64,000 nucleotides of DNA from Salipiger bermudensis (GTDB lineage: Bacteria > Pseudomonadota > Alphaproteobacteria > Rhodobacterales > Rhodobacteraceae): assembly GCF_019801965.1 (NCBI RefSeq), contig NZ_JAHVIA010000001.1:186001-250000 (forward strand). The letters are read 5' to 3'. The translations under genes were made by a program, and so were the position numbers. This document shows, piece by piece, positions 1 through 64,000 of the stretch. Under the pieces are notes generated by a model. The model was not told the DNA's origin and did not search any database. It saw only the letters and a list, made by a program, of their open reading frames with translations. The first letter of the stretch is position 1; each line of letters begins with the position of its first letter.

Positions 1-1012
1 GCAGGATCTTGGCGACGATATGCGGATCGGCCATGTGGGCGCGGGTCATGCCGACCATGTCGAGCTTGCCGCTGGCGATGGCGTGACGCGCGGTGGCGAC
101 ATCCTGGATCTTGGCGGCGTGGAAGGTGGGCAGCGCGGTCTCGGCGCGGATCTCGCCGGCGAAGTCGAGATGCGGCGCGCTGCGCATGCCCTGCACCGGG
201 ATGACATCGGTCAGCGCCGCGTCGGTGTCGATGCGGCCACGGATCACGTTGAGGAAATCAACAAGCCCGCTGGCCTTGAGCCTGCGGGTGATCTCGAAGC
301 CCTCATCTTGCGTGATCCCTCCCTTGGCGCATTCATCCGCCGAGTAGCGGATGCCGACGATGAACTCCTCGCCGACGCGCTTGCGGATCGCCCCCAGCAC
401 CTCCATGGCAAAGCGCATCCGGTTCTCCAGCGTGCCGCCCCAGGGGGCGTCGAGCTCGTTGACCAGCGGGGTCCAGAACTGGTCCATCAGGTGGCCGTAG
501 GATTCGATCTCGATGCCGTCGAGCCCCGCCGCCTGCATGCGCTCGGCGGCATCGGCGTAATCCGCGATCAGCCGGGCGATGTCCCAGTCCTCGACCTTTT
601 TCGGAAAGGCCCGGTGCGCCACCTCGCGCTCGTGCCCGGCGGAGAGCGAGGGCAGCCAGTCCCCCTTGTCCCAGCGGGTGCGGCGGCCGAGGTGCGTGAG
701 CTGGATCATCACCGCGCAGCCATGATCGTGGCACTCGTCGGTGAGCTCGCGCATCCAGCCGACGACCTCGTCCTTCCAGGCAAGGATGTTGTTGAAGGCC
801 GGCGGGCTGTCGCGCGAGACGCTGGCGGAGCCCGCGGTCATGGTAAGGCCGATCCCGGCCCGCGCGCGCTCGGCATGGTAGGCGCGGTAGCGCGCCTTGG
901 GCATGCCGTCCTCGGCATAGGCGGGCTCGTGCGAGGACAGCATCAGCCGGTTCTTCAGCGTGAGATGCTTGAGCTGGAAGGGTTGCAGCAGCGGATCGGA
1001 GGTTGGGGACAT
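1..1012 (-). CDS. NADH:flavin oxidoreductase / N-demethylase-like flavoenzyme (N-terminal part)
   Basis: This is the first 337 codons of a minus-strand gene; the frame stays open to the window edge, so the C-terminus is missing. The visible part is an old-yellow-enzyme-type FMN TIM barrel. It starts MSPTSDPLLQPFQLKHLTLK and has the family motifs SSHEPAYAEDG near residue 28, MIQLTHLGRRTRW around residue 100, GLDGIEIESYGHLMDQFWTP in the middle, and RYSADE further on. These resemble the dimethylglycine/N-methylproline demethylase branch (DgcA/Stc2-like), in which a 4Fe-4S and an FAD/NAD-binding half follow the barrel. Oxidative demethylation of a methylated amine is therefore likely, but the substrate is not readable. 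It is divergent from a TetR regulator across a 120-bp gap that carries a repeated box. Confidence 0.8.
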   Translation of the reverse strand, partial: MSPTSDPLLQPFQLKHLTLKNRLMLSSHEPAYAEDGMPKARYRAYHAERARAGIGLTMTAGSASVSRDSPPAFNNILAWKDEVVGWMRELTDECHDHGCAVMIQLTHLGRRTRWDKGDWLPSLSAGHEREVAHRAFPKKVEDWDIARLIADYADAAERMQAAGLDGIEIESYGHLMDQFWTPLVNELDAPWGGTLENRMRFAMEVLGAIRKRVGEEFIVGIRYSADECAKGGITQDEGFEITRRLKASGLVDFLNVIRGRIDTDAALTDVIPVQGMRSAPHLDFAGEIRAETALPTFHAAKIQDVATARHAIASGKLDMVGMTRAHMADPHIVAKIL

Positions 1013-1054
1013 GGGCGCTCTCCCTGTTGGCTGGGACGAACGCTGCGCCAAAAT

Positions 1055-1088
1055 GTTCACACCTGTCAAGTTTGAGTTCACCCCTGTC
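1055..1088. promoter_or_regulatory. Direct-repeat candidate operator between the demethylase-like gene and tetR
   Basis: Two 13-bp boxes, GTTCACACCTGTC at 1055-1067 and GTTCACCCCTGTC at 1076-1088, differ at one position and start 21 bp apart, about two helical turns. Read on the minus strand, the first box overlaps a TTGACA -35-like hexamer (1064-1069) pointing at the flavoenzyme gene. The position in a divergent promoter beside a TetR gene suggests an operator; this is inference. Confidence 0.5.
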
Positions 1089-1132
1089 CATTTTTCATTG
1101 TGAGCCGCGTTGTCGGCGGCTAGGTTTGCGGC

Positions 1133-1777
1133 ATGAGCAATGAAGCGATGGATGGCGAGAAACCCGCCGGCTGGCGCGGCTCGCGCGAGCTTTGGCTCGA
1201 CGCGGCCAAGGAAGCGTTTGTCGAGGGCGGGCTCGAGGCGGTGAAGATCCAGCCTCTGGGCGCGCGGCTGAACCTTTCGCGCACCAGCTTCTACTGGTTC
1301 TTCAAGGACCGGAAGGCGCTGCTCGCGGCGCTGCTCGAGCATTGGGAGGCACGCAACACTGGCGCCATCCAGGCCAGCTGCGCGGCCTATTCCGAGACCC
1401 TGCCCGAGGCGGTGCTGTCGCTGATCGCGGTGTTCCTCGACCCGCGCGCCTTCGAGCCGCGCTTCGATTTCGCGGTGCGCGGCTGGGCGCATGCGGATGA
1501 GGCGGTCGCGGCCCGGGTGCATGCCGCCGACGAGGCACGGCTGACGGCGATCCGGCAGATGTTTGCCCGCTTCGGGCTCGCCGCGTCGGAGGCGGATGTG
1601 CGGGCGCGGACAGTCTACCTGACGCAGATGGGCTATGTCTCGATGCAGGTCCAGGAGACGCTGGACGTGCGGCTGGCGCGGATCGAGGACTACGTCGCGA
1701 TCTTCTCAGGCCAGCGCGCCGCGCCGCGCGAGCTGGCGCGGTTCCGGGCGCGTTTTGAACTCGTTTCTGAAGCCTGA
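1133..1777 (+). CDS. TetR/AcrR-family transcriptional regulator
   Basis: A 214-residue protein of typical TetR size. The N-terminal helix-turn-helix covers roughly residues 18-65: a helix AAKEAFVEGG, then PLGARLNLSRTSFYWFFKDR, where the SxTSFYWFFKDR recognition-helix pattern is diagnostic. The C-terminal 140 residues would form the ligand-binding and dimer domain and show no specific signature. It is divergent from the demethylase-like flavoenzyme and probably controls it, perhaps sensing a methylated amine. The ATG at 1133 is used because the DNA-binding domain begins about 15 residues later, which fits the family. Confidence 0.88.
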   Translation: MSNEAMDGEKPAGWRGSRELWLDAAKEAFVEGGLEAVKIQPLGARLNLSRTSFYWFFKDRKALLAALLEHWEARNTGAIQASCAAYSETLPEAVLSLIAVFLDPRAFEPRFDFAVRGWAHADEAVAARVHAADEARLTAIRQMFARFGLAASEADVRARTVYLTQMGYVSMQVQETLDVRLARIEDYVAIFSGQRAAPRELARFRARFELVSEA

Positions 1778-2124
1778 CCAGAACACCCGCGCCAACCCGA
1801 AGACGCCCGACATAGATTCGAGCGATGGCCGGCGCGGAGTCAAAGCGATGCGACAGCGCGGAAACTAGGCGAAGCCTCCGCGCCGGCGCCGGCCCGCCCG
1901 GACGAGCTGGCAATTTGGTGGCGCCGAGCGCCGGCTGTCGAGGCCCTTCGGACGTGATCAGGATAAGACAAGGGCTTTAAAACCACGGATTGCCCCACAG
2001 CGGGCCAGCGATGGCGCAGCTCTCCCGATGTCGCCCCGACTTAGCCAGACGCAGCCTCAAGGCGTGAGACCCGGGTTCAGGGCCAGCCCCTGGATCCGCT
2101 ACGTGATGTCGCCAGGGGCCCCTC
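1778..2124. other. Gene-free 347-bp interval
   Basis: This lies between the ends of the convergent tetR and ThDP-enzyme genes. No open frame with a ribosome-binding site and no RNA gene was recognised. The only structure noted is an inverted repeat, GCCCCTGG at 2086-2093 with CCAGGGGC at 2112-2119. It lies just past the ThDP-enzyme stop and might act as a weak terminator, but it has an 18-nt loop and no T-run. Confidence 0.4.
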
Positions 2125-3780
2125 TCAACTCCCGCTGCGGATCTGGCTAAGCGTGCGGTAGGGCGTCAGCGCCTCCTTGTCGACGATCAGCTCCAGCAGC
2201 GCGCCGGTGGGCGAGGCCAGCGCCCGCTCGAAGGCCTCGGCGAACCCTGCCGTCTCGGAGACCACCTCGCCATGCAGGCCGCACGATTGCGCCAGAACCG
2301 CGAAATCCGGGTTCACCAACTCGGTGCCCGAGACGCGGGTGGGGAATTCGCGCTCCTGATGCGCGCGTATGGTGCCGTAGGTGCCGTTGTTCACGACGAT
2401 CACGATCACCGCGGCCCCCGCCTGACGGGCGGTGGCAAGCTCCTGCATCGTCATCTGGATGTCGCCATCACCGGCAAAGCAGATCACCGTGGCCTCGGGG
2501 CGCTCGATCTTGGCGGCGACCGCCGCCGGCAGACCGTAGCCCATCGCGCCAGACTGCGGCCCCAGAAGCCGCATTCCGGGGCGGAAGCGGAAGAAGCGCG
2601 TCGGCCAGGCGGTGAAATTGCCAGCACCGTTGGTGAGCACCAGATCCTGCCCCGCGAGCCGGTCGCGCAGATGCGCGCAGACCGCCACCATATCGACCGG
2701 GCCGGGCTGCGCCGGCGCGTTGTCGATGAAGCCAAGATAGGCCTCGCGCGCCTTGCGGCGCCAATCGGCCCAGCCGCCCTGCACCGTCTCGCCCAGCGCT
2801 AGCGCGAAGCGCTGCGGACAGGCGTGGATGCCCAGCGCCGGGCGGTAGACCTTGCCGATCTCGCGGTCCGAGGCCATCACATGGATGATCTTCTGCACCG
2901 GGTCCGGCACCTCGAGGAGCGTGTACCCGTCGGTCATGTTCTCGCCGAAACGCGTGCCCAGCGCGAGGATCACGTCCGCCTGTCCGAGCAGCGCCTTGGT
3001 CGCCGCGCTCATGCCCACGCCCGCGTCGCCGCAGAAGCAGTCGGAGCCGTTGTCGAACTGGTCCTGGTAGCGGAACGAACTGATCACTGGGATGTCCGAG
3101 CCCTCGGCAAAGCGCTTCAGCGCATCCTGCGCGTCGCGATCCCACGGCGCGCCGCCGACGATGATCAGCGGCCGCTCGGCGCGCACCAACATCCCCATCG
3201 CCTCGGCCACCGCCGCCGGCGCCGGCTCCGGCGGGAAGACGGGAACCGGCCCCGAGACCGGCGCCGCCTCCGTCTCGGCCATCAGCATATCCTCGGGCAG
3301 CGCGATGACCACCGGGCCGGGGCGGCCGGTGGTCGCCGTGGTCCAGGCGCGCGACAGGATCTCGGGGATGCGCGCGACATCGTCGATCTCGGTCACCCAC
3401 TTGGCCATGGTGCCGAAGACGGCGCGGTAATTGACTTCCTGGAAGGCCTCGCGCTCGCGCATCTCGGTGCCGATCTGGCCCACCAGCAGGATCATCGGCG
3501 CGCTGTCCTGCATCGCGGTGTGCACCCCGATCGAGGCGTTGGTCGCGCCGGGGCCGCGGGTCACCATGCAGATGCCGGGCTGGCCGGTCAGCTTGCCATG
3601 CGCCGCCGCCATGAAGGCCGCCCCGCCCTCCTGCCGGCAATTGACGAAATCGAGCTGGCCGCCGGTGTCGTGCATCGCATCGAGCACCGCGAGGTAGCTC
3701 TCGCCCGGCACCCCGAAAGCGCGGCGCGCCCCGAGGGCCACGAGGCATTCCACCACCAGCTGTCCACCATTGCGCGCCAT
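2125..3780 (-). CDS. Thiamine-diphosphate-dependent enzyme, acetolactate synthase-like
   Basis: 551 residues with the three-domain layout of the acetolactate synthase/benzoylformate decarboxylase superfamily. The pyrimidine-binding domain carries the catalytic glutamate (GVPGES, Glu27). The middle domain follows at about 190-330. The ThDP-binding domain has the GDG...NN cofactor motif (GDGDIQMTMQEL then VVNNGTYG). Length and motifs match stand-alone large-subunit-like enzymes; no regulatory small subunit gene is adjacent, so a role in branched-chain amino acid synthesis is doubtful. The ATG at 3780 is chosen because AGGGAG lies about 7 nt upstream; a second ATG six bases earlier sits too close to it. 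The true 2-keto acid substrate cannot be told. Confidence 0.85.
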   Translation of the reverse strand: MARNGGQLVVECLVALGARRAFGVPGESYLAVLDAMHDTGGQLDFVNCRQEGGAAFMAAAHGKLTGQPGICMVTRGPGATNASIGVHTAMQDSAPMILLVGQIGTEMREREAFQEVNYRAVFGTMAKWVTEIDDVARIPEILSRAWTTATTGRPGPVVIALPEDMLMAETEAAPVSGPVPVFPPEPAPAAVAEAMGMLVRAERPLIIVGGAPWDRDAQDALKRFAEGSDIPVISSFRYQDQFDNGSDCFCGDAGVGMSAATKALLGQADVILALGTRFGENMTDGYTLLEVPDPVQKIIHVMASDREIGKVYRPALGIHACPQRFALALGETVQGGWADWRRKAREAYLGFIDNAPAQPGPVDMVAVCAHLRDRLAGQDLVLTNGAGNFTAWPTRFFRFRPGMRLLGPQSGAMGYGLPAAVAAKIERPEATVICFAGDGDIQMTMQELATARQAGAAVIVIVVNNGTYGTIRAHQEREFPTRVSGTELVNPDFAVLAQSCGLHGEVVSETAGFAEAFERALASPTGALLELIVDKEALTPYRTLSQIRSGS

Positions 3781-3968
3781 CGACATTCTCCCTTTGCTTT
3801 GTCGCCTCACTTGTAGGGGATGCCCCGGCGGCTGCAAGCGGGCTGCGAAAACCGACACGCCAGAACGCTTTGTTAAGACACCGACCGTATGTCTCATGCC
3901 AGACCCCGGGCGGCGCGGCCGCGGCGCGGGTCCCCCGACCCGAGGCTGGCAGAGGCACCGAGCAGACG

Positions 3969-4253
3969 ATGTCCGACCCACATCTCCACGTCCTGGAACC
4001 CGTGCGGAACCGCAATGGCGAAGACGCTCTGGTGCCCTTCCTTCTTGGCGCCCGGCATGCGCCGGTCACGATCTCGGCGCGCGATGTCGCCCGGCTCGAT
4101 GCGCACCGCCTGCAGATCCTGCTGGTGGCCCGCAAGCAATGGCAGCGCGAGCAGCTGCCGTTCCGCGTCACCGAGGTGAATGACAGTTTTCGCGCCGGCC
4201 TCGAACGGCTCGGCCTCGCCCCCGATCATTTCGACAAGGACCAGACCTCATGA
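3969..4253 (+). CDS. STAS-domain protein heading the chemotaxis operon
   Basis: A 94-residue protein resembling a single STAS (anti-sigma-factor-antagonist) domain: an N-terminal strand region, then ISARDVARLDAHRLQILLVARKQW, equivalent to the loop and helix around the usual phospho-Ser site, and a C-terminal helix ending NDSFRAGLERLGL. The canonical Asp-Ser motif is replaced by LDAHR, so it may not be phosphorylated in the normal way. Its TGA overlaps the ATG of the next gene, so it is co-translated with cheY. Small STAS proteins occur in che clusters of related bacteria, but their function is not established. The start at 3969 has only a weak purine-rich ribosome site. Confidence 0.65.
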   Translation: MSDPHLHVLEPVRNRNGEDALVPFLLGARHAPVTISARDVARLDAHRLQILLVARKQWQREQLPFRVTEVNDSFRAGLERLGLAPDHFDKDQTS

Positions 4254-4624
4254 GCACCAAAGTCCTCGCGATCGACGATTCCCGCACCATCCGAAACCTG
4301 TTGCGTGTCTCGCTCGAGGGCGCGGGTTTCGAATACCACTCGGCCTGCGACGGGGTCGAAGGGGTGGAGCAGTTCTCCGAGGTCGAGCCCGACGTGGTGA
4401 TCACCGATATCAACATGCCCAACATGGACGGGTTCGGCGTCATCGAGAACCTGCGCAGCGGCCCCAACCGCACCACCGTGCCGATCATCGTGCTGACCAC
4501 CGAAAGCGGGCCGGATCTCAAGGCTCGCGCACGCGAGGCCGGGGCCACGGGCTGGATCGTGAAGCCGTTCGACGATGCGTCGCTGGTCTCGGTCCTGCGC
4601 CGGCTCACCGGGCACGTGGTGTAA
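4250..4624 (+). CDS. cheY: Chemotaxis response regulator CheY (first copy)
   Basis: A 124-residue single receiver domain with no output domain. Acidic pocket residues Asp9-Asp10 (AIDDSR), phosphoacceptor Asp53 (VVITDINMPNMDG), the switch threonine region around 83 (IIVLTTES) and Lys105 (IVKPF) are all present, so it should be phosphorylatable by CheA. It lies directly upstream of cheA with a 3-nt gap, and its ATG overlaps the STAS gene stop. It carries the phosphoryl signal to the flagellar switch or acts as a phosphate sink; which of the two CheY copies does which job cannot be told from sequence. Confidence 0.93.
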   Translation: MSTKVLAIDDSRTIRNLLRVSLEGAGFEYHSACDGVEGVEQFSEVEPDVVITDINMPNMDGFGVIENLRSGPNRTTVPIIVLTTESGPDLKARAREAGATGWIVKPFDDASLVSVLRRLTGHVV

Positions 4625-4627
4625 GCC

Positions 4628-6772
4628 ATGTCCAACAGCTCGATCCGCGATACGTTCTTCGAGGAATGCGAGGAGCTTCTCGAGGCCCTCGTCGAGGGGC
4701 TCGCCGCAATGGAGGAGAACGCCTCCGACATGGAGGTGGTCAACGCGGTGTTCCGCGCCGTGCACTCAATCAAGGGTGGCGCCGGGGCCTTCGCGCTCGA
4801 CCGCCTGGTGAACTTCGCCCACACCTTCGAGACGGTGATGGACAAGGTCCGCTCCAAGCAGCTCGATGTCGATGAGCAGCTCATGATGCTGTTCCATCGC
4901 TCCGGCGACCAGCTCGCCGATCTGGTCGAGGCGGCGCGCGACGGGCGAGAGCCCAATGCCGAATCCGAGGCCGCCATATTGAAGGAGCTCGGCGCCTATC
5001 TCGACGATGCCGAAAACGAGGAAGAGCTGGCCTTCGATGCCGCGCCCCTCGCCTTCGATGCGGCGCCGATGGCAATCGATCTGCCGGAGGCCGAGGCCGA
5101 GCCGCCCGGCGAGCCCGAGCAGCGACGCTTCGACATTCGCTTCCGCCCCAGCCCGGCGCTCTATGCCAACGGCCACGAGCCGCTGCTGCTGTTCGACGCG
5201 CTGGCCGAGCTCGGCACGCTTTCGGTCATCGCCGATCTCTCGCGGCTGCCCGAGTTCGACTCGTTCGATCCGGAGGATGCCGTCATCGACTGGCGGCTCA
5301 CGCTGCAGACCTCCGAAGATGAAACGGTGCTGCACGAGGTGTTCGAGTTCGTCGATGCCTTGTGCGAGCTCGAGATCGAGGTCTCCGAAGAGCCTGCCGA
5401 GAGCCTGCCGGCAGATCTACCCGAGCCCGCCGACCCGATCGCTGCCGCACCTCCGCCCCCGGATCCCGCCGTGCCCGCGGCCCTGACGACCGAGCCACAG
5501 GGGCCCGCCCAGAAACCCGCCAAGCAGAGCCCGCCGCGCGACGAGCCGCGCGGCCCGCGCCCGACCCTGCGGGTCGATCTCGACCGGGTGGATCGGCTGA
5601 TCAACACGGTCGGCGAGCTGATCATCAACCAGGCGATGATTTCGCAGCGCATCGAAGAGCTCGAGCTGCCGGCGGTCGCGCATCTCACCAACGAGCTCGA
5701 GGCCTACAAACTGCTCGCCCGTGATATCCAGGAAGGGGTCATGGCGATCCGCGCCCAGCCGGTGAAACCGCTCTTCCAGCGCATGTCGCGCATCGTGCGC
5801 GAGGCCGCGGAGGCGACGGGCAAGAAGGTCAAGCTGGTGACCGTCGGCGACTCGACCGAGGTCGACAAGACGGTTATCGAGCGTCTGGCCGATCCGCTCA
5901 CCCACATGGTGCGCAACGCGGTTGATCACGGGCTCGAACGCCCGGACAAGCGCAGCGAGCTTGGCAAGGATCCCGCCGGGTCCATTCGGCTATCGGCCTC
6001 TCACCGCTCAGGAAGCGTCTTCATCGAAATCGCCGATGACGGCGCCGGGCTCAACCGGACCCGCATCCTCGAGAAGGCGATCGAGAAGGGGCTGGTCTCG
6101 CCGGAGGCCGAGCTCTCCGAGCAGGAGATCGACAATCTCTTGTTCCTGCCCGGGTTTTCAACCGCATCCGAGGTCTCCAACCTTTCGGGCCGCGGTGTCG
6201 GAATGGACGTGGTCAAGAATGCGGTCGCGGCGCTCGGGGGCCGCGTCTCAATTGCCTCGACCCCCGGCATGGGCACGACCTTCACCATCGTCCTGCCGCT
6301 CACGCTGGCTGTTATGGACGGGTTCGTGATCTCGATCGCCGACCAGACCATGGTGATCCCGATCGCCTCGATCATCGAGACCATCCGCCCGAACCCGCGC
6401 GACCTGCACTGCATCGGCACCGACGGCGAAGTGATCTCGGTGCGCGGCGCCTATGTGCCCATCGTGGATGTCGCCCGCAACCTCGGCCTCTCCGGAGAAG
6501 GGGCCGACAGCAGCGGCGTGCTGCTTCTCGTCAGCACCGAAGGCCAGGGGCTCACGGCGCTCCGCGTGGGTGCCATCCACGATCAGCGCCAGGTGGTGAT
6601 CAAGAGCCTCGAGAGCAATTACGGCGCGATTGCCGGCGTCTCTGCGGCCACGATCCTCGGCGACGGCAAGATCGCCCTGATCCTCGACCCGGACGAACTC
6701 GTGAAACTCACCCCAGCGGCGCTCTTCCTGCCGCCCGCCCCACCACCCAAACCGGAGCTGCGCCATGCTTGA
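4628..6772 (+). CDS. cheA: Chemotaxis histidine kinase CheA
   Basis: 714 residues with the full CheA order. P1/Hpt is at about 5-105 with phospho-His46 (AVHSIKGGAGAF). A second module at about 168-255 (DIRFRPSPALYANG) fits the CheA P2-like family. A Pro/Ala-rich linker runs to about 310. The P3 dimerisation helices follow (RVDRLINTVGELIINQAMI), then P4 kinase with N box (HMVRNAVDHGLERP), G1 (IADDGAGL) and G2 (GRGVGMDVV), and finally P5, a CheW-like domain. It phosphorylates the CheY proteins and possibly CheB in receptor arrays. The last bases overlap the start of cheW, implying translational coupling. Confidence 0.96.
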   Translation: MSNSSIRDTFFEECEELLEALVEGLAAMEENASDMEVVNAVFRAVHSIKGGAGAFALDRLVNFAHTFETVMDKVRSKQLDVDEQLMMLFHRSGDQLADLVEAARDGREPNAESEAAILKELGAYLDDAENEEELAFDAAPLAFDAAPMAIDLPEAEAEPPGEPEQRRFDIRFRPSPALYANGHEPLLLFDALAELGTLSVIADLSRLPEFDSFDPEDAVIDWRLTLQTSEDETVLHEVFEFVDALCELEIEVSEEPAESLPADLPEPADPIAAAPPPPDPAVPAALTTEPQGPAQKPAKQSPPRDEPRGPRPTLRVDLDRVDRLINTVGELIINQAMISQRIEELELPAVAHLTNELEAYKLLARDIQEGVMAIRAQPVKPLFQRMSRIVREAAEATGKKVKLVTVGDSTEVDKTVIERLADPLTHMVRNAVDHGLERPDKRSELGKDPAGSIRLSASHRSGSVFIEIADDGAGLNRTRILEKAIEKGLVSPEAELSEQEIDNLLFLPGFSTASEVSNLSGRGVGMDVVKNAVAALGGRVSIASTPGMGTTFTIVLPLTLAVMDGFVISIADQTMVIPIASIIETIRPNPRDLHCIGTDGEVISVRGAYVPIVDVARNLGLSGEGADSSGVLLLVSTEGQGLTALRVGAIHDQRQVVIKSLESNYGAIAGVSAATILGDGKIALILDPDELVKLTPAALFLPPAPPPKPELRHA

Positions 6773-7229
6773 CGTCACCGAAGCCCCAACCGAGGCCCAG
6801 TTCGAATTCATCACCTTCTCCGCCGGAGACCAGAGCTTTTGCCTCGAGATCACCCAGATCCGTGAGATCCGCCGCTGGACCCCGGTCACCAAGCTGCCCC
6901 ACACTCCGGACGATGTTCTCGGCGTGATGAACCTGCGCGGGGCGGTCATCCCGATCTTCGATCTTTCCGCCCGCTTCGGCCTCGGCGAGACCGTCGACAA
7001 TGAGCGCAACGTGGTGATCGTCGCCGCCGGCGGTGGCACCACCATCGGCCTGCTGGTGGAATCCGTCTCGGAAATCCTGTCGGTGGCAAAATCCGCGATT
7101 CAGGAAACCCCCGACATCAAGTCGGAAGCGGCCCGGCAAGCCATCCTCGGGGTCATCTCCGTTGGCGAAAACATGGTGCGCGTGGTCAATCTCGATGCCG
7201 TTCTCGACACCGAGGGGAGCTCGGTATGA
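6765..7229 (+). CDS. cheW: Chemotaxis coupling protein CheW
   Basis: A 154-residue CheW-domain protein with the characteristic core FCLEITQIREI, then TKLPHTPDDVLGVMNLRGAV and IPIFDLSARFGL. It links methyl-accepting chemotaxis receptors to CheA in the membrane-associated array. It overlaps the 3' end of cheA by 8 bp and the start of cheR by 4 bp (ATGA), placing it in the middle of a tightly coupled operon. Confidence 0.95.
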   Translation: MLDVTEAPTEAQFEFITFSAGDQSFCLEITQIREIRRWTPVTKLPHTPDDVLGVMNLRGAVIPIFDLSARFGLGETVDNERNVVIVAAGGGTTIGLLVESVSEILSVAKSAIQETPDIKSEAARQAILGVISVGENMVRVVNLDAVLDTEGSSV

Positions 7230-8095
7230 TCTCTGCGGCGACGGTCGGGGGATCTGGGGATTTCCGTTTCACCGACGAGGATTTCAAAGCACTTGCCCAG
7301 CTGGCCCATGCCGAGTTTGGCCTCGCTCTTGCCGAGAGCAAGAAGCCACTGGTCTATTCGCGCATCGCCCGGCGGCTGCGCGCCCGCAAAATCGACGATT
7401 TCTCGAGCTACATGGCCTTGCTGAAGACCACAGGCGAAGCGGAAGAGCGGCTTGAGCTGATCTCGGCGCTGACCACGAATGTCACCAGCTTCTTCCGCGA
7501 GAAGCACCATTTCGAGACATTGCGTAAGGAACTGATCCCGCAACTTGCCCGGCAGCCGCGCATTCGGATCTGGTCTGCCGGATGCTCTTCCGGACAGGAG
7601 CCGTTTTCCATCGCGATGACCTTGATCAGCAGCTTGCCCGAACCGGCGCTGCGCAATGCCCGAATTCTCGCAACCGACATCGATCCCGCGATGATCCGGC
7701 GCGCCAACGAGGCGCGCTACCCCAACGAGGACCTGACCACCATTCCGATCGACCTGCAGAAGTCCGGCACACGGCCGTCCAGCGACGAACACGCCTGTTT
7801 CGAACTGAGCGATCCGGTGCGCCGCCTCGTCACCTTCGGCGAGCTCAACCTGATCGAAGCCTGGCCCTTCCAAGGTCCGTTCGACGCCATCTTCTGCCGC
7901 AACGTCGCGATCTACTTCGATCACGAAACCCAACGCCGGCTCTGGGCCCGGTTCACCAGCCTTCTGCGCGACGGTGGTTTCCTGTTCATCGGCCATTCCG
8001 AACGGGTCTCCGGCCCAGCTCTCGATGATCTGCAGACCGCCGGCGTCACCACCTATCGCAAAACCGCCGCGCGCAAGCCCGCTGTGGCTCCATAG
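7226..8095 (+). CDS. cheR: Chemoreceptor methyltransferase CheR
   Basis: 289 residues. The N-terminal helical CheR_N domain (about 10-80) is followed by the S-adenosylmethionine-binding methyltransferase domain with IRIWSAGCSSGQEPFSIAM, the acidic ILATDID strand, and FDAIFCRNVAIYFD before the C-terminal GGFLFIGHSERV motif. It methylates glutamates of chemoreceptors for adaptation, opposed by CheB and CheD encoded downstream. There is no C-terminal pentapeptide-binding or TPR extension. The start overlaps the cheW stop (ATGA). Confidence 0.95.
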   Translation: MISAATVGGSGDFRFTDEDFKALAQLAHAEFGLALAESKKPLVYSRIARRLRARKIDDFSSYMALLKTTGEAEERLELISALTTNVTSFFREKHHFETLRKELIPQLARQPRIRIWSAGCSSGQEPFSIAMTLISSLPEPALRNARILATDIDPAMIRRANEARYPNEDLTTIPIDLQKSGTRPSSDEHACFELSDPVRRLVTFGELNLIEAWPFQGPFDAIFCRNVAIYFDHETQRRLWARFTSLLRDGGFLFIGHSERVSGPALDDLQTAGVTTYRKTAARKPAVAP

Positions 8096-8104
8096 GAGAC
8101 AAGA

Positions 8105-8491
8105 ATGAGCCTGAAGGACTCCCTGCGCATCATGGTGGTCGATGACATGGCCACCAGCCGTGGCCTGATCACCCAGGCGCTCGATGAGATCGGCATCAAG
8201 AACTACCTGACCGAGAATGACGGTCAGCAGGCCCTTGCCCGTCTCTCGGCCAACCCCGTGCACCTCGTTCTGTCGGACTACAACATGCCCAACATGGATG
8301 GGCTCGGCCTGCTCCAAGCGGTGCGCCAGAATAAGGCGACGCAACGCATGGGCTTCATCCTCGTGACAGGCAAACCGACCCCGGACATGGTCGCGACCGC
8401 CAAGAAATGGGGCCTGAACAATATGATCAAGAAGCCATTCACCTCGATCGCAATGAAGCAATGCATCGAGAGCGTGGTGGGAAAACTGTGA
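8105..8491 (+). CDS. cheY: Chemotaxis response regulator CheY (second copy)
   Basis: A 128-residue stand-alone receiver. Pocket aspartates are in VVDDMAT, the phosphoacceptor is in LVLSDYNMPNMDG, the switch position in FILVTGK, and the conserved lysine in MIKKPF. It is clearly different from the first CheY, so this is not a recent duplication. An AGGAGA ribosome site precedes it 9 bp after cheR. Having two CheYs is common in alphaproteobacteria, where one often drives the motor and the other drains phosphate. Confidence 0.93.
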   Translation: MSLKDSLRIMVVDDMATSRGLITQALDEIGIKNYLTENDGQQALARLSANPVHLVLSDYNMPNMDGLGLLQAVRQNKATQRMGFILVTGKPTPDMVATAKKWGLNNMIKKPFTSIAMKQCIESVVGKL

Positions 8492-8492
8492 G

Positions 8493-8849
8493 ATGAGTGT
8501 CGATGAAGTCCGCCTGTCCCCGAGCGAGGCGATGCGCATGCTTTCTGAAGAGATCCGGCATCTGCATCACCGGCTGGCGCGTCTCGAACATGGCATCGAG
8601 CATGTCTATGCCTGTAACGGCGAACCGCTTGGCTCGGTCGCCGTGACGGCACTTCAGGAGCTCGACATGCTGGCGCAATCCACCGACGCGCTCGCCGCCT
8701 ATTCAGAGAAGCTCTCGCGCCGGCTCGAGGACCGCACTGAAATCGACCTGACCCGCGAGGTCTCCGCGATCCCTCTGCGGGCCCTCGGGCAACGGCTGAG
8801 CGGCATCACACATGACGATCTGACCGCGAACGCGCCCGAGCTCTTCTGA
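8493..8849 (+). CDS. Uncharacterised small protein inside the chemotaxis operon
   Basis: A 118-residue soluble protein, not recognised. It has no signal peptide or membrane segment. It looks all-helical, with a likely coiled-coil stretch SEEIRHLHHRLARLEHGIEHV near residues 18-40 and a second helical block with LAAYSEKLSRRLEDRTEID. It starts 1 bp after the second cheY stop and precedes cheB by about 120 bp, so it is almost certainly part of the chemotaxis system. It occupies the place where other alphaproteobacteria carry small accessory Che proteins (CheS/CheT types), but no homology to those could be shown by eye. Confidence 0.7.
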   Translation: MSVDEVRLSPSEAMRMLSEEIRHLHHRLARLEHGIEHVYACNGEPLGSVAVTALQELDMLAQSTDALAAYSEKLSRRLEDRTEIDLTREVSAIPLRALGQRLSGITHDDLTANAPELF

Positions 8850-8971
8850 CGGCGCGATCCCGCGCCCATCACATATAGGCCAGCAGCGCGGTCCCGCGCT
8901 GAAAGAGGGCGCCCAGCCCTCCCGACCGCAAACAAACCCGACGCGGGGTTCCGTTTTCGAAAGGGGATCCG

Positions 8972-10027
8972 ATGAATCCGATCTCGCTGATCATCGCCAT
9001 AGCCGACCGGACCCGCCGGCGTCGGGTCTCGCAAAGCATTGACGGATCACCGCTGGTCGAGATCGTCGCCGAGACGCCCGACCTCATGACCACCTTCGCC
9101 GAGGTCGAAGAGCGCCAGCCGATGGCCGTCATCATTGATGGCAGTCTTGCGCGGGCCGAAGAGTTCGAGGTGATGCGCGCGCTGTTCGCGGCGCTGGATG
9201 TCCGCTGGATCGTCATTTCAGACGAACCCGATAGCGGCAATCGGGTCGCATCCGCGCCCTGGGGGCGCAGCTCAGACCTGTTCGCGGTGCCGGCTGACAT
9301 CTCCGCCGAGCCGCTGATCGAGCGGCTGCGCAGCCTGACCCGCACCGCCCGCCGCGCCGGCCCCGCCGCCCTGCCGAGGACGCCCGCGCCAGCAAGGCCG
9401 GAGGAGGGGTTGAGCCGCCCCCGCAGCAACCGCTTCATCCTGATCGGCGCCTCCACCGGCGGGGTCGACGCCTTGCTCACCGTCTTGTCAAATTTTCCGG
9501 CGGATTGCCCGCCGACCTTCATCGTCCAGCATACCGGCGGCGGCTTCGGCGAAAGCCTGACCCGCCTGCTCGACCGGCAGTGCCGCGCTCAGGTCCGCCC
9601 GGCGCGCGACGGCGATCAAGTCACGCACGGCGAGATCGTCCTCGCCGCCGGCAGCCGGGCCCATATGCGCCTGGCCGGCGGCAAACCGATGCGCATCACC
9701 CTGCAGGCCGGCGGCCCCATTTCCGGACATATGCCCTCGGTTGACGCGATGTTTCAGTCCGCGGTCCCAGGAGCCAAGCGCGCCGTCGCCGCGCTTCTGA
9801 CCGGCATGGGCCGCGACGGGGCGGCAGGGCTGAAGGCGCTGCGCGAGGCCGGCGCCACGACCTTCGCGCAGGATGAAGCGACAAGCACGGTCTATGGCAT
9901 GCCGCGCGCGGCGATGGAGATCGGTGCCGCCCAGCGCGCCCTGCCCCTGCCCCGCATCGGGCCGGAGATCCTCGAGGCCTGCCAGACCGATGCCGCAGAG
10001 ATCAACCAAAGGACGGCGATGCGATGA
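8972..10027 (+). CDS. cheB: Chemoreceptor methylesterase/deamidase CheB with degenerate receiver
   Basis: 351 residues. The C-terminal methylesterase domain (about 153-345) has the catalytic triad Ser161 (IGASTGG), His187 (FIVQHTGG) and Asp282 (GMGRDG). The N-terminal 120 residues have receiver-like length and pattern, but only one pocket aspartate (IADR, Asp12) instead of an acidic pair. Asp56 in VIIDGS could be the acceptor, and the invariant Lys of the KP motif is replaced (AVPAD, Val107-Pro108). Regulation by CheA phosphorylation is therefore doubtful. It removes methyl groups from chemoreceptors. The stop overlaps the cheD start (ATGA). The ATG follows AAGGGGA about 6 nt upstream. Confidence 0.93.
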   Translation: MNPISLIIAIADRTRRRRVSQSIDGSPLVEIVAETPDLMTTFAEVEERQPMAVIIDGSLARAEEFEVMRALFAALDVRWIVISDEPDSGNRVASAPWGRSSDLFAVPADISAEPLIERLRSLTRTARRAGPAALPRTPAPARPEEGLSRPRSNRFILIGASTGGVDALLTVLSNFPADCPPTFIVQHTGGGFGESLTRLLDRQCRAQVRPARDGDQVTHGEIVLAAGSRAHMRLAGGKPMRITLQAGGPISGHMPSVDAMFQSAVPGAKRAVAALLTGMGRDGAAGLKALREAGATTFAQDEATSTVYGMPRAAMEIGAAQRALPLPRIGPEILEACQTDAAEINQRTAMR

Positions 10028-10545
10028 CCCCGGGTGAGAAATTGGTGAATGTTGTCCAAGGGGAGTATCACATCTCCTCCGAACCGGATTGCGTCATGTC
10101 CACCGTGCTGGGCAGCTGCGCGGCGGTCTGCCTGACGGACCCCTCGCAGGGCATCGGCGGCATGAACCACTTCCTGCTCCCGCATCGGGCCGGCCGCGCC
10201 GAAGATGTGCGCTACGGAGCCTACTCGATGGAGTTGCTGATCAACGGCATGCTCAAGCGCGGCGCGCGCAAGAACCGCATGGTCGCCAAGCTCTTCGGTG
10301 GTGCCAAGATGTTGAGCCACCTGCGGGACATCGGCGATTCCAACGTCGCCTTCGCACGCGAGTTCCTGCAGAACGAGGGCATCCCCATCGCCTCGGAAAG
10401 CACCGGCGGAAACGCCGCGCGGCGCATTCGCTTCTGGCCTGCAGATGGCCGGGTGAAGCAATTTGTCGTCCCCGGCGCGGTGGAACGTGTCGCCCCGCCA
10501 GCGCCTCCGCCGGCGCCTTCGGTCGGAGAAATCACGCTATTCTGA
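10024..10545 (+). CDS. cheD: Chemoreceptor glutamine deamidase CheD
   Basis: 173 residues. The CheD active site is visible: Cys32 in STVLGSCAAVCL and His49 in GGMNHFLLP, with the usual 17-residue spacing, and the family block GGAKML. It deamidates receptor glutamines to glutamates, creating methylation sites. A Pro/Ala-rich tail near 155-170 is variable. This is the last gene of the che operon; no clear terminator follows in the 290 bp before the next, convergent gene. Confidence 0.94.
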   Translation: MTPGEKLVNVVQGEYHISSEPDCVMSTVLGSCAAVCLTDPSQGIGGMNHFLLPHRAGRAEDVRYGAYSMELLINGMLKRGARKNRMVAKLFGGAKMLSHLRDIGDSNVAFAREFLQNEGIPIASESTGGNAARRIRFWPADGRVKQFVVPGAVERVAPPAPPPAPSVGEITLF

Positions 10546-10835
10546 GACGCGACCAACCTCCAAGCCCCCAACCAGACAGAGAGGAGGCATCGTGTTGCCC
10601 TTCGAGAGCCGCAGACACGGCAGATGGCCAGCGCAGGCCGCAGCGCCGCCCGCCAAAGCAGCTTGGAGACAAGAACCCAGCGGGCCGACAGCCTTCACGC
10701 AGCGTTTTGGTCCTGGCGCGCTGCGCGGACCGACACGACATGGCGTGCGCAGGCAGACCTGCGACAGCGCGCACGCCCATGACGATGCGTGCTGAGACGA
10801 ATGCGTCCGGCGCCGGGCGATGGCGCCCTCGCGCC

Positions 10836-11558
10836 TCAGATCGGATCGATTTCCTGGAACGCGTTGCGCAGCGCCTCGGACCAGGCGGCGCTCATGCGGG
10901 CGAAGCCCTCGTCATCGGCCTCGATCCGGCGGGTGCGGCCGATCTCGAAAGCGTCGGCCTCGATCACCGTGAAATCCAGCGGCATGCCGACGCTGAGATT
11001 CGAGCGCAGGGTCGAATCCATCGACAGCAGCACGGCCTTCTCGGCATCGGCGAGCGACGTTCCCGGCTCGATGACCCGGTCGAGGATCGGCTTGCCGTAT
11101 TTGTGCTCGCCGATCTGCAGGAACGGCGTGTCGGCGGTGGCCTCGATGAAATTGCCCTCGGGATAGATCAGGAACATGCGCATCGGGCCGCCCTTGCGCT
11201 GCCCGGCGACGATCATCGAGGCGGTGGCGTTCTGGCTCATCCGCTCCATCTTGGCGGAGACTTCCGAGGTCACGTCAGACAGGGTCGCGCCGACGATCTC
11301 GGCCACCTGCAGCATGGTCGGCGCGCGCAGGATCGAGCGTTCGTTGTCGGGCTCTTCGATGGCATCAGTGAGCCGCGCCATGGTGGTCTGGGTGATCGAC
11401 AGGGAACCGGCGGTCATGATGCCGATGGCGCGCTCGCCCGGCTGCTCGAACAGGAACATCTTGCGATAGGTCGCGATGTTGTCGAGACCGGCATTGGTGC
11501 GGGTGTCCGACAGCAGGACAATGCCCGCGTCGAGAAGCAATCCCACGCAATAGGTCAT
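10836..11558 (-). CDS. Anbu (ancestral beta subunit) proteasome-homologue peptidase
   Basis: 240 residues of the Ntn-hydrolase proteasome fold. The ATG at 11558 gives MTYCVG, so removal of Met exposes Thr as the nucleophile without a propeptide. Asp18 (LLSDTRTNAG) and Lys33 (ATYRKMFLF) supply the rest of the Thr-Asp-Lys catalytic set. AGTSLADAEKAVLLSMDST-like and NLSVGMP segments match the family. The Met at 11579 is rejected since it would bury the Thr. It lies 84 bp after a transglutaminase-like gene on the same strand, in the order typical of Anbu loci, and probably degrades or processes peptides made by the neighbouring ATP-grasp system. No ATPase partner is present. Confidence 0.88.
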   Translation of the reverse strand: MTYCVGLLLDAGIVLLSDTRTNAGLDNIATYRKMFLFEQPGERAIGIMTAGSLSITQTTMARLTDAIEEPDNERSILRAPTMLQVAEIVGATLSDVTSEVSAKMERMSQNATASMIVAGQRKGGPMRMFLIYPEGNFIEATADTPFLQIGEHKYGKPILDRVIEPGTSLADAEKAVLLSMDSTLRSNLSVGMPLDFTVIEADAFEIGRTRRIEADDEGFARMSAAWSEALRNAFQEIDPI

Positions 11559-11642
11559 GGCCGAATCCTCTTGGGGCACCGTGCCCCGACTGGCGTCTTA
11601 CTGCCGTTGCCCGGTTCGGGCAATGGCCGCGCGCCGGCGTGG

Positions 11643-12473
11643 TTACTGCTGTTGCTGCTGCCCGGTGGCGACCACCACCTCGACCTCGAGATGCTCTTCC
11701 GGCGTGCTGCCCTGCACCACGCCACGGATCGGTGCCGCGTCCTGCGCGTCATATCCCGACCCAAGGCGGATATAGCGCTCGTCCGGGCAGCAACGATTGG
11801 CTGCATCGAAGCCGACCCAGCCGAGTTCCGGCACGAAGAGCTCGGCCCAGGCGTGGCTGGCCTCGTGCTGCTGGCCGTCTTCATCCGCCTGCAGGTAGCC
11901 GGTGACGTAACGCGCCGGGATGCCGGCCGCATGGGCCACGGCGATCAGCGCGTGGGCGTGATCCTGGCACACGCCCTTGCCGCCCGAAAGCGCCTCGGCG
12001 GCGGTGGTGTGGGCCTTGGTCTCGCCCGGCGCGTATTCGATCGCCTCCGTCACCGCCTTGGCGAGCGCGTGGGCGCGGTCGAGATCGCTGGCGCCGGTCA
12101 TGCCCCCGAGCGCCGAGGCAGAGAGATCCTTGAGATCCTGATCCGGGCGCACCTGCCGGGTCGAGCGCAGGTAGAGCGAGGCCGGCCCCTTCTCACGGTG
12201 GTCGCGGAGCACCCCGAAGAGATCGACGGTCTCGACCTCGCCGATGACCTCGACGGTCAGCGTCTCGAGCGGGCCGCGCCAGCTCGCCAGCGCGGTGCGG
12301 TCGCCCGCCCCGTCGGTGAACTCGGCGCCGCGCATGGCACCTTCGGTCTTCACCTCCCAGGACAGAACCTTCTGCGAGGCGCAATCCGCCGGCCACAGCC
12401 GCAGCGATTGCACCACGCCGCGCACCGGATGGTCGAACTTGTAGCGGGTGGTATGTCTGACACTCAGTTTCAT
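11643..12473 (-). CDS. Transglutaminase-like cysteine protease of the Anbu/alpha-E/ATP-grasp cluster
   Basis: 276 residues. An N-terminal bacterial transglutaminase-associated beta domain (about 1-85, MKLSVRHTTRYKFDHPV) precedes the transglutaminase core with Cys169 (GGKGVCQDHAHA), His207 (EASHAWAEL) and Asp223 (GFDAANR). No signal peptide, so it should act in the cytoplasm. The protein ends in a short glutamine run. The ATG overlaps the stop of the upstream alpha-E gene (ATGA), making co-translation likely. Members of this family in such clusters are predicted peptidases or peptide ligases rather than classic protein cross-linkers. Confidence 0.9.
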   Translation of the reverse strand: MKLSVRHTTRYKFDHPVRGVVQSLRLWPADCASQKVLSWEVKTEGAMRGAEFTDGAGDRTALASWRGPLETLTVEVIGEVETVDLFGVLRDHREKGPASLYLRSTRQVRPDQDLKDLSASALGGMTGASDLDRAHALAKAVTEAIEYAPGETKAHTTAAEALSGGKGVCQDHAHALIAVAHAAGIPARYVTGYLQADEDGQQHEASHAWAELFVPELGWVGFDAANRCCPDERYIRLGSGYDAQDAAPIRGVVQGSTPEEHLEVEVVVATGQQQQQ

Positions 12474-13423
12474 GCCGGTATCCCGTGAAGATAGACGTCC
12501 TGAACCGTGGTCGCGAGCCCGGCGTTGCGGGCCATGAAGCGCCCGAGGAACTCGTGCAGGCCCTCGTCGAAGATGTCGTCGACGGTGATGTTGTGCAGAT
12601 CGTCGAGCAGCTGGTGCGCGGCGTCCTGCGCCCGCGAGCCGGTCTGGTAATTCGCCGCGATGTTGTCGAGGTGATCGCAGGTCCACTGCACGCAGGACAG
12701 CAGCGAACGCGGGAACTTGCGGTTGAGGATCAGCAGGTGGGCGATCTTCTGCGCGGTGATCTCGCCGGTATAGGTCCAGTTGAAGGCGCGCTGCGCGGTC
12801 ATCGATTGCAGGAGCAGCGCCCATTGGCTCTGGTCGAGCCCGGAGCCCACGTAGGACAGCGACGGCAGCAGCACGTAGTACTTCACGTCGATCAGACGCG
12901 CGGTGTTGTCGGCGCGCTCGATGGCGGTGCCGATGCCCATGAAGTCATAGCCGTCATTGCGCAGCTGCGTGGCCTGCAGGCAGCCCCGGACGAGATAGCA
13001 GGTGCGCATCGTCCAGTCTGTCAGCTCGCTGGTCATCAGCTTGCTGCGCTCGACGCGCTGCAGCTGCTTGAGCTCCTGGTAGGCGCCGTTGAGCGCGTCC
13101 CAGACCGGCGAGGTCAGCGCCGTGCGCACCACCCGGCCGTTCTCGCGCGCGGCGTTGATGCAGGACAGCACCGAGGACGGGTTGTCGGCATCGAAGAACA
13201 GGTAGGTCTCGATGTTGCGCTGGTTGGGCTCGCCATATTTGTCGAGGAAGGGCTCGAGCGCGCCCTTAGCCTGAAGCACGGCCTCCCAGTCGTTGCGATA
13301 GCCGCCCGAGGGATCGGGCAGCAGCGCGTTGCGGGCCCCCACCTCAAGCAGGCGGCCGGTGGTTTCGGCCCGCTCGAGATAACGGGCCATCCAGTAGAGG
13401 TGATCTGCGGTACGGCTCAGCAT
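12470..13423 (-). CDS. Alpha-E domain protein (DUF403)
   Basis: 317 residues, mostly helical, spanning one alpha-E domain. The start MLSRTADHLYWMARYLERAE is the family hallmark, and the C-terminal third contains the conserved HLLILNRKFPRSLLSCV block. The fold is known only as an all-alpha domain that accompanies circularly permuted ATP-grasp proteins and transglutaminases; its biochemical job is undefined. It starts 7 bp after the ATP-grasp stop and overlaps the transglutaminase gene, so the three form one translational unit. Confidence 0.9.
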   Translation of the reverse strand: MLSRTADHLYWMARYLERAETTGRLLEVGARNALLPDPSGGYRNDWEAVLQAKGALEPFLDKYGEPNQRNIETYLFFDADNPSSVLSCINAARENGRVVRTALTSPVWDALNGAYQELKQLQRVERSKLMTSELTDWTMRTCYLVRGCLQATQLRNDGYDFMGIGTAIERADNTARLIDVKYYVLLPSLSYVGSGLDQSQWALLLQSMTAQRAFNWTYTGEITAQKIAHLLILNRKFPRSLLSCVQWTCDHLDNIAANYQTGSRAQDAAHQLLDDLHNITVDDIFDEGLHEFLGRFMARNAGLATTVQDVYLHGIPA

Positions 13424-13430
13424 GGTCTTC

Positions 13431-14855
13431 TTACTCCGCCAGGACCCAGGTGTCTTTCACCCCGCCGCCCTGCGACGAGTTCACCACCAGCGACCCTTCG
13501 GTCAGTGCCACGCGGGTCAGCCCCCCGGGCACCAGTTCGATCTTTTCTCCCACGAGGCAGTAGGGTCGCAGGTCGACATGGCGCGGCGCGATCCCCTCCT
13601 CCACGAAGGTCGGACAGGCCGAGAGCGCCAGCGTCGGCTGCGCGATGTAGTTCTCGGGCTTGGCGCGGATCTTGGCCTCGAAGGCCTCGATGGTGGACTT
13701 GTCGGCCTTCGGCCCGACCAACATACCGTATCCGCCCGAGCCGTGCACCTCCTTCACCACCAGCTCCGGCAGGTGCTCGAGCACGTATTTGCAATCGTCC
13801 TTCTTGGCGCATTGCCATGTCGGCACGTTCTCGAGCACCGGCTCCTCGCCGAGGTAGAAGCGCACCATCTCGGGCACGTAGGTGTAGATCGCCTTGTCGT
13901 CGGCAACGCCCGCGCCCGGTGCCGAGCAGATCGTTACGCCGCCGGAGCGGTATACGTTCATCAGCCCCGGCACGCCCAGCATCGAGTCGGGGCGGAAGCA
14001 CAGCGGGTCGAGGAAGCTGTCGTCGATCCGGCGATAGATCACGTCGACCTTCTTGGGGCCCTCGGTGGTCTTCATCCAGACGAAATCGCCCTCGACGAAG
14101 AGATCCTGCCCCTCGACCAGCTCGACCCCCATGAGGTCGGCCAGGAAGGAGTGCTCATAATAGGCCGAGTTGAACTGGCCCGGCGTCAGGATGACGATAT
14201 TGGGCTCGTTCTGGCACTTCTTCGGCGCCACCGAGGCCAGCGTCTTTTTCAGCAGCCCGGCATAGCCGTCGACCGGCGCGATGCGGTTCTCCATGAAGAG
14301 CTGCGGGAACATGCGCATCATGATCTCGCGGTTCTGCAGCATGTAGCTGACGCCCGAGGGCGTGCGACAGTTGTCCTCGAGCACGTAGAACTGATCGGGG
14401 CCGGTACGCACGAGGTCGACGCCGACGATGTGGCTGAACACCCCGCCCGGCGGCATGAAGCCGATCGCCGCCTTCTCGTAGGCTTCGTTGTTGGTCACGA
14501 GATGCTCAGGGATGCGCCCGGCGCGGATGATCTCGCGGCGCCCGTAGACATCGCAGAGAAACGCGTTGAGCGCGGCGGCGCGCTGGCGGATGCCGCGGTC
14601 GAGCTTGCGCCATTCCGAGGCGGTCAGCACGCGCGGGAACATGTCGAACGGGATCAGCCGTTCCGGATCACCGCCCTCGCCATAGACCGCGAAGGTGATG
14701 CCGACGCGGCGGAACAGGTCCTCGGCTTCGGATTGTTTCAGGCTGCGGAGCTCGGAGGGCATCGACCGATACCACTGCTCGAGGCTCTGGTAGGCGGCGC
14801 GGACGTCCGCGCCGTTCATCATCTCGTTGAAGATCGGGGCTTGCTTGGCGCTCAT
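13431..14855 (-). CDS. Circularly permuted ATP-grasp protein (DUF404/DUF407 type)
   Basis: 474 residues typical of the circularly permuted ATP-grasp type 1 family. Landmarks include FNEMMNGADVRAAYQSLEQW at the start, IPFDMFPRVLTASEWRKLDRGI near 75, YVLEDNCRTPSGVSYMLQNR around 175, and the C-terminal KEVHGSGGYGMLVGP and HVDLRPYCLV. Such enzymes are predicted amide-bond ligases that activate a carboxylate with ATP; the substrate is unknown. The ATG at 14855 has GAAGGGAAG about 6 nt upstream and is preferred to a Met 11 codons earlier. It is the first gene of the four-gene Anbu cluster. Confidence 0.9.
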   Translation of the reverse strand: MSAKQAPIFNEMMNGADVRAAYQSLEQWYRSMPSELRSLKQSEAEDLFRRVGITFAVYGEGGDPERLIPFDMFPRVLTASEWRKLDRGIRQRAAALNAFLCDVYGRREIIRAGRIPEHLVTNNEAYEKAAIGFMPPGGVFSHIVGVDLVRTGPDQFYVLEDNCRTPSGVSYMLQNREIMMRMFPQLFMENRIAPVDGYAGLLKKTLASVAPKKCQNEPNIVILTPGQFNSAYYEHSFLADLMGVELVEGQDLFVEGDFVWMKTTEGPKKVDVIYRRIDDSFLDPLCFRPDSMLGVPGLMNVYRSGGVTICSAPGAGVADDKAIYTYVPEMVRFYLGEEPVLENVPTWQCAKKDDCKYVLEHLPELVVKEVHGSGGYGMLVGPKADKSTIEAFEAKIRAKPENYIAQPTLALSACPTFVEEGIAPRHVDLRPYCLVGEKIELVPGGLTRVALTEGSLVVNSSQGGGVKDTWVLAE

Positions 14856-15324
14856 TGTCTTCCCTTCGCTCTGCGCTTCAACGTCCAACTAATCTGCCGC
14901 AAGTGAAAGGCCTCAGGTAAAAAAATTTGTCCAGTTCGCCAATTCTCGCCCAATTCTTGAGCGCTGCCGGATTCGGCGTTTTGCATAGGATAACCACCTA
15001 AACGCATGGATCGGACCAAATTGCCGCAATTTTTCGCACCATTATTATGCAAACGCAGGAATTTTCGCCTACAAATTGCGCGCCACGCCGCGATCGGGAA
15101 ACACCGGGGCAAATTGACGTGGCGACCGGGGAACCCCCGGCTAAGCAGTTACCGCGCTCCAGACGGGGCGTGAACAACGGGGATGCCACGGCGGCAAGAG
15201 GCTCAAGCCCGACACCCGCCCTGGCTTACAAAAACGAAGCGGCGAGCAGTCAATTTCTGCTCCGCCCGGCAATGCGTCGGGCGGGTACGGGAGGATCGCG
15301 CCGCGTACAAGGGAAGTGACCTTA
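14856..15324. promoter_or_regulatory. 469-bp divergent control region between the ATP-grasp gene and urtA
   Basis: No open frame with a ribosome site was found. The left 200 bp are distinctly AT-richer than the surroundings, as expected for promoters. A candidate NtrC-type dyad lies at 15036-15050. GGGAAG is placed about 8 nt before the urtA ATG. No sigma-54 promoter (GG-N10-GC with flanking TGGCAC/TTGC) was convincingly seen. Confidence 0.5.
15036..15050. promoter_or_regulatory. Candidate NtrC-like dyad upstream of urtA
   Basis: GCACC-N5-TATGC matches the NtrC pattern GCACC-N5-GGTGC at 8 of 10 core positions. It lies about 275 bp upstream of the urea transporter start, a distance compatible with an enhancer-type site. 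Urea uptake is commonly under nitrogen control. The right half-site is poor, so this is tentative. Confidence 0.3.
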
Positions 15325-16614
15325 ATGATCAAGACATTGAAACTCTCGGGTGTGGCCGCTGCGGCCCTGATCGCCGCAGGCGCAGCCAACGCCCAGGACG
15401 TGGAATGCCCCATCAAGGTGGGCGTGCTGCACTCCCTGTCCGGCACCATGGCGATCTCGGAGACCACTCTGAAAGACACCATGCTGATGCTGATCGAAAA
15501 GCAGAACGCCGATGGCGGCCTGCTCGGCTGCGAGCTCGAAGCCGTGGTCAAGGATCCGGCCTCCGACTGGCCGCTCTTCGCCGAGAAGGCGCGCGAGCTG
15601 ATCTCGAACGACGAGGTCGACGTGACCTTCGGCTCCTGGACCTCGGCCAGCCGCAAGGCCGTGCTGCCGGTTCTCGAAGAGCTGAACGCGCTGTATTTCT
15701 ACCCGGTCCAGTACGAGGGCGAGGAGAGCTCGAAGAACGTGTTCTACACCGGCGCCGCCCCGAACCAGCAGGCGATCCCGGCCACCGACTATTTCCTCGA
15801 CGAACTCGGCGTCGAGAAGTTCGCCCTGCTCGGCACCGACTACGTCTACCCGCGCACCACGAACAACATCCTCGAGTCCTACCTGAAGTCGAAGGGCATC
15901 GCCGAGGAAGACATCTTCGTCAACTACACCCCCTTCGGTCACTCCGACTGGTCGACCATCGTCTCCGACGTCGTGGCGCTGGGTGAGGACGGCAAGCAGG
16001 TCGGCGTGATCTCGACGATCAACGGCGACGCCAACATCGGCTTCTACAAGGAACTCGCGGCGCAGGGCATCTCCGCCGACGACATCCCCGTCGTGGCCTT
16101 CTCGGTCGGTGAGGAAGAGCTCTCGGGCCTCGACACCTCGAACCTCGTCGGCCACCTCGCCGCGTGGAACTACTTCATGACCGCCGAGTCCGAAGCCAAT
16201 GACGAGTTCATCGCCGCATGGCACGAATTCATCGGCGACGAGGCCCGCGTGACCAACGACCCGATGGAAGCCCATTACATCGGCTTCAACATGTGGGTGA
16301 ACGCGGTCGAAGCGGCCGGCACCACCGATGTCGACGCGGTGCGCGAAGCGATGTGGGGCCAGGAGTTCCCGAACCTGACCGGCGGCACCGCCGTAATGGG
16401 CGTGAACCATCACCTCTCCAAGCCGGTGCTGATCGGCGAGATCCGTGCCGACGGCATGTTCGACATCATCTCCTCGACCGAGCCGGTCCCGGGCGATGCA
16501 TGGACCGACTACCTGCCGGAATCCGCTCCGCTCAAGTCGGACTGGAAGGAGCTCGAGTGCGGCATGTACAACACCGAGACCTCGACCTGCGTCCAGCTCA
16601 AGTCGAACTACTGA
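15325..16614 (+). CDS. urtA: Urea ABC transporter, periplasmic substrate-binding protein UrtA
   Basis: 429 residues. A Sec signal peptide (MIKTLKLSGVAAAALIAAGAANAQ) gives a mature protein starting near residue 26 with CPIKVGVLHSLSGTMAISE, the characteristic UrtA start within the Leu/Ile/Val-binding fold. Other family landmarks are PVQYEGEESSKNVFYTGA and TDYVYPRTTN. It binds urea (or short amides) in the periplasm and delivers it to UrtBC. The ATG at 15325 is selected because GGGAAG is about 8 nt upstream; a GTG nine bases earlier would be too close. It heads urtABCDE. Confidence 0.95.
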   Translation: MIKTLKLSGVAAAALIAAGAANAQDVECPIKVGVLHSLSGTMAISETTLKDTMLMLIEKQNADGGLLGCELEAVVKDPASDWPLFAEKARELISNDEVDVTFGSWTSASRKAVLPVLEELNALYFYPVQYEGEESSKNVFYTGAAPNQQAIPATDYFLDELGVEKFALLGTDYVYPRTTNNILESYLKSKGIAEEDIFVNYTPFGHSDWSTIVSDVVALGEDGKQVGVISTINGDANIGFYKELAAQGISADDIPVVAFSVGEEELSGLDTSNLVGHLAAWNYFMTAESEANDEFIAAWHEFIGDEARVTNDPMEAHYIGFNMWVNAVEAAGTTDVDAVREAMWGQEFPNLTGGTAVMGVNHHLSKPVLIGEIRADGMFDIISSTEPVPGDAWTDYLPESAPLKSDWKELECGMYNTETSTCVQLKSNY

Positions 16615-16709
16615 TCTGACGCTCTGACAGCGTTAGCGGCGGGCGCTCCTTCATGGCGCCCGCCGCCCGAGTTTCCTCGAATTTCCAAGACCTTTCGCAA
16701 AGGCTGCCC

Positions 16710-18674
16710 ATGCTGCGCGCGCTCTTCCTCGCCCTCGCGCTGATCCTCGGCCTGTGCCTGCCCGCCTCGCGGGCCGTGGCGCAGGATGCCGGACAGGATC
16801 TGCAGGCGATCCTCCAGACCCACGCCGAGGAGGTCGCCAGCCCCGGCCGCCGCAGCGTCGGCACGGTGATCGACGCCCTCACCGCCTCCGGCCTGCCCGG
16901 GGTGCCGCTGTTCCTCGAACGCTGGGCCGACCGCAGCGTCTACCAGCGCAGCGGCGACGGGCTGTTCTACTACGCCGAGAAGCAGGGCAACGAGTATGCG
17001 CTCTCCGACATCGCCACCGGCGAAGCCGCCGGCACCGCGCCAGCCTCCGAGATGACCGAGATCCGCCCCAACGGCGGCGTGCGCCGGGTCATCGGCACCG
17101 CACTGGTGCAGTTCCAGCTCTCCGATCCCGACATCGCCCGCCGCACCGCCGCGCTCGATGCCATCTCCCGCAGCCCCGAGGCCGACCAGCTCGAGCCGCT
17201 GCGCAACTCGATCGAGGGCGAGACCGATGCCGGGCTGCTGGCCCGCAAGGAGCGGCTCGTGGGCATGCTCGCGGCGCGCTACGGCGACACGCAAGAGGCG
17301 CGCATCGCCGCCATCGAGGCGCTCTCCGATGCCATCGCCGTCGATGTGCGCGCGGTGCTGAACCAGATCCTGACCACCCGACCGGGCGTCGCAGCCGAAC
17401 TGCCCGAGGGCGCCAACATCGCCCGCACCCTCACCCCCGGGGACGATCTGACCGAGGCCGAAGCCTATGCCCAGCTGGTCGAGGCCGGGCTCGCCCCCGC
17501 CGCCCAGACGCCGGCCCAGATCAAGGCCGCGCTGACCGACAACATCGACGGCGGCAGCGTCGGCGGCGTCCCCATCGGTCAGCTCGCAACCGAGGCCGGG
17601 CGCGATCGTGCCTATGCCGCCCTTGCCGACGCCGGCACCGTGCCAGCGCGGGTGACCGAGGACGATGTCGAGACAGCCCTCGCCTCGCACGTGTTCTACG
17701 AGGAATACACCGAAAGCGACTCCGCGATCACCGACGCCGCGCGCGAAGCGCTCGACGAGATCGAGACCCGCGTGGCGCTGAACCAGGCGCTGGATCTCGG
17801 GCTCGACGCGCTGTCGCTGGCCTCGATCTATTTCCTCGCCGCCATCGGCCTCGCCATCACCTTCGGGGTGATGGGGGTGATCAACATGGCCCATGGCGAG
17901 TTCATCATGATGGGCGCCTATACCGGCTACGTGGTGCAGCAGATCATCCCCGATTACACCCTGAGCCTGATCGTGGCGTTGCCGCTGGCCTTCGCGGTGA
18001 CCTTCGGCGCCGGCGTGGCGATGGAGCGGCTGGTGATCCGCTGGCTCTACCACCGCCCGCTCGAGACCCTGCTCGCCACCTTCGGCATCTCCATCGCGCT
18101 GCAGCAGCTGGCGAAGAACATCTTCGGCACGCAGGCCCGCCCGCTGACCTCGCCCTCCTGGCTCGACGGCGCCTGGGTGATCAACGACGTGGTCTCGATC
18201 GCCAATATACGCATCGCGATCTTTGTGCTGGCGCTGATCTTCCTCGGGCTGATCCTCTTCGTGCTGAACAAGACCCGTCTCGGCCTTGAGGTCCGCGCGG
18301 TGACGCAGAACCCCGGCATGGCCGCCTCGATGGGCATCAACCCCGACAAGATCAACATGCTGACCTTCGGCCTCGGCTCAGGCATCGCCGGCATCGCCGG
18401 CGTCGCCATCGGGCTCTACGCCAAGGTCACCTCCGAGATGGGCGCCGACTACATCGTGCAGAGCTTCATGACCGTGGTCGTGGGCGGCGTCGGCAATGTC
18501 TGGGGCACGCTCGCCGGCGCCGGGCTGATCGGCATCCTCCAGAAGGGCATCGAGTTCTTCAACCCGTCCAACACGCTGGCGGCGCAGACCTACATGATCC
18601 TCTTCATCATCCTGTTCATCCAGTTCCGCCCCAAGGGCATCGTCGCCCTCAAGGGCCGTGCGGCGGGAGACTGA
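16710..18674 (+). CDS. urtB: Urea ABC transporter permease UrtB (long form)
   Basis: 654 residues. A signal peptide (MLRALFLALALILGLCLPAS, then RAVAQ) leads a large N-terminal extracytoplasmic region of about 350 residues with helical repeats of HEAT-like look. The C-terminal 270 residues are a branched-chain-type permease with membrane helices beginning at LALDLGLDALSLASIYFLAA, the GVMGVINMAHGEFIMMGAYTG motif and RAVTQNPGMAASMGI in the cytoplasmic EAA-like loop. It forms the channel with UrtC. The ATG at 16710 restores a clean signal peptide after AAAGG. It follows urtA by 95 bp. The 193 bp to urtC hold a repeat element. Confidence 0.93.
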   Translation: MLRALFLALALILGLCLPASRAVAQDAGQDLQAILQTHAEEVASPGRRSVGTVIDALTASGLPGVPLFLERWADRSVYQRSGDGLFYYAEKQGNEYALSDIATGEAAGTAPASEMTEIRPNGGVRRVIGTALVQFQLSDPDIARRTAALDAISRSPEADQLEPLRNSIEGETDAGLLARKERLVGMLAARYGDTQEARIAAIEALSDAIAVDVRAVLNQILTTRPGVAAELPEGANIARTLTPGDDLTEAEAYAQLVEAGLAPAAQTPAQIKAALTDNIDGGSVGGVPIGQLATEAGRDRAYAALADAGTVPARVTEDDVETALASHVFYEEYTESDSAITDAAREALDEIETRVALNQALDLGLDALSLASIYFLAAIGLAITFGVMGVINMAHGEFIMMGAYTGYVVQQIIPDYTLSLIVALPLAFAVTFGAGVAMERLVIRWLYHRPLETLLATFGISIALQQLAKNIFGTQARPLTSPSWLDGAWVINDVVSIANIRIAIFVLALIFLGLILFVLNKTRLGLEVRAVTQNPGMAASMGINPDKINMLTFGLGSGIAGIAGVAIGLYAKVTSEMGADYIVQSFMTVVVGGVGNVWGTLAGAGLIGILQKGIEFFNPSNTLAAQTYMILFIILFIQFRPKGIVALKGRAAGD

Positions 18675-18724
18675 GCATGCGCGCATCTGTCCCGAACACC
18701 GCACCCGGCCGCGAAATCCGGCCT

Positions 18725-18841
18725 GCCTCCGGCGGGGATATTTGCAGCCAGAAGAAGCTGCAGGCCGCGCCCCTGATTTCTTCTGGCCGAAAATATCCCG
18801 GGGGTGAGCGCGCCCCGGCGCGCGAAGGGGGCAGCGCCCCC
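18725..18841. repeat. Intergenic repeat unit, copy a (two facing boxes plus hairpin)
   Basis: Between urtB and urtC. A forward box GGCGGGGATATTT...CCAGAAGAAG (18731-18756) faces an inverted box (18777-18805, TTCTTCTGG...AATATCCCGGGGG). These are followed by a perfect hairpin GGGGGC-AGC-GCCCCC at 18827-18841. Related units occur at 24578-24652 and 28169-28233. The element lies inside an operon and is non-coding. Confidence 0.75.
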
Positions 18842-18867
18842 TCCCTGACCAGCGAAAGGGCCCTCGC

Positions 18868-20106
18868 ATGACCCGAACCTTCCTGACGCAGAACCGCTCG
18901 GTGTTCTGGTTCCTGCTGGCGCTGGGGATCTTCGCCCTGATCGTCACCGTGCTTTCCGAGGCCGCCGGCAACGGCATGATCTCGACGAGCTTCGTCAAGA
19001 CGCTCGGCAAGACGCTCTGCCTGATGCTCGTCGCCGTGGCGATGGACGTGGTCTGGGGCTACACTGGCATCCTCAGCCTCGGCCACATGGCCTTCTTCGG
19101 GCTTGGCGGCTACATGATCGGCATGTGGCTGATGTATGCCCGCACCGAGATCATCGTCACCGAGAGCCTGCTCGCCGCCGCCATCCCGCCGACCCCGCAG
19201 GAAATCCACGACTCCATCGGCACACAGATCTTCGGCGTGGTGGGCAGCTCGGAATTCCCCGCGGTATGGATCTTCGCCCACAGCTTCTGGCTGCAGATTG
19301 CCATGGTCGTGCTGGTCCCCGGCCTGCTGGCGCTGGTCTTCGGCTGGCTCGCCTTCCGCAGCCGGGTCACCGGCGTCTATCTCTCGATCCTGACTCAGGC
19401 GATGACGCTGGCGCTGTCGCTCTACCTGTTCCAGAACGAGAGCGGGCTGCGCGGCAACAACGGCCTTTCGGGCCTGCAGAACCTGCCCGGGCTCGACGAC
19501 GTGCCGCAGGCGACGCTGTCGATCGCCTTCTTCTGGGCCTCGGCCGTGGCGCTTGGGCTGGGCTATGTGCTCTTTGCCTGGGTCACCTCGGGCAAGTTTG
19601 GCTCGGTGATCCGCGGCATCCGCGACAACGAGAGTCGGGTGCGCTTCCTCGGCTACCATGTCGAGGGCTACAAGCTCTTCGTCTTCACCCTGACCGGCAT
19701 CGTCGCAGGCATCGCCGGCGCGCTCTACTACCCGCAGGCCGGCATCATCAACCCGAACGAGATCGCCCCCATCGCCTCGATCTACCTCGCGGTCTGGGTC
19801 GCCATCGGCGGGCGGGGTCGGCTCTACGGCGCGGCGCTCGGCGCGGCCTTCGTGTCGCTGCTGTCGAGCTGGTTCACCTCCGGTGCGGTGCCCTCGGTGC
19901 CGCTCGGCTTCTACACCATCCAGTGGACCGACTGGTGGCTGGTGCTGCTCGGCGTAAGCTTCGTCGCGGTGACGCTGCTGGCGCCCAAGGGTATCGGCGG
20001 GCTGTTCGATCTCGTCACCACGCGCCACCCGGTGCCCGAGCGGATCGGCGATTTCGGGCCCGACAAGGGCGCGCGCCGCACCGTCGAGGGGGAGGAAGAG
20101 AAATGA
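18868..20106 (+). CDS. urtC: Urea ABC transporter permease UrtC
   Basis: 412 residues with about ten hydrophobic segments of the LivM-type permease fold. The family motif VWGYTGILSLGHMAFFGLGGYMIG-type region is at about 57-80, and the cytoplasmic coupling loop VIRGIRDNESRVRFLGY lies in the second half. It pairs with UrtB to move urea across the inner membrane. The stop overlaps the urtD start (ATGA), so UrtC and UrtD are translationally coupled. The ATG at 18868 is preceded by GCGAAAGGG. Confidence 0.94.
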   Translation: MTRTFLTQNRSVFWFLLALGIFALIVTVLSEAAGNGMISTSFVKTLGKTLCLMLVAVAMDVVWGYTGILSLGHMAFFGLGGYMIGMWLMYARTEIIVTESLLAAAIPPTPQEIHDSIGTQIFGVVGSSEFPAVWIFAHSFWLQIAMVVLVPGLLALVFGWLAFRSRVTGVYLSILTQAMTLALSLYLFQNESGLRGNNGLSGLQNLPGLDDVPQATLSIAFFWASAVALGLGYVLFAWVTSGKFGSVIRGIRDNESRVRFLGYHVEGYKLFVFTLTGIVAGIAGALYYPQAGIINPNEIAPIASIYLAVWVAIGGRGRLYGAALGAAFVSLLSSWFTSGAVPSVPLGFYTIQWTDWWLVLLGVSFVAVTLLAPKGIGGLFDLVTTRHPVPERIGDFGPDKGARRTVEGEEEK

Positions 20107-20843
20107 AGACGCTTCTCGAAATGTCCGGCGTGTCGGTGAGCTTCGACGGGTTTAAGGCGATCAACAACCTGAGCTTCCGCATCGGCGAGCCCGAGCTGCG
20201 CGCCATTATCGGCCCCAACGGCGCCGGCAAGACCACCTTCATGGACATCATCACCGGCAAGACCCGGCCCGACGAGGGCACGGTGATCTACGGCGAGAAA
20301 TCGATCTCGCTGCTGAAGATGTCGGAAAGCCAGATCGCGATGGCCGGCGTCGGGCGCAAGTTCCAGAAACCCACCGTGTTCGAGGCCCAGACCGTGCGCG
20401 AGAACCTCGCCATGGCGCTGAAGAACAAGCGCGGGCCGTTCGATGTCTTGCTCTACCGGAAGACCAGGCGCGGCGCCGAGCGCATCGAGGAACTGGCCGA
20501 GATCATCGGCCTGACCGACGCCCTGCCCCGCGTCGCCGGTGAGCTGAGCCACGGTCAGAAGCAATGGCTCGAGATCGGCATGCTGCTGGCCCAGGACCCG
20601 CGCCTGCTGCTGGTCGATGAGCCTGCCGCCGGCATGACGCCCGCCGAGCGCGAGCACACCACCGATCTTCTCAAGCGCGCCGCCGAGAAGCATGCGGTGG
20701 TCGTGGTCGAGCACGACATGGAGTTCATCCGCCGACTCGACTGCCGGGTGACGGTGCTCTGCGAGGGCTCGGTGCTGGCCGAGGGCTCGCTCGATCACGT
20801 GACCTCGAACCCCGAGGTCATCGAAGTCTATCTCGGGCGCTGA
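20103..20843 (+). CDS. urtD: Urea ABC transporter ATPase UrtD
   Basis: 246 residues, LivG-type ATPase. Walker A GPNGAGKTT is near residue 40, Q-loop GRKFQKPTVFE is typical of UrtD, the signature is the variant LSHGQKQWLEIG, and Walker B is LLLVDEPAAGMTP, followed by the VVVEHDMEF H-loop. It hydrolyses ATP with UrtE to drive uptake. It starts inside the urtC stop codon. A 100-bp gap separates it from urtE. Confidence 0.94.
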   Translation: MKTLLEMSGVSVSFDGFKAINNLSFRIGEPELRAIIGPNGAGKTTFMDIITGKTRPDEGTVIYGEKSISLLKMSESQIAMAGVGRKFQKPTVFEAQTVRENLAMALKNKRGPFDVLLYRKTRRGAERIEELAEIIGLTDALPRVAGELSHGQKQWLEIGMLLAQDPRLLLVDEPAAGMTPAEREHTTDLLKRAAEKHAVVVVEHDMEFIRRLDCRVTVLCEGSVLAEGSLDHVTSNPEVIEVYLGR

Positions 20844-20943
20844 ACGTGGCGCCCGCCAGATCCTTCCGCACGCCCCCGCAGCCCTCGCCCGAGGCGGCTG
20901 GGGCGCGGCGCCGATCAAGACCCGGACGGGCAGGAGACAGAAC

Positions 20944-21639
20944 ATGCTGAGCGTCGAGAACCTCACCCTGCATTACGGCCAGAGCCAGATCCTGCACGGC
21001 ATCTCGCTCACCGCCGAGCCCGGCAAGGTCACCGCGGTGACCGGCACCAATGGCGTGGGTAAGACCTCGCTTCTGAAGGCCATCGCCGGGCGTCACCCCT
21101 ATTCGGGCGGCACCATCACGCTCGACGGCAAGCCGCTCAACCACCTCACCGCCTTTCAGGCCGGACGCGCCGGCATCGCCTACGTGCCGCAGGGGCGCGA
21201 GGTGTTCCCGCTGCTGACCGTGCAGGAGAACCTTGAGACCGGCTTCGCCTGCCTGCCGCGCTCCGAGCACAAGGTGCCCGAGCACATCTTCGAGCTGTTC
21301 CCGATCCTCAAGGATTTCCTGCATCGCCGCGGCGGCGACCTCTCGGGCGGCCAGCAGCAGCAGCTCGCCATCGCGCGGGCGCTGATCTCGCGGCCACGGG
21401 TGCTGCTGCTCGACGAACCGACCGAGGGCATCCAGCCCAACATCATCCAGCAGATCGGCCGGGTGATCTCGCAGCTGCGCGACCAGGGCGACATGGCGAT
21501 CATCCTCGTGGAGCAGTATTTCGATTTCATGTGGGGGCTGGCCGACAGCTTCGTCGCGGTGACGCGGGGAGAGGTTGCGCTCTCCGGTAGAGCGGGCGAG
21601 ATCGACCGCGAGGCATTGCTGGCCAAGGTGTCGATCTGA
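20944..21639 (+). CDS. urtE: Urea ABC transporter ATPase UrtE
   Basis: 231 residues, LivF-type ATPase: short Walker A variant GTNGVGKTS near 38, PQGREVFPLLTVQENL after the Q-loop, signature LSGGQQQQLAIARAL, Walker B VLLLDEPTEGIQPNIIQQIG, a phrase characteristic of UrtE, and H-loop VEQYFDF. It forms the ATPase dimer with UrtD. It is the last urt gene; no urease or urea-carboxylase gene follows in the window. GGCAGGAGACAGAAC gives a good ribosome site. Confidence 0.94.
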   Translation: MLSVENLTLHYGQSQILHGISLTAEPGKVTAVTGTNGVGKTSLLKAIAGRHPYSGGTITLDGKPLNHLTAFQAGRAGIAYVPQGREVFPLLTVQENLETGFACLPRSEHKVPEHIFELFPILKDFLHRRGGDLSGGQQQQLAIARALISRPRVLLLDEPTEGIQPNIIQQIGRVISQLRDQGDMAIILVEQYFDFMWGLADSFVAVTRGEVALSGRAGEIDREALLAKVSI

Positions 21640-21701
21640 CGGTTTATCGCTAACTTGCCGCACTGCGGCAGATTTTTCCCTTGCCCAAATCGCTTTGAGA
21701 G

Positions 21702-21727
21702 ACAACTCTCCGGCACGGGAGAGTTGT
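21702..21727 (+). terminator. Possible terminator hairpin after urtE
   Basis: ACAACTCTCC (21702-21711) pairs with GGAGAGTTGT (21718-21727) around a 6-nt loop, about 60 bp after the urtE stop. Only a short TTT run overlaps its 3' end, so termination strength is uncertain. Confidence 0.4.
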
Positions 21728-21750
21728 TTGCATGCTGCTATCGGCAAACA
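21725..21750. promoter_or_regulatory. Inverted repeat upstream of the sugar-type ABC operon
   Basis: TGTTTGC (21725-21731) and GCAAACA (21744-21750) form a dyad with a 12-bp spacer, about 145 bp before the substrate-binding-protein gene. It could be an operator, but no regulator gene is adjacent and it partly overlaps the urtE hairpin. Confidence 0.25.
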
Positions 21751-21895
21751 GAATGAGAGGCGAGACACGGCCCGCGCGATACCGCGTGGCGCGTAAGTTC
21801 ACCCCAACCCGAATTTTGACAGTCCGTCGTTGCCCGGCCCCGGGCGGCGCGCCCGTTGTTTTACCGATTGTCTTGCACGTTCACAGGAGGACCCC

Positions 21896-23248
21896 ATGAC
21901 ATCCATGCGCAAACCGCTGCTCGGCAGCGTCGCGATGGCCCTGGCGCTGAGCGCCGGCGCCGCCGGGGCGGAGACCATCCGCTTCTGGACCACCGAGGAG
22001 CAGCCCGAGCGCCTCGCGCGGCAGGAGGCGATGGCCCAGGAATTCGGCGAGGCCTCGGGTCACACCGTCGAGGTCATCCCGGTGACCGAGAGCGAGCTCG
22101 GCACCCGTGCCACCGCCGCCTATGCCGCCGGCGATCTTCCGGACGTGATCTACCACCCGCTTGCGCTGGCCCTGCCCTGGGCCGAGGCCGGCATTCTCGA
22201 CCCTGACGCTGCGACCGACGTGATCGAGGATCTCGACCCCGAGACCTTCGCCTCCGGCGCGCTCGAGATGGCACGCTTCGACGACGGCAGCTGGGCCTCG
22301 GTCCCCGCCGATGGCTGGACCCAGATGATCGTCTACCGCGCCGATCTCTTCGAGGAAGCCGGCCTGGAGCCGCCGACTTCCTACGCCGCCGTCGAGACCG
22401 CGCTGGAAGCGCTGCACAACCCGCCGGAAATGTATGGCTTCGTCGCCGCCACCAAGGTCGACGAGTCGTTCATGAGCCAGGTGCTCGAGCATGTCTTCCT
22501 TGCCAATGGCGTCAGTCCCGTCGGCGCAGACGGCTTCGCGCCGCTCGACGAGGCCGCCACCACCGAGGTGCTGGAGTTCTACAAGGCCATCGCCGAGGCC
22601 TCGCCTCCGGGCGATCTCTACTGGGACCAGTCGCGTACGCTCTACTTCTCGGGCAACGCCGCGATGATCATCTGGTCGCCCTTCATCCTCGACGAGCTGG
22701 CTGGCCTGCGCGACAGCGCCCCGCCCACCATCAACGATGACCCGACCTCGACCGAGCTGGCCTCGATGACCGGCATCGTGACCAACTTTTCCGGCCCGTC
22801 GAACCAGGATGGTGCCGCCTGGGCCTCGATCAACATGTTCGGCATCACCGGCGACGCCCAGACCGACGCCGCCATCGAGTTCGTGAAATACTCGATGGAC
22901 GAGGGCTATGTCGACACGCTGGCCATCGCGCCCGAGGGCAAGTTCCCGATCCGCCGCGGCAACGCCGACGATGCCGAGGCCTTCGTCAACGCCTGGTCCG
23001 AACTGCCGGTGGGCGTCGACCGCAAGGCGGCGCTGAGCGATCTCTACCCGCAGGAGATGATCGACGAGATCGTCGCCGGGCTCGACGTGGCCCAGCGCTG
23101 GGGCGTCGAGGACGGCCAGCTTGCGCTGGCCTCGAAGATGATCGGCAGCCAGGCGCTGAACCGCGTGGTGCGCGAGTATATCGACGGCCAGATCGACGCC
23201 AGCGCGGCGGTCGAGAAGCTCAACAGCGAGCTCAGCGCCATCCAGTAA
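21896..23248 (+). CDS. ABC transporter extracellular solute-binding protein, family 1 (sugar/osmolyte type)
   Basis: 450 residues. A Sec signal peptide (MTSMRKPLLGSVAMALALSA, then GAAGAE) is followed by TIRFWTTEEQPERLARQEAM and DVIYHPLALALPWAEAGIL, a carbohydrate-type binding-protein (MalE/UgpB-like) layout. LFEEAGLEPPTSYAAVETAL is typical of the hinge region. The ATG at 21896 follows AGGAGG. It heads an operon with two permeases, a GH63-like hydrolase and an ATPase. The hydrolase suggests the ligand is a glycosylated compatible solute such as glucosyl- or mannosylglycerate; this is inferred from context. Confidence 0.9.
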   Translation: MTSMRKPLLGSVAMALALSAGAAGAETIRFWTTEEQPERLARQEAMAQEFGEASGHTVEVIPVTESELGTRATAAYAAGDLPDVIYHPLALALPWAEAGILDPDAATDVIEDLDPETFASGALEMARFDDGSWASVPADGWTQMIVYRADLFEEAGLEPPTSYAAVETALEALHNPPEMYGFVAATKVDESFMSQVLEHVFLANGVSPVGADGFAPLDEAATTEVLEFYKAIAEASPPGDLYWDQSRTLYFSGNAAMIIWSPFILDELAGLRDSAPPTINDDPTSTELASMTGIVTNFSGPSNQDGAAWASINMFGITGDAQTDAAIEFVKYSMDEGYVDTLAIAPEGKFPIRRGNADDAEAFVNAWSELPVGVDRKAALSDLYPQEMIDEIVAGLDVAQRWGVEDGQLALASKMIGSQALNRVVREYIDGQIDASAAVEKLNSELSAIQ

Positions 23249-23310
23249 GGCGCCCCGCCCTCCCCGGCGCGCCGCCGGAGAGGGCTCCGCATTCGACAGA
23301 CGAGGGCGAG

Positions 23311-24552
23311 ATGACCGACGCCACCCCTCCCATTGGCACCGGCCCGCTGGCGAAGCGCGAGGCGCGGCTGGCCTGGGGCCTGCTGTTCCCGACGCTGGCG
23401 GCGGTGTCGCTGGTGGTAATCCTGCCGCTGCTGGCGGTGTTCTGGATCAGCTTCAAGCCGGTGACCCTGGCCGACCTGCGCCCGCCCACGCCGATCGTGC
23501 GCGAGGACATCCGCGGCGATCTCGAGGCGCCGGGTGACGAGGCCACGCTGCGCTATCGGCTGCGCAACTCCTCGCAGGATCAGCCGATCCTCGGGGTGAC
23601 GCTGAGCGACGCCTGGCCCGAGGGGCTCGAGGCCGGCGAGCTCGACCCGGCCTGCGCCATCGCGGACGGCCGGCTGGACTGCGATTTCGGCGACTGGGAG
23701 GGTGGCCAGCGGGTCACCCTGCAGATCCCGGTGACCGCGAGCGAGACCTATCTCGCCGGCCCTCCGGCAACCGACAGTGCCCCCGAAATGAGCGGCAGCG
23801 CCACCAACGTGCTGACCAGCTTCGACTTCACCGTCGAAAATTTCGTCCGCATCTTCGACGGCGACGAGTTCTGGTCGGTGCTGGGAGTGACGCTGTTCTA
23901 CACCATCTTCGGCACGCTGGGCGCACTGGTGATGGGGCTCTTCGCTGCCATGCTGCTCAACAAGTCCTTCAAGGGACAGGGCATCCTGCGCGGGCTTTAC
24001 CTGTTTCCCTATGTCGCGCCGGTGATCGCGGTGGCCTTTGCCTGGATCCTGCTCTTCGATCCGTTCTCGGGCTCGGCCAACGCCCTGCTCTTGCAGATGG
24101 GCGTGACCACGCAGGCGATCAATTTCTTCGGCGAGCGCCCCCTGGCGCTGATCATGGTGACGCTGTTCGAGATCTGGCGCTATTTCCCTCTCAGCTTCCT
24201 GTTCATCCTGGCCCGGATGCAGTCGATCGATCACGACATGTACGAGGCCGCCGACATGGACGGTGCCTCGCCGTTCCAGAAATTCTGGTACCTGTCGCTT
24301 CCGCAGCTTTTGGGCATCCTGTCGGTGCTGTTCCTGCTGCGCTTCATCTGGACCTTCAACAAGTTCGACGACATCTTCCTGCTCACCGGCGGCAACGCCG
24401 GCACGCGGGTGCTGACGGTGAACGTCTATGAGCAGGCCTTCGCGCTGTCGAATATCGGCGCAGGCGCGGCGGTCGCGGTGGTGATCTTCTGCTGCCTGCT
24501 GCTGTTCTCGGTGTTCTTCTTCCGGGTGATGAGCCGGGAGGAAGGGCTGTGA
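23311..24552 (+). CDS. ABC transporter permease (MalF-like) with large periplasmic insert
   Basis: 413 residues. A first membrane helix (about 21-47) is followed by a soluble segment of about 120 residues (55-170) before the remaining five or so helices. The insert contains ATLRYRLRNSSQDQPILGVT then LSDAWPEGLEAGELDPACAI, resembling the immunoglobulin-like DUF11 repeat fold. The cytoplasmic EAA loop (EAADMDGASPFQKFWYLSLP) identifies it as a binding-protein-dependent permease. The MalF P2 loop is a known precedent for a periplasmic Ig-like insert contacting the binding protein. It follows the binding-protein gene by 62 bp. Confidence 0.9.
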   Translation: MTDATPPIGTGPLAKREARLAWGLLFPTLAAVSLVVILPLLAVFWISFKPVTLADLRPPTPIVREDIRGDLEAPGDEATLRYRLRNSSQDQPILGVTLSDAWPEGLEAGELDPACAIADGRLDCDFGDWEGGQRVTLQIPVTASETYLAGPPATDSAPEMSGSATNVLTSFDFTVENFVRIFDGDEFWSVLGVTLFYTIFGTLGALVMGLFAAMLLNKSFKGQGILRGLYLFPYVAPVIAVAFAWILLFDPFSGSANALLLQMGVTTQAINFFGERPLALIMVTLFEIWRYFPLSFLFILARMQSIDHDMYEAADMDGASPFQKFWYLSLPQLLGILSVLFLLRFIWTFNKFDDIFLLTGGNAGTRVLTVNVYEQAFALSNIGAGAAVAVVIFCCLLLFSVFFFRVMSREEGL

Positions 24553-24577
24553 GCGTGGCGCAGGTGGTGAGGGTGTT

Positions 24578-24652
24578 GAGGGGCGCTGCCCCTCTGCCGC
24601 CCGGGGGCCGGCATTCACCCCGAGGTATTTTTGAACCAGAGAAGATCAGGGG
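24578..24652. repeat. Intergenic repeat unit, copy b (hairpin then box)
   Basis: Fills most of the gap between the two permease genes. The hairpin GAGGGGC-GCT-GCCCCTC (24578-24594) is followed by CCCCGAGGTATTT and CCAGAGAAG (24621-24646). Order and strand are the reverse complement of copy c at 28169-28233. Confidence 0.75.
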
Positions 24653-24658
24653 GGCGGC

Positions 24659-25882
24659 ATGAAACTCCTGCGGCATGGATATCTGACCGGGCCCATTTTG
24701 GGGGCGCTGTGGTCGCTGGTGGTGGCCACGACGGTGGCGGTGGCGATGAGCCTGTTCACCGGTGACGCCTTCCGTCCGACGCTCTGGGGCGGGCTGATCG
24801 CCGGCGTGGCGCTGGGGCTGGCCTGCCTGCGCTTCGGCGGGCGGCAGCGGCTGCTGGCACCGCTTGCGGTGGCGCTCGCTCTGCTGGCGCTGAGCGCGGT
24901 GGCGGGCATCGGCCCGCTCGAGATCGGCGAGGGCAGCGCACCGCTGGCCGCCTGGACCGGGCGCGTGGCGACGATCGGCTTCACCGGGCTCGGGCTCTGG
25001 CTGATCCTCGAGGAACTGCGCCCGGGCGCCCTTACCCGGCACGAGTTCGAGGAGGCGGTGATCCGCTTCCTTACCGGCTTCGGCTATATCTTCTTCACCG
25101 CCATCGTGCTTATCCCGTTCTACGTCATGGTGATGACCAGCCTGAAGAACCAGTCCGAGCTGATGGCCAACCCGCTCGATTTCACCATCGACCTGAGCCG
25201 CGGCGCCGAGCTGTTCCGCAGCTATTCCGAGCTGATGACGCAATACAGCTTTGGTCGCTACCTGTGGACCAGCTTCTACGTCTCCGTGCTGACCGTGCTG
25301 ATCACGCTGGCCTTCGCCATCCCCGGCGCCTACGCGGTGGCGCGGCTGCGCTTCAAGGGACAGGCGCTGTTCTCGCGCTCGATCCTGCTCATTTACATGG
25401 TGCCGATGATCGTTCTGGCGCTGCCGATCTACATCGCGTTCTCCATGACCGGGCTGCGCAACACCATCTTCGGCATCGTGATGATCTACCCGGTGACCAC
25501 GATCCCGGTGGCGCTCTACATGCTGCAGGGCTACTTCCGCGGCCTGCCGGCGGAGATCGAGGAGGCCGGGCTGATGGACGGTCTGAGCCGGCTCAAGGTG
25601 ATCTGGCAGATCACCCTGCCGCTGTCGCTCCCGGCGCTGGCCAGCGTCTCGCTCTACGTCTTCATGATCGCGTGGAACGAGTTCCTGCTGGCCTTCATGC
25701 TGCTCGACGATCCGTCGAAATACACCCTGACCCGCGGCATCGCCTCGCTGAACTCCTCGGAGGTGCCGCGTCAGCACCTGATGGCGGGATCGGTGATCGC
25801 CACGGTGCCGATCATGGTGCTGTTCCTCGGGCTCGAGCGCTTCATGACCAAGGGGCTCACCGCCGGGTCGGTGAAGGGATGA
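24659..25882 (+). CDS. ABC transporter permease (MalG-like) with extra N-terminal membrane region
   Basis: 407 residues. The C-terminal 280 residues are an ordinary MalG-type permease with the EAA loop EEAGLMDGLSRLKVIWQITLP and a final AGSVKG. The first about 120 residues add three or four hydrophobic helices (LTGPILGALWSLVVATTVAV, LIAGVALGLACL, LLAPLAVALALLALSAVAG) not found in typical 280-residue members. The role of this extension is unknown. The stop overlaps the start of the GH63-like gene (ATGA). Confidence 0.88.
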   Translation: MKLLRHGYLTGPILGALWSLVVATTVAVAMSLFTGDAFRPTLWGGLIAGVALGLACLRFGGRQRLLAPLAVALALLALSAVAGIGPLEIGEGSAPLAAWTGRVATIGFTGLGLWLILEELRPGALTRHEFEEAVIRFLTGFGYIFFTAIVLIPFYVMVMTSLKNQSELMANPLDFTIDLSRGAELFRSYSELMTQYSFGRYLWTSFYVSVLTVLITLAFAIPGAYAVARLRFKGQALFSRSILLIYMVPMIVLALPIYIAFSMTGLRNTIFGIVMIYPVTTIPVALYMLQGYFRGLPAEIEEAGLMDGLSRLKVIWQITLPLSLPALASVSLYVFMIAWNEFLLAFMLLDDPSKYTLTRGIASLNSSEVPRQHLMAGSVIATVPIMVLFLGLERFMTKGLTAGSVKG

Positions 25883-27111
25883 CGCGGCGCGACGATCAGG
25901 CCCGCGCCATCCTGCGCGGCAACGACCGGGGCGCCTACACCGTGCCCACCGACATGCTCTACCCATTCCAGTGGAACTGGGACAGCGCCTTTGCCGCCTG
26001 GGGCTTCTCCACCTTCGACAGCGACCGCGCCTGGCGCGAGTTCGAGACGCTTTTCGCCGCGCAATGGGCGGATGGCATGGTGCCGCACATGGTGTTCCAC
26101 GACGAGGCGCCGGGCTATTTCCCCGGCCCCGATGTCTGGGGCGCGGGCGGCGACGTGCCAACCTCGGGCATCAGCCAGCCGCCCGTCGCGGCCACGCTCA
26201 TGCGCGCGGTCTGGGAGGCCGATCCGGAGGCGGGCACCGCGCGGCTGCGGGCGCTCTACCCCAGACTGCTCGCGTGGCACCGCTGGTGGATGCAGACCCG
26301 CTGCGCCAGTGGCGCGGTGGCGGTGTGCCACCCGTGGGAATCGGGGCGAGACAATTGCCCCGACTGGGACGTGGGTCTCGCCAATGTCGACGGCTCCGGC
26401 GCCGGCGACTACGCCCGCCGCGACGAGGCGGAGGTCGACGGCGCACAGCGCCCGACCAAGCTCGAATACGACCGCTACCTCGCGCTGGTGCGCTTCGGCA
26501 AGGAGTGCGGCTGGAACCAGCAGACCATCGTCGCGGAGTGCCCGTTCCTGATGACCGATCCCGGCATCACCTTCATCCTGATCCGCGCCCATCACGATCT
26601 CGCAGCCCTCGGCCGGGCGCTGGGAGAGGATGTGCGCGAGATCGAGGGCTGGGCGGCGCATCTGCGCGCGGGCGTGCAGACGCTCTGGAACCCGGAGCTG
26701 CAGAGCTACGACGCCAAGGACCTGCGCAGTGGTAGATGGGCCGGGGTGATCGGCTCGGGCGCGCTGCTCTGCTGGCTGGCGCGCTGCGAGACGCCGGAGA
26801 TGGAGGCGCATCTCGCCCGCATGTGGGACGCGGTGGCCTACGGCCTGCCGTCGTCGGACCCGGAGGCGCCGAGCTTCGAGCGCAAGCGCTACTGGCGCGG
26901 GCCGGTCTGGCCGCAGATGAACGCGCTGATCGGGCTCGGGCTCGCCAGCGCCGGGCGCGACTGGGACGAGGCGCGGCTGCGCGAGGAAACCGCCGCGCTG
27001 ATCGAGCGCGCGGGCTTCCGCGAATATTTCGACCCGCTGGATGCCGCCCCCTGTGGCGGCGACAATTTCACCTGGACCGCCGCGGTTTGGCTGGCCTGGG
27101 CCGGAAGGTAA
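25879..27111 (+). CDS. GH63-like glycoside hydrolase (glucosylglycerate/mannosylglycerate hydrolase-like)
   Basis: 410 residues without signal peptide, so cytoplasmic. The (alpha/alpha)6-barrel motifs of the GH63/trehalase-related group are clear: [16 protein letters not shown] near 28, [28 protein letters not shown] near 155, and [17 protein letters not shown] near 335. These match the mannosylglycerate/glucosylglycerate hydrolase branch better than GH15 or GH37. It should cleave the imported glycoside in the cytoplasm. It is embedded between permease and ATPase genes and coupled to the permease by an ATGA overlap. Exact substrate is inferred, not proven. Confidence 0.82.
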
Positions 27112-27122
27112 GGACAACAGAC

Positions 27123-28148
27123 ATGGCAAGCATCGAGCTGAGAAGCGTCGAGAAATGGTACGGCGAGGCGCAGGTCATCAAGGGCGTGGACCTCGCCATC
27201 GAGGAGGGCGAGTTCGTGATCTTCGTCGGGCCCTCGGGCTGCGGCAAGTCCACCCTGCTGCGGATGATCGCGGGGCTGGAAGAGACCTCGCGCGGCCAGA
27301 TCCTGATCAGCGGGCGCGACGCCACCGCCGAGCCCCCCGCGCGGCGCGGGCTCGCCATGGTGTTCCAGAGCTACGCGCTCTATCCCCACATGTCGGTGCG
27401 CGAGAACATGGGCTTCTCGCTAAAGGCCGCGGGGGTTGCGAAATCCGAGATGGACGCCAAGGTCGACGAGGCCGCGCGCGTCCTCAAGCTCGAGCCGCTG
27501 CTCGAGCGCCGGCCCAAGGATCTCTCGGGCGGCCAGCGCCAGCGGGTGGCGATCGGCCGCTCGATCGTGCGCGACCCGACAGCTTTCCTGTTCGACGAGC
27601 CGCTCTCCAACCTCGATGCCGCGCTGCGCGTCGAGATGCGCTACGAGATCGCCAAGCTGCACCAGACGCTGGATGCGACGATGATCTATGTCACCCATGA
27701 CCAGGTCGAGGCCATGACGCTGGCCGACCGCATCGTGGTGCTGGAGGCCGGCCGCGTCAGCCAGGTCGGCTCCCCGCGCGAACTCTACGAGCGCCCGGGC
27801 AACCTCTTCGTGGCGCAGTTCATCGGCTCGCCCAAGATGAACGTCTTCCCCGCCACCACGGCAGGGCTGACGCTCGATGCCCCCCTGCCCTCCGAGGCCG
27901 AGCATTTCGGCATCCGCCCCGAGCACATCTCCCTCGGCGCGCCGGGCAGTGGCCAGATCGACGGCACCGTCGACGTGATGGAATATCTCGGCGCCGACAC
28001 CTACGTGATCGTCGATTGCGGCGCCGCCGGGAAGCTCACCGTCCGCACCCACGGCGACACCGGCCTCAAGCCCGGTCAGCCCTGCGGCCTGATCTTCGAG
28101 CCCGGCCAGACCCATCTCTTCGGTGCCTCCGGCCTCGCGCTGCGCTGA
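27123..28148 (+). CDS. ABC transporter ATPase, UgpC/MalK type
   Basis: 341 residues. N-terminal nucleotide-binding domain: Walker [10 protein letters not shown] near 37, Q-loop [17 protein letters not shown], signature [17 protein letters not shown], Walker [17 protein letters not shown]-loop VTHDQ. The C-terminal about 100 residues form the MalK regulatory OB domain (IRPEHISLG, then [14 protein letters not shown]). It powers the importer encoded upstream. It starts 11 bp after the hydrolase stop. No terminator is evident; a repeat unit follows at once. Confidence 0.95.
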
Positions 28149-28168
28149 CCCTCGCGCGCGGCCCCGCC

Positions 28169-28233
28169 CTTCTCTGGTTCCCAAATACCTCGGGGGAGTC
28201 CGCGCGTCCCGCGCGGGCGGGGGCAGCGCCCCC
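28169..28233. repeat. Intergenic repeat unit, copy c (box then hairpin)
   Basis: CTTCTCTGG, AAATACCTCGGGGG (28169-28196) and the perfect hairpin GGGGGC-AGC-GCCCCC (28219-28233), between the ATPase gene and fluC. The box is the reverse complement of the one at 24621-24646. Confidence 0.75.
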
Positions 28234-28281
28234 GAACGGCACGACCTTGACAAGCGGGCCGCCGCAGGACACATCGCGCCC

Positions 28282-28659
28282 ATGTTTTACACGCTTCTAC
28301 AGGTCGCCGCGGGCGGCGCACTGGGTGCCAGCGGGCGCTATCTCACCGGCGTCGGCATGACCGCACTGATGGGGCGCGGCTACCCGTGGGGCACGCTGAC
28401 GGTCAATATCGTCGGCTCCTTCCTGATGGGCGTGCTGGTGGTGGTGCTGGCGAATTTCTCCGCCACCCGCTTCGCTCCCTTCCTCACCGTGGGGCTTCTC
28501 GGCGGCTTCACCACCTTCTCGAGCTTCTCGCTCGACGTGGTGACGCTCTACGAACGCGGCGAGGTCGTGCTCGCCGCGAGCTACGTCACCGCCTCGCTGA
28601 TCCTGTCCATCGCCGCGCTTTTCGCCGGCCTGCTGCTGACCCGGAGTATCTTCGCATGA
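28282..28659 (+). CDS. crcB: Fluoride channel FluC/CrcB
   Basis: 125 residues with four membrane helices. The family motifs are GGALGASGRYLTG near residue 12, TLTVNIVGSFLMG at about 40 and LLGGFTTFSSFSLD at about 71, the last lining the fluoride pore. It exports fluoride as a dual-topology dimer. The start at 28282 fits the family length; upstream in-frame sequence belongs to a repeat element. The stop overlaps the start of the rluC-like gene (ATGA). No fluoride riboswitch was recognised upstream. Confidence 0.94.
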   Translation: MFYTLLQVAAGGALGASGRYLTGVGMTALMGRGYPWGTLTVNIVGSFLMGVLVVVLANFSATRFAPFLTVGLLGGFTTFSSFSLDVVTLYERGEVVLAASYVTASLILSIAALFAGLLLTRSIFA

Positions 28660-29717
28660 GCCGCGTGCAGACCATCACCGTGGGCCCCGGCGACGGCGAC
28701 CAGCGCCTCGACCGCTGGCTCAAGCGCCATTTCCCGCATCTCCAGCAGGGCCGCATCGAGAAGATGTGCCGCAAGGGCGAGCTGCGCGTCGATGGCGGCC
28801 GCTGCAAGGCCGCGACCCGCCTCGAGGTCGGCCAGCAGGTGCGCGTCCCGCCCCTGCCCGAGCCCGACGAGGCGGCGGCCGCCGCGGCCGCGGCCAAGCC
28901 GCGCCAGCCCAAGGTCAGCGATGCCGACGCCAAGATGATCCGGGACGCGGTGATCTACCGCGACGACCACATCATCGCGCTCAACAAGCCCCCGGGCCTG
29001 CCGGTGCAGGGCGGCAGCAAACAGGAGCGCCATGTCGATGGCCTCTCCGAGGCGCTGCGCTTCGACTATGACGAGAAGCCGCGCCTGGTGCACCGGCTCG
29101 ACAAGGACACCTCCGGCGTGCTGCTCCTGGCCCGCACCCGCGAGATCGCCCAGGCGCTCACCGCCGCGATCCGCCACAAGCAGACCCGCAAGATCTACTG
29201 GGCGGTCGTCGCCGGCGTGCCGACGCCCTATCTCGGCGAGATCCGCTACGGACTCGTCAAGGCCCCCGGCCACGGCAAGTCCGGCGAGGGCGAGAAGATG
29301 ATCTGCGTGCACCCACGCGAGATGGACCGCACCCCCGGCGCCAAGCGCGCCCATACGCTCTACGCCACGCTCTACCGCGTCGCGGGACGTGCCTCGTGGG
29401 TGGCGCTCGAGCCGATCACCGGCCGCACCCACCAGCTGCGCGCCCACATGGCCGAGATCGGCCACCCGATCATCGGCGACGGCAAGTATGGCGGCTCGGG
29501 GCAGGAAAACCTCGGCGACGGCTGGGGCGCCCAGCTCGGCGGGGTGATCTCCAAGAAGCTGCACCTGCACGCCCGCTCGATGACCTTCCTGCACCCGGTG
29601 ACCAAGAAGCCGGTCACCGTGACGGCCTCCCTGCCCACGCACATGGCGCACACCTGGGAGACACTCGGCTGGGCCGAGGACATCGCCGCCGACGATCCCT
29701 TCGCGGAGCTGCACTGA
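28656..29717 (+). CDS. rluC: Ribosomal large-subunit pseudouridine synthase, RluC/RluD family
   Basis: 353 residues. An S4-like RNA-binding domain (about 15-70) is followed by an alanine-rich linker and the RluA-type catalytic domain with the catalytic Asp in RLVHRLDKDTSGVLLLAR and the later EPITGRTHQLRAHMAEIGHP motif. It isomerises uridines of 23S rRNA; RluC and RluD cannot be separated with certainty by eye. The gene overlaps fluC at its start and precedes the HAD phosphatase by 2 bp, forming a short housekeeping operon. Confidence 0.88.
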   Translation: MSRVQTITVGPGDGDQRLDRWLKRHFPHLQQGRIEKMCRKGELRVDGGRCKAATRLEVGQQVRVPPLPEPDEAAAAAAAAKPRQPKVSDADAKMIRDAVIYRDDHIIALNKPPGLPVQGGSKQERHVDGLSEALRFDYDEKPRLVHRLDKDTSGVLLLARTREIAQALTAAIRHKQTRKIYWAVVAGVPTPYLGEIRYGLVKAPGHGKSGEGEKMICVHPREMDRTPGAKRAHTLYATLYRVAGRASWVALEPITGRTHQLRAHMAEIGHPIIGDGKYGGSGQENLGDGWGAQLGGVISKKLHLHARSMTFLHPVTKKPVTVTASLPTHMAHTWETLGWAEDIAADDPFAELH

Positions 29718-29719
29718 GC

Positions 29720-30397
29720 ATGTCGCTGCGCCTCGTGATCTTCGACGTCGACGGCACGCTCGTCGACAGCCAGGCCGACATCCTCGCCTCGATGCAGGCG
29801 GCCTTCGGGGCCATCGGCCTCGCGGTGCCCCCGCGCGAGGAGATCCTCGCCATTGTAGGGCTGTCGCTGCCGCAGGCGATGGCCAAGCTCGCCCCCAAGG
29901 CCGACAAGGCGGCCCGCGCCGAGATGGTCGCGGCCTATAAATCCGCCTATCTCGCCCTGCGCGCCGAGAAGGGCACGCCGGAGAGCTCGCCGCTCTACCC
30001 GCATGTGCGCAAGGTGCTGACCCAGCTGCACGCCGAGCCCGACACGCTGCTGGGCCTCGCCACCGGCAAGTCGCGCCGCGGTCTCGACAAGCTGGTCGAT
30101 GGCCACGACATGCGCCAGCTCTTCGTCACCCAGCAATGCGCCGACGACCACCCCTCCAAGCCGCACCCCTCGATGATCGAGGCGGCGCTCTCGGAGACCG
30201 GGGTCGAGGCGCATCGCGCCGTGATGATCGGCGATACCAGCTACGACATGGACATGGCCCGCTCCGCCGGCATCCTCGCGATCGGCGTCACCTGGGGCTA
30301 CCACGACGCCGAGCGGCTGCGCGACGCGCATCTCGTCATCGACGATATCCGCCTGCTGCCCGGCCTTCTGACACAGATCTGGGAGCAGACCGCATGA
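29720..30397 (+). CDS. HAD-superfamily hydrolase, phosphoglycolate phosphatase-like
   Basis: 225 residues. HAD motif I is FDVDGTLVDS, motif II lies in LLGLATGKSRRG, motif III is the lysine in HPSKPHPSM, and motif IV is MIGDTSYDMDMA. An alpha-helical cap follows motif I (about 15-80). The substrate is undetermined; similarity in length and cap type suggests phosphoglycolate or a related small phosphate ester. Its stop overlaps the start of the ATP12-type gene (ATGA). It often sits next to rluC and atpF-assembly genes in Rhodobacteraceae. Confidence 0.88.
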   Translation: MSLRLVIFDVDGTLVDSQADILASMQAAFGAIGLAVPPREEILAIVGLSLPQAMAKLAPKADKAARAEMVAAYKSAYLALRAEKGTPESSPLYPHVRKVLTQLHAEPDTLLGLATGKSRRGLDKLVDGHDMRQLFVTQQCADDHPSKPHPSMIEAALSETGVEAHRAVMIGDTSYDMDMARSAGILAIGVTWGYHDAERLRDAHLVIDDIRLLPGLLTQIWEQTA

Positions 30398-31107
30398 GCG
30401 AATGGGCCCCCCGCCGCTTCTACGAGACCGCCACCGCCACCGAAGTCGAGGGCGGCCACGGCGTCGCGCTGGACGGCCGCCGGGTGATGACGCCGGGCAA
30501 GTCGCCGCTGGTGGTGCCGACCCTCGGGCTGGCCGAGGCCATCGCCGCAGAGTGGCAGGCGCAGGGCGAGAAGATCGACCCCAACACCATGCCCTTCACC
30601 CGCACCGCCAACAGCGCCATCGAGAAGGTTGCGCCGCAGCGCGAGGCGGTGGCGCAGATGCTGGCCGATTACGGCGACAGCGACCTGCTCTGCTACCGCG
30701 CCGACCAGCCCGAGGAGCTGGTGCAGCGCCAGTCCGAGCGCTGGGATCCGCTGCTCGACTGGGCCGCCGCGCGCTTCGGCGCCCGGCTCGCGCCCCGCGC
30801 CGGGGTGATCCACGCGCCGCAGGAGGCGCAGGCGCTCGACGCGCTGGCCCGCGAGGCGCACGCGCTCGACGCCTTCCAGCTCGCCGCCTTCCACGACCTC
30901 GTCTCGCTCACCGGCTCGTTGGTCCTGGGCCTCGCGGCCACCGATCCCGAGCACGATCCCGAGGCGCTTTGGGCGCTGTCGCGGCTCGACGAGAGCTGGC
31001 AGGAAGAGCTCTGGGGCGTCGACGAAGAGGCGAGCGAAGTCGCGGAACGAAAGCGTCAGGCCTTCCTGCACGCGCATAGGTTTTACAGCCTGTGCAAGGC
31101 TGATTAA
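30394..31107 (+). CDS. ATP12-family F1-ATPase assembly chaperone
   Basis: 237 residues. The family start RRFYETATATEVEGGHGVALDGR and later VTRxANSAIEKV-type block (MPFTRTANSAIEKVAPQRE), DLLCYRAD and RWDPLLDWAAARFG match ATP12, the mitochondrial chaperone of the F1 alpha subunit. It is conserved in alphaproteobacteria, which supports the phylogenetic placement. There is no signal peptide. It is the last gene of the fluC-rluC-HAD unit. Confidence 0.9.
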   Translation: MSEWAPRRFYETATATEVEGGHGVALDGRRVMTPGKSPLVVPTLGLAEAIAAEWQAQGEKIDPNTMPFTRTANSAIEKVAPQREAVAQMLADYGDSDLLCYRADQPEELVQRQSERWDPLLDWAAARFGARLAPRAGVIHAPQEAQALDALAREAHALDAFQLAAFHDLVSLTGSLVLGLAATDPEHDPEALWALSRLDESWQEELWGVDEEASEVAERKRQAFLHAHRFYSLCKAD

Positions 31108-31307
31108 TCAGGCCGCGCGAACCGATTGACTGCTCAATTAGGCGGCACGTAAGGGTGATTTCTCAGGCAGAACGGCTTGACCTCTCAGAAGGAATCCTCC
31201 CAAACTCGCCAACACCAGAGGGGGGGAGCACCCATCCTAGGTTATGACGGCCCATATGGGGCCAATGAACCGGCCCGACAGGGGCTGGAAAACAGGAAGA
31301 GGTTAAC

Positions 31308-32327
31308 ATGAAGAACACCGTAATCCTTGGCGCGCTGACCGTTGCCGGTCTCGCCGCTGGCGCCGCAAGCGCCGCGACGCTCGACGACGTCAAGGCACGT
31401 GGCAATCTGAACTGCGGCGTGTCCACCGGCCTGACCGGCTTCTCGGCCCCCGACGCAAACGGCGTCTGGCAGGGCTTTGACGTCGCCGTCTGCCGTGCCG
31501 TTGCAGCCGCTGTCCTCGGCGACCCGATGGCGGTCGAGTTCGTCTCCACCACCGGCCAGACCCGCTTCACCGCGCTGGCATCGGGCGAGATCGACATGCT
31601 GGCCCGCAACACCACCTGGACCTTCTCGCGCGACAACGACCTCAAGTTCGAATTCGTCGGCGTAAACTACTATGATGGCCAGGGCTTCATGGTTCCGAAG
31701 GAGCTGGGCGTGTCCTCGGCCAAGGAACTCGACGGCGCCACCGTCTGCATCCAGACCGGCACCACCACCGAGCTCAACCTCGCGGACTTCTTCCGTGTGA
31801 ACAACATCAGTTACGAGCCGGTTCCGATCGAGACCAACGCCGAAGCGCAGCAGCAGTACCTTGCCGGTGCCTGCGACGTCTACACCACCGACGCCTCGGG
31901 CCTCGCCGCCACCCGCGCCTCCTTCGAAGCGCCGGGCGATCACGTGATCCTGCCGGAAATCATCTCGAAAGAGCCGCTCGGCCCGCTGGTTCGCCACGGC
32001 GACAGCGAGTGGGGCGACATCGTGCGCTGGAGCCTCAACGCCCTGATCGCGGCCGAAGAATACGGCGTGACCTCGGCCAATATCGAGGAACTCTCCTCGG
32101 CAGCGACCGACAACCCCGAGATCAACCGCCTGCTCGGCACCGAAGGCGAGCTCGGCGCGATGATCGGCCTCGAGGCCGACTGGGCCAAGAAGGCGATCAT
32201 GGCCAACGGCAACTACGGCGAGATCTTCGAGAAGACCATCGGCGAAAACACCCCGATCGGCCTGTCGCGCGGCCTGAACGCGCAGTGGACCGAGGGCGGC
32301 CTGATGTACAGCCCGCCGTTCCGCTGA
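31308..32327 (+). CDS. bztA: Amino acid ABC transporter substrate-binding protein BztA/AapJ
   Basis: 339 residues. A Sec signal peptide (MKNTVILGALTVAGLAAGAA, then SA) is followed by TLDDVKARGNLNCGVSTGLTGFS and WQGFDVAVCRAVAAAVLGDP, the strongly conserved polar-amino-acid family-3 layout of AapJ/BztA. It captures glutamate, glutamine, aspartate and asparagine in the periplasm. It heads the four-gene bzt operon; a 200-bp AT-richer leader precedes it with no obvious operator. Confidence 0.94.
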   Translation: MKNTVILGALTVAGLAAGAASAATLDDVKARGNLNCGVSTGLTGFSAPDANGVWQGFDVAVCRAVAAAVLGDPMAVEFVSTTGQTRFTALASGEIDMLARNTTWTFSRDNDLKFEFVGVNYYDGQGFMVPKELGVSSAKELDGATVCIQTGTTTELNLADFFRVNNISYEPVPIETNAEAQQQYLAGACDVYTTDASGLAATRASFEAPGDHVILPEIISKEPLGPLVRHGDSEWGDIVRWSLNALIAAEEYGVTSANIEELSSAATDNPEINRLLGTEGELGAMIGLEADWAKKAIMANGNYGEIFEKTIGENTPIGLSRGLNAQWTEGGLMYSPPFR

Positions 32328-32498
32328 TCGGACGGAAAACGACGGGGCGCGGGGAGACATTCCCGCGCCCTTCCTAACTGACGACGAACAAATCAGACTA
32401 TAGGTCGAAACGACCAAACTGAGTTCCCGGAGAGGGGCTGGATGCCGGAAAAACCGGCGCGATGCCTTGGAAAGAACGGGAACCACCGGGGAGACGAC

Positions 32499-33731
32499 AT
32501 GACGACGATGACAGACCCGCCGGGGCAGGGCTTCCGGCTGTCGCAGCTTATTTACGACACACGCTACCGCTCGCTCACGATCCAGGTCGTGGCGATGATC
32601 GTGCTGATGCTCCTGTTCTCGTGGCTGGTGTCGAACACCATCCACAACCTCCAGACGCTCGGCAAGGATTTCGATTTCGGCTTCCTGACCCAGCCATCGG
32701 GCTACGACATCAACCAGCGCCTGATCGAGTATGACAGCCAGTCGACCCACGGGCGCGCGGCCGTCGTCGGCATCCTCAACACCCTGCTCGTCGCCGTCCT
32801 CGGATGCGCACTGGCCACCGTGCTCGGCGTGATCGCCGGCGTTCTGCGCCTGTCGAACAACTGGCTCGTCTCGCGCCTGATGGCGGTCTATGTCGAGGGC
32901 TTCCGCAACGTCCCGCTGCTGCTCTGGATCGTTCTGATCTTCGCGCTGATGACCGAGAGCACCCCGGCCCCGCGTGCCTTCCGCGGCGATACGCCCGATG
33001 CCTCGATGCTGTTCGACGCCGTCGCGATCACCAACCGCGGCGTCTATATCCCGGCGATCCATTTCGCCTCGCCCTTCTTCACCAACGGCCTGTTCAACTG
33101 GCTGCTGATCCTCGCGGTGCTGGGCGCCTCGATCTTCGCCATCAGCCGCCTGCGACACTGGGCCACCGAGAAGCAGGAAGCCACCGGCGACCGACCGACG
33201 ACCTGGTACCTGATCCTCGGCCTGCTGATCGTGCCCACCGGCCTGCTGATGCTGCTGATGGGCGCCTTCCTCGACATGCCCTCGCTGCAGGGCTTCAACT
33301 TCGGCGGCGGCGTGCACCTGCGAAACTCGCTGATCGCGCTGTGGCTGGCCCTGTCGCTCTACACCGGCGCCTTCATCGCCGAGATCGTCCGCGGCGGCAT
33401 CCTCGCGGTCAACAAGGGCCAGACCGAGGCCGCCTACGCGCTCGGAATCCGCCCCAGCACCACGATGAACCTGGTGATCCTGCCGCAGGCGCTCCGGGTC
33501 ATCATCCCGCCGCTGATCTCGCAGTTCCTCAACCTCACCAAGAACAGCTCGCTGGCCATCGCCGTGGGCTACATGGACGTCCGCTCCACCCTTGGCGGCA
33601 TCACCATCAACCAGACCGGACGCGAGCTCGAGGGCATGCTGCTGCTCGGGCTGTTCTACCTCGTGCTCAGCCTGCTGATCTCGGGCGTGATGAACGTCTA
33701 CAACGCCTCCGTGAAGCTGAAGGAGCGCTGA
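32499..33731 (+). CDS. bztB: Amino acid ABC transporter permease BztB/AapQ
   Basis: 410 residues, large HisMQ-type permease with an extended first periplasmic segment (FDFGFLTQPSGYDINQRLIEYD) as in AapQ. The EAA-type loop ILAVNKGQTEAAYALGIRPS is followed by ILPQALRVIIPPLISQFLNLTKNSS near the C-terminus. The ATG at 32499 has GGGGAG 6 nt upstream and is preferred to an earlier in-frame Met. It lies 1 bp before bztC. It forms the membrane channel with BztC. Confidence 0.93.
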   Translation: MTTMTDPPGQGFRLSQLIYDTRYRSLTIQVVAMIVLMLLFSWLVSNTIHNLQTLGKDFDFGFLTQPSGYDINQRLIEYDSQSTHGRAAVVGILNTLLVAVLGCALATVLGVIAGVLRLSNNWLVSRLMAVYVEGFRNVPLLLWIVLIFALMTESTPAPRAFRGDTPDASMLFDAVAITNRGVYIPAIHFASPFFTNGLFNWLLILAVLGASIFAISRLRHWATEKQEATGDRPTTWYLILGLLIVPTGLLMLLMGAFLDMPSLQGFNFGGGVHLRNSLIALWLALSLYTGAFIAEIVRGGILAVNKGQTEAAYALGIRPSTTMNLVILPQALRVIIPPLISQFLNLTKNSSLAIAVGYMDVRSTLGGITINQTGRELEGMLLLGLFYLVLSLLISGVMNVYNASVKLKER

Positions 33732-33732
33732 G

Positions 33733-35049
33733 ATGAGCGATACACACGCACAGACCGTCGCCTATGTCCGCGAAACCATGGTCGAACAGAAGGAGCCGCC
33801 GCTGTCGCAGTCCGGCGCCTACAAGTGGATCCACGAGAACATGTTCTCGACCCCGCTCAATGTCATCCTGACGGTGGTGTCGCTGTTCGTGATCTGGACC
33901 GTGCTGAGCCACGTGCTGCCCTGGGCGGTGATGGGCATCTGGGACGCCGACAGCCTCGCCCAGTGCCGCGAGATCCGCGATCAGCTCTACGGCGCCGATG
34001 CCTCGGTGGCCTGCTGGGCGGTGATCTCTGAGCGCTGGAACCAGCTTCTCTTCGGCTTCTACCCGCCCGAACTCTACTGGCGCCCGGTCCTGGCCTTCGT
34101 GCTGTTCCTCGCCGCCATCGCGCCGGTGCTCTTCGCCTCGGTGCCGCGCAAGATGCTGTGGTTCTCCGCCGCAGCGCCCTTCGTGCTCTACTGGCTGCTC
34201 TGGGGCGGCTCGCTCTGGGGCCCGATCGCCGTGGCCGCGGGTTTCGCCCTCGGCGCCGTGGTGATGCGCTTCGCGGCCCCTGCCCTCGGCGCGCTCGCGG
34301 GCGTCCTTCTGGCGATCCTCGTCCCCCTGCTCTACTGGTTCCTGATCTCCGGTCCGCTGGCCGGCGCGCTCAACGCGGTGATCCCGCTCGAGCTGGTCAA
34401 CGTGCGCTCCAATGACATGGGCGGCTTCATGCTGGCGATGATCATCGGCGTCTCGGGCATCGCGCTGTCACTGCCGCTGGGCATCGTGCTGGCGCTGGGG
34501 CGACAATCGGACCTGTTCATCATCAACAAGTGCTCGGTGTTCTTCATCGAGGTGATCCGCGGCGTGCCGCTGATCGTCTGGCTGTTCACCGCCTCGCTGC
34601 TGCTGAACTACTTCCTGCCGCCGGGTACCAATTTCGACCTCATGCTGCGGGTCATCATCATGGTGACGCTGTTCTCCTCGGCCTATATCGCCGAGGTGGT
34701 GCGCGGCGGTCTCGCGGCGCTTCCCAAGGGCCAGTACGAGGCGGCCGACGCACTCGGGCTCGACTACTGGAAGTCGATGCGGCTGATCATCCTGCCGCAG
34801 GCGCTCAAGATCTCGATCCCGGGCATCGTCAACACCTTCATCGGCCTGTTCAAGGACACCACGCTGGTGGTCTTCATCGGCCTGCTCGACCCCATCGGCC
34901 TGTCGAACGCCATCCGCGCCAGCACCGACTGGAACGGCATTTACTGGGAACTCTTCGTCTTCATCGGCCTCTGCTTCTTCATCTTCTGCTTCAGCATGGG
35001 CCGCTACTCCCTCTTCCTCGAGAAAAAGCTCCGTCGTGAGCACCGCTAA
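33733..35049 (+). CDS. bztC: Amino acid ABC transporter permease BztC/AapM
   Basis: 438 residues with about eight membrane helices. The N-terminal cytoplasmic part contains WIHENMFSTPLNVILTVVSL, typical of AapM/BztC. The coupling loop AALPKGQYEAADALGLDYW and PQALKISIPGIVNTFIGLFKDTTL identify the permease core. It pairs with BztB. Gene boundaries are tight (1 bp after bztB, 12 bp before bztD). Confidence 0.93.
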   Translation: MSDTHAQTVAYVRETMVEQKEPPLSQSGAYKWIHENMFSTPLNVILTVVSLFVIWTVLSHVLPWAVMGIWDADSLAQCREIRDQLYGADASVACWAVISERWNQLLFGFYPPELYWRPVLAFVLFLAAIAPVLFASVPRKMLWFSAAAPFVLYWLLWGGSLWGPIAVAAGFALGAVVMRFAAPALGALAGVLLAILVPLLYWFLISGPLAGALNAVIPLELVNVRSNDMGGFMLAMIIGVSGIALSLPLGIVLALGRQSDLFIINKCSVFFIEVIRGVPLIVWLFTASLLLNYFLPPGTNFDLMLRVIIMVTLFSSAYIAEVVRGGLAALPKGQYEAADALGLDYWKSMRLIILPQALKISIPGIVNTFIGLFKDTTLVVFIGLLDPIGLSNAIRASTDWNGIYWELFVFIGLCFFIFCFSMGRYSLFLEKKLRREHR

Positions 35050-35061
35050 GGAGACCTGATC

Positions 35062-35850
35062 ATGCAACAACAAGCGACCGATACCGTCGACCGCAGCCAC
35101 ATGACCGTCTCCGACGAGGTGGCGATTCAGATCACCAAGATGAACAAGTGGTACGGCAATTTCCACGTGCTGCGCGACATCGACCTCACGGTCCACCGGG
35201 GCGAGCGCATCGTCATCGCCGGGCCTTCGGGCTCCGGTAAGTCGACGATGATCCGCTGCATCAACCGTCTGGAAGAGCACCAGGCCGGCCAGATCGTGGT
35301 CGACGGGACCGAGCTCGGCTCGGACCTGAAGAACATCGACAAGATCCGCTCCGAAGTCGGCATGGTGTTCCAGCACTTCAACCTGTTCCCGCACCTGACC
35401 ATCCTCGAGAACTGCACCCTCGCCCCGATCTGGGTCCGCAAAGTGCCGAAGAAGGAAGCCGAGGCCACGGCCATGCACTTCCTCGAGAAGGTCAAGATCC
35501 CGGAGCAGGCGCACAAGTATCCGGGCCAGCTCTCCGGCGGCCAGCAGCAGCGCGTGGCGATCGCCCGCTCGCTCTGCATGAAGCCGCGTATCATGCTCTT
35601 TGACGAGCCCACCTCGGCGCTCGATCCGGAGATGATCAAGGAAGTGCTCGACACCATGGTAAGCCTTGCCGAAGAAGGCATGACCATGCTCTGCGTGACC
35701 CATGAGATGGGCTTCGCGCAGGCGGTGGCAAACCGGGTGATCTTCATGGATGCGGGCCAGATCGTCGAGCAGAACGAGCCCAAGGCGTTCTTCAACAACC
35801 CGCAGCACGAGCGCACCAAGCTGTTCCTCAGCCAGATCCTCGGCCACTGA
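35062..35850 (+). CDS. bztD: Amino acid ABC transporter ATPase BztD/AapP
   Basis: 262 residues, GlnQ-type ATPase: Walker [14 protein letters not shown]-loop [17 protein letters not shown], signature [15 protein letters not shown], Walker [16 protein letters not shown]-loop VTHEMGF. It energises the BztABC importer. It is the last gene of the operon and is followed 32 bp later by a strong rho-independent terminator. Confidence 0.95.
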
Positions 35851-35882
35851 GCCCCCTACCCTACGGGCAGAGACATCATCGC

Positions 35883-35913
35883 AAAAGCCCGTCCAGATCG
35901 GACGGGCTTTTTT
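35883..35913 (+). terminator. Rho-independent terminator of the bzt operon
   Basis: AAAAGCCCGTCC and GGACGGGCTTTT form a 12-bp stem with a 5-nt loop AGATC, and the T-run extends to six residues. It is 32 bp after the bztD stop. Confidence 0.9.
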
Positions 35914-35934
35914 CGTGCCCGGCGTTCCCGGGTG

Positions 35935-35987
35935 CCCAAGAATTTTAGCTAAAATTCTTGGGCCAAGATTTTTCGTACGAAAAATCT
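35935..35987. repeat. AT-rich double palindrome, copy 1
   Basis: Two adjacent perfect palindromes. Type A at 35935-35962 has arms CCCAAGAATTTTAG and CTAAAATTCTTGGG. Type B at 35966-35987 has arms AGATTTTTCGT and ACGAAAAATCT. Both lie between the convergent terminators of bztD and rpmD. The same A and B arms occur in the rpoB-rpoC gap at 58910-58967. Confidence 0.85.
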
Positions 35988-36006
35988 ACCGCCTCCCCAA
36001 AACGAA

Positions 36007-36038
36007 ACACGCCCCGGAGAAGACTCTCCGGGGCGTGT
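36007..36038 (-). terminator. Terminator of the rpmC-rpmD ribosomal protein unit
   Basis: ACACGCCCCGGAGA (36007-36020) and TCTCCGGGGCGTGT (36025-36038) form a 14-bp stem with an AGAC loop. On the minus strand it is followed by a T-rich tail (TTTCGTTTT), 26 bp after the rpmD stop. Confidence 0.88.
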
Positions 36039-36063
36039 CTCAATGCTGTAGACGCGGGAGGCG

Positions 36064-36252
36064 TCAGCCGCGCTCTTCGATGATCTCGACGAGGTGCGGG
36101 ATCTTCGCGACCATGCCGCGCACCGAGGGGGTGTCCTCGAGCTCGCGGGTCTTGTGCATCTTGTTCAGGCCCAGACCGATGAGGGTCTTGCGCTGGACTT
36201 CGGGGCGGCGGATCGGCGAGCCGATCTGCTTCACGACGATGGTTTTAGCCAT
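36064..36252 (-). CDS. rpmD: Ribosomal protein L30
   Basis: 62 residues, the usual bacterial L30 length; [20 protein letters not shown] and [20 protein letters not shown] are diagnostic. A component of the large subunit. It follows rpsE by 5 bp. In most bacteria rplO and secY come next, but here a strong terminator and a convergent amino acid transporter operon follow, so L30 ends this ribosomal transcription unit. Confidence 0.96.
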
Positions 36253-36257
36253 GGATC

Positions 36258-36836
36258 TCAGGCCTCCTCAGCGACTTGGCTCGACTCGGCCGGCGCGTCG
36301 TCGCGCTTGGGCAGAATGTCGGCCACTTTCTTGCCGCGACGCTGGGCGACGTTGCGCGGCGACTGCTCGCGCTCGAGGCCGGCCAGGGTGGCGCGGATCA
36401 TGTTGTAGGGGTTCTGCGAGCCGATCGACTTGGCGACCACGTCGTGCACGCCCAGCATCTCGAACACGGCACGCATCGGACCACCGGCGATGATACCGGT
36501 ACCTTGCGGTGCGGTGCGCATCACAACACGGCCAGCGCCGTGGCGGCCTTCGATATCGTGGTGCAGAGTGCGGCCTTCGCGCAGCGGCACGCGGATCATC
36601 TTGCGCTTGGCTTGCTCGGTGGCCTTGCGGATGGCCTCGGGGACCTCCTTGGCCTTGCCCTTGCCAAAGCCGACGCGGCCCTTTTGGTCGCCGACGACGA
36701 CGAGCGCGGCGAAGCCGAAGCGCTTACCGCCCTTCACGGTCTTGGACACACGGTTGATCGCAACGAGGCGATCGGCGAATTCCGGGGCTTCCTCGCGTTC
36801 GCGACGGTTCCCGCGGCGGTTCTCACGTTCTGCCAT
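36258..36836 (-). CDS. rpsE: Ribosomal protein S5
   Basis: 192 residues. The S5 double-stranded-RNA-binding domain ([38 protein letters not shown]) is followed by the S5 C-terminal domain ([21 protein letters not shown]). A short Arg/Glu-rich N-terminal extension and an acidic C-terminal tail are common in the alphaproteobacteria. It binds the small-subunit decoding and mRNA-entry region. A 186-bp gap with two hairpins separates it from rplR. Confidence 0.96.
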
Positions 36837-36960
36837 CAGGCATTCCTTTGTTCAGGGTCGGCGCGCTACGGTCGTCTGACCGGAGCCACCGGGTTGAGGC
36901 AATCCAGGTGAGGCGCAGAAGGCGTCTCCCGGATCATCGAGGCGTTTCCGCCTACAAGAA

Positions 36961-37014
36961 CGGGGCAACCGAGGCTGCCCCGAAAGGGATCGCCGGGCGG
37001 GGACAGGCCCCGCC
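36961..37014 (-). other. Two stem-loops between rplR and rpsE
   Basis: CGGGGCA (36961-36967) pairs with TGCCCCG (36976-36982), and GGCGGGG (36996-37002) with CCCCGCC (37008-37014). They lie directly after the rplR stop in an unusually long 186-bp gap. The first is followed on the minus strand by TTCTTGT, so partial termination or mRNA processing is possible. Confidence 0.5.
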
Positions 37015-37022
37015 GCGACAGA

Positions 37023-37382
37023 TCAGATCTTCAGGCCACCCTCGCGGGCTGCGTCGGCCAGAGCCTTGACGCGACCGTGATAGAGGAAGCCGCCACGGTC
37101 GAAATAGGCTTCTTCCACACCGGCGGCCTTGGCACGCTCGGCGATCAGGGCGCCCACTTTCTGGGCCGCTTCCACGTTGCCCTTGCCGACCACGCCCAGG
37201 TCCTTCTCCATCGAGGAGGCCGAGGCGAGGGTCACACCGCGAACGTCGTCGATCAGCTGGACGCTGATGTTCTTGTTCGAACGGTGCACCGACAGGCGCA
37301 CGCGGCCGGCGTTGACCTTGCGAAGCTTGTTCCGGACGCGCAGGCGGCGCTTCTGGAACAGTTGCAGTTTGCTGTTTGCCAT
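37023..37382 (-). CDS. rplR: Ribosomal protein L18
   Basis: 119 residues, typical L18: an Arg-rich N-terminal region ([20 protein letters not shown]), [17 protein letters not shown] and the C-terminal [25 protein letters not shown]. It binds 5S rRNA in the central protuberance of the large subunit. It follows rplF by 11 bp. Confidence 0.96.
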
Positions 37383-37393
37383 TGTCCGCGTCC

Positions 37394-37927
37394 TTACTTC
37401 TTCTTGCCTTCCTTGGCGAAGATGTACTCACCTTTGTAGCGAATACCCTTCCCCTTGTACGGCTCCGGACGGCGCCAGTCGCGGATGTTTGCCGCAACCT
37501 GACCGACCTCTTGGGCGTTGTGGCCCTCGACGATGATTTCCGTCGGCTTCGGCGTAGTGACCGTGATGCCCTGCGGAATGTCGAAGTTCACATCGTGGCT
37601 GTAGCCCAGGTTCAGCTTCAGGGTCGAACCCTGGACCTGAGCGCGGTAACCCACGCCCTGGATCTCGAGCTCTTTCTTGAAGGTGTTCTGGACGCCGTAG
37701 ACCATGTTCGCAACGACGGTCCGGGACATGCCCCACTGCTGACGGGCGCGCTTGGAATTGCCGCGCGGCGTCACGGTGATGGTGTTGTCCTCGACCGCGA
37801 TGGTCACGTCGTCGGTGGCGGTGAAGGTCTGGGCGCCTTTCGGGCCCTTCACTTCAACGGTCTGGCCGCTGACGGATGCGGAAACACCCGAGGGCAGCTC
37901 GACCGGCTTTTTCCCAATACGAGACAT
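37394..37927 (-). CDS. rplF: Ribosomal protein L6
   Basis: 177 residues, exactly the common L6 length. [20 protein letters not shown] is the standard start, so 37927 is used rather than an upstream Met. The C-terminal signature [20 protein letters not shown] is present. It binds 23S rRNA near the factor-binding site. It lies 10 bp after rpsH. Confidence 0.96.
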
Positions 37928-37937
37928 GCGTCCCTCC

Positions 37938-38330
37938 TTAGAATACCGTGCAGAGCACCTCGCCGCCGACATTGGCAGCGCGGGCGTTTGCGTCCGACAT
38001 CACGCCCTTCGGCGTGCTGACAATCGACACACCCAGGCCCTGACGGACCGAGGGGATGTCCTTCACACCCATGTACACGCGACGGCCGGGCTTGGAGACC
38101 CGCTGCAGTTCGCGGATGACCGGGGTGCCATCGTAGTACTTGAGGCTGATCTCGAGCGTCGGGTGACCGTTCTTGTCGGTCCCGGACTCGTAGCCGCGGA
38201 TGTAGCCTTCGTCCGCCAGCACGTCGAGAACCCAGCCGCGCAGCTTCGAGGCGGGGGTCGACACGACCGACTTGCCGCGAAGCTGGGCGTTGCGGATACG
38301 GGTGAGCATATCGCCGATAGGATCGTTCAT
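37938..38330 (-). CDS. rpsH: Ribosomal protein S8
   Basis: 130 residues. Start [20 protein letters not shown] and C-terminal [31 protein letters not shown] are diagnostic. It binds 16S rRNA helix 21 and in other bacteria represses the spc operon; no leader target could be identified here. It follows rpsN by 12 bp. Confidence 0.96.
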
Positions 38331-38342
38331 CTCATACCCTCC

Positions 38343-38648
38343 TTACCAGCTCGATTTCACGACACCGGGAAGCTGGCCGTTCGAGCCGAGGTCGCGCAGG
38401 GCGATACGGCTGATCTTGAGCTTGCGGTAGTAGGCGTGGGGACGGCCCGTCAGTTGGCAACGGTTGTGCAGACGGGTCGGCGAGGAATTGCGCGGCAGTT
38501 TCGCCAGCTTCAGGCGGGCCTTGAAGCGCTCTTCCATCGGTTTGCTTTCGTCGTTCGCGATCTCTTTGAGCTCAGCGCGCTTGGCGGCGTACTTCTCCAC
38601 CAGCGCCTGGCGCTTCTTTTCGCGTTCGATCATGGATTTTTTGGCCAT
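38343..38648 (-). CDS. rpsN: Ribosomal protein S14
   Basis: 101 residues, the long zinc-free (C-minus) form: [20 protein letters not shown] and [20 protein letters not shown], where the zinc-binding CxxC pairs of the short form are absent. This form is normal for proteobacteria. It is part of the small-subunit head and is 11 bp after rplE. Confidence 0.96.
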
Positions 38649-38659
38649 GTGTTCGCTCC

Positions 38660-39220
38660 TCAGGCGTTGAAGGGCATGTTGAAATGCTTCAACAGCGCCT
38701 TGGCTTCCGCGTCGGTTGCCGCGGTGGTGGTGATGATGACGTCGATGCCCCAGACCTCGTCGACCTTGTCGAACTCGATCTCCGGGAACACGATGTGCTC
38801 CTTGATGCCCATGGCGAAGTTGCCACGGCCGTCGAACGACGGTTTCACGCCGCGGAAGTCGCGGATGCGGGGCATCGCGATGTTCACCAGGCGGTCAAGG
38901 AAATCGTACATACGGTCACCACGCAGGGTCACCTTGGCACCCAGCGGCATGTCCTCACGAACGCGGAAGCCGGCGATCGACTTCTTGGCTTTCGTGGTGA
39001 CGGCCATCTGGCCGGCGATCTTGGTCAGGTCTTCCTGAGCCGATTTCGCCTTCTTGGAGTCGCGCACGGCCTCGGCACCGCAGCCGATGTTCAGGACGAT
39101 CTTGTCCAGACGCGGGATCTGCATGTCGTTGGTGTAGCCGAACTCTTCTTTGAGAGCGGCCTTGATCGTGTCGCGGAACTGCGTCTTGAGACGCGGGGTA
39201 TAGGTCGCGGTATCAAGCAT
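38660..39220 (-). CDS. rplE: Ribosomal protein L5
   Basis: 186 residues; [22 protein letters not shown] and [28 protein letters not shown] are diagnostic. It binds 5S rRNA and contacts the small subunit and P-site tRNA. Its start overlaps the rplX 3' end by 8 bp, implying translational coupling. Confidence 0.96.
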
Positions 39221-39524
39221 CGATCACGTCCCCCGTGGTCTTGGCGTAACGGACCTTCTTGTCGCCTTCCATGCGGAAGCCAACGCGGGTCGGTTTGCCG
39301 TTGGCATCGACGATGGCGAGGTTCGACAGGTCGAGGGGCATCGCCTGCGGCAGACGGCCGCCCTGCGAGTCCTGCGACTGGCGGGTGTGACGGATCGCCA
39401 TGTTCACGCCGCCGACGATGGCCTTGCCAGCCTTCGGATCGACGGATTCGATGGTCCCGGTCTTGCCCTTGTCCTTGCCGGCAAGAACGATGACCTTGTC
39501 ACCTTTTTTCAGCTTGGCAGCCAT
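39213..39524 (-). CDS. rplX: Ribosomal protein L24
   Basis: 103 residues with the KOW motif at the start ([20 protein letters not shown]) and [20 protein letters not shown]. An early-assembly large-subunit protein. It overlaps rplN by 1 bp and rplE by 8 bp. Confidence 0.96.
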
Positions 39525-39892
39525 CAGAGCACCTCCGGCGCGAGCGAGATGATCTTCATGAAGTTCTTCGCGCGCAGCTCGCGAACGACCGGCCCGAAGA
39601 TACGGGTGCCGACCGGCTCGCCCGCGTTGTTCAGGATGACGGCCGCGTTGCGGTCGAAGCGGATGGACGTGCCGTCTTCACGGCGGACTTCCTTGGCGGT
39701 GCGCACGACGACGGCCTTGCGGACGTCACCCTTCTTCACGCGGCCGCGCGGAATGGCCTCTTTCACCGAGACGACGATGATGTCGCCGACCGATGCGTAG
39801 CGGCGATGCGAGCCGCCGAGGACCTTGATGCACTGAACTTTCCGGGCACCGGAGTTGTCAGCGACATCCAGATTGGTCTGCATCTGGATCAT
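39524..39892 (-). CDS. rplN: Ribosomal protein L14
   Basis: 122 residues, invariant length. [20 protein letters not shown] and [21 protein letters not shown] are diagnostic. It forms an intersubunit bridge. A 75-bp gap separates it from rpsQ. Confidence 0.97.
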
Positions 39893-39967
39893 GTGGTTTC
39901 TCCCGACCTTTGGGGGTTGTTCTAGGTCTACCCCCCAGGGTTTCGATCAAACTGGGCTGTGGGCGGA

Positions 39968-40198
39968 TTATTCCGCGATCACTTCCCAGCGCTTCGTCTT
40001 CGACTTCGGCGCGCATTCGATGATGCGGACGCTGTCGCCGACTGCGAACTTTTCCGCCTCGTCGTGAGCGCGGTACTTCTTCGACTTCTTGATGGTCTTC
40101 TGCAGCACGGGGTGCTTGAAGCGGCGGACCACCTGGACCGTGACGGTCTGAGCGTTGGCGGTGGAGGTCACGGTGCCTTGCAGGATACGCTTGGGCAT
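39968..40198 (-). CDS. rpsQ: Ribosomal protein S17
   Basis: 76 residues. [20 protein letters not shown] and [20 protein letters not shown] fit the OB-fold S17; an early 16S-rRNA-binding protein. It follows rpmC by 12 bp. Confidence 0.96.
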
Positions 40199-40210
40199 GG
40201 GGTTAACTCC

Positions 40211-40417
40211 TTATTCCGCCGAAGCCGCGGCAGCGGCTTTCTGGTTCAGCACGGTCTTCACGCGCGCCACGTCACGACGGACCTGGCGGATGCGTGCGGT
40301 GTTTTCGATGGCTCCGGTGGCCTTCTGGAAGCGGAGGTTGAAGGCCTCCTTCTTCAGGGCCACGAGCTCGTCCCGGAGCTGGTCCGGGGTCTTCGAGCTA
40401 AGCTCTTTGGCGTCCAT
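40211..40417 (-). CDS. rpmC: Ribosomal protein L29
   Basis: 68 residues, two-helix L29: [26 protein letters not shown]-type start and [19 protein letters not shown]. It sits near the peptide exit tunnel. Usually rplP directly precedes rpmC; here about 2.4 kb with three other genes intervene, and a candidate promoter lies 90-115 bp upstream. Confidence 0.95.
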
Positions 40418-40504
40418 AGCGGTCGCTCCTTTGTTGCAACATCACCGGAGAGCCCCGTCGTTATGCGGGTCACCCTGATTCCCGGTGGAGGTGGATGAGC
40501 GCGC

Positions 40505-40533
40505 TCTATAGGCCGGGATCGCGCATAAGGCAA
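40505..40533 (-). promoter_or_regulatory. Candidate promoter of the rpmC-rpmD unit
   Basis: On the minus strand a TTGCCT -35 (40528-40533) and a TATAGA -10 (40505-40510) are separated by exactly 17 bp. It would give an about 80-nt leader to rpmC. This supports an independent spc-like transcription unit after the inserted genes. Confidence 0.6.
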
Positions 40534-40700
40534 GGGCTTTGGGGCCTGTTGCGCCCTGCCCGCCTCCCCCGCCTCCAATCCGCTGCCGGCTTCAGCCTCC
40601 ATCCCGTGGCTCCGACCCGCCTTGCGGCATCTCAAAGCGCTCACATTCCTGCGGCACTATATTATCCACACGGGGCGCCGCGCCCCGGAGGAGGATCCCT

Positions 40701-41078
40701 ATGTCGCGCCAGCAGATCATGTCCATCGCCACCGCGAGCCTGCTTGCGGCCTGCACCGCCAGCCCACAGCCGACACCCGGTTCGTCAAACCCGGATCTGC
40801 GCGGCCTGCCACTGCCCTCCGAGGTCCGCTCCGAACTTGCCGCCGAAATGGGCGCCCTTGCCACCCCGCAAGCCCGTCAGGCCTGCTCGGCGAGGGAGCT
40901 CGAATTCGCCGGCACCTCGATGCGCCTGATGGCGGTCCTCATGACCAGTGAGGAAACCCGTCCGTGGTCGCCCACAGAGACCGCCGCCGTCGAGACGTTG
41001 CAGAGCCGGTGGCAAAGCCTCGGCGGCGACGGCGTCACGATGTCGGAGCAATGCCTCTCGGCGATAGAACCGGTTTGA
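40701..41078 (+). CDS. Small predicted lipoprotein, function unknown
   Basis: 125 residues. The N-terminus MSRQQIMSIATASLLAACTA is a short lipoprotein signal with the lipobox LAAC at residues 15-18, so the mature protein begins with a lipidated Cys. The rest (PLPSEVRSELAAEMGALATP, CSARELEF, MSEQC) is a small soluble domain with two further cysteines that might pair. It is not recognised as any named family. GGAGGAGG lies just upstream of the ATG. It is one of three genes inserted between ribosomal genes rpmC and rplP, on the opposite strand to them. Confidence 0.75.
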   Translation: MSRQQIMSIATASLLAACTASPQPTPGSSNPDLRGLPLPSEVRSELAAEMGALATPQARQACSARELEFAGTSMRLMAVLMTSEETRPWSPTETAAVETLQSRWQSLGGDGVTMSEQCLSAIEPV

Positions 41079-41084
41079 GCGGGC

Positions 41085-41705
41085 TCACTCCCACTTGTAG
41101 TTGAAGCTCACCGAGATGCGCTCATCTTCCGCCGTGTTGGGCGGCACCTCGTGGCGCAGCCAGGATTCCCAGAGCAGGATGTCGCCCACCGCCGGCGCCT
41201 CGTAGACGAAGGTCTTGAGCTCCTCGCGGCAGCCCTTGCGGCGCGCCGGCGCGGCCATCATGAAGCCCAGCCGCGGGTCCTCGAGCTTCAGCGCCGAAGT
41301 GCCGTCGGGCATCGAGACATAGGTCGTCCCCGAGATCACCGAGTGCGGGTGGATATGCGAGCTGTGCGTCCCGCCCTCGGGCAGGATGTTGATCCAGATA
41401 TCCTCGACCACCAGCTTCTTGTTGCCGAGATCGAACTCGAGATCCTCGGCAAAGGCCGCGACATGCTTGTCGATCGCCTCGACCAGCGCCGCGAAGATCG
41501 GGAAGCGCCACGGCAGGTCGGTCAGCGAGGCATAGGAGGTGTAGCCCGGGTAGTTGTTTTCGTCGCACCATTCCTGCCCGGCCTCGTCATCCTCGGCGAT
41601 AGACCAGCAGGAGGCCTCCAGCTCGTCAAAATCGATGGCGGGCGCCTGCTCGGAGAGCGGGGCGCGGTACAGGCGGGTCGCGAAGAGGGAGCGGATCTGG
41701 GTCAT
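41085..41705 (-). CDS. TIGR02466-type putative 2-oxoglutarate/Fe(II)-dependent oxygenase
   Basis: 206 residues, the family's normal size. The double-stranded beta-helix pattern is visible: DIWINILPEGGTHSSHIHPH provides the metal-binding histidines, then ISGTTYVSMPDG, VGDILLWESWLRHEV with a distal His, and RISVSFNY with the Arg expected to bind 2-oxoglutarate. The substrate is unknown; relatives are small stand-alone oxygenases of uncertain function. The ATG at 41705 is chosen by family length. It is convergent with the lipoprotein gene and divergent from the lysozyme-like gene. Confidence 0.8.
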   Translation of the reverse strand: MTQIRSLFATRLYRAPLSEQAPAIDFDELEASCWSIAEDDEAGQEWCDENNYPGYTSYASLTDLPWRFPIFAALVEAIDKHVAAFAEDLEFDLGNKKLVVEDIWINILPEGGTHSSHIHPHSVISGTTYVSMPDGTSALKLEDPRLGFMMAAPARRKGCREELKTFVYEAPAVGDILLWESWLRHEVPPNTAEDERISVSFNYKWE

Positions 41706-41962
41706 GCCCCGCTCATAGCGCGAGTCGTGGAAACTGGCGAGAGGCAAGCTTTTGTTAAGAGCTCTGTGCGATGCTTCAAGACAGGTCCCAGATGCCACTC
41801 ACGGCCTGCAAACCGAGGCGTCGCCCTCCCGGCTTGCCTCTCGATGGCTCCATGTCTGCTGCGGCCGCTCTCTCGACGGCCGGGCGGCCAGAACGGCTCG
41901 GCCACCGCTCACGAACCCCTTCGCCGCCCCTCGGCGGCGAAGCAGGCCAATGACCTTGGCCG

Positions 41963-42778
41963 ATGAACCCGGACGAGGTCAAAATGGCCCTCCTGCGCGC
42001 GCTTCTGGCGCTATCGATCCTGATCGCCCCCCTGCCGGGTCTTGCCGCGGCATTTTTACCTCTGCAGGGGGGCGGACAACCGCTCCTGCAACAAAGGCAG
42101 TCACTCTTCGGGTCCTCCGCGCCGCGTCGAGAGCAGGAGAGCCCGGGGGACGGGCCCTCATCGTATGCGCCGGGGAGCACCTCCCGGAAGGCCGAGCTTG
42201 CAAGCCTCGGGCCGGCGAGCCTCTTTGCCGGTCGTCGCGCCGGCGGGCTCTTTGCCCCCGTCGCGCCCCGTGCCGTGCCCCTGCTGCTTGGCCCCCTCAC
42301 CGGCCCCGCTGCTCATCTGCGCAACATCATCGCGCTCGCGGAGGCCGGCCCCGCCGGCTATGACGCCGTGCAGCACGGCGCCCGCATTAGGCCACCCCGG
42401 GCGCCCACACGCCTGACTCTGGCGCAGATCTTCCAGTGGATCGCCGACACCCCCGGCCAGCCCCACGCCATCGGGCGCTACCAGTTCATCCCCGACACGC
42501 TGCGCCGGCTCGTCCACCGCGCCGGCCTGCCACGCAACACCCGGTTTTCGCCGCAGGTCCAGGACCGGCTCGCAGACCTGCTGCTGCTCGACGCCGGGCT
42601 GGGCGAGCTTCAGGCGGAAACCCTCACCCGTACGCAGTTCATGAACAACCTCGCGCAGATCTGGGCCGGCCTGCCGACCTCCAGCGGTCGCTCGCATTAC
42701 CACGGCTATGCCGGCAACAAGGCCACCATGAGCTGGGCGCGGTTCGAACGGGAAGTGTCTCGCGTGCTGCCGGACTAG
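41963..42778 (+). CDS. Exported lysozyme-like protein
   Basis: 271 residues (or 264 from an ATG at 41984 that gives a cleaner signal peptide, MALLRALLALSILIAPLPGL, then AAA). A proline/glycine-rich linker of about 90 residues precedes the C-terminal domain. There NIIALAEAGPAGYDAVQHGA carries a candidate catalytic Glu, and TPGQPHAIGRYQFIPDTLRR, NNLAQIWAGLP and YHGYAGNKATMSW match the lysozyme-like/transglycosylase fold. It probably cleaves peptidoglycan in the periplasm. It is next to ribosomal gene rplP on the other strand, with a terminator between them. Confidence 0.7.
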   Translation: MNPDEVKMALLRALLALSILIAPLPGLAAAFLPLQGGGQPLLQQRQSLFGSSAPRREQESPGDGPSSYAPGSTSRKAELASLGPASLFAGRRAGGLFAPVAPRAVPLLLGPLTGPAAHLRNIIALAEAGPAGYDAVQHGARIRPPRAPTRLTLAQIFQWIADTPGQPHAIGRYQFIPDTLRRLVHRAGLPRNTRFSPQVQDRLADLLLLDAGLGELQAETLTRTQFMNNLAQIWAGLPTSSGRSHYHGYAGNKATMSWARFEREVSRVLPD

Positions 42779-42800
42779 CGTCCTCCCCCGCCTTGCGGGG

Positions 42801-42838
42801 CAAAAAGAAAAGACCCCCGCCAGTCGCCTGGCGGGGGG
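42801..42838 (-). terminator. Terminator of the rplB-rplP unit
   Basis: CCCCCGCCAG (42814-42823) and CTGGCGGGGG (42828-42837) form a 10-bp stem with a TCGC loop. On the minus strand it is followed by TCTTTTCTTTTTG (42801-42813). It lies 36 bp after the rplP stop. Confidence 0.9.
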
Positions 42839-42873
42839 CTCGATCTTGTTCTCAAGCGCGGAAGCGCCCGATC

Positions 42874-43287
42874 TTACCAGTCTTCGCGAACGACGACGCG
42901 GGTCTTGATCGGCAGCTTCATCGCGGCAAGGCGCAGAGCTTCGCGTGCGACATCTTCGGCAACGCCGTCGATCTCGAACATCACGCGGCCCGGCTTGACC
43001 TTGCAGGCCCAGTAATCGACCGAGCCCTTACCTTTACCCATCCGGACTTCGGTGGGCTTCGAGGTGACCGGGGTATCCGGGAAGATCCGGATCCAGACGC
43101 GACCCTGACGCTTCATGTGACGCGTCATGGCACGACGGGCTGCCTCGATCTGGCGCGCGGTGACGCGCTCGGGCTGAAGAGCCTTGAGACCGTAGTGACC
43201 AAAGTTCAGATCAGAGCCGCCCTTGGCTTCACCCTTGATCCGGCCCTTGAACATCTTGCGGAATTTTGTGCGTTTCGGTTGCAGCAT
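42874..43287 (-). CDS. rplP: Ribosomal protein L16
   Basis: 137 residues, standard for L16. [40 protein letters not shown] and [20 protein letters not shown] are diagnostic; it lines the A-site tRNA elbow region. It is 13 bp after rpsC. The following terminator makes it the last gene of its unit rather than being followed by rpmC. Confidence 0.97.
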
Positions 43288-43300
43288 CAGTCAAACTCCC

Positions 43301-44011
43301 TCAGCGACGGCCGCCCATGGCGCCGCGCGGAGCCGGACCGTCCTGGATTTCCTGCGACTTGCGATCGCGGGCAGCCGGGTCGTGCTCCATGATCTCGCCT
43401 TTGAAGATCCAGACCTTGATCCCGATGATACCATAGGGGGTCGTGGCTTCGACGTGCGAGTAATCGATGTCGGCGCGCAGGGTGTGCAGCGGCACACGGC
43501 CTTCGCGATACCATTCGGTACGGGCGATCTCGGCACCGCCGAGACGACCAGCGACGTTCACACGGATGCCGAGGGCACCCATGCGCATGGCGTTCTGGAC
43601 CGCGCGCTTCATGGCACGGCGGAACGACACACGACGCTCGAGCTGCTGCGCGATGCTCTCACCCACGAGGCGGGCGTCAAGCTCGGGCTTGCGGACCTCG
43701 ACGATGTTGAGGTGCAGCTCGCTGTCGGTCATCTTCGCCAGCTTCTTGCGCAGGACTTCGATGTCCGCGCCTTTCTTGCCGATGATGACACCCGGGCGTG
43801 CGGTGTGAACGGTCACGCGGCACTTCTTGTGCGGACGCTCGATGATCACGCGCGCAACGCCGGCCTGCTTGCACTCTTCGTGGATGAACTCGCGGATCGC
43901 GATGTCTTCCAGAAGCAGGTCGCCGTAATCCTTGGTGTCAGCGTACCAACGGCTGTCCCAGGTGCGGTTGACCTGAAGACGCATGCCGATCGGATTGGTC
44001 TTGTTACCCAT
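43301..44011 (-). CDS. rpsC: Ribosomal protein S3
   Basis: 236 residues. [20 protein letters not shown], the KH domain ([20 protein letters not shown]) and the C-terminal domain with [20 protein letters not shown] are diagnostic. It lines the mRNA entry channel. It overlaps rplV by 1 bp. Confidence 0.97.
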
Positions 44012-44391
44012 TAGGCTTGCTCCTCGATCTGACGCACCTTGATGGTGAGTTCCGAGAACGGCTTGTTGATGCGGCCAAAGCGGCCACGGGCACGGGGACG
44101 ACCGCGCTTCATCACAAGGTTCTTGCCCACATAGGCCTCGGCGACGACGAGCTCGTCAACGTCCAGACCGTGGTTGTTCTCGGCGTTCGCGATAGCGGAC
44201 TGAAGGCACTTCTTCACGTCCACGGCGATCCGCTTCTTCGAGAAGGTCAGGTCCGTGAGGGCCTTTTCCACCTTCTTGCCACGGATCAGCGCGGCCACCA
44301 GGTTCAGCTTCTGCGGCGACGTACGCAGCATGCGCAGCTTCGCCATTGCCTCGTTGTCCGCCACGCGGCGGGGATTCTTATCCTTGCCCAT
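44011..44391 (-). CDS. rplV: Ribosomal protein L22
   Basis: 126 residues. [20 protein letters not shown] and [20 protein letters not shown] are typical; the loop containing [13 protein letters not shown] reaches into the peptide exit tunnel. It is 3 bp after rpsS and overlaps rpsC by 1 bp. Confidence 0.97.
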
Positions 44392-44394
44392 GGC

Positions 44395-44673
44395 TTACTT
44401 CCTCTTGGCTTTCTTGTCGGCAGCGTGACCGTAATAGGTACGGGTCGGCGCGTATTCACCGAATTTCTGACCGATCATGTCTTCCGACACGTTGACCGGA
44501 ACATGCTTCTGGCCGTTGTAGACGCCAAACGTCAGACCCACGAACTGGGGCAGGATCGTCGAGCGGCGCGACCAGATTTTGATGACTTCGTTCTTGCCGC
44601 TTTCGCGTACCTTCTCGGCCTTCTTCAGGACGTAGGCATCAACGAAAGGGCCTTTCCAAACAGAGCGCGACAT
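44395..44673 (-). CDS. rpsS: Ribosomal protein S19
   Basis: 92 residues. [20 protein letters not shown] and [35 protein letters not shown]-like end are diagnostic. It lies in the small-subunit head and is 3 bp after rplB. Confidence 0.97.
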
Positions 44674-44676
44674 GTG

Positions 44677-45519
44677 TTAGCGACCCTTCTTCTTGGCGTG
44701 ACGCGAGCGGATGATGAGCTTCTGCGACGCCTTGTTGGTGTCGCGGGTCCGCTTGCCCTTGGTCGGCTTGCCCCAGGGCGTCACCGGGTGACGACCACCG
44801 GAGGTCCGGCCTTCACCACCACCGTGCGGGTGGTCGATCGGGTTCATCACGACGCCGCGGACGCTCGGACGCTTGCCCATGTGGCGGACGCGGCCGGCTT
44901 TACCGAGGTTCTGGTTGCTGTTGTCGGGGTTCGACACGGCACCGACGGTGGCCATGCATTCCTGACGCACCATGCGCAGCTCGCCCGAGGACAGGCGGAT
45001 CTGGGCGTAGCCACCGTCACGGCCGACGAACTGGGCGTAGGTGCCCGCGGCGCGTGCGATCTGACCGCCCTTGCCCGGCTTCAGCTCGATGTTGTGCACG
45101 ATGGTACCGATCGGGAGGCCCGAGAACGGCATCGCGTTGCCCGGCTTGATGTCAGCCTTGGCCGAAGCGACGACCTTGTCGCCGATGGCCAGACGCTGCG
45201 GCGCCAGGATGTAGGCCTGCTCACCGTCATCATACTGGATGAGGGCGATGAACGCGGTCCGGTTGGGGTCGTATTCGATGCGAACGACGATGCCGTTCAC
45301 GTCAAACTTGTTGCGCTTGAAATCGACGATCCGGTAGAGACGCTTCGCGCCACCGCCACGGCGGCGTGCAGTGATCCGTCCGGTGTTGTTCCGGCCGCCC
45401 GACTTGGTCAGACCCTCGGTGAGGGCCTTGACGGGACGTCCTTTGTACAGCTCCGAACGGTCGATCAGCACCAGCCCGCGCTGGCCCGGCGTCGTCGGTT
45501 TGTACGACTTGAGTGCCAT
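44677..45519 (-). CDS. rplB: Ribosomal protein L2
   Basis: 280 residues. [40 protein letters not shown] and the conserved GGGEGR region near the peptidyl-transferase centre ([20 protein letters not shown]) are present. It is the first gene after a 382-bp gap with a terminator and candidate promoter, so it begins a separate transcription unit instead of following rplW directly. Confidence 0.97.
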
Positions 45520-45683
45520 GCTTCTGTCTTCCGTTTGCAGAACGGGTGAAACGGGTCCACCCTATGTGTGAGCCCCCTCGATCCCGGATGGATCCGCAGG
45601 TGGCCGATGGTATAGGCCCCCGAAGGTGCCCGGTTCGATGCCCGGCAAATACGTGGAACGGATCGGCGTGGGCAAAACGCGAA

Positions 45684-45703
45684 GCCCCGGACGAATCCGG
45701 GGC
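45684..45703 (-). other. Stem-loop in the rplB leader
   Basis: GCCCCGGA (45684-45691) and TCCGGGGC (45696-45703) form a perfect 8-bp stem; on the minus strand the loop is TTCG. It would lie within the first 30 nt of an rplB transcript started from the promoter at 45719-45747. The rest of the 382-bp interval to rplW holds no gene. Confidence 0.5.
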
Positions 45704-45718
45704 CGTAGCGGATGGGGT

Positions 45719-45747
45719 CGTTTAGGTGATCCACCGCGAGAGGTCAA
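45719..45747 (-). promoter_or_regulatory. Candidate promoter of the rplB-rplP unit
   Basis: Minus strand: TTGACC -35 (45742-45747), 17-bp spacer, TAAACG -10 (45719-45724). The -35 matches the consensus at five of six, the -10 only partly. It would give an about 190-nt leader. Confidence 0.5.
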
Positions 45748-45848
45748 GGCCCGTCGCGAGACCGCATCCAGACAGCATCGGGAAGCCTGCCAGCCCCCCT
45801 GCCCCGCGGCTCGGAAGGCCCGATCCACGCGCCGCCGAGAACGCGAAA

Positions 45849-45870
45849 AGCCCCCGGTCTCCCGGGGGCT
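45849..45870 (-). terminator. Terminator after rplW
   Basis: AGCCCCCGG (45849-45857) and CCGGGGGCT (45862-45870) form a 9-bp GC-rich stem. On the minus strand TTTTCGCGTT follows. It lies about 30 bp past the rplW stop. Confidence 0.85.
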
Positions 45871-45901
45871 CCTCGAATGTCGTGCAATCGCTGTGAGACG
45901 A

Positions 45902-46198
45902 TCAGAGGCCGGTCGACACGTCGATCGAGTTGCCCTCTTCGAGGGTCACGTAGGCCTTCTTCACGTCGTTCCGGCGGCCGAGCTGGCCACGGAAGCGCTT
46001 CACCTTGCCCTTGGTGATGGTGGTGTTCACGGCCTTGACCTTGACACCGAAGAGCGCCTCGACGGCCTCTTTCACCTGGGGTTTGGTCGCGTCGATCGAC
46101 ACTTCGAAGACAACCGCGCCGTTCTCGGACGCCATGGTCGACTTCTCGGTGATGATCGGCTTGCGGATCACGTCGTAATGTTCGGGCTTCGCACTCAT
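45902..46198 (-). CDS. rplW: Ribosomal protein L23
   Basis: 98 residues. [40 protein letters not shown] and [20 protein letters not shown] are typical. It surrounds the exit tunnel and docks trigger factor and SRP. The start overlaps the rplD stop by 4 bp, and a strong terminator follows. Confidence 0.96.
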
Positions 46199-46812
46199 TT
46201 CAGTCGAGCCTCCAGAGCTTCGACACCCGCTTTGGTGAGCACCAGGGTGTCACGCTTGAGGATGTCATACACGTTGGCACCCATGCTGGGCAGCACGTCG
46301 AGGCCTTCGATGTTCGCCGCGGCGCGGGCGAAGTTCTCGTTGACCTCGGCACCGTCGATGACCAGGGCCCGCTTCCAGCCGAGGTTCTTGACCTGGCTTG
46401 CGAGGGTCTTGGTCTTGCCGTCGGCGTCGGCGTTCTCGATGATCACGAGGCTGCCGGCTTTCGCCTTGGCGGACAGTGCGAGCTTGAGACCCAGCTGACG
46501 AACCTTCTTGGGAAGGTCGTGGGCGTGGCTGCGCGGGGTCGGACCCTTGTAGATACCACCCTTGCGGAAGATCGGCGCCTTGCGGGAGCCGTGGCGTGCG
46601 CCGCCGGTGCCCTTCTGGCGATAGATCTTCTTGGTCGAGTAGCTCACTTCCGAGCGGGTCTTGACCTTGTGGGTACCGGCCTGCGCCTTGTTGCGCTGCC
46701 AGCGGACCACGCGGTGCAGGATGTCGGCGCGCGGCTCGAGATCGAAGATCTCGTCCGTCAGCTCGACTTCGCCCGCGGCACCGCCGTCGAGTTTGATCAC
46801 GTCGAGTTTCAT
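46195..46812 (-). CDS. rplD: Ribosomal protein L4
   Basis: 205 residues. [40 protein letters not shown] and the long tunnel loop are standard for L4. In E. coli L4 represses the S10 operon through its leader; whether the leader hairpin at 48080-48103 plays this part here is unknown. It overlaps both neighbours by 4 bp (ATGA). Confidence 0.96.
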
Positions 46813-47651
46813 TCGTCGCCTTCCTTCTTCTCGGCCGCGATTTCCGCTTCAGCGGCTTTCAGGGCCTCTGCTTCGGCTGCTGCCTGCTCTGCGGCGGCTG
46901 CTTCGGCTGCTGCGGCTTCCTCGGCGGCGGCCTGTGCGGCGGCTTCCTCGGCGGCTTTCGCGGCTTCCTCAGCGGCGGACTTCAGGGCGGCGGGCAGGAT
47001 TGCGTTCTCGGGGAACGGCTTCTTGACCGCGTCCTTGATCGTCACCCAGCCACCTTTCGAGCCCGGAACCGCGCCCTTGATCATGATGATGCCGCGCGAT
47101 GCGTCGGTCTTCACAACCTGCAGGTTCTGCGTGGTGACACGGACGGCACCCATGTGGCCGGCCATCTTCTTGCCTTTGAAGACCTTGCCCGGATCCTGAC
47201 ACTGACCGGTCGAACCGTGCGAACGGTGCGAGATCGACACACCGTGCGTGGCGCGAAGGCCGCCGAAGTTGTGCCGCTTCATGGCACCGGCGAAACCCTT
47301 ACCGATGGTCGTGCCGGACACGTCCACGTACTGGCCTTCGAAGTAATGATCAGCGGTGATTTCCTCACCGACGCCGATCAGGTTCTCGGCATCGACGCGG
47401 AATTCCGCGATCTTCCGCTTCGGCTCCACCTTGGCAACGGCGAAATGGCCGCGCATCGGCTTGGAGACGTTCTTCGCCTTGATCGAGCCCGCGCCGAGCT
47501 GAACGGCGGTGTAGCCGTCCTTGTCGCTGGTCCGCTGGGCAACGACCTGGCAGCCGTCGAGTTGGAGAACGGTCACAGGAACCTGCTTGCCGTCTTCCAG
47601 GAAAAGCCGGGTCATGCCGACTTTCTTTGCGATCACTCCAGAGCGCATCAT
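46809..47651 (-). CDS. rplC: Ribosomal protein L3 with Ala/Glu-rich C-terminal extension
   Basis: 280 residues, about 60 longer than usual L3. Residues 1-220 are standard ([52 protein letters not shown] with the glutamine that PrmB methylates in other bacteria, VPGSKGGWV). Residues 222-280 are almost only Ala, Glu, Lys and Gln and end KKEGDE, likely a long charged helix. The start has two consecutive Met codons; either is possible. It is 12 bp after rpsJ and overlaps rplD. Confidence 0.94.
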
Positions 47652-47663
47652 CAGTTGCTCTCC

Positions 47664-47972
47664 TTACACCTTGATCTCGACATCCACGCCGGCGGCGAGG
47701 TCGAGCTTCATGAGCGCGTCCACCGTCTGCGGGGTCGGATCGACGATGTCGAGCAGCCGCTTGTGGGTGCGGATCTCGAACTGGTCGCGGGATTTCTTGT
47801 TCACGTGGGGGCCACGCAGAACGGTGAATTTCTCGATCTTGTTCGGCAGCGGGATCGGCCCGCGCACCTGCGCGCCCGTCCGCTTGGCGGTGTTCACGAT
47901 TTCCTGCGTCGAAGCATCGAGGACGCGGTAATCGAACGCCTTGAGCCGGATGCGAATGTTCTGGCTTTGCAT
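47664..47972 (-). CDS. rpsJ: Ribosomal protein S10 / NusE
   Basis: 102 residues. [40 protein letters not shown] and [20 protein letters not shown] are diagnostic. It acts in the small-subunit head and in transcription antitermination. It is the first gene of an S10-type unit with its own candidate promoter right after tuf. Confidence 0.96.
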
Positions 47973-48079
47973 GTTCGGTCTGCCTTTTCATAGGCGTGAG
48001 AGTTGAGAGGAGGAGACAGGACCATCCCGCCCCCTCTTCGAACCCGTTCGGGCGCGGCCGAGGCCCCTGCCCTAAGACA

Positions 48080-48103
48080 TGATGGGTGCCGAAGCACCCA
48101 TCA
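48080..48103 (-). terminator. UUCG-capped perfect hairpin between tuf and rpsJ
   Basis: TGATGGGTGC and GCACCCATCA form a 10-bp perfect stem; on the minus strand the loop is TTCG closed by C-G, an extra-stable tetraloop. It lies 50 bp past tuf and about 110 bp before rpsJ. There is no T-run, so it may be a leader structure of rpsJ or an RNA-processing stop for tuf rather than a true terminator. Confidence 0.55.
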
Positions 48104-48122
48104 GTATTCCAAGCTGGCGCGC

Positions 48123-48151
48123 CGGATAAGGCCGGACGCGCCTGCTGTCAA
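48123..48151 (-). promoter_or_regulatory. Candidate promoter of the rpsJ-rplW unit
   Basis: Minus strand: consensus TTGACA -35 (48146-48151), 17-bp spacer, TATCCG -10 (48123-48128). The -35 begins 2 bp beyond the tuf stop codon. Transcripts would have an about 140-nt leader carrying the UUCG hairpin. Confidence 0.6.
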
Positions 48152-48153
48152 GA

Positions 48154-49329
48154 TCACTCGACGATCTTGGAGACGACGCCGGAGCCGACGGTGCGGCCGC
48201 CTTCGCGGATGGCGAAGCGGAGGCCGTCTTCCATGGCGATCGGGGCGATCAGCTCGACCACGAACTTCAGGTTGTCGCCGGGCATGACCATCTCGGTACC
48301 CTCGGGGAGGGTCACGGTGCCGGTCACGTCGGTGGTCCGGAAGTAGAACTGCGGACGGTAGTTCGCGAAGAACGGCGTGTGACGGCCACCTTCTTCCTTG
48401 GTCAGGATGTAGACCTCGGCTTCGAACTTGGTGTGCGGGGTCACGGAGCCCGGCTTGCAGAGAACCTGGCCACGCTCGACGCCCTCACGGTCCACACCGC
48501 GCAGCAGTGCGCCGATGTTGTCGCCGGCTTCGCCGCGATCGAGCAGCTTGCGGAACATCTCGACACCGGTGCAGGTGGTTTTCTTGGTGTCGCGGATGCC
48601 GACGATCTCGATCTCGTCGCCAACGTTGATCACGCCACGCTCGACACGGCCGGTCACAACGGTGCCGCGACCCGAGATCGAGAACACGTCTTCGATCGGC
48701 ATCAGGAACGGCTGGTCGACAGCGCGCTCCGGCTGCGGGATGTACTCGTCCACGGCAGCCATCAGTTCCTTGATCTTGTTCTCGCCGATTTCCGGATCAC
48801 GGCCTTCCATCGCCGCAAGCGCCGAGCCCGCGATGATCGGAATGTCGTCGCCCGGGAAGTCGTACTCGGAGAGCAGCTCGCGGACTTCCATCTCGACGAG
48901 CTCGAGGAGCTCCTCGTCGTCCACCTGGTCGACCTTGTTCAGGAACACGACCATGGCGGGGATGCCCACCTGGCGGCCCAGCAGGATGTGCTCGCGGGTC
49001 TGCGGCATCGGGCCGTCAGCTGCGTTCACAACCAGGATCGCGCCGTCCATCTGCGCAGCACCGGTGATCATGTTCTTCACGTAGTCGGCGTGGCCGGGGC
49101 AGTCGACGTGGGCGTAGTGACGCGCCTCGGTCTCGTACTCCACGTGCGCGGTCGAGATCGTGATGCCGCGGGCTTTCTCTTCCGGTGCGCCGTCGATCTG
49201 GTCGTACGCCTTGAAGTCACCGAAATACTTGGTGATCGCCGCCGTCAGCGTCGTCTTGCCGTGGTCGACGTGACCGATCGTGCCGATGTTGCAGTGCGGT
49301 TTGCCGCGCTCAAACTTTTCCTTTGCCAT
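48154..49329 (-). CDS. tuf: Translation elongation factor Tu
   Basis: 391 residues, standard alphaproteobacterial EF-Tu length. G1 [14 protein letters not shown] near 19, switch [19 protein letters not shown] for guanine recognition, and the C-terminal domains II and III with [15 protein letters not shown] and [20 protein letters not shown]. It delivers aminoacyl-tRNA to the ribosome. It is 87 bp downstream of fusA. Only one tuf copy lies in the window. Confidence 0.98.
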
Positions 49330-49390
49330 GCGAAAGGCTCCTTTTTCTGTCAGGTGGTGGGCACATAGCCCACCCTACGGTGGTGGGTAG

Positions 49391-49409
49391 GGCGGGGACC
49401 GACCCCGCC
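49391..49409 (-). other. Stem-loop between fusA and tuf
   Basis: GGCGGGG (49391-49397) pairs with CCCCGCC (49403-49409) with a 5-nt loop, 7 bp after the fusA stop. No T-run, so probably mRNA stability or processing rather than termination. Confidence 0.45.
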
Positions 49410-49416
49410 ACCCGGC

Positions 49417-51540
49417 TTATGCGTACTTCGACTGGATCTCGTCAGAGATGTTCTGCGGAACCGGATCGTAGTGGTCGAACTGCATCGTGAACTGCGCGCG
49501 CCCCGAGGACATGGAGCGCAGGTTGTTGATGTAGCCGAACATGTTGGCCAGCGGCACGAAGGCCTGGATCGCCACGGCGTTGCCGCGCGGCTCCTGACCC
49601 GACACCTGACCGCGACGGGAGGTGAGGTCACCGATGATCGAACCGGTGTACTCTTCCGGGGTCACGACCTCGACCTTCATCATCGGCTCGAGCAGCTTCG
49701 CACCGGCCTTGCGCAGACCTTCGCGCATTGCCATCCGTGCCGCGATTTCGAAGGCCAGGACCGAGGAGTCCACGTCGTGGAACTTACCATCGATCAGGGC
49801 GACCTTGAAGTCGATCACCGGGAAGCCCGCGAGCGGACCGGAGTCCATCACCGACTTGATGCCCTTTTCGACACCCGGGATGTATTCCTTCGGAACCGCA
49901 CCGCCGACGATCTTGCTCTCGAACGAGTAGCCTTCGCCCGGCTCTGTGGGGCTGATGACCAGCTTGACCTCGGCGAACTGACCCGAACCACCCGACTGCT
50001 TCTTGTGGGTGTAGGTGTGCTCGATCTCGTGACCGATGGTCTCGCGATAGGCCACCTGCGGGGCACCGATGTTGGCTTCCACCTTGAACTCGCGCTTGAG
50101 GCGGTCGACCAGAATGTCGAGGTGAAGTTCGCCCATGCCCTTCATGATGGTCTGACCGGACTCGAGGTCGGTCTCGACGCGGAAGGACGGGTCTTCGGCG
50201 GCCAGACGGGCCAGACCCTGGGACATCTTCTCCTGGTCGTTCTTGGTCTTCGGCTCGACCGCGATCTCGATGACCGGATCGGGGAAGGTCATGGTTTCGA
50301 GCACGACCGGCGAGGACTGGGCGCAGAGCGTGTCACCGGTGGTGGTCTCTTTCAGACCGGCCAGCGCGATGATGTCGCCTGCGAAGGCCTCTTCGATCTC
50401 TTCGCGGTTGTTCGAGTGCATCATCATCATACGACCGATGCGCTCTTTCTTGCCCTTGGTCGAGTTCAGGATCGAGTCACCCTTGTTCATCACGCCCGAG
50501 TAGATCCGGGTGAAGGTCAGGGAGCCCACGAACGGGTCGTTCATGATCTTGAACGCGAGGCCGGAGAACGGCTCGCTGTCGTCCGCGTGGCGGGCGATGT
50601 TGCGCTCTTCCGACTCGTCGTCCGGCGAGAAGCCCATGTAGGGCGGCACGTCGAGCGGACCGGGCAGGAAGTCGACCACGGCGTTGAGCAGCGGCTGGAC
50701 GCCCTTGTTCTTGAACGCCGAACCACCGAGAACCGGCACGAAGGACAGCGACAGGGTGCCCTTGCGGATCAGCTCGCGCAGCTTGTCGATCGACGGCTCT
50801 TCGCCCTCGAGATAGGCTTCCATCGCGTCGTCGTCCTGCTCGACGGCGTTCTCGATCATGTGCGAGCGCCACTCGTCGGCCAGGTCCTTGAGCTCGTCGC
50901 GGATCGGCTGGCGCACCCAGGAGGCGCCCAGGTCTTCACCCTGCCAAACCCACTCTTCCATGGTGACGAGGTCGACGATGCCTTCCAGCTTGTCCTCGGC
51001 GCCGATCGGGAAGTTGACCGGAACGGGCGTCGCGCCGGTGCGGTCCTTGATCATCTTCACGCAGTTGAAGAAGTCGGCACCGATCTTGTCCATCTTGTTG
51101 ACGAACACGATGCGCGGAACCTTGTAGCGGTCGGCCTGGCGCCAGACGGTCTCGGTCTGCGGCTCGACGCCGGCGTTACCGTCCAGAAGGCAGATGGCAC
51201 CGTCGAGAACCGCCAGCGAACGCTCCACCTCGATGGTGAAGTCGACGTGACCGGGGGTGTCGATGATGTTGTAGCGGAACTTGGTATCCGACGTGCCTTC
51301 GGCGGTCGGATCTTCCTGCCACTGCCAGAAGGTGGTGGTGGCGGCGGAAGTGATGGTGATCCCGCGTTCCTGCTCCTGCTCCATCCAGTCCATCGTGGCT
51401 GCGCCGTCGTGGACTTCGCCGATCTTGTGGGAGCGGCCGGTGTAGTAGAGAATGCGTTCCGTCGTCGTGGTCTTGCCCGCATCGATGTGGGCCATGATCC
51501 CGAAGTTACGGTAACGCTCCAGCGGATAATCGCGTGCCAT
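49417..51540 (-). CDS. fusA: Translation elongation factor G
   Basis: 707 residues. G1 [14 protein letters not shown] near 17, switch [22 protein letters not shown] for guanine recognition, then domains II-V with [18 protein letters not shown] and the domain IV YRETI and [14 protein letters not shown] blocks. It catalyses translocation and, with RRF, recycling. It is 21 bp after rpsG in the str unit. Confidence 0.98.
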
Positions 51541-51561
51541 GATGGACTGCCTTTCCTGGAT

Positions 51562-52044
<483 letters not shown>

Positions 52045-52416
52045 TTACTTGGGACGCTTCGCGCCGTACTTCGAGCGACGCTGCTTCCGGTCCTTGACAC
52101 CCTGGGTATCCAGCACACCGCGCAGGATGTGGTAACGCACACCGGGAAGGTCTTTCACACGGCCGCCACGGATGAGCACAACGGAGTGCTCTTGCAGGTT
52201 GTGGCTCTCGCCCGGGATATAGCTGATCACCTCGAAGCCGTTGGTCAGGCGCACCTTGGCCACTTTCCGCATGGCGGAGTTCGGCTTCTTGGGGGTGGTG
52301 GTGTAGACGCGGGTGCAGACGCCACGCTTTTGCGGGCATTCCTGCAGGTGCATCGACTTGGAACGTTTGACTTTGGGCTGCCGCGGCTTGCGGATCAGCT
52401 GCTGGATCGTGGGCAT
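52045..52416 (-). CDS. rpsL: Ribosomal protein S12
   Basis: 123 residues. [20 protein letters not shown] sets the start at 52416. Lys43 (TPKKPNS) and Lys88 (GGRVKDLPG) are the unmutated residues linked with streptomycin sensitivity. It sits at the decoding centre. First gene of the str unit, with a leader of about 260 nt from the candidate promoter at 52683-52711. Confidence 0.97.
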
Positions 52417-52682
52417 TTGGGTATCTTCCCCGTGTTTCTCACATATGTGCTGCACGGGGCGTCCCGTGCGGTTCATCATTCAAGGCGCCCTGCGCGTCCG
52501 CAGGTCACCGGCGATACATCTCCCCTGACCTGACAGTCAGAGACGACGCAAAGCACCGCATCCGCTCCCGTAAGGGAACGACGCGGTGGGTGTCCAGAGG
52601 ATCGGGGCCGAGGCCCGGATCGTGACCGCTTCAGTACTGTAGAACGCACCGGACGCACTGATGCCTCCGGCGAATTGAGGCG
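52417..52682 (-). other. Long rpsL leader region
   Basis: Between rpsL and its candidate promoter; no gene. A nested hairpin is visible near 52555-52590 (outer CCGC/GCGG, inner TCCC-GTAA-GGGA), and a short CTGAC/GTCAG dyad near 52525-52540. A regulatory role is possible but no ribosomal-protein target motif was recognised. Confidence 0.4.
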
Positions 52683-52711
52683 CGTATAGGGGGAGTCGCG
52701 GACCTTGTCAA
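52683..52711 (-). promoter_or_regulatory. Candidate promoter of the str unit (rpsL-rpsG-fusA-tuf)
   Basis: Minus strand: consensus TTGACA -35 (52706-52711), exactly 17 bp, TATACG -10 (52683-52688). Strong match to a housekeeping sigma-70-type promoter, divergent from the glycosyltransferase gene. Confidence 0.75.
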
Positions 52712-52785
52712 CATGAGCCGCACCTTGTCAGGACAAAGCGGCGATGCGATGCAGGTCCGGGGCTTGTTTCAGAGGAGCGAGGGCG

Positions 52786-53586
52786 ATGCAAGTGATCGGG
52801 CTGTGCCGGTTTTCCTATCCGGCCGAGGGCGGCTTCCAGGTCGAGCACGACGATACCGCCGCCCGTGAGGCCTATCTCTTCGCCCCGGCCCGGCTCGAGG
52901 AGCGCTTCCGGCACTTCGAGGCGATCTGCCTGCCGGGGCTGAAGGCCCAGAGCGATCCCGACTTCACCTTCCTCGTGCTGGTGGGCACCTCCCTGCCCCC
53001 CGAGGCGCGCGCGCGGCTCGAGGCGCTGCTCTCCGGTTTCCCGCAGGCCCGCATCGTGGCTCGACCACCGGGGCCGCACCGGGCGGTCTGTCAGGAGGTG
53101 ATCAACGCCGCCCGCGAAATGGCCCTGCCCTGCCTGCAATTCCGCCACGATGACGACGACGCGGTGGCGGTGGATTTCGTCGCCACCCTGCGCGAGGCGG
53201 CGCAGGACGTGGCGTCGCTGCGCGCCAGGCACCGGCTGGTGGGGTTCGACTGGAATCGCGGCTATGTCGCCCGGCCCGACGCGCAGGGGATCTCCGCCGA
53301 GGAAACGGTGACGCCCTATTGGGGCGTGGCCGAGGCGATGGCGGTGGCGCCGGGCGTCAAGCAGAGCACGATGAATTTCGGCCACAACAAGATCATGCGC
53401 TTCATGCCCACGGTGACCTTCACCGACCGGCCGATGTATGTGCGCGGCCACAACGATCACAACGACTCGCGGCAGAAGAAGCACGTCAAACCCGTCGCCC
53501 TGCCCCGGCTCGACGCGGCCGGCGAAGCGCTCTTCCGCGAGCGCTTTGCCATCGACGCCGATCAGGTGCGCCGGATCTTCGCCTGA
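52786..53586 (+). CDS. Putative rhamnosyl-transferase-like glycosyltransferase
   Basis: 266 residues. MQVIGLCRFSYPAEGGFQVE, RFRHFEAICLPGLKAQSDPDFTFLVL-type region and CLQFRHDDDDAVAVDFV (an acidic DxD-like cluster) match a Rhodobacteraceae-rich family annotated as putative rhamnosyl transferase. The acidic run could bind a nucleotide-sugar metal complex. Acceptor and donor are unknown. The ATG at 52786 has AGAGGAGCGAGGG upstream. The last 25 bp overlap the convergent DMT transporter gene. Confidence 0.75.
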   Translation: MQVIGLCRFSYPAEGGFQVEHDDTAAREAYLFAPARLEERFRHFEAICLPGLKAQSDPDFTFLVLVGTSLPPEARARLEALLSGFPQARIVARPPGPHRAVCQEVINAAREMALPCLQFRHDDDDAVAVDFVATLREAAQDVASLRARHRLVGFDWNRGYVARPDAQGISAEETVTPYWGVAEAMAVAPGVKQSTMNFGHNKIMRFMPTVTFTDRPMYVRGHNDHNDSRQKKHVKPVALPRLDAAGEALFRERFAIDADQVRRIFA

Positions 53587-54467
53587 GCCAAGGCGCGGCG
53601 GCGCAGCTGGCCCTCGCGCCAGAGGTTGAAGCTGCCGGTGGCCACGATGATCGCCGCGCCCAGCAGGGTGAGCGGCACCGGCCAGTCGCCGAAAACCAGC
53701 AGCCCGACGACCAGCGCGATCAGCAGCCCGGTGTAGCGGAATGGCGCGACGAAGCTCATCTCGCCCACCCGCATGACGATCACCGACAGGCTGTAGCCGG
53801 CGATGATGAACAGCGTCGCCCCGGTCAGCAGCAGGCCCAGCCGCGGCGTGATCGGCGCCCAGTCCTGCCCCAGCGACATGGTCAGCGCGAAGAGGAACAC
53901 CGCAACCGACGAGACCAACGTGACGGTCAGCGACGGCACCGCCGCCGACATCCGCCGGGTGACGAGATCCCTCAGTGTTACGAAGGCGACCGCCACCAGC
54001 GCGAAGATCGAGTAGAGGTTGAAGCCCTCGGTGCCCGGCCGCACGATCAGCAGCATGCCCGCGAAGCCCGCCGCGATGGCGAGCCAGCGCCGCCAGCCCA
54101 CCTTCTCGGCGAAGAACACCGCCGAGCCCAGGGTCAGCGTGAGCGGCAGCATCTGCAGAAGCGCGGTGACGTTGGCCAGCGGCATGTGGCGCAGCGCGGT
54201 GAGGAAGAAGTAGGTCGAGCCGACCTCGGCCATCGCGCGGGTCAGCACCAAGGCCCAGTCGCGCCGCGGCAGGTCGAAGCGCAGCGCGTTCAGGCGCCAC
54301 GCCATCAGCGCGATGAAGATGCTCGCGAAGAAGCCCCGGATCACCAGCAGCTGGGACAGCGAGATCGCCTCGCCGATCGCCTTCACGCAGGTATCGCCCA
54401 GCGTGAAAGCCGCCATCGAGGCCATCATCAGGAGCGCGCCGCGGGTGTTGTCGGAAAGCTGTGCCAT
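53562..54467 (-). CDS. DMT-superfamily (EamA) membrane transporter
   Basis: 301 residues with about ten membrane helices in two EamA repeats (first from GALLMMASMAAFTLGDTCVK to LLIVRPG, second from IFALVAVAFVTLRDL to ATGSFNLW). It is probably an exporter of a small metabolite; the substrate is not readable. The ATG at 54467 gives the normal family start; an alternative TTG lies 12 codons upstream. It overlaps the glycosyltransferase gene tail to tail and is located between rpoC and rpsL, interrupting the ribosomal cluster. Confidence 0.85.
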   Translation of the reverse strand: MAQLSDNTRGALLMMASMAAFTLGDTCVKAIGEAISLSQLLVIRGFFASIFIALMAWRLNALRFDLPRRDWALVLTRAMAEVGSTYFFLTALRHMPLANVTALLQMLPLTLTLGSAVFFAEKVGWRRWLAIAAGFAGMLLIVRPGTEGFNLYSIFALVAVAFVTLRDLVTRRMSAAVPSLTVTLVSSVAVFLFALTMSLGQDWAPITPRLGLLLTGATLFIIAGYSLSVIVMRVGEMSFVAPFRYTGLLIALVVGLLVFGDWPVPLTLLGAAIIVATGSFNLWREGQLRRRALAQAKIRRT

Positions 54468-54566
54468 GGCTTGATCGGTAGACCCGTCGCAGCGTTCCGC
54501 CAAGGGGAATCCGTTCGACCACGTACGATTTCCGCGGGCCCCGGAATGCGCCCCGAGAATACGAAA

Positions 54567-54591
54567 AAGCCCCCGCGCACGGCGGGGGCTT
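54567..54591 (-). terminator. Terminator of the rpoBC unit
   Basis: AAGCCCCCGC (54567-54576) and GCGGGGGCTT (54582-54591) form a 10-bp stem; on the minus strand TTTTTCGT overlaps and follows. It is 25 bp after the rpoC stop. Confidence 0.88.
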
Positions 54592-54615
54592 TCTCAGTTC
54601 GGGAAGAGGCGAGGC

Positions 54616-58872
<4,257 letters not shown>

Positions 58873-58909
58873 GTCAAAACCTTTGTGTCATGGCTGCGTC
58901 GGGAGAGGG

Positions 58910-58967
58910 CCCAAGATTTTTCGGAGGAAAAATCTTGGGCGGAAGAATTTTCGGAGGAAAATTCTTC
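58910..58967. repeat. AT-rich double palindrome, copy 2, between rpoB and rpoC
   Basis: A type B hairpin with arms CCCAAGATTTTTC and GAAAAATCTTGGG (58910-58939) and a type A hairpin with arms GAAGAATTTTC and GAAAATTCTTC (58942-58967), each around a GGAG loop. It begins 1 bp after the rpoB stop and is transcribed within the rpoBC mRNA. The arms match those at 35935-35987, in the opposite A/B order. Confidence 0.85.
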
Positions 58968-58968
58968 G

Positions 58969-63117
<4,149 letters not shown>

Positions 63118-63248
63118 CTTTTCAGCTTCTCACCGGTCGCGCGCGCTGTCGGGCACCAGCGGCACGTCCATCCGAGACGACGGTTCTGATCCATTCCTGG
63201 CCCCTGTCCCACCAAGGGCCTCCCGATCGGTGAACTCGTCTGAGAAAA

Positions 63249-63276
63249 GCCCCTCCCCCGCACGCCGGCAAGGGGC
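63249..63276 (-). terminator. Possible attenuator hairpin between rplL and rpoB
   Basis: GCCCCT (63249-63254) pairs with AGGGGC (63271-63276); on the minus strand TTTTCTC follows the stem. A leaky terminator in the rplL-rpoB gap is common in bacteria and would set the ratio of L12 to polymerase. The stem is only 6 bp with a long GC-rich loop. Confidence 0.45.
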
Positions 63277-63293
63277 CTCTCTGAGACGGGTTC

Positions 63294-63324
63294 GGCTGGG
63301 CCCGGGAGAACCCCGGACCCAGCC
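63294..63324 (-). other. Stem-loop in the rplL-rpoB interval
   Basis: GGCTGGG...CCGGG (63294-63306) pairs with CCCGG...CCCAGCC (63312-63324) through 12 base pairs with one mismatch. It is about 45 bp after the rplL stop and may be an mRNA-processing or stability structure. Confidence 0.5.
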
Positions 63325-63365
63325 TGAAGTCGTGATCACATGCGGTGCGGATGCACCATGCGTGA

Positions 63366-63746
63366 TTACTTGAGCTCGATTTCGGCGCCTGCTTCTTCGA
63401 GCTTCTTCTTGATTTCTTCGGCTTCGTCCTTGGACACGCCCTCTTTGACAGCCTTGCCGCCGGCTTCCACCAGCTCTTTGGCTTCCTTGAGGCCGAGGCC
63501 GGTGATGCCGCGGACTTCCTTGATCACGTTGATCTTCTTGTCGCCAGCCGACTTGAGGATCACGTCGAACTCGGTCTTTTCCTCTTCTGCAGCAGCTTCG
63601 CCGCCGGCAGCCGGACCAGCCATCATGACAGCGCCGCCAGCTGCGGGCTCGATGCCGTACTCGTCCTTGAGGATGGTTTTCAGTTCTTGTGCTTCGAGCA
63701 GGGTCAGACCGACGATTTGCTCTGCAAGTGCTTTAAGATCAGCCAT
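63366..63746 (-). CDS. rplL: Ribosomal protein L7/L12
   Basis: 126 residues. The N-terminal dimerisation helices ([20 protein letters not shown]), the Ala/Gly-rich hinge ([20 protein letters not shown]) and the C-terminal factor-binding domain ([40 protein letters not shown]) are complete. It forms the stalk that recruits elongation factors. It is 72 bp after rplJ. Confidence 0.97.
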
Positions 63747-63818
63747 TTTGCTTTTCCGTATCTTTAGATGTGTTCCAACGTGCGGGTGTTCAACCCCACG
63801 GGTTCTCGTGACTGCGCG

Positions 63819-64000
63819 TTACGCCGCCTCGGCCTTTTCCTCGATGGTGGAAAGGATCGAAGCGATGTTCGAAGCAGGTGCGCCAATGGCGCCGGCGATG
63901 TTCGAAGCGGGCGCGCCGATGCAGCCGACGATGGAAGCGATGAGCTCCTCGCGCGACGGCATTTTCGACACGGCCTCGACACCGGCCCGGTCCAGAGCCG
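63819..64000 (-). CDS. rplJ: Ribosomal protein L10 (C-terminal part)
   Basis: Only the last 59 codons are in the window. The reading is ...[20 protein letters not shown] followed by [20 protein letters not shown] and [19 protein letters not shown], then TAA. This is the helical L10 tail that binds L12 dimers; position directly before rplL confirms it. An internal near-repeat GAPASNIA occurs twice. Confidence 0.9.

Follow-up and report, generated by a model that had tools for sequence, protein, structure and literature searches.

The Anbu operon, described in Pseudomonas, Yersinia and other bacteria (Fuchs 2017, PMC5666114; PMC6376114; passages on the operon), contains the genes for an ATP-grasp ligase, the all-helical protein alpha-E, a transglutaminase-like protein and Anbu, a relative of HslV and the proteasome beta subunit with a Thr/Asp/Lys active site, and the same passages state that it has no AAA ATPase partner. 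In excerpts of PMC12239564, the rlo operon of Pseudomonas aeruginosa likewise combines a protease, an ATP-grasp enzyme and a transglutaminase-like protein, but its ATP-grasp enzyme is RimK-like, its transglutaminase is membrane-bound and inactive, and a retropepsin-like protease takes the place of Anbu. Excerpts of the Anbu literature cite raised Anbu in nitrogen-limited P. putida, where a transglutaminase-like gene and its neighbours are also reported to rise under nitrogen limitation, and one paper states that Anbu expression is unchanged under various other conditions. Further excerpts place COG3484 in predicted sigma-54 regulons, correlate marine urea domains with the DUFs of these families, and describe an NtrC-dependent transglutaminase-like cluster in Burkholderia cenocepacia; with its large transglutaminase protein, this cluster may represent the second system type described below rather than the Anbu operon. 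In Rhodobacterales, NtrC controls urt and urease, according to passages of PMC5343134; neither these passages nor literature searches yielded a report assigning the Anbu operon of Alphaproteobacteria to the Ntr regulon. The main text of PMC8443478 leaves these families unmentioned, and PMC8407117, PMC4264754, PMC12096838, PMC8777916 and PMC5748707 provided nothing firm on the Anbu operon.

In this study, a four-gene locus in a 64-kb stretch of DNA (the window) was analysed together with related loci. The four-gene set is the already published Anbu operon, known but unexplained, and therefore the gene set is not new; what is new here is its control. Unlike the known operon, the present one faces away from an operon for a urea transporter, the two being separated by a region with Ntr-type boxes, and the same genome carries a second, DUF2126-containing system near urease. 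Our best reading, with a probability of roughly 0.6, is an Ntr-controlled operon in which, under nitrogen limitation, the ligase would make an amide- or peptide-linked compound and two hydrolases would dismantle it.

Gene content and conservation of the operon

Four co-directional genes, all intact by ORF coordinates and family profile search, occupy the minus strand in the order ATP-grasp, alpha-E, transglutaminase-like and Anbu, which is also that of the published operon. The first gene (13431..14855) encodes a circularly permuted ATP-grasp ligase (CP) of type 2 (PF14403, 546 bits; PF04174, 485 bits), with a near full-length match to PDB 3n6x (652 bits). It is followed after 7 bp (13424-13430) by alpha-E (12470..13423; PF04168, 295 bits), a two-repeat all-helical protein with an internal duplication. 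A structure search with its AlphaFold2 model (mean pLDDT 88) gave no clear relative, and the NIT (NasR) helical sensor fold was considered as a match over the whole protein; solved relatives exist for the products of the other three genes. The alpha-E gene overlaps by 4 bp (12470-12473) with that of the transglutaminase-like protein (11643..12473; PF01841, 85 bits), which carries a Bact_transglu_N domain (PF08379, 70 bits) and the triad Cys169/His207/Asp223, invariant in 62 aligned sequences. Anbu (10836..11558) lies beyond a junction of 84 bp (11559-11642); this Ntn-hydrolase scores only 24.9 bits against PF00227, yet matches two Anbu structures, the designed 5loy at 264 bits and 5nyj at 245 bits, and the sequence and its alignment to solved Anbu place Thr2, Asp18 and Lys33 of the proteasome active site. 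The layout, junctions and catalytic residues thus agree with those given by the initial annotation, which had also recognised a known association of a ligase with putative hydrolases without a known product, namely the Anbu operon.

The linkage that the initial annotation expected in related genomes was recovered: the ATP-grasp, alpha-E and transglutaminase-like genes all lie upstream of Anbu on the same strand in 67 of 101 Anbu-centred loci, which argues against a chance arrangement. The term complete system should be used with caution, since the transglutaminase-like gene is missing beside ATP-grasp, alpha-E and Anbu in 8/101 loci and is replaced by a large transglutaminase-family ORF in 4/101. 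Other arrangements account for 22/101, namely Anbu alone, Anbu converging on transglutaminase-alpha-E-ATP-grasp (L105), Anbu beside a large transglutaminase (L096), and cuts at contig ends. These arrangements, together with the lack of a complex between Anbu and its operon partners in Y. bercovieri (reported in passages of the Anbu literature), would suit an Anbu that is an independent hydrolase merely co-transcribed with the other three genes; in the class sample, however, alpha-E is present in 62 of 63 genomes with Anbu versus 21 of 177 without it, and we regard this independence as quite improbable.

Control region and Ntr-type boxes

The operon and the divergent urea ABC transporter share a 460-bp control region (14856..15315, by ORF coordinates), which measures 448-559 bp in the 21 similarly arranged loci from other strains; the initial annotation missed this region with its Ntr-type boxes, and likewise the second system close to urease. 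On the plus strand follow urtA (15316..16614; PF13433, 517 bits), a substrate-binding protein gene named from its family and the operon order, a urtB-like permease gene (16653..18674; PF02653, 152 bits) named from the operon order, and a urtC-like ORF (18868..20106), found beside urtA and urtB in 21/80 loci. The urt genes adjoin the operon in 21 of 80 named loci, among which near kin are over-represented because they are the best 80 of 587 relatives, and these 21 all belong to Salipiger, Alloyangia, Citreicella, Allosediminivita, Puniceibacterium, Roseivivax and Thalassococcus. Linkage to urt as a general rule was rejected, as the family sample has urt within 5 kb in only 4 of its 139 genomes with Anbu (G000, G326, G305, G399) and the class sample in 1 of 63; tight adjacency is limited to a few genera. 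Co-occurrence of Anbu and urtA at the family level has an odds ratio of 4.9, against 1.6 (p 0.27) for an unrelated transporter as control, with kinship uncorrected. At the class level, urtA occurs in 38/63 genomes with Anbu versus 13/177 without, where 51 genomes with strong matches were kept from 116 with any match and weaker UrtA-like matches were dropped; these counts are uncorrected for genome size and kinship, and weight is therefore placed on the family-level test with its control.

From the sequences that precede the ATP-grasp gene in 81 loci, de novo motif discovery yielded a 17-bp palindrome, TGCcyAAawTTrgGCA. Three boxes with at most one mismatch lie in the control region: the near-palindrome CGCCCAATTCTTGAGCG of 17 bp (14947..14963; 17.4 bits), CGCACCATTATTATGCA (15035..15051; 17.5 bits) and the weaker CGCCTACAAATTGCGCG (15066..15082), which is not among the sites of at least 13.5 bits, a level set against Markov-resampled background sequence. 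Only the first two boxes reach this threshold in the entire window, and both precede the ATP-grasp gene; no conserved hairpin or promoter was seen by eye between the transglutaminase-like and Anbu genes, where 76 gaps were measured. Since both threshold boxes lie before the ATP-grasp gene, the analysis found nothing that would set anbu apart from its three companions. The 4.83-Mb genome contains nine sites with at most one mismatch, three of them between the Anbu operon and the urea-transporter operon; the binomial value of 7e-11 for this clustering is partly circular because the pattern was trained on loci including this one. Independent evidence for the identity of the box comes from its matches at urtA, glnBA, glnK and nifR3-ntrB.

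Upstream of CP genes, sites of at least 13.5 bits were found in 20 of 39 cases from the own family, some of whose species may also have been used for training, in 13 of 39 from other alphaproteobacterial families, a set outside the family used for training, and in 3 of 273 controls; the remaining 26 of the 39 other-family upstreams have no such site. Two loci of Rhodobacter capsulatus (L215, L226) score 17.5 and 18.1 bits. Among 19 Anbu genes situated apart from the ATP-grasp gene, none has an upstream site of 13.5 bits. With the CP-trained matrix, 15 of 20 urtA upstreams reach 13.5 bits, and an independent motif search on these 20, hand-picked from 131 genomes as mostly strong matches and none adjoining Anbu, returned the same palindrome in all 20. 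Of 198 family genomes, 140 contain an exact site, compared with 27 that contain the reversed control pattern. Thirty exact-site loci were examined, of which 13 precede nifR3-ntrB (5), CP (3), glnBA (2), glnK (2) or urtA (1), and 8 were assigned to no gene. In the own genome, one near-match lies approximately 110 bp before glnB-glnA, although at only 12.1 bits, and another approximately 95 bp before nifR3-ntrB-ntrC; of the proteins so named, only GlnA passes its NCBIfam cut-off, and GlnB, NtrB and NtrC are best matches below theirs. The NtrC-like protein has no GAFTGA, which is also the case for NtrC in the Rhodobacterales Ntr regulon (glnBA, nifR3-ntrBC, glnK, urt, ure), and the same 17-bp box stands upstream there.

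An upstream box is thus common to glnBA, glnK, ntrBC and urt operons, and because the motif recurs at urtA, glnBA, glnK and nifR3-ntrBC, the palindrome is, judged from sequence, most likely the NtrC (nitrogen-starvation) box. The box could instead be the TGC-N11-GCA site of another regulator, with the urea adjacency a chance arrangement inherited by few genera. That uvrC lies downstream of 9/30 exact sites, that the single exact site of the own genome (C14) stands before a cysH-like gene, and that tight urt linkage is clade-limited would fit such a regulator; the sites before nifR3-ntrB, glnBA, glnK and urtA in other genomes are, however, expected Ntr targets, and the recovery of the motif from every urtA upstream searched speaks against it as well, which leaves this explanation very unlikely. 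Nitrogen control of the operon, taken alone, is well supported by sequence features and appears highly probable.

Neighbouring genes, the second system and proposed function

The own genome also carries a second, related system (L164:3653-10619), separated by 3.7 kb from ureD of the urease operon. It shares the ATP-grasp, alpha-E and transglutaminase families with the Anbu operon, in the form of a transglutaminase-DUF2126 protein, a fused ATP-grasp-alpha-E protein and a transglutaminase, and differs in the ligase-alpha-E fusion, the added amidoligase domain DUF2126 and the lack of an Anbu gene beside it. Adjacency of this system to urease as a rule was rejected: with urease-alpha matches below 85 bits dropped (68 places in 64 genomes kept), only 3 genomes have alpha-E and ureC less than 50 kb apart, although both are present in 47/240.

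The initial annotation proposed that the operon may synthesise a small peptide tag or metabolite, and nothing in this analysis shows that a peptide tag is made. One rival reading is protein tagging and turnover in nitrogen starvation, in which the ligase would attach a tag or amino acids to proteins and Anbu would degrade or de-tag these; tagging has been proposed in passages of the Anbu literature, and the union of a ligase, a proteasome homologue and Ntr-type control in one operon is consistent with it. In actinobacteria, recycling by the Pup-proteasome system offers a functional analogy. However, ORFs of at least 60 aa, clustered across the 101 loci after removal of shadow ORFs and counted when present in at least three loci outside the own family, contained no constant fifth gene that might encode a tag; of the check for constant neighbours suggested by the initial annotation, only the four-gene set itself was recovered. 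Unlike the self-compartmentalising proteases HslVU and 20S, the Anbu locus has no AAA ATPase partner, as that annotation had noted: none was present among nine proteins scanned (four operon genes and five neighbours), and none recurred beside operon-type loci. In addition, Anbu of three species was inactive on proteasome substrates in published assays, and an open lock-washer is the assembly described for the Yersinia protein, according to excerpts of these reports. Protein tagging is therefore considered unlikely.

Alternatively, the operon might produce a dedicated peptide-like metabolite, such as a signal, metallophore or storage compound, trimmed by the transglutaminase-like protein and Anbu, with nitrogen control merely the trigger. 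The sharing of one operon by ligase and hydrolases, the prediction of peptide synthesis by Iyer 2009 (as quoted in passages of PMC5666114 and PMC6376114) and the amidoligase DUF2126 added in the second system are compatible with this proposal, but among ORFs of at least 60 aa in the 101 loci, none for an exporter, a regulator or a tailoring enzyme keeps a constant position beside the operon; ABC-transporter ATPase-like ORFs appear at scattered positions in 26/101. A nitrogen-containing store would also be uneconomic under nitrogen limitation, which is an argument and not data. We consider such a metabolite rather unlikely, though somewhat less so than tagging.

Several points of the preferred Ntr-controlled make-and-dismantle operon are inferred: NtrC as the protein that binds the box, increased transcription, one compound shared by the ligase and the hydrolases, and nitrogen recycling as the purpose. 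In cells short of fixed nitrogen, NtrC at the TGC-N11-GCA boxes would turn on the operon and the divergent urea transporter; the ATP-grasp enzyme would spend ATP to form an amide (peptide-like) bond, with alpha-E as its probable partner or substrate holder; the transglutaminase-like enzyme and Anbu would cleave amide bonds hydrolytically in compounds of this same class, and the nitrogen-bearing units so released may pass to glutamine synthetase. Beyond the box itself, points in favour of this reading are the reported rise of Anbu and of a transglutaminase-like gene in nitrogen-limited P. putida, the NtrC-dependent B. cenocepacia cluster, the sigma-54 and marine urea associations, NtrC control of urt and urease, the urt adjacency, the family-level co-occurrence and the second system close to ureD. 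Points against it are the other-family CP upstreams and the separate Anbu genes without a site, the exact sites before uvrC, before the cysH-like gene or unassigned, the low-scoring glnBA site, the own-genome names below their cut-offs, the clade-limited urt linkage, the negative Anbu assays, the lack of a complex and the unchanged expression under other conditions. Amide salvage as the function is proposed tentatively. A more specific version is distinctly doubtful, in which an unrecognised Ntr-controlled nitrogen-salvage pathway beside urea uptake would use ATP-grasp and alpha-E to couple a scarce nitrogen compound, derived from an amine or from urea, to a carrier, and the transglutaminase-like enzyme and Anbu, as a small-molecule amidase and not a protease, would release usable nitrogen; if true, such an amidase would explain both the missing ATPase and the absent proteasome-type activity.

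Within the proteasome superfamily, Anbu forms a branch about which little is understood: structures are known, but excerpts of the Anbu literature name no substrate or partner. If, throughout Alphaproteobacteria, the operon belongs to the regulon for nitrogen starvation, it would become clear under which growth condition to study it and which class of compounds to look for, and what Anbu cuts would become directly testable in tractable laboratory strains, for example of Rhodobacter capsulatus, whose loci carry the box.

The operon and its conservation

The four genes lie on the minus strand where the initial annotation placed them, in the order ATP-grasp (14855-13431), alpha-E (13423-12470), transglutaminase-like (TG; 12473-11643) and Anbu, a proteasome relative (11558-10836), with the ATP-grasp gene first. 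The junctions of 7 bp, a 4-bp overlap and 84 bp, and the catalytic residues claimed for TG and Anbu, were likewise recovered from the sequence. The TG triad showed no variation in an alignment of 62 sequences, which comprised the window's own copy and 61 of the 80 that were fetched. No NCBIfam match was obtained at E 0.001 for any of the four proteins. Among sequences of solved structures, the ATP-grasp protein aligned over nearly its full length with PDB 3n6x, TG matched 3isr and 6g49, Anbu matched five (three of these named Anbu) and alpha-E matched none. The ATP-grasp protein was 99% identical to its counterpart in Salipiger bermudensis AmN7-7.

The alpha-E protein was modelled as all-helical (AlphaFold2, 67 sequences; mean pLDDT 88), and the structure search revealed no clear solved relative of its fold. 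Its halves are homologous (E 2e-7 for one pair compared directly; 96.6% probability by profile comparison) and each carries ERA[ED]xTxRL. On sequence grounds this marks alpha-E as a tandem duplication, in which a ligand might be bound between the two equivalent Glu-Arg motifs.

The expectation that the four-gene set recurs in related genomes was borne out. In an evenly drawn sample of 240 alphaproteobacterial genomes, Anbu was detected in 63 and alpha-E in 83; alpha-E was present in 62 of the 63 Anbu-bearing genomes versus 21 of the 177 without Anbu. ATP-grasp, alpha-E and TG genes all lay 5' of Anbu on the same strand in 67 of 101 Anbu-centred loci (100 fetched plus the window). Four loci combined ATP-grasp, alpha-E and Anbu with a nearby TG-family ORF of 1100-1155 aa, eight had no TG by the criteria applied, and 22 showed other arrangements: solitary Anbu, Anbu convergent with TG-alpha-E-ATP-grasp (L105) or adjoining a large TG (L096), and contig-end cuts. 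Among 80 named loci picked via the ATP-grasp gene, alpha-E and TG occurred in 80/80 and Anbu in 75/80; two of the five loci without detected Anbu were short contigs (9.0 and 5.0 kb). The search proposed earlier for a further constant neighbour gene yielded none among ORFs of at least 60 aa in the 101 loci.

The operon itself is already known, and according to PMC6376114 and PMC5666114, Anbu assembles as an open lock-washer or dodecameric open ring, no activity on proteasome substrates and no complexes with operon partners were detected, and the Yersinia ATP-grasp protein released phosphate from ATP. An Anbu that acts independently would agree with the missing complexes and the solitary copies, and less readily with the presence of alpha-E in 62 of the 63 Anbu-bearing genomes. 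Separately, distant Anbu genes (34-38% identity) lie outside the operon in L118-L123, beside varying subsets of phasin, ClpS, Clp-type AAA protein and D-Ala-D-Ala carboxypeptidase genes; from gene content, these surroundings suggest an unfoldase and adaptor neighbourhood for one Anbu subtype.

A palindromic box in the control region

The operon shares a 460-bp intergenic region, missed by the initial annotation, with the divergent urtA, which encodes a urea-type periplasmic binding protein (PF13433) and is followed by permease genes. The urtB-like permease (16653-18674) has an N-terminal part of ~380 residues ahead of its permease domain (385-652 of 673). The divergent layout was preserved in 21/80 named loci, and the sequence of the region was overall little conserved among loci. 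De novo motif search in the 400 bp 5' of the ATP-grasp start in 81 loci returned one dominant motif, the 17-bp palindrome TGCcyAAawTTrgGCA, at a median of ~120 bp ahead of the start codon. It was placed in 63-68 of 81 upstreams (unconstrained, 17- and 21-bp palindromic forms), and in 54 and 55 with other palindromic widths. At or above 13.5 bits, the 99th percentile of best scores in Markov-resampled sequence, the 64-kb window contains only two sites, both between the ATP-grasp gene and urtA. The TG-Anbu gap of two Alloyangia loci (L172, L174) contains a box-like palindrome (CGCCCGAAATTTGGGCR), which could confer separate control of anbu there.

Scores of at least 13.5 bits were found in 20/39 ATP-grasp upstreams of Rhodobacteraceae, in 13/39 of other alphaproteobacterial families and in 3/273 control upstreams, taken from further conserved ORFs of these loci (other families vs controls, Fisher p ~1e-10). 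The level was also reached by 15 of 20 urtA upstreams from genomes with urtA away from the Anbu operon, and a separate search on these 20 alone gave tGCcCAAtaaTTGgGCa in 20/20. Allowing at most one mismatch, the box occurs nine times in the own genome (4.83 Mb) and its reversed control five times. The ATP-grasp-urtA region accounts for three of the nine; a fourth is found ~110 bp 5' of glnB-glnA and a fifth ~95 bp 5' of nifR3, which ntrB and ntrC follow. The only exact box (C14:13789-13805, equal to L255:3990) lies ahead of a cysH-like gene, whose neighbour is sulfoquinovose-synthase-like; the last three precede an ABC-transporter operon, a putative LacI-like regulator ORF and a gene without NCBIfam match. 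The exact pattern occurred in 140/198 family genomes versus 27/198 for the reversed control. In the 30 loci listed, the gene behind it was nifR3 (ntrB next) in five, ATP-grasp in three, glnB-glnA in two, glnK in two and urtA in one; eight loci had no gene assignment. In the other nine (L283, L291, L297, L300, L301, L303, L304, L306, L310) the box, near position 1509, lies 141-206 bp 5' of uvrC (DNA repair).

The box pattern is similar to the enterobacterial NtrC site. The own NtrC-like protein lacks GAFTGA; of the regulator names in this genome, only GlnA passed its NCBIfam cut-off, and GlnB, NtrB and NtrC were assigned by best matches that fell short of theirs. According to PMC10274813, NtrC of Rhodobacterales lacks GAFTGA and R. 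capsulatus NtrC works via sigma-70. Reading by NtrC does not simply account for the sites at uvrC and cysH, which would suit a different regulator; because the other-family, urtA, own-genome, family-genome and GAFTGA results combine, NtrC is the most likely reader.

Urea genes and probable nitrogen control

The own genome encodes one further ATP-grasp and alpha-E pair, fused into a single protein and flanked by a TG-DUF2126 protein before and another TG after. The last gene of this second system ends 3.7 kb, with four other ORFs, ahead of a ureD ORF followed by ureA, ureB and ureC; the box directly 5' of ureD scores 12.8 bits, below the 13.5 level. Both systems are thus near urea genes, and since such proximity is rare in the class sample it is at most suggestive. 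In another locus (L152:6326-17181) the two systems adjoin: behind ATP-grasp, alpha-E, TG and Anbu come a large TG, then an ORF that fuses alpha-E and ATP-grasp, then one more TG. Among 198 family genomes, uncorrected for kinship, 107 had both Anbu and urtA, 32 only Anbu, 24 only urtA and 35 neither (OR 4.9, p 1e-6); a transporter encoded in the window and used as a control reached OR 1.6 (p 0.27) with Anbu and OR 2.3 (p 0.046) with urtA, again uncorrected.

COG3484 is presumably Anbu. It falls within predicted sigma-54 regulons (PMC12316311). Higher Anbu under nitrogen limitation was reported in P. putida (Hervas 2008, as cited in PMC6376114 and PMC5666114), where PP2685-PP2687, a candidate counterpart of the Anbu operon, rose 6.6 to 11.1-fold when nitrogen was limiting (PMC3325844). 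The transglutaminase-like cluster I35_5080-83 depends on NtrC and sigma-54, two of its genes changing by log2 -9.4 and -6.0 and listed together with urt and urease; it may be of the second type, because a large TG protein is included (PMC5491218). DUF403/404/407 and Bact_transglu_N correlate with urea domains in marine metagenomes (PMC3597751). Clusters of this kind have thus been described elsewhere as nitrogen-controlled. The Rhodobacterales NtrC regulon includes urease and urt, and the main text of PMC5343134 makes no mention of the operon families. No statement of a conserved Ntr-type box in Alphaproteobacteria, common with the urea transporter, was found in the literature searched.

At the sequence level, one operon combines a ligase with a helical partner and two families of hydrolases, and its box is common with core nitrogen genes. 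The strongest element of our explanation is the link to nitrogen (probability about 0.85). NtrC would activate the operon jointly with urea uptake, and the ATP-grasp ligase would form an amide-linked compound. Protein tagging or a dedicated metabolite are rival uses of such a ligase. In our preferred reading, both hydrolases would break the amide-linked compound down, and its nitrogen would be recycled.
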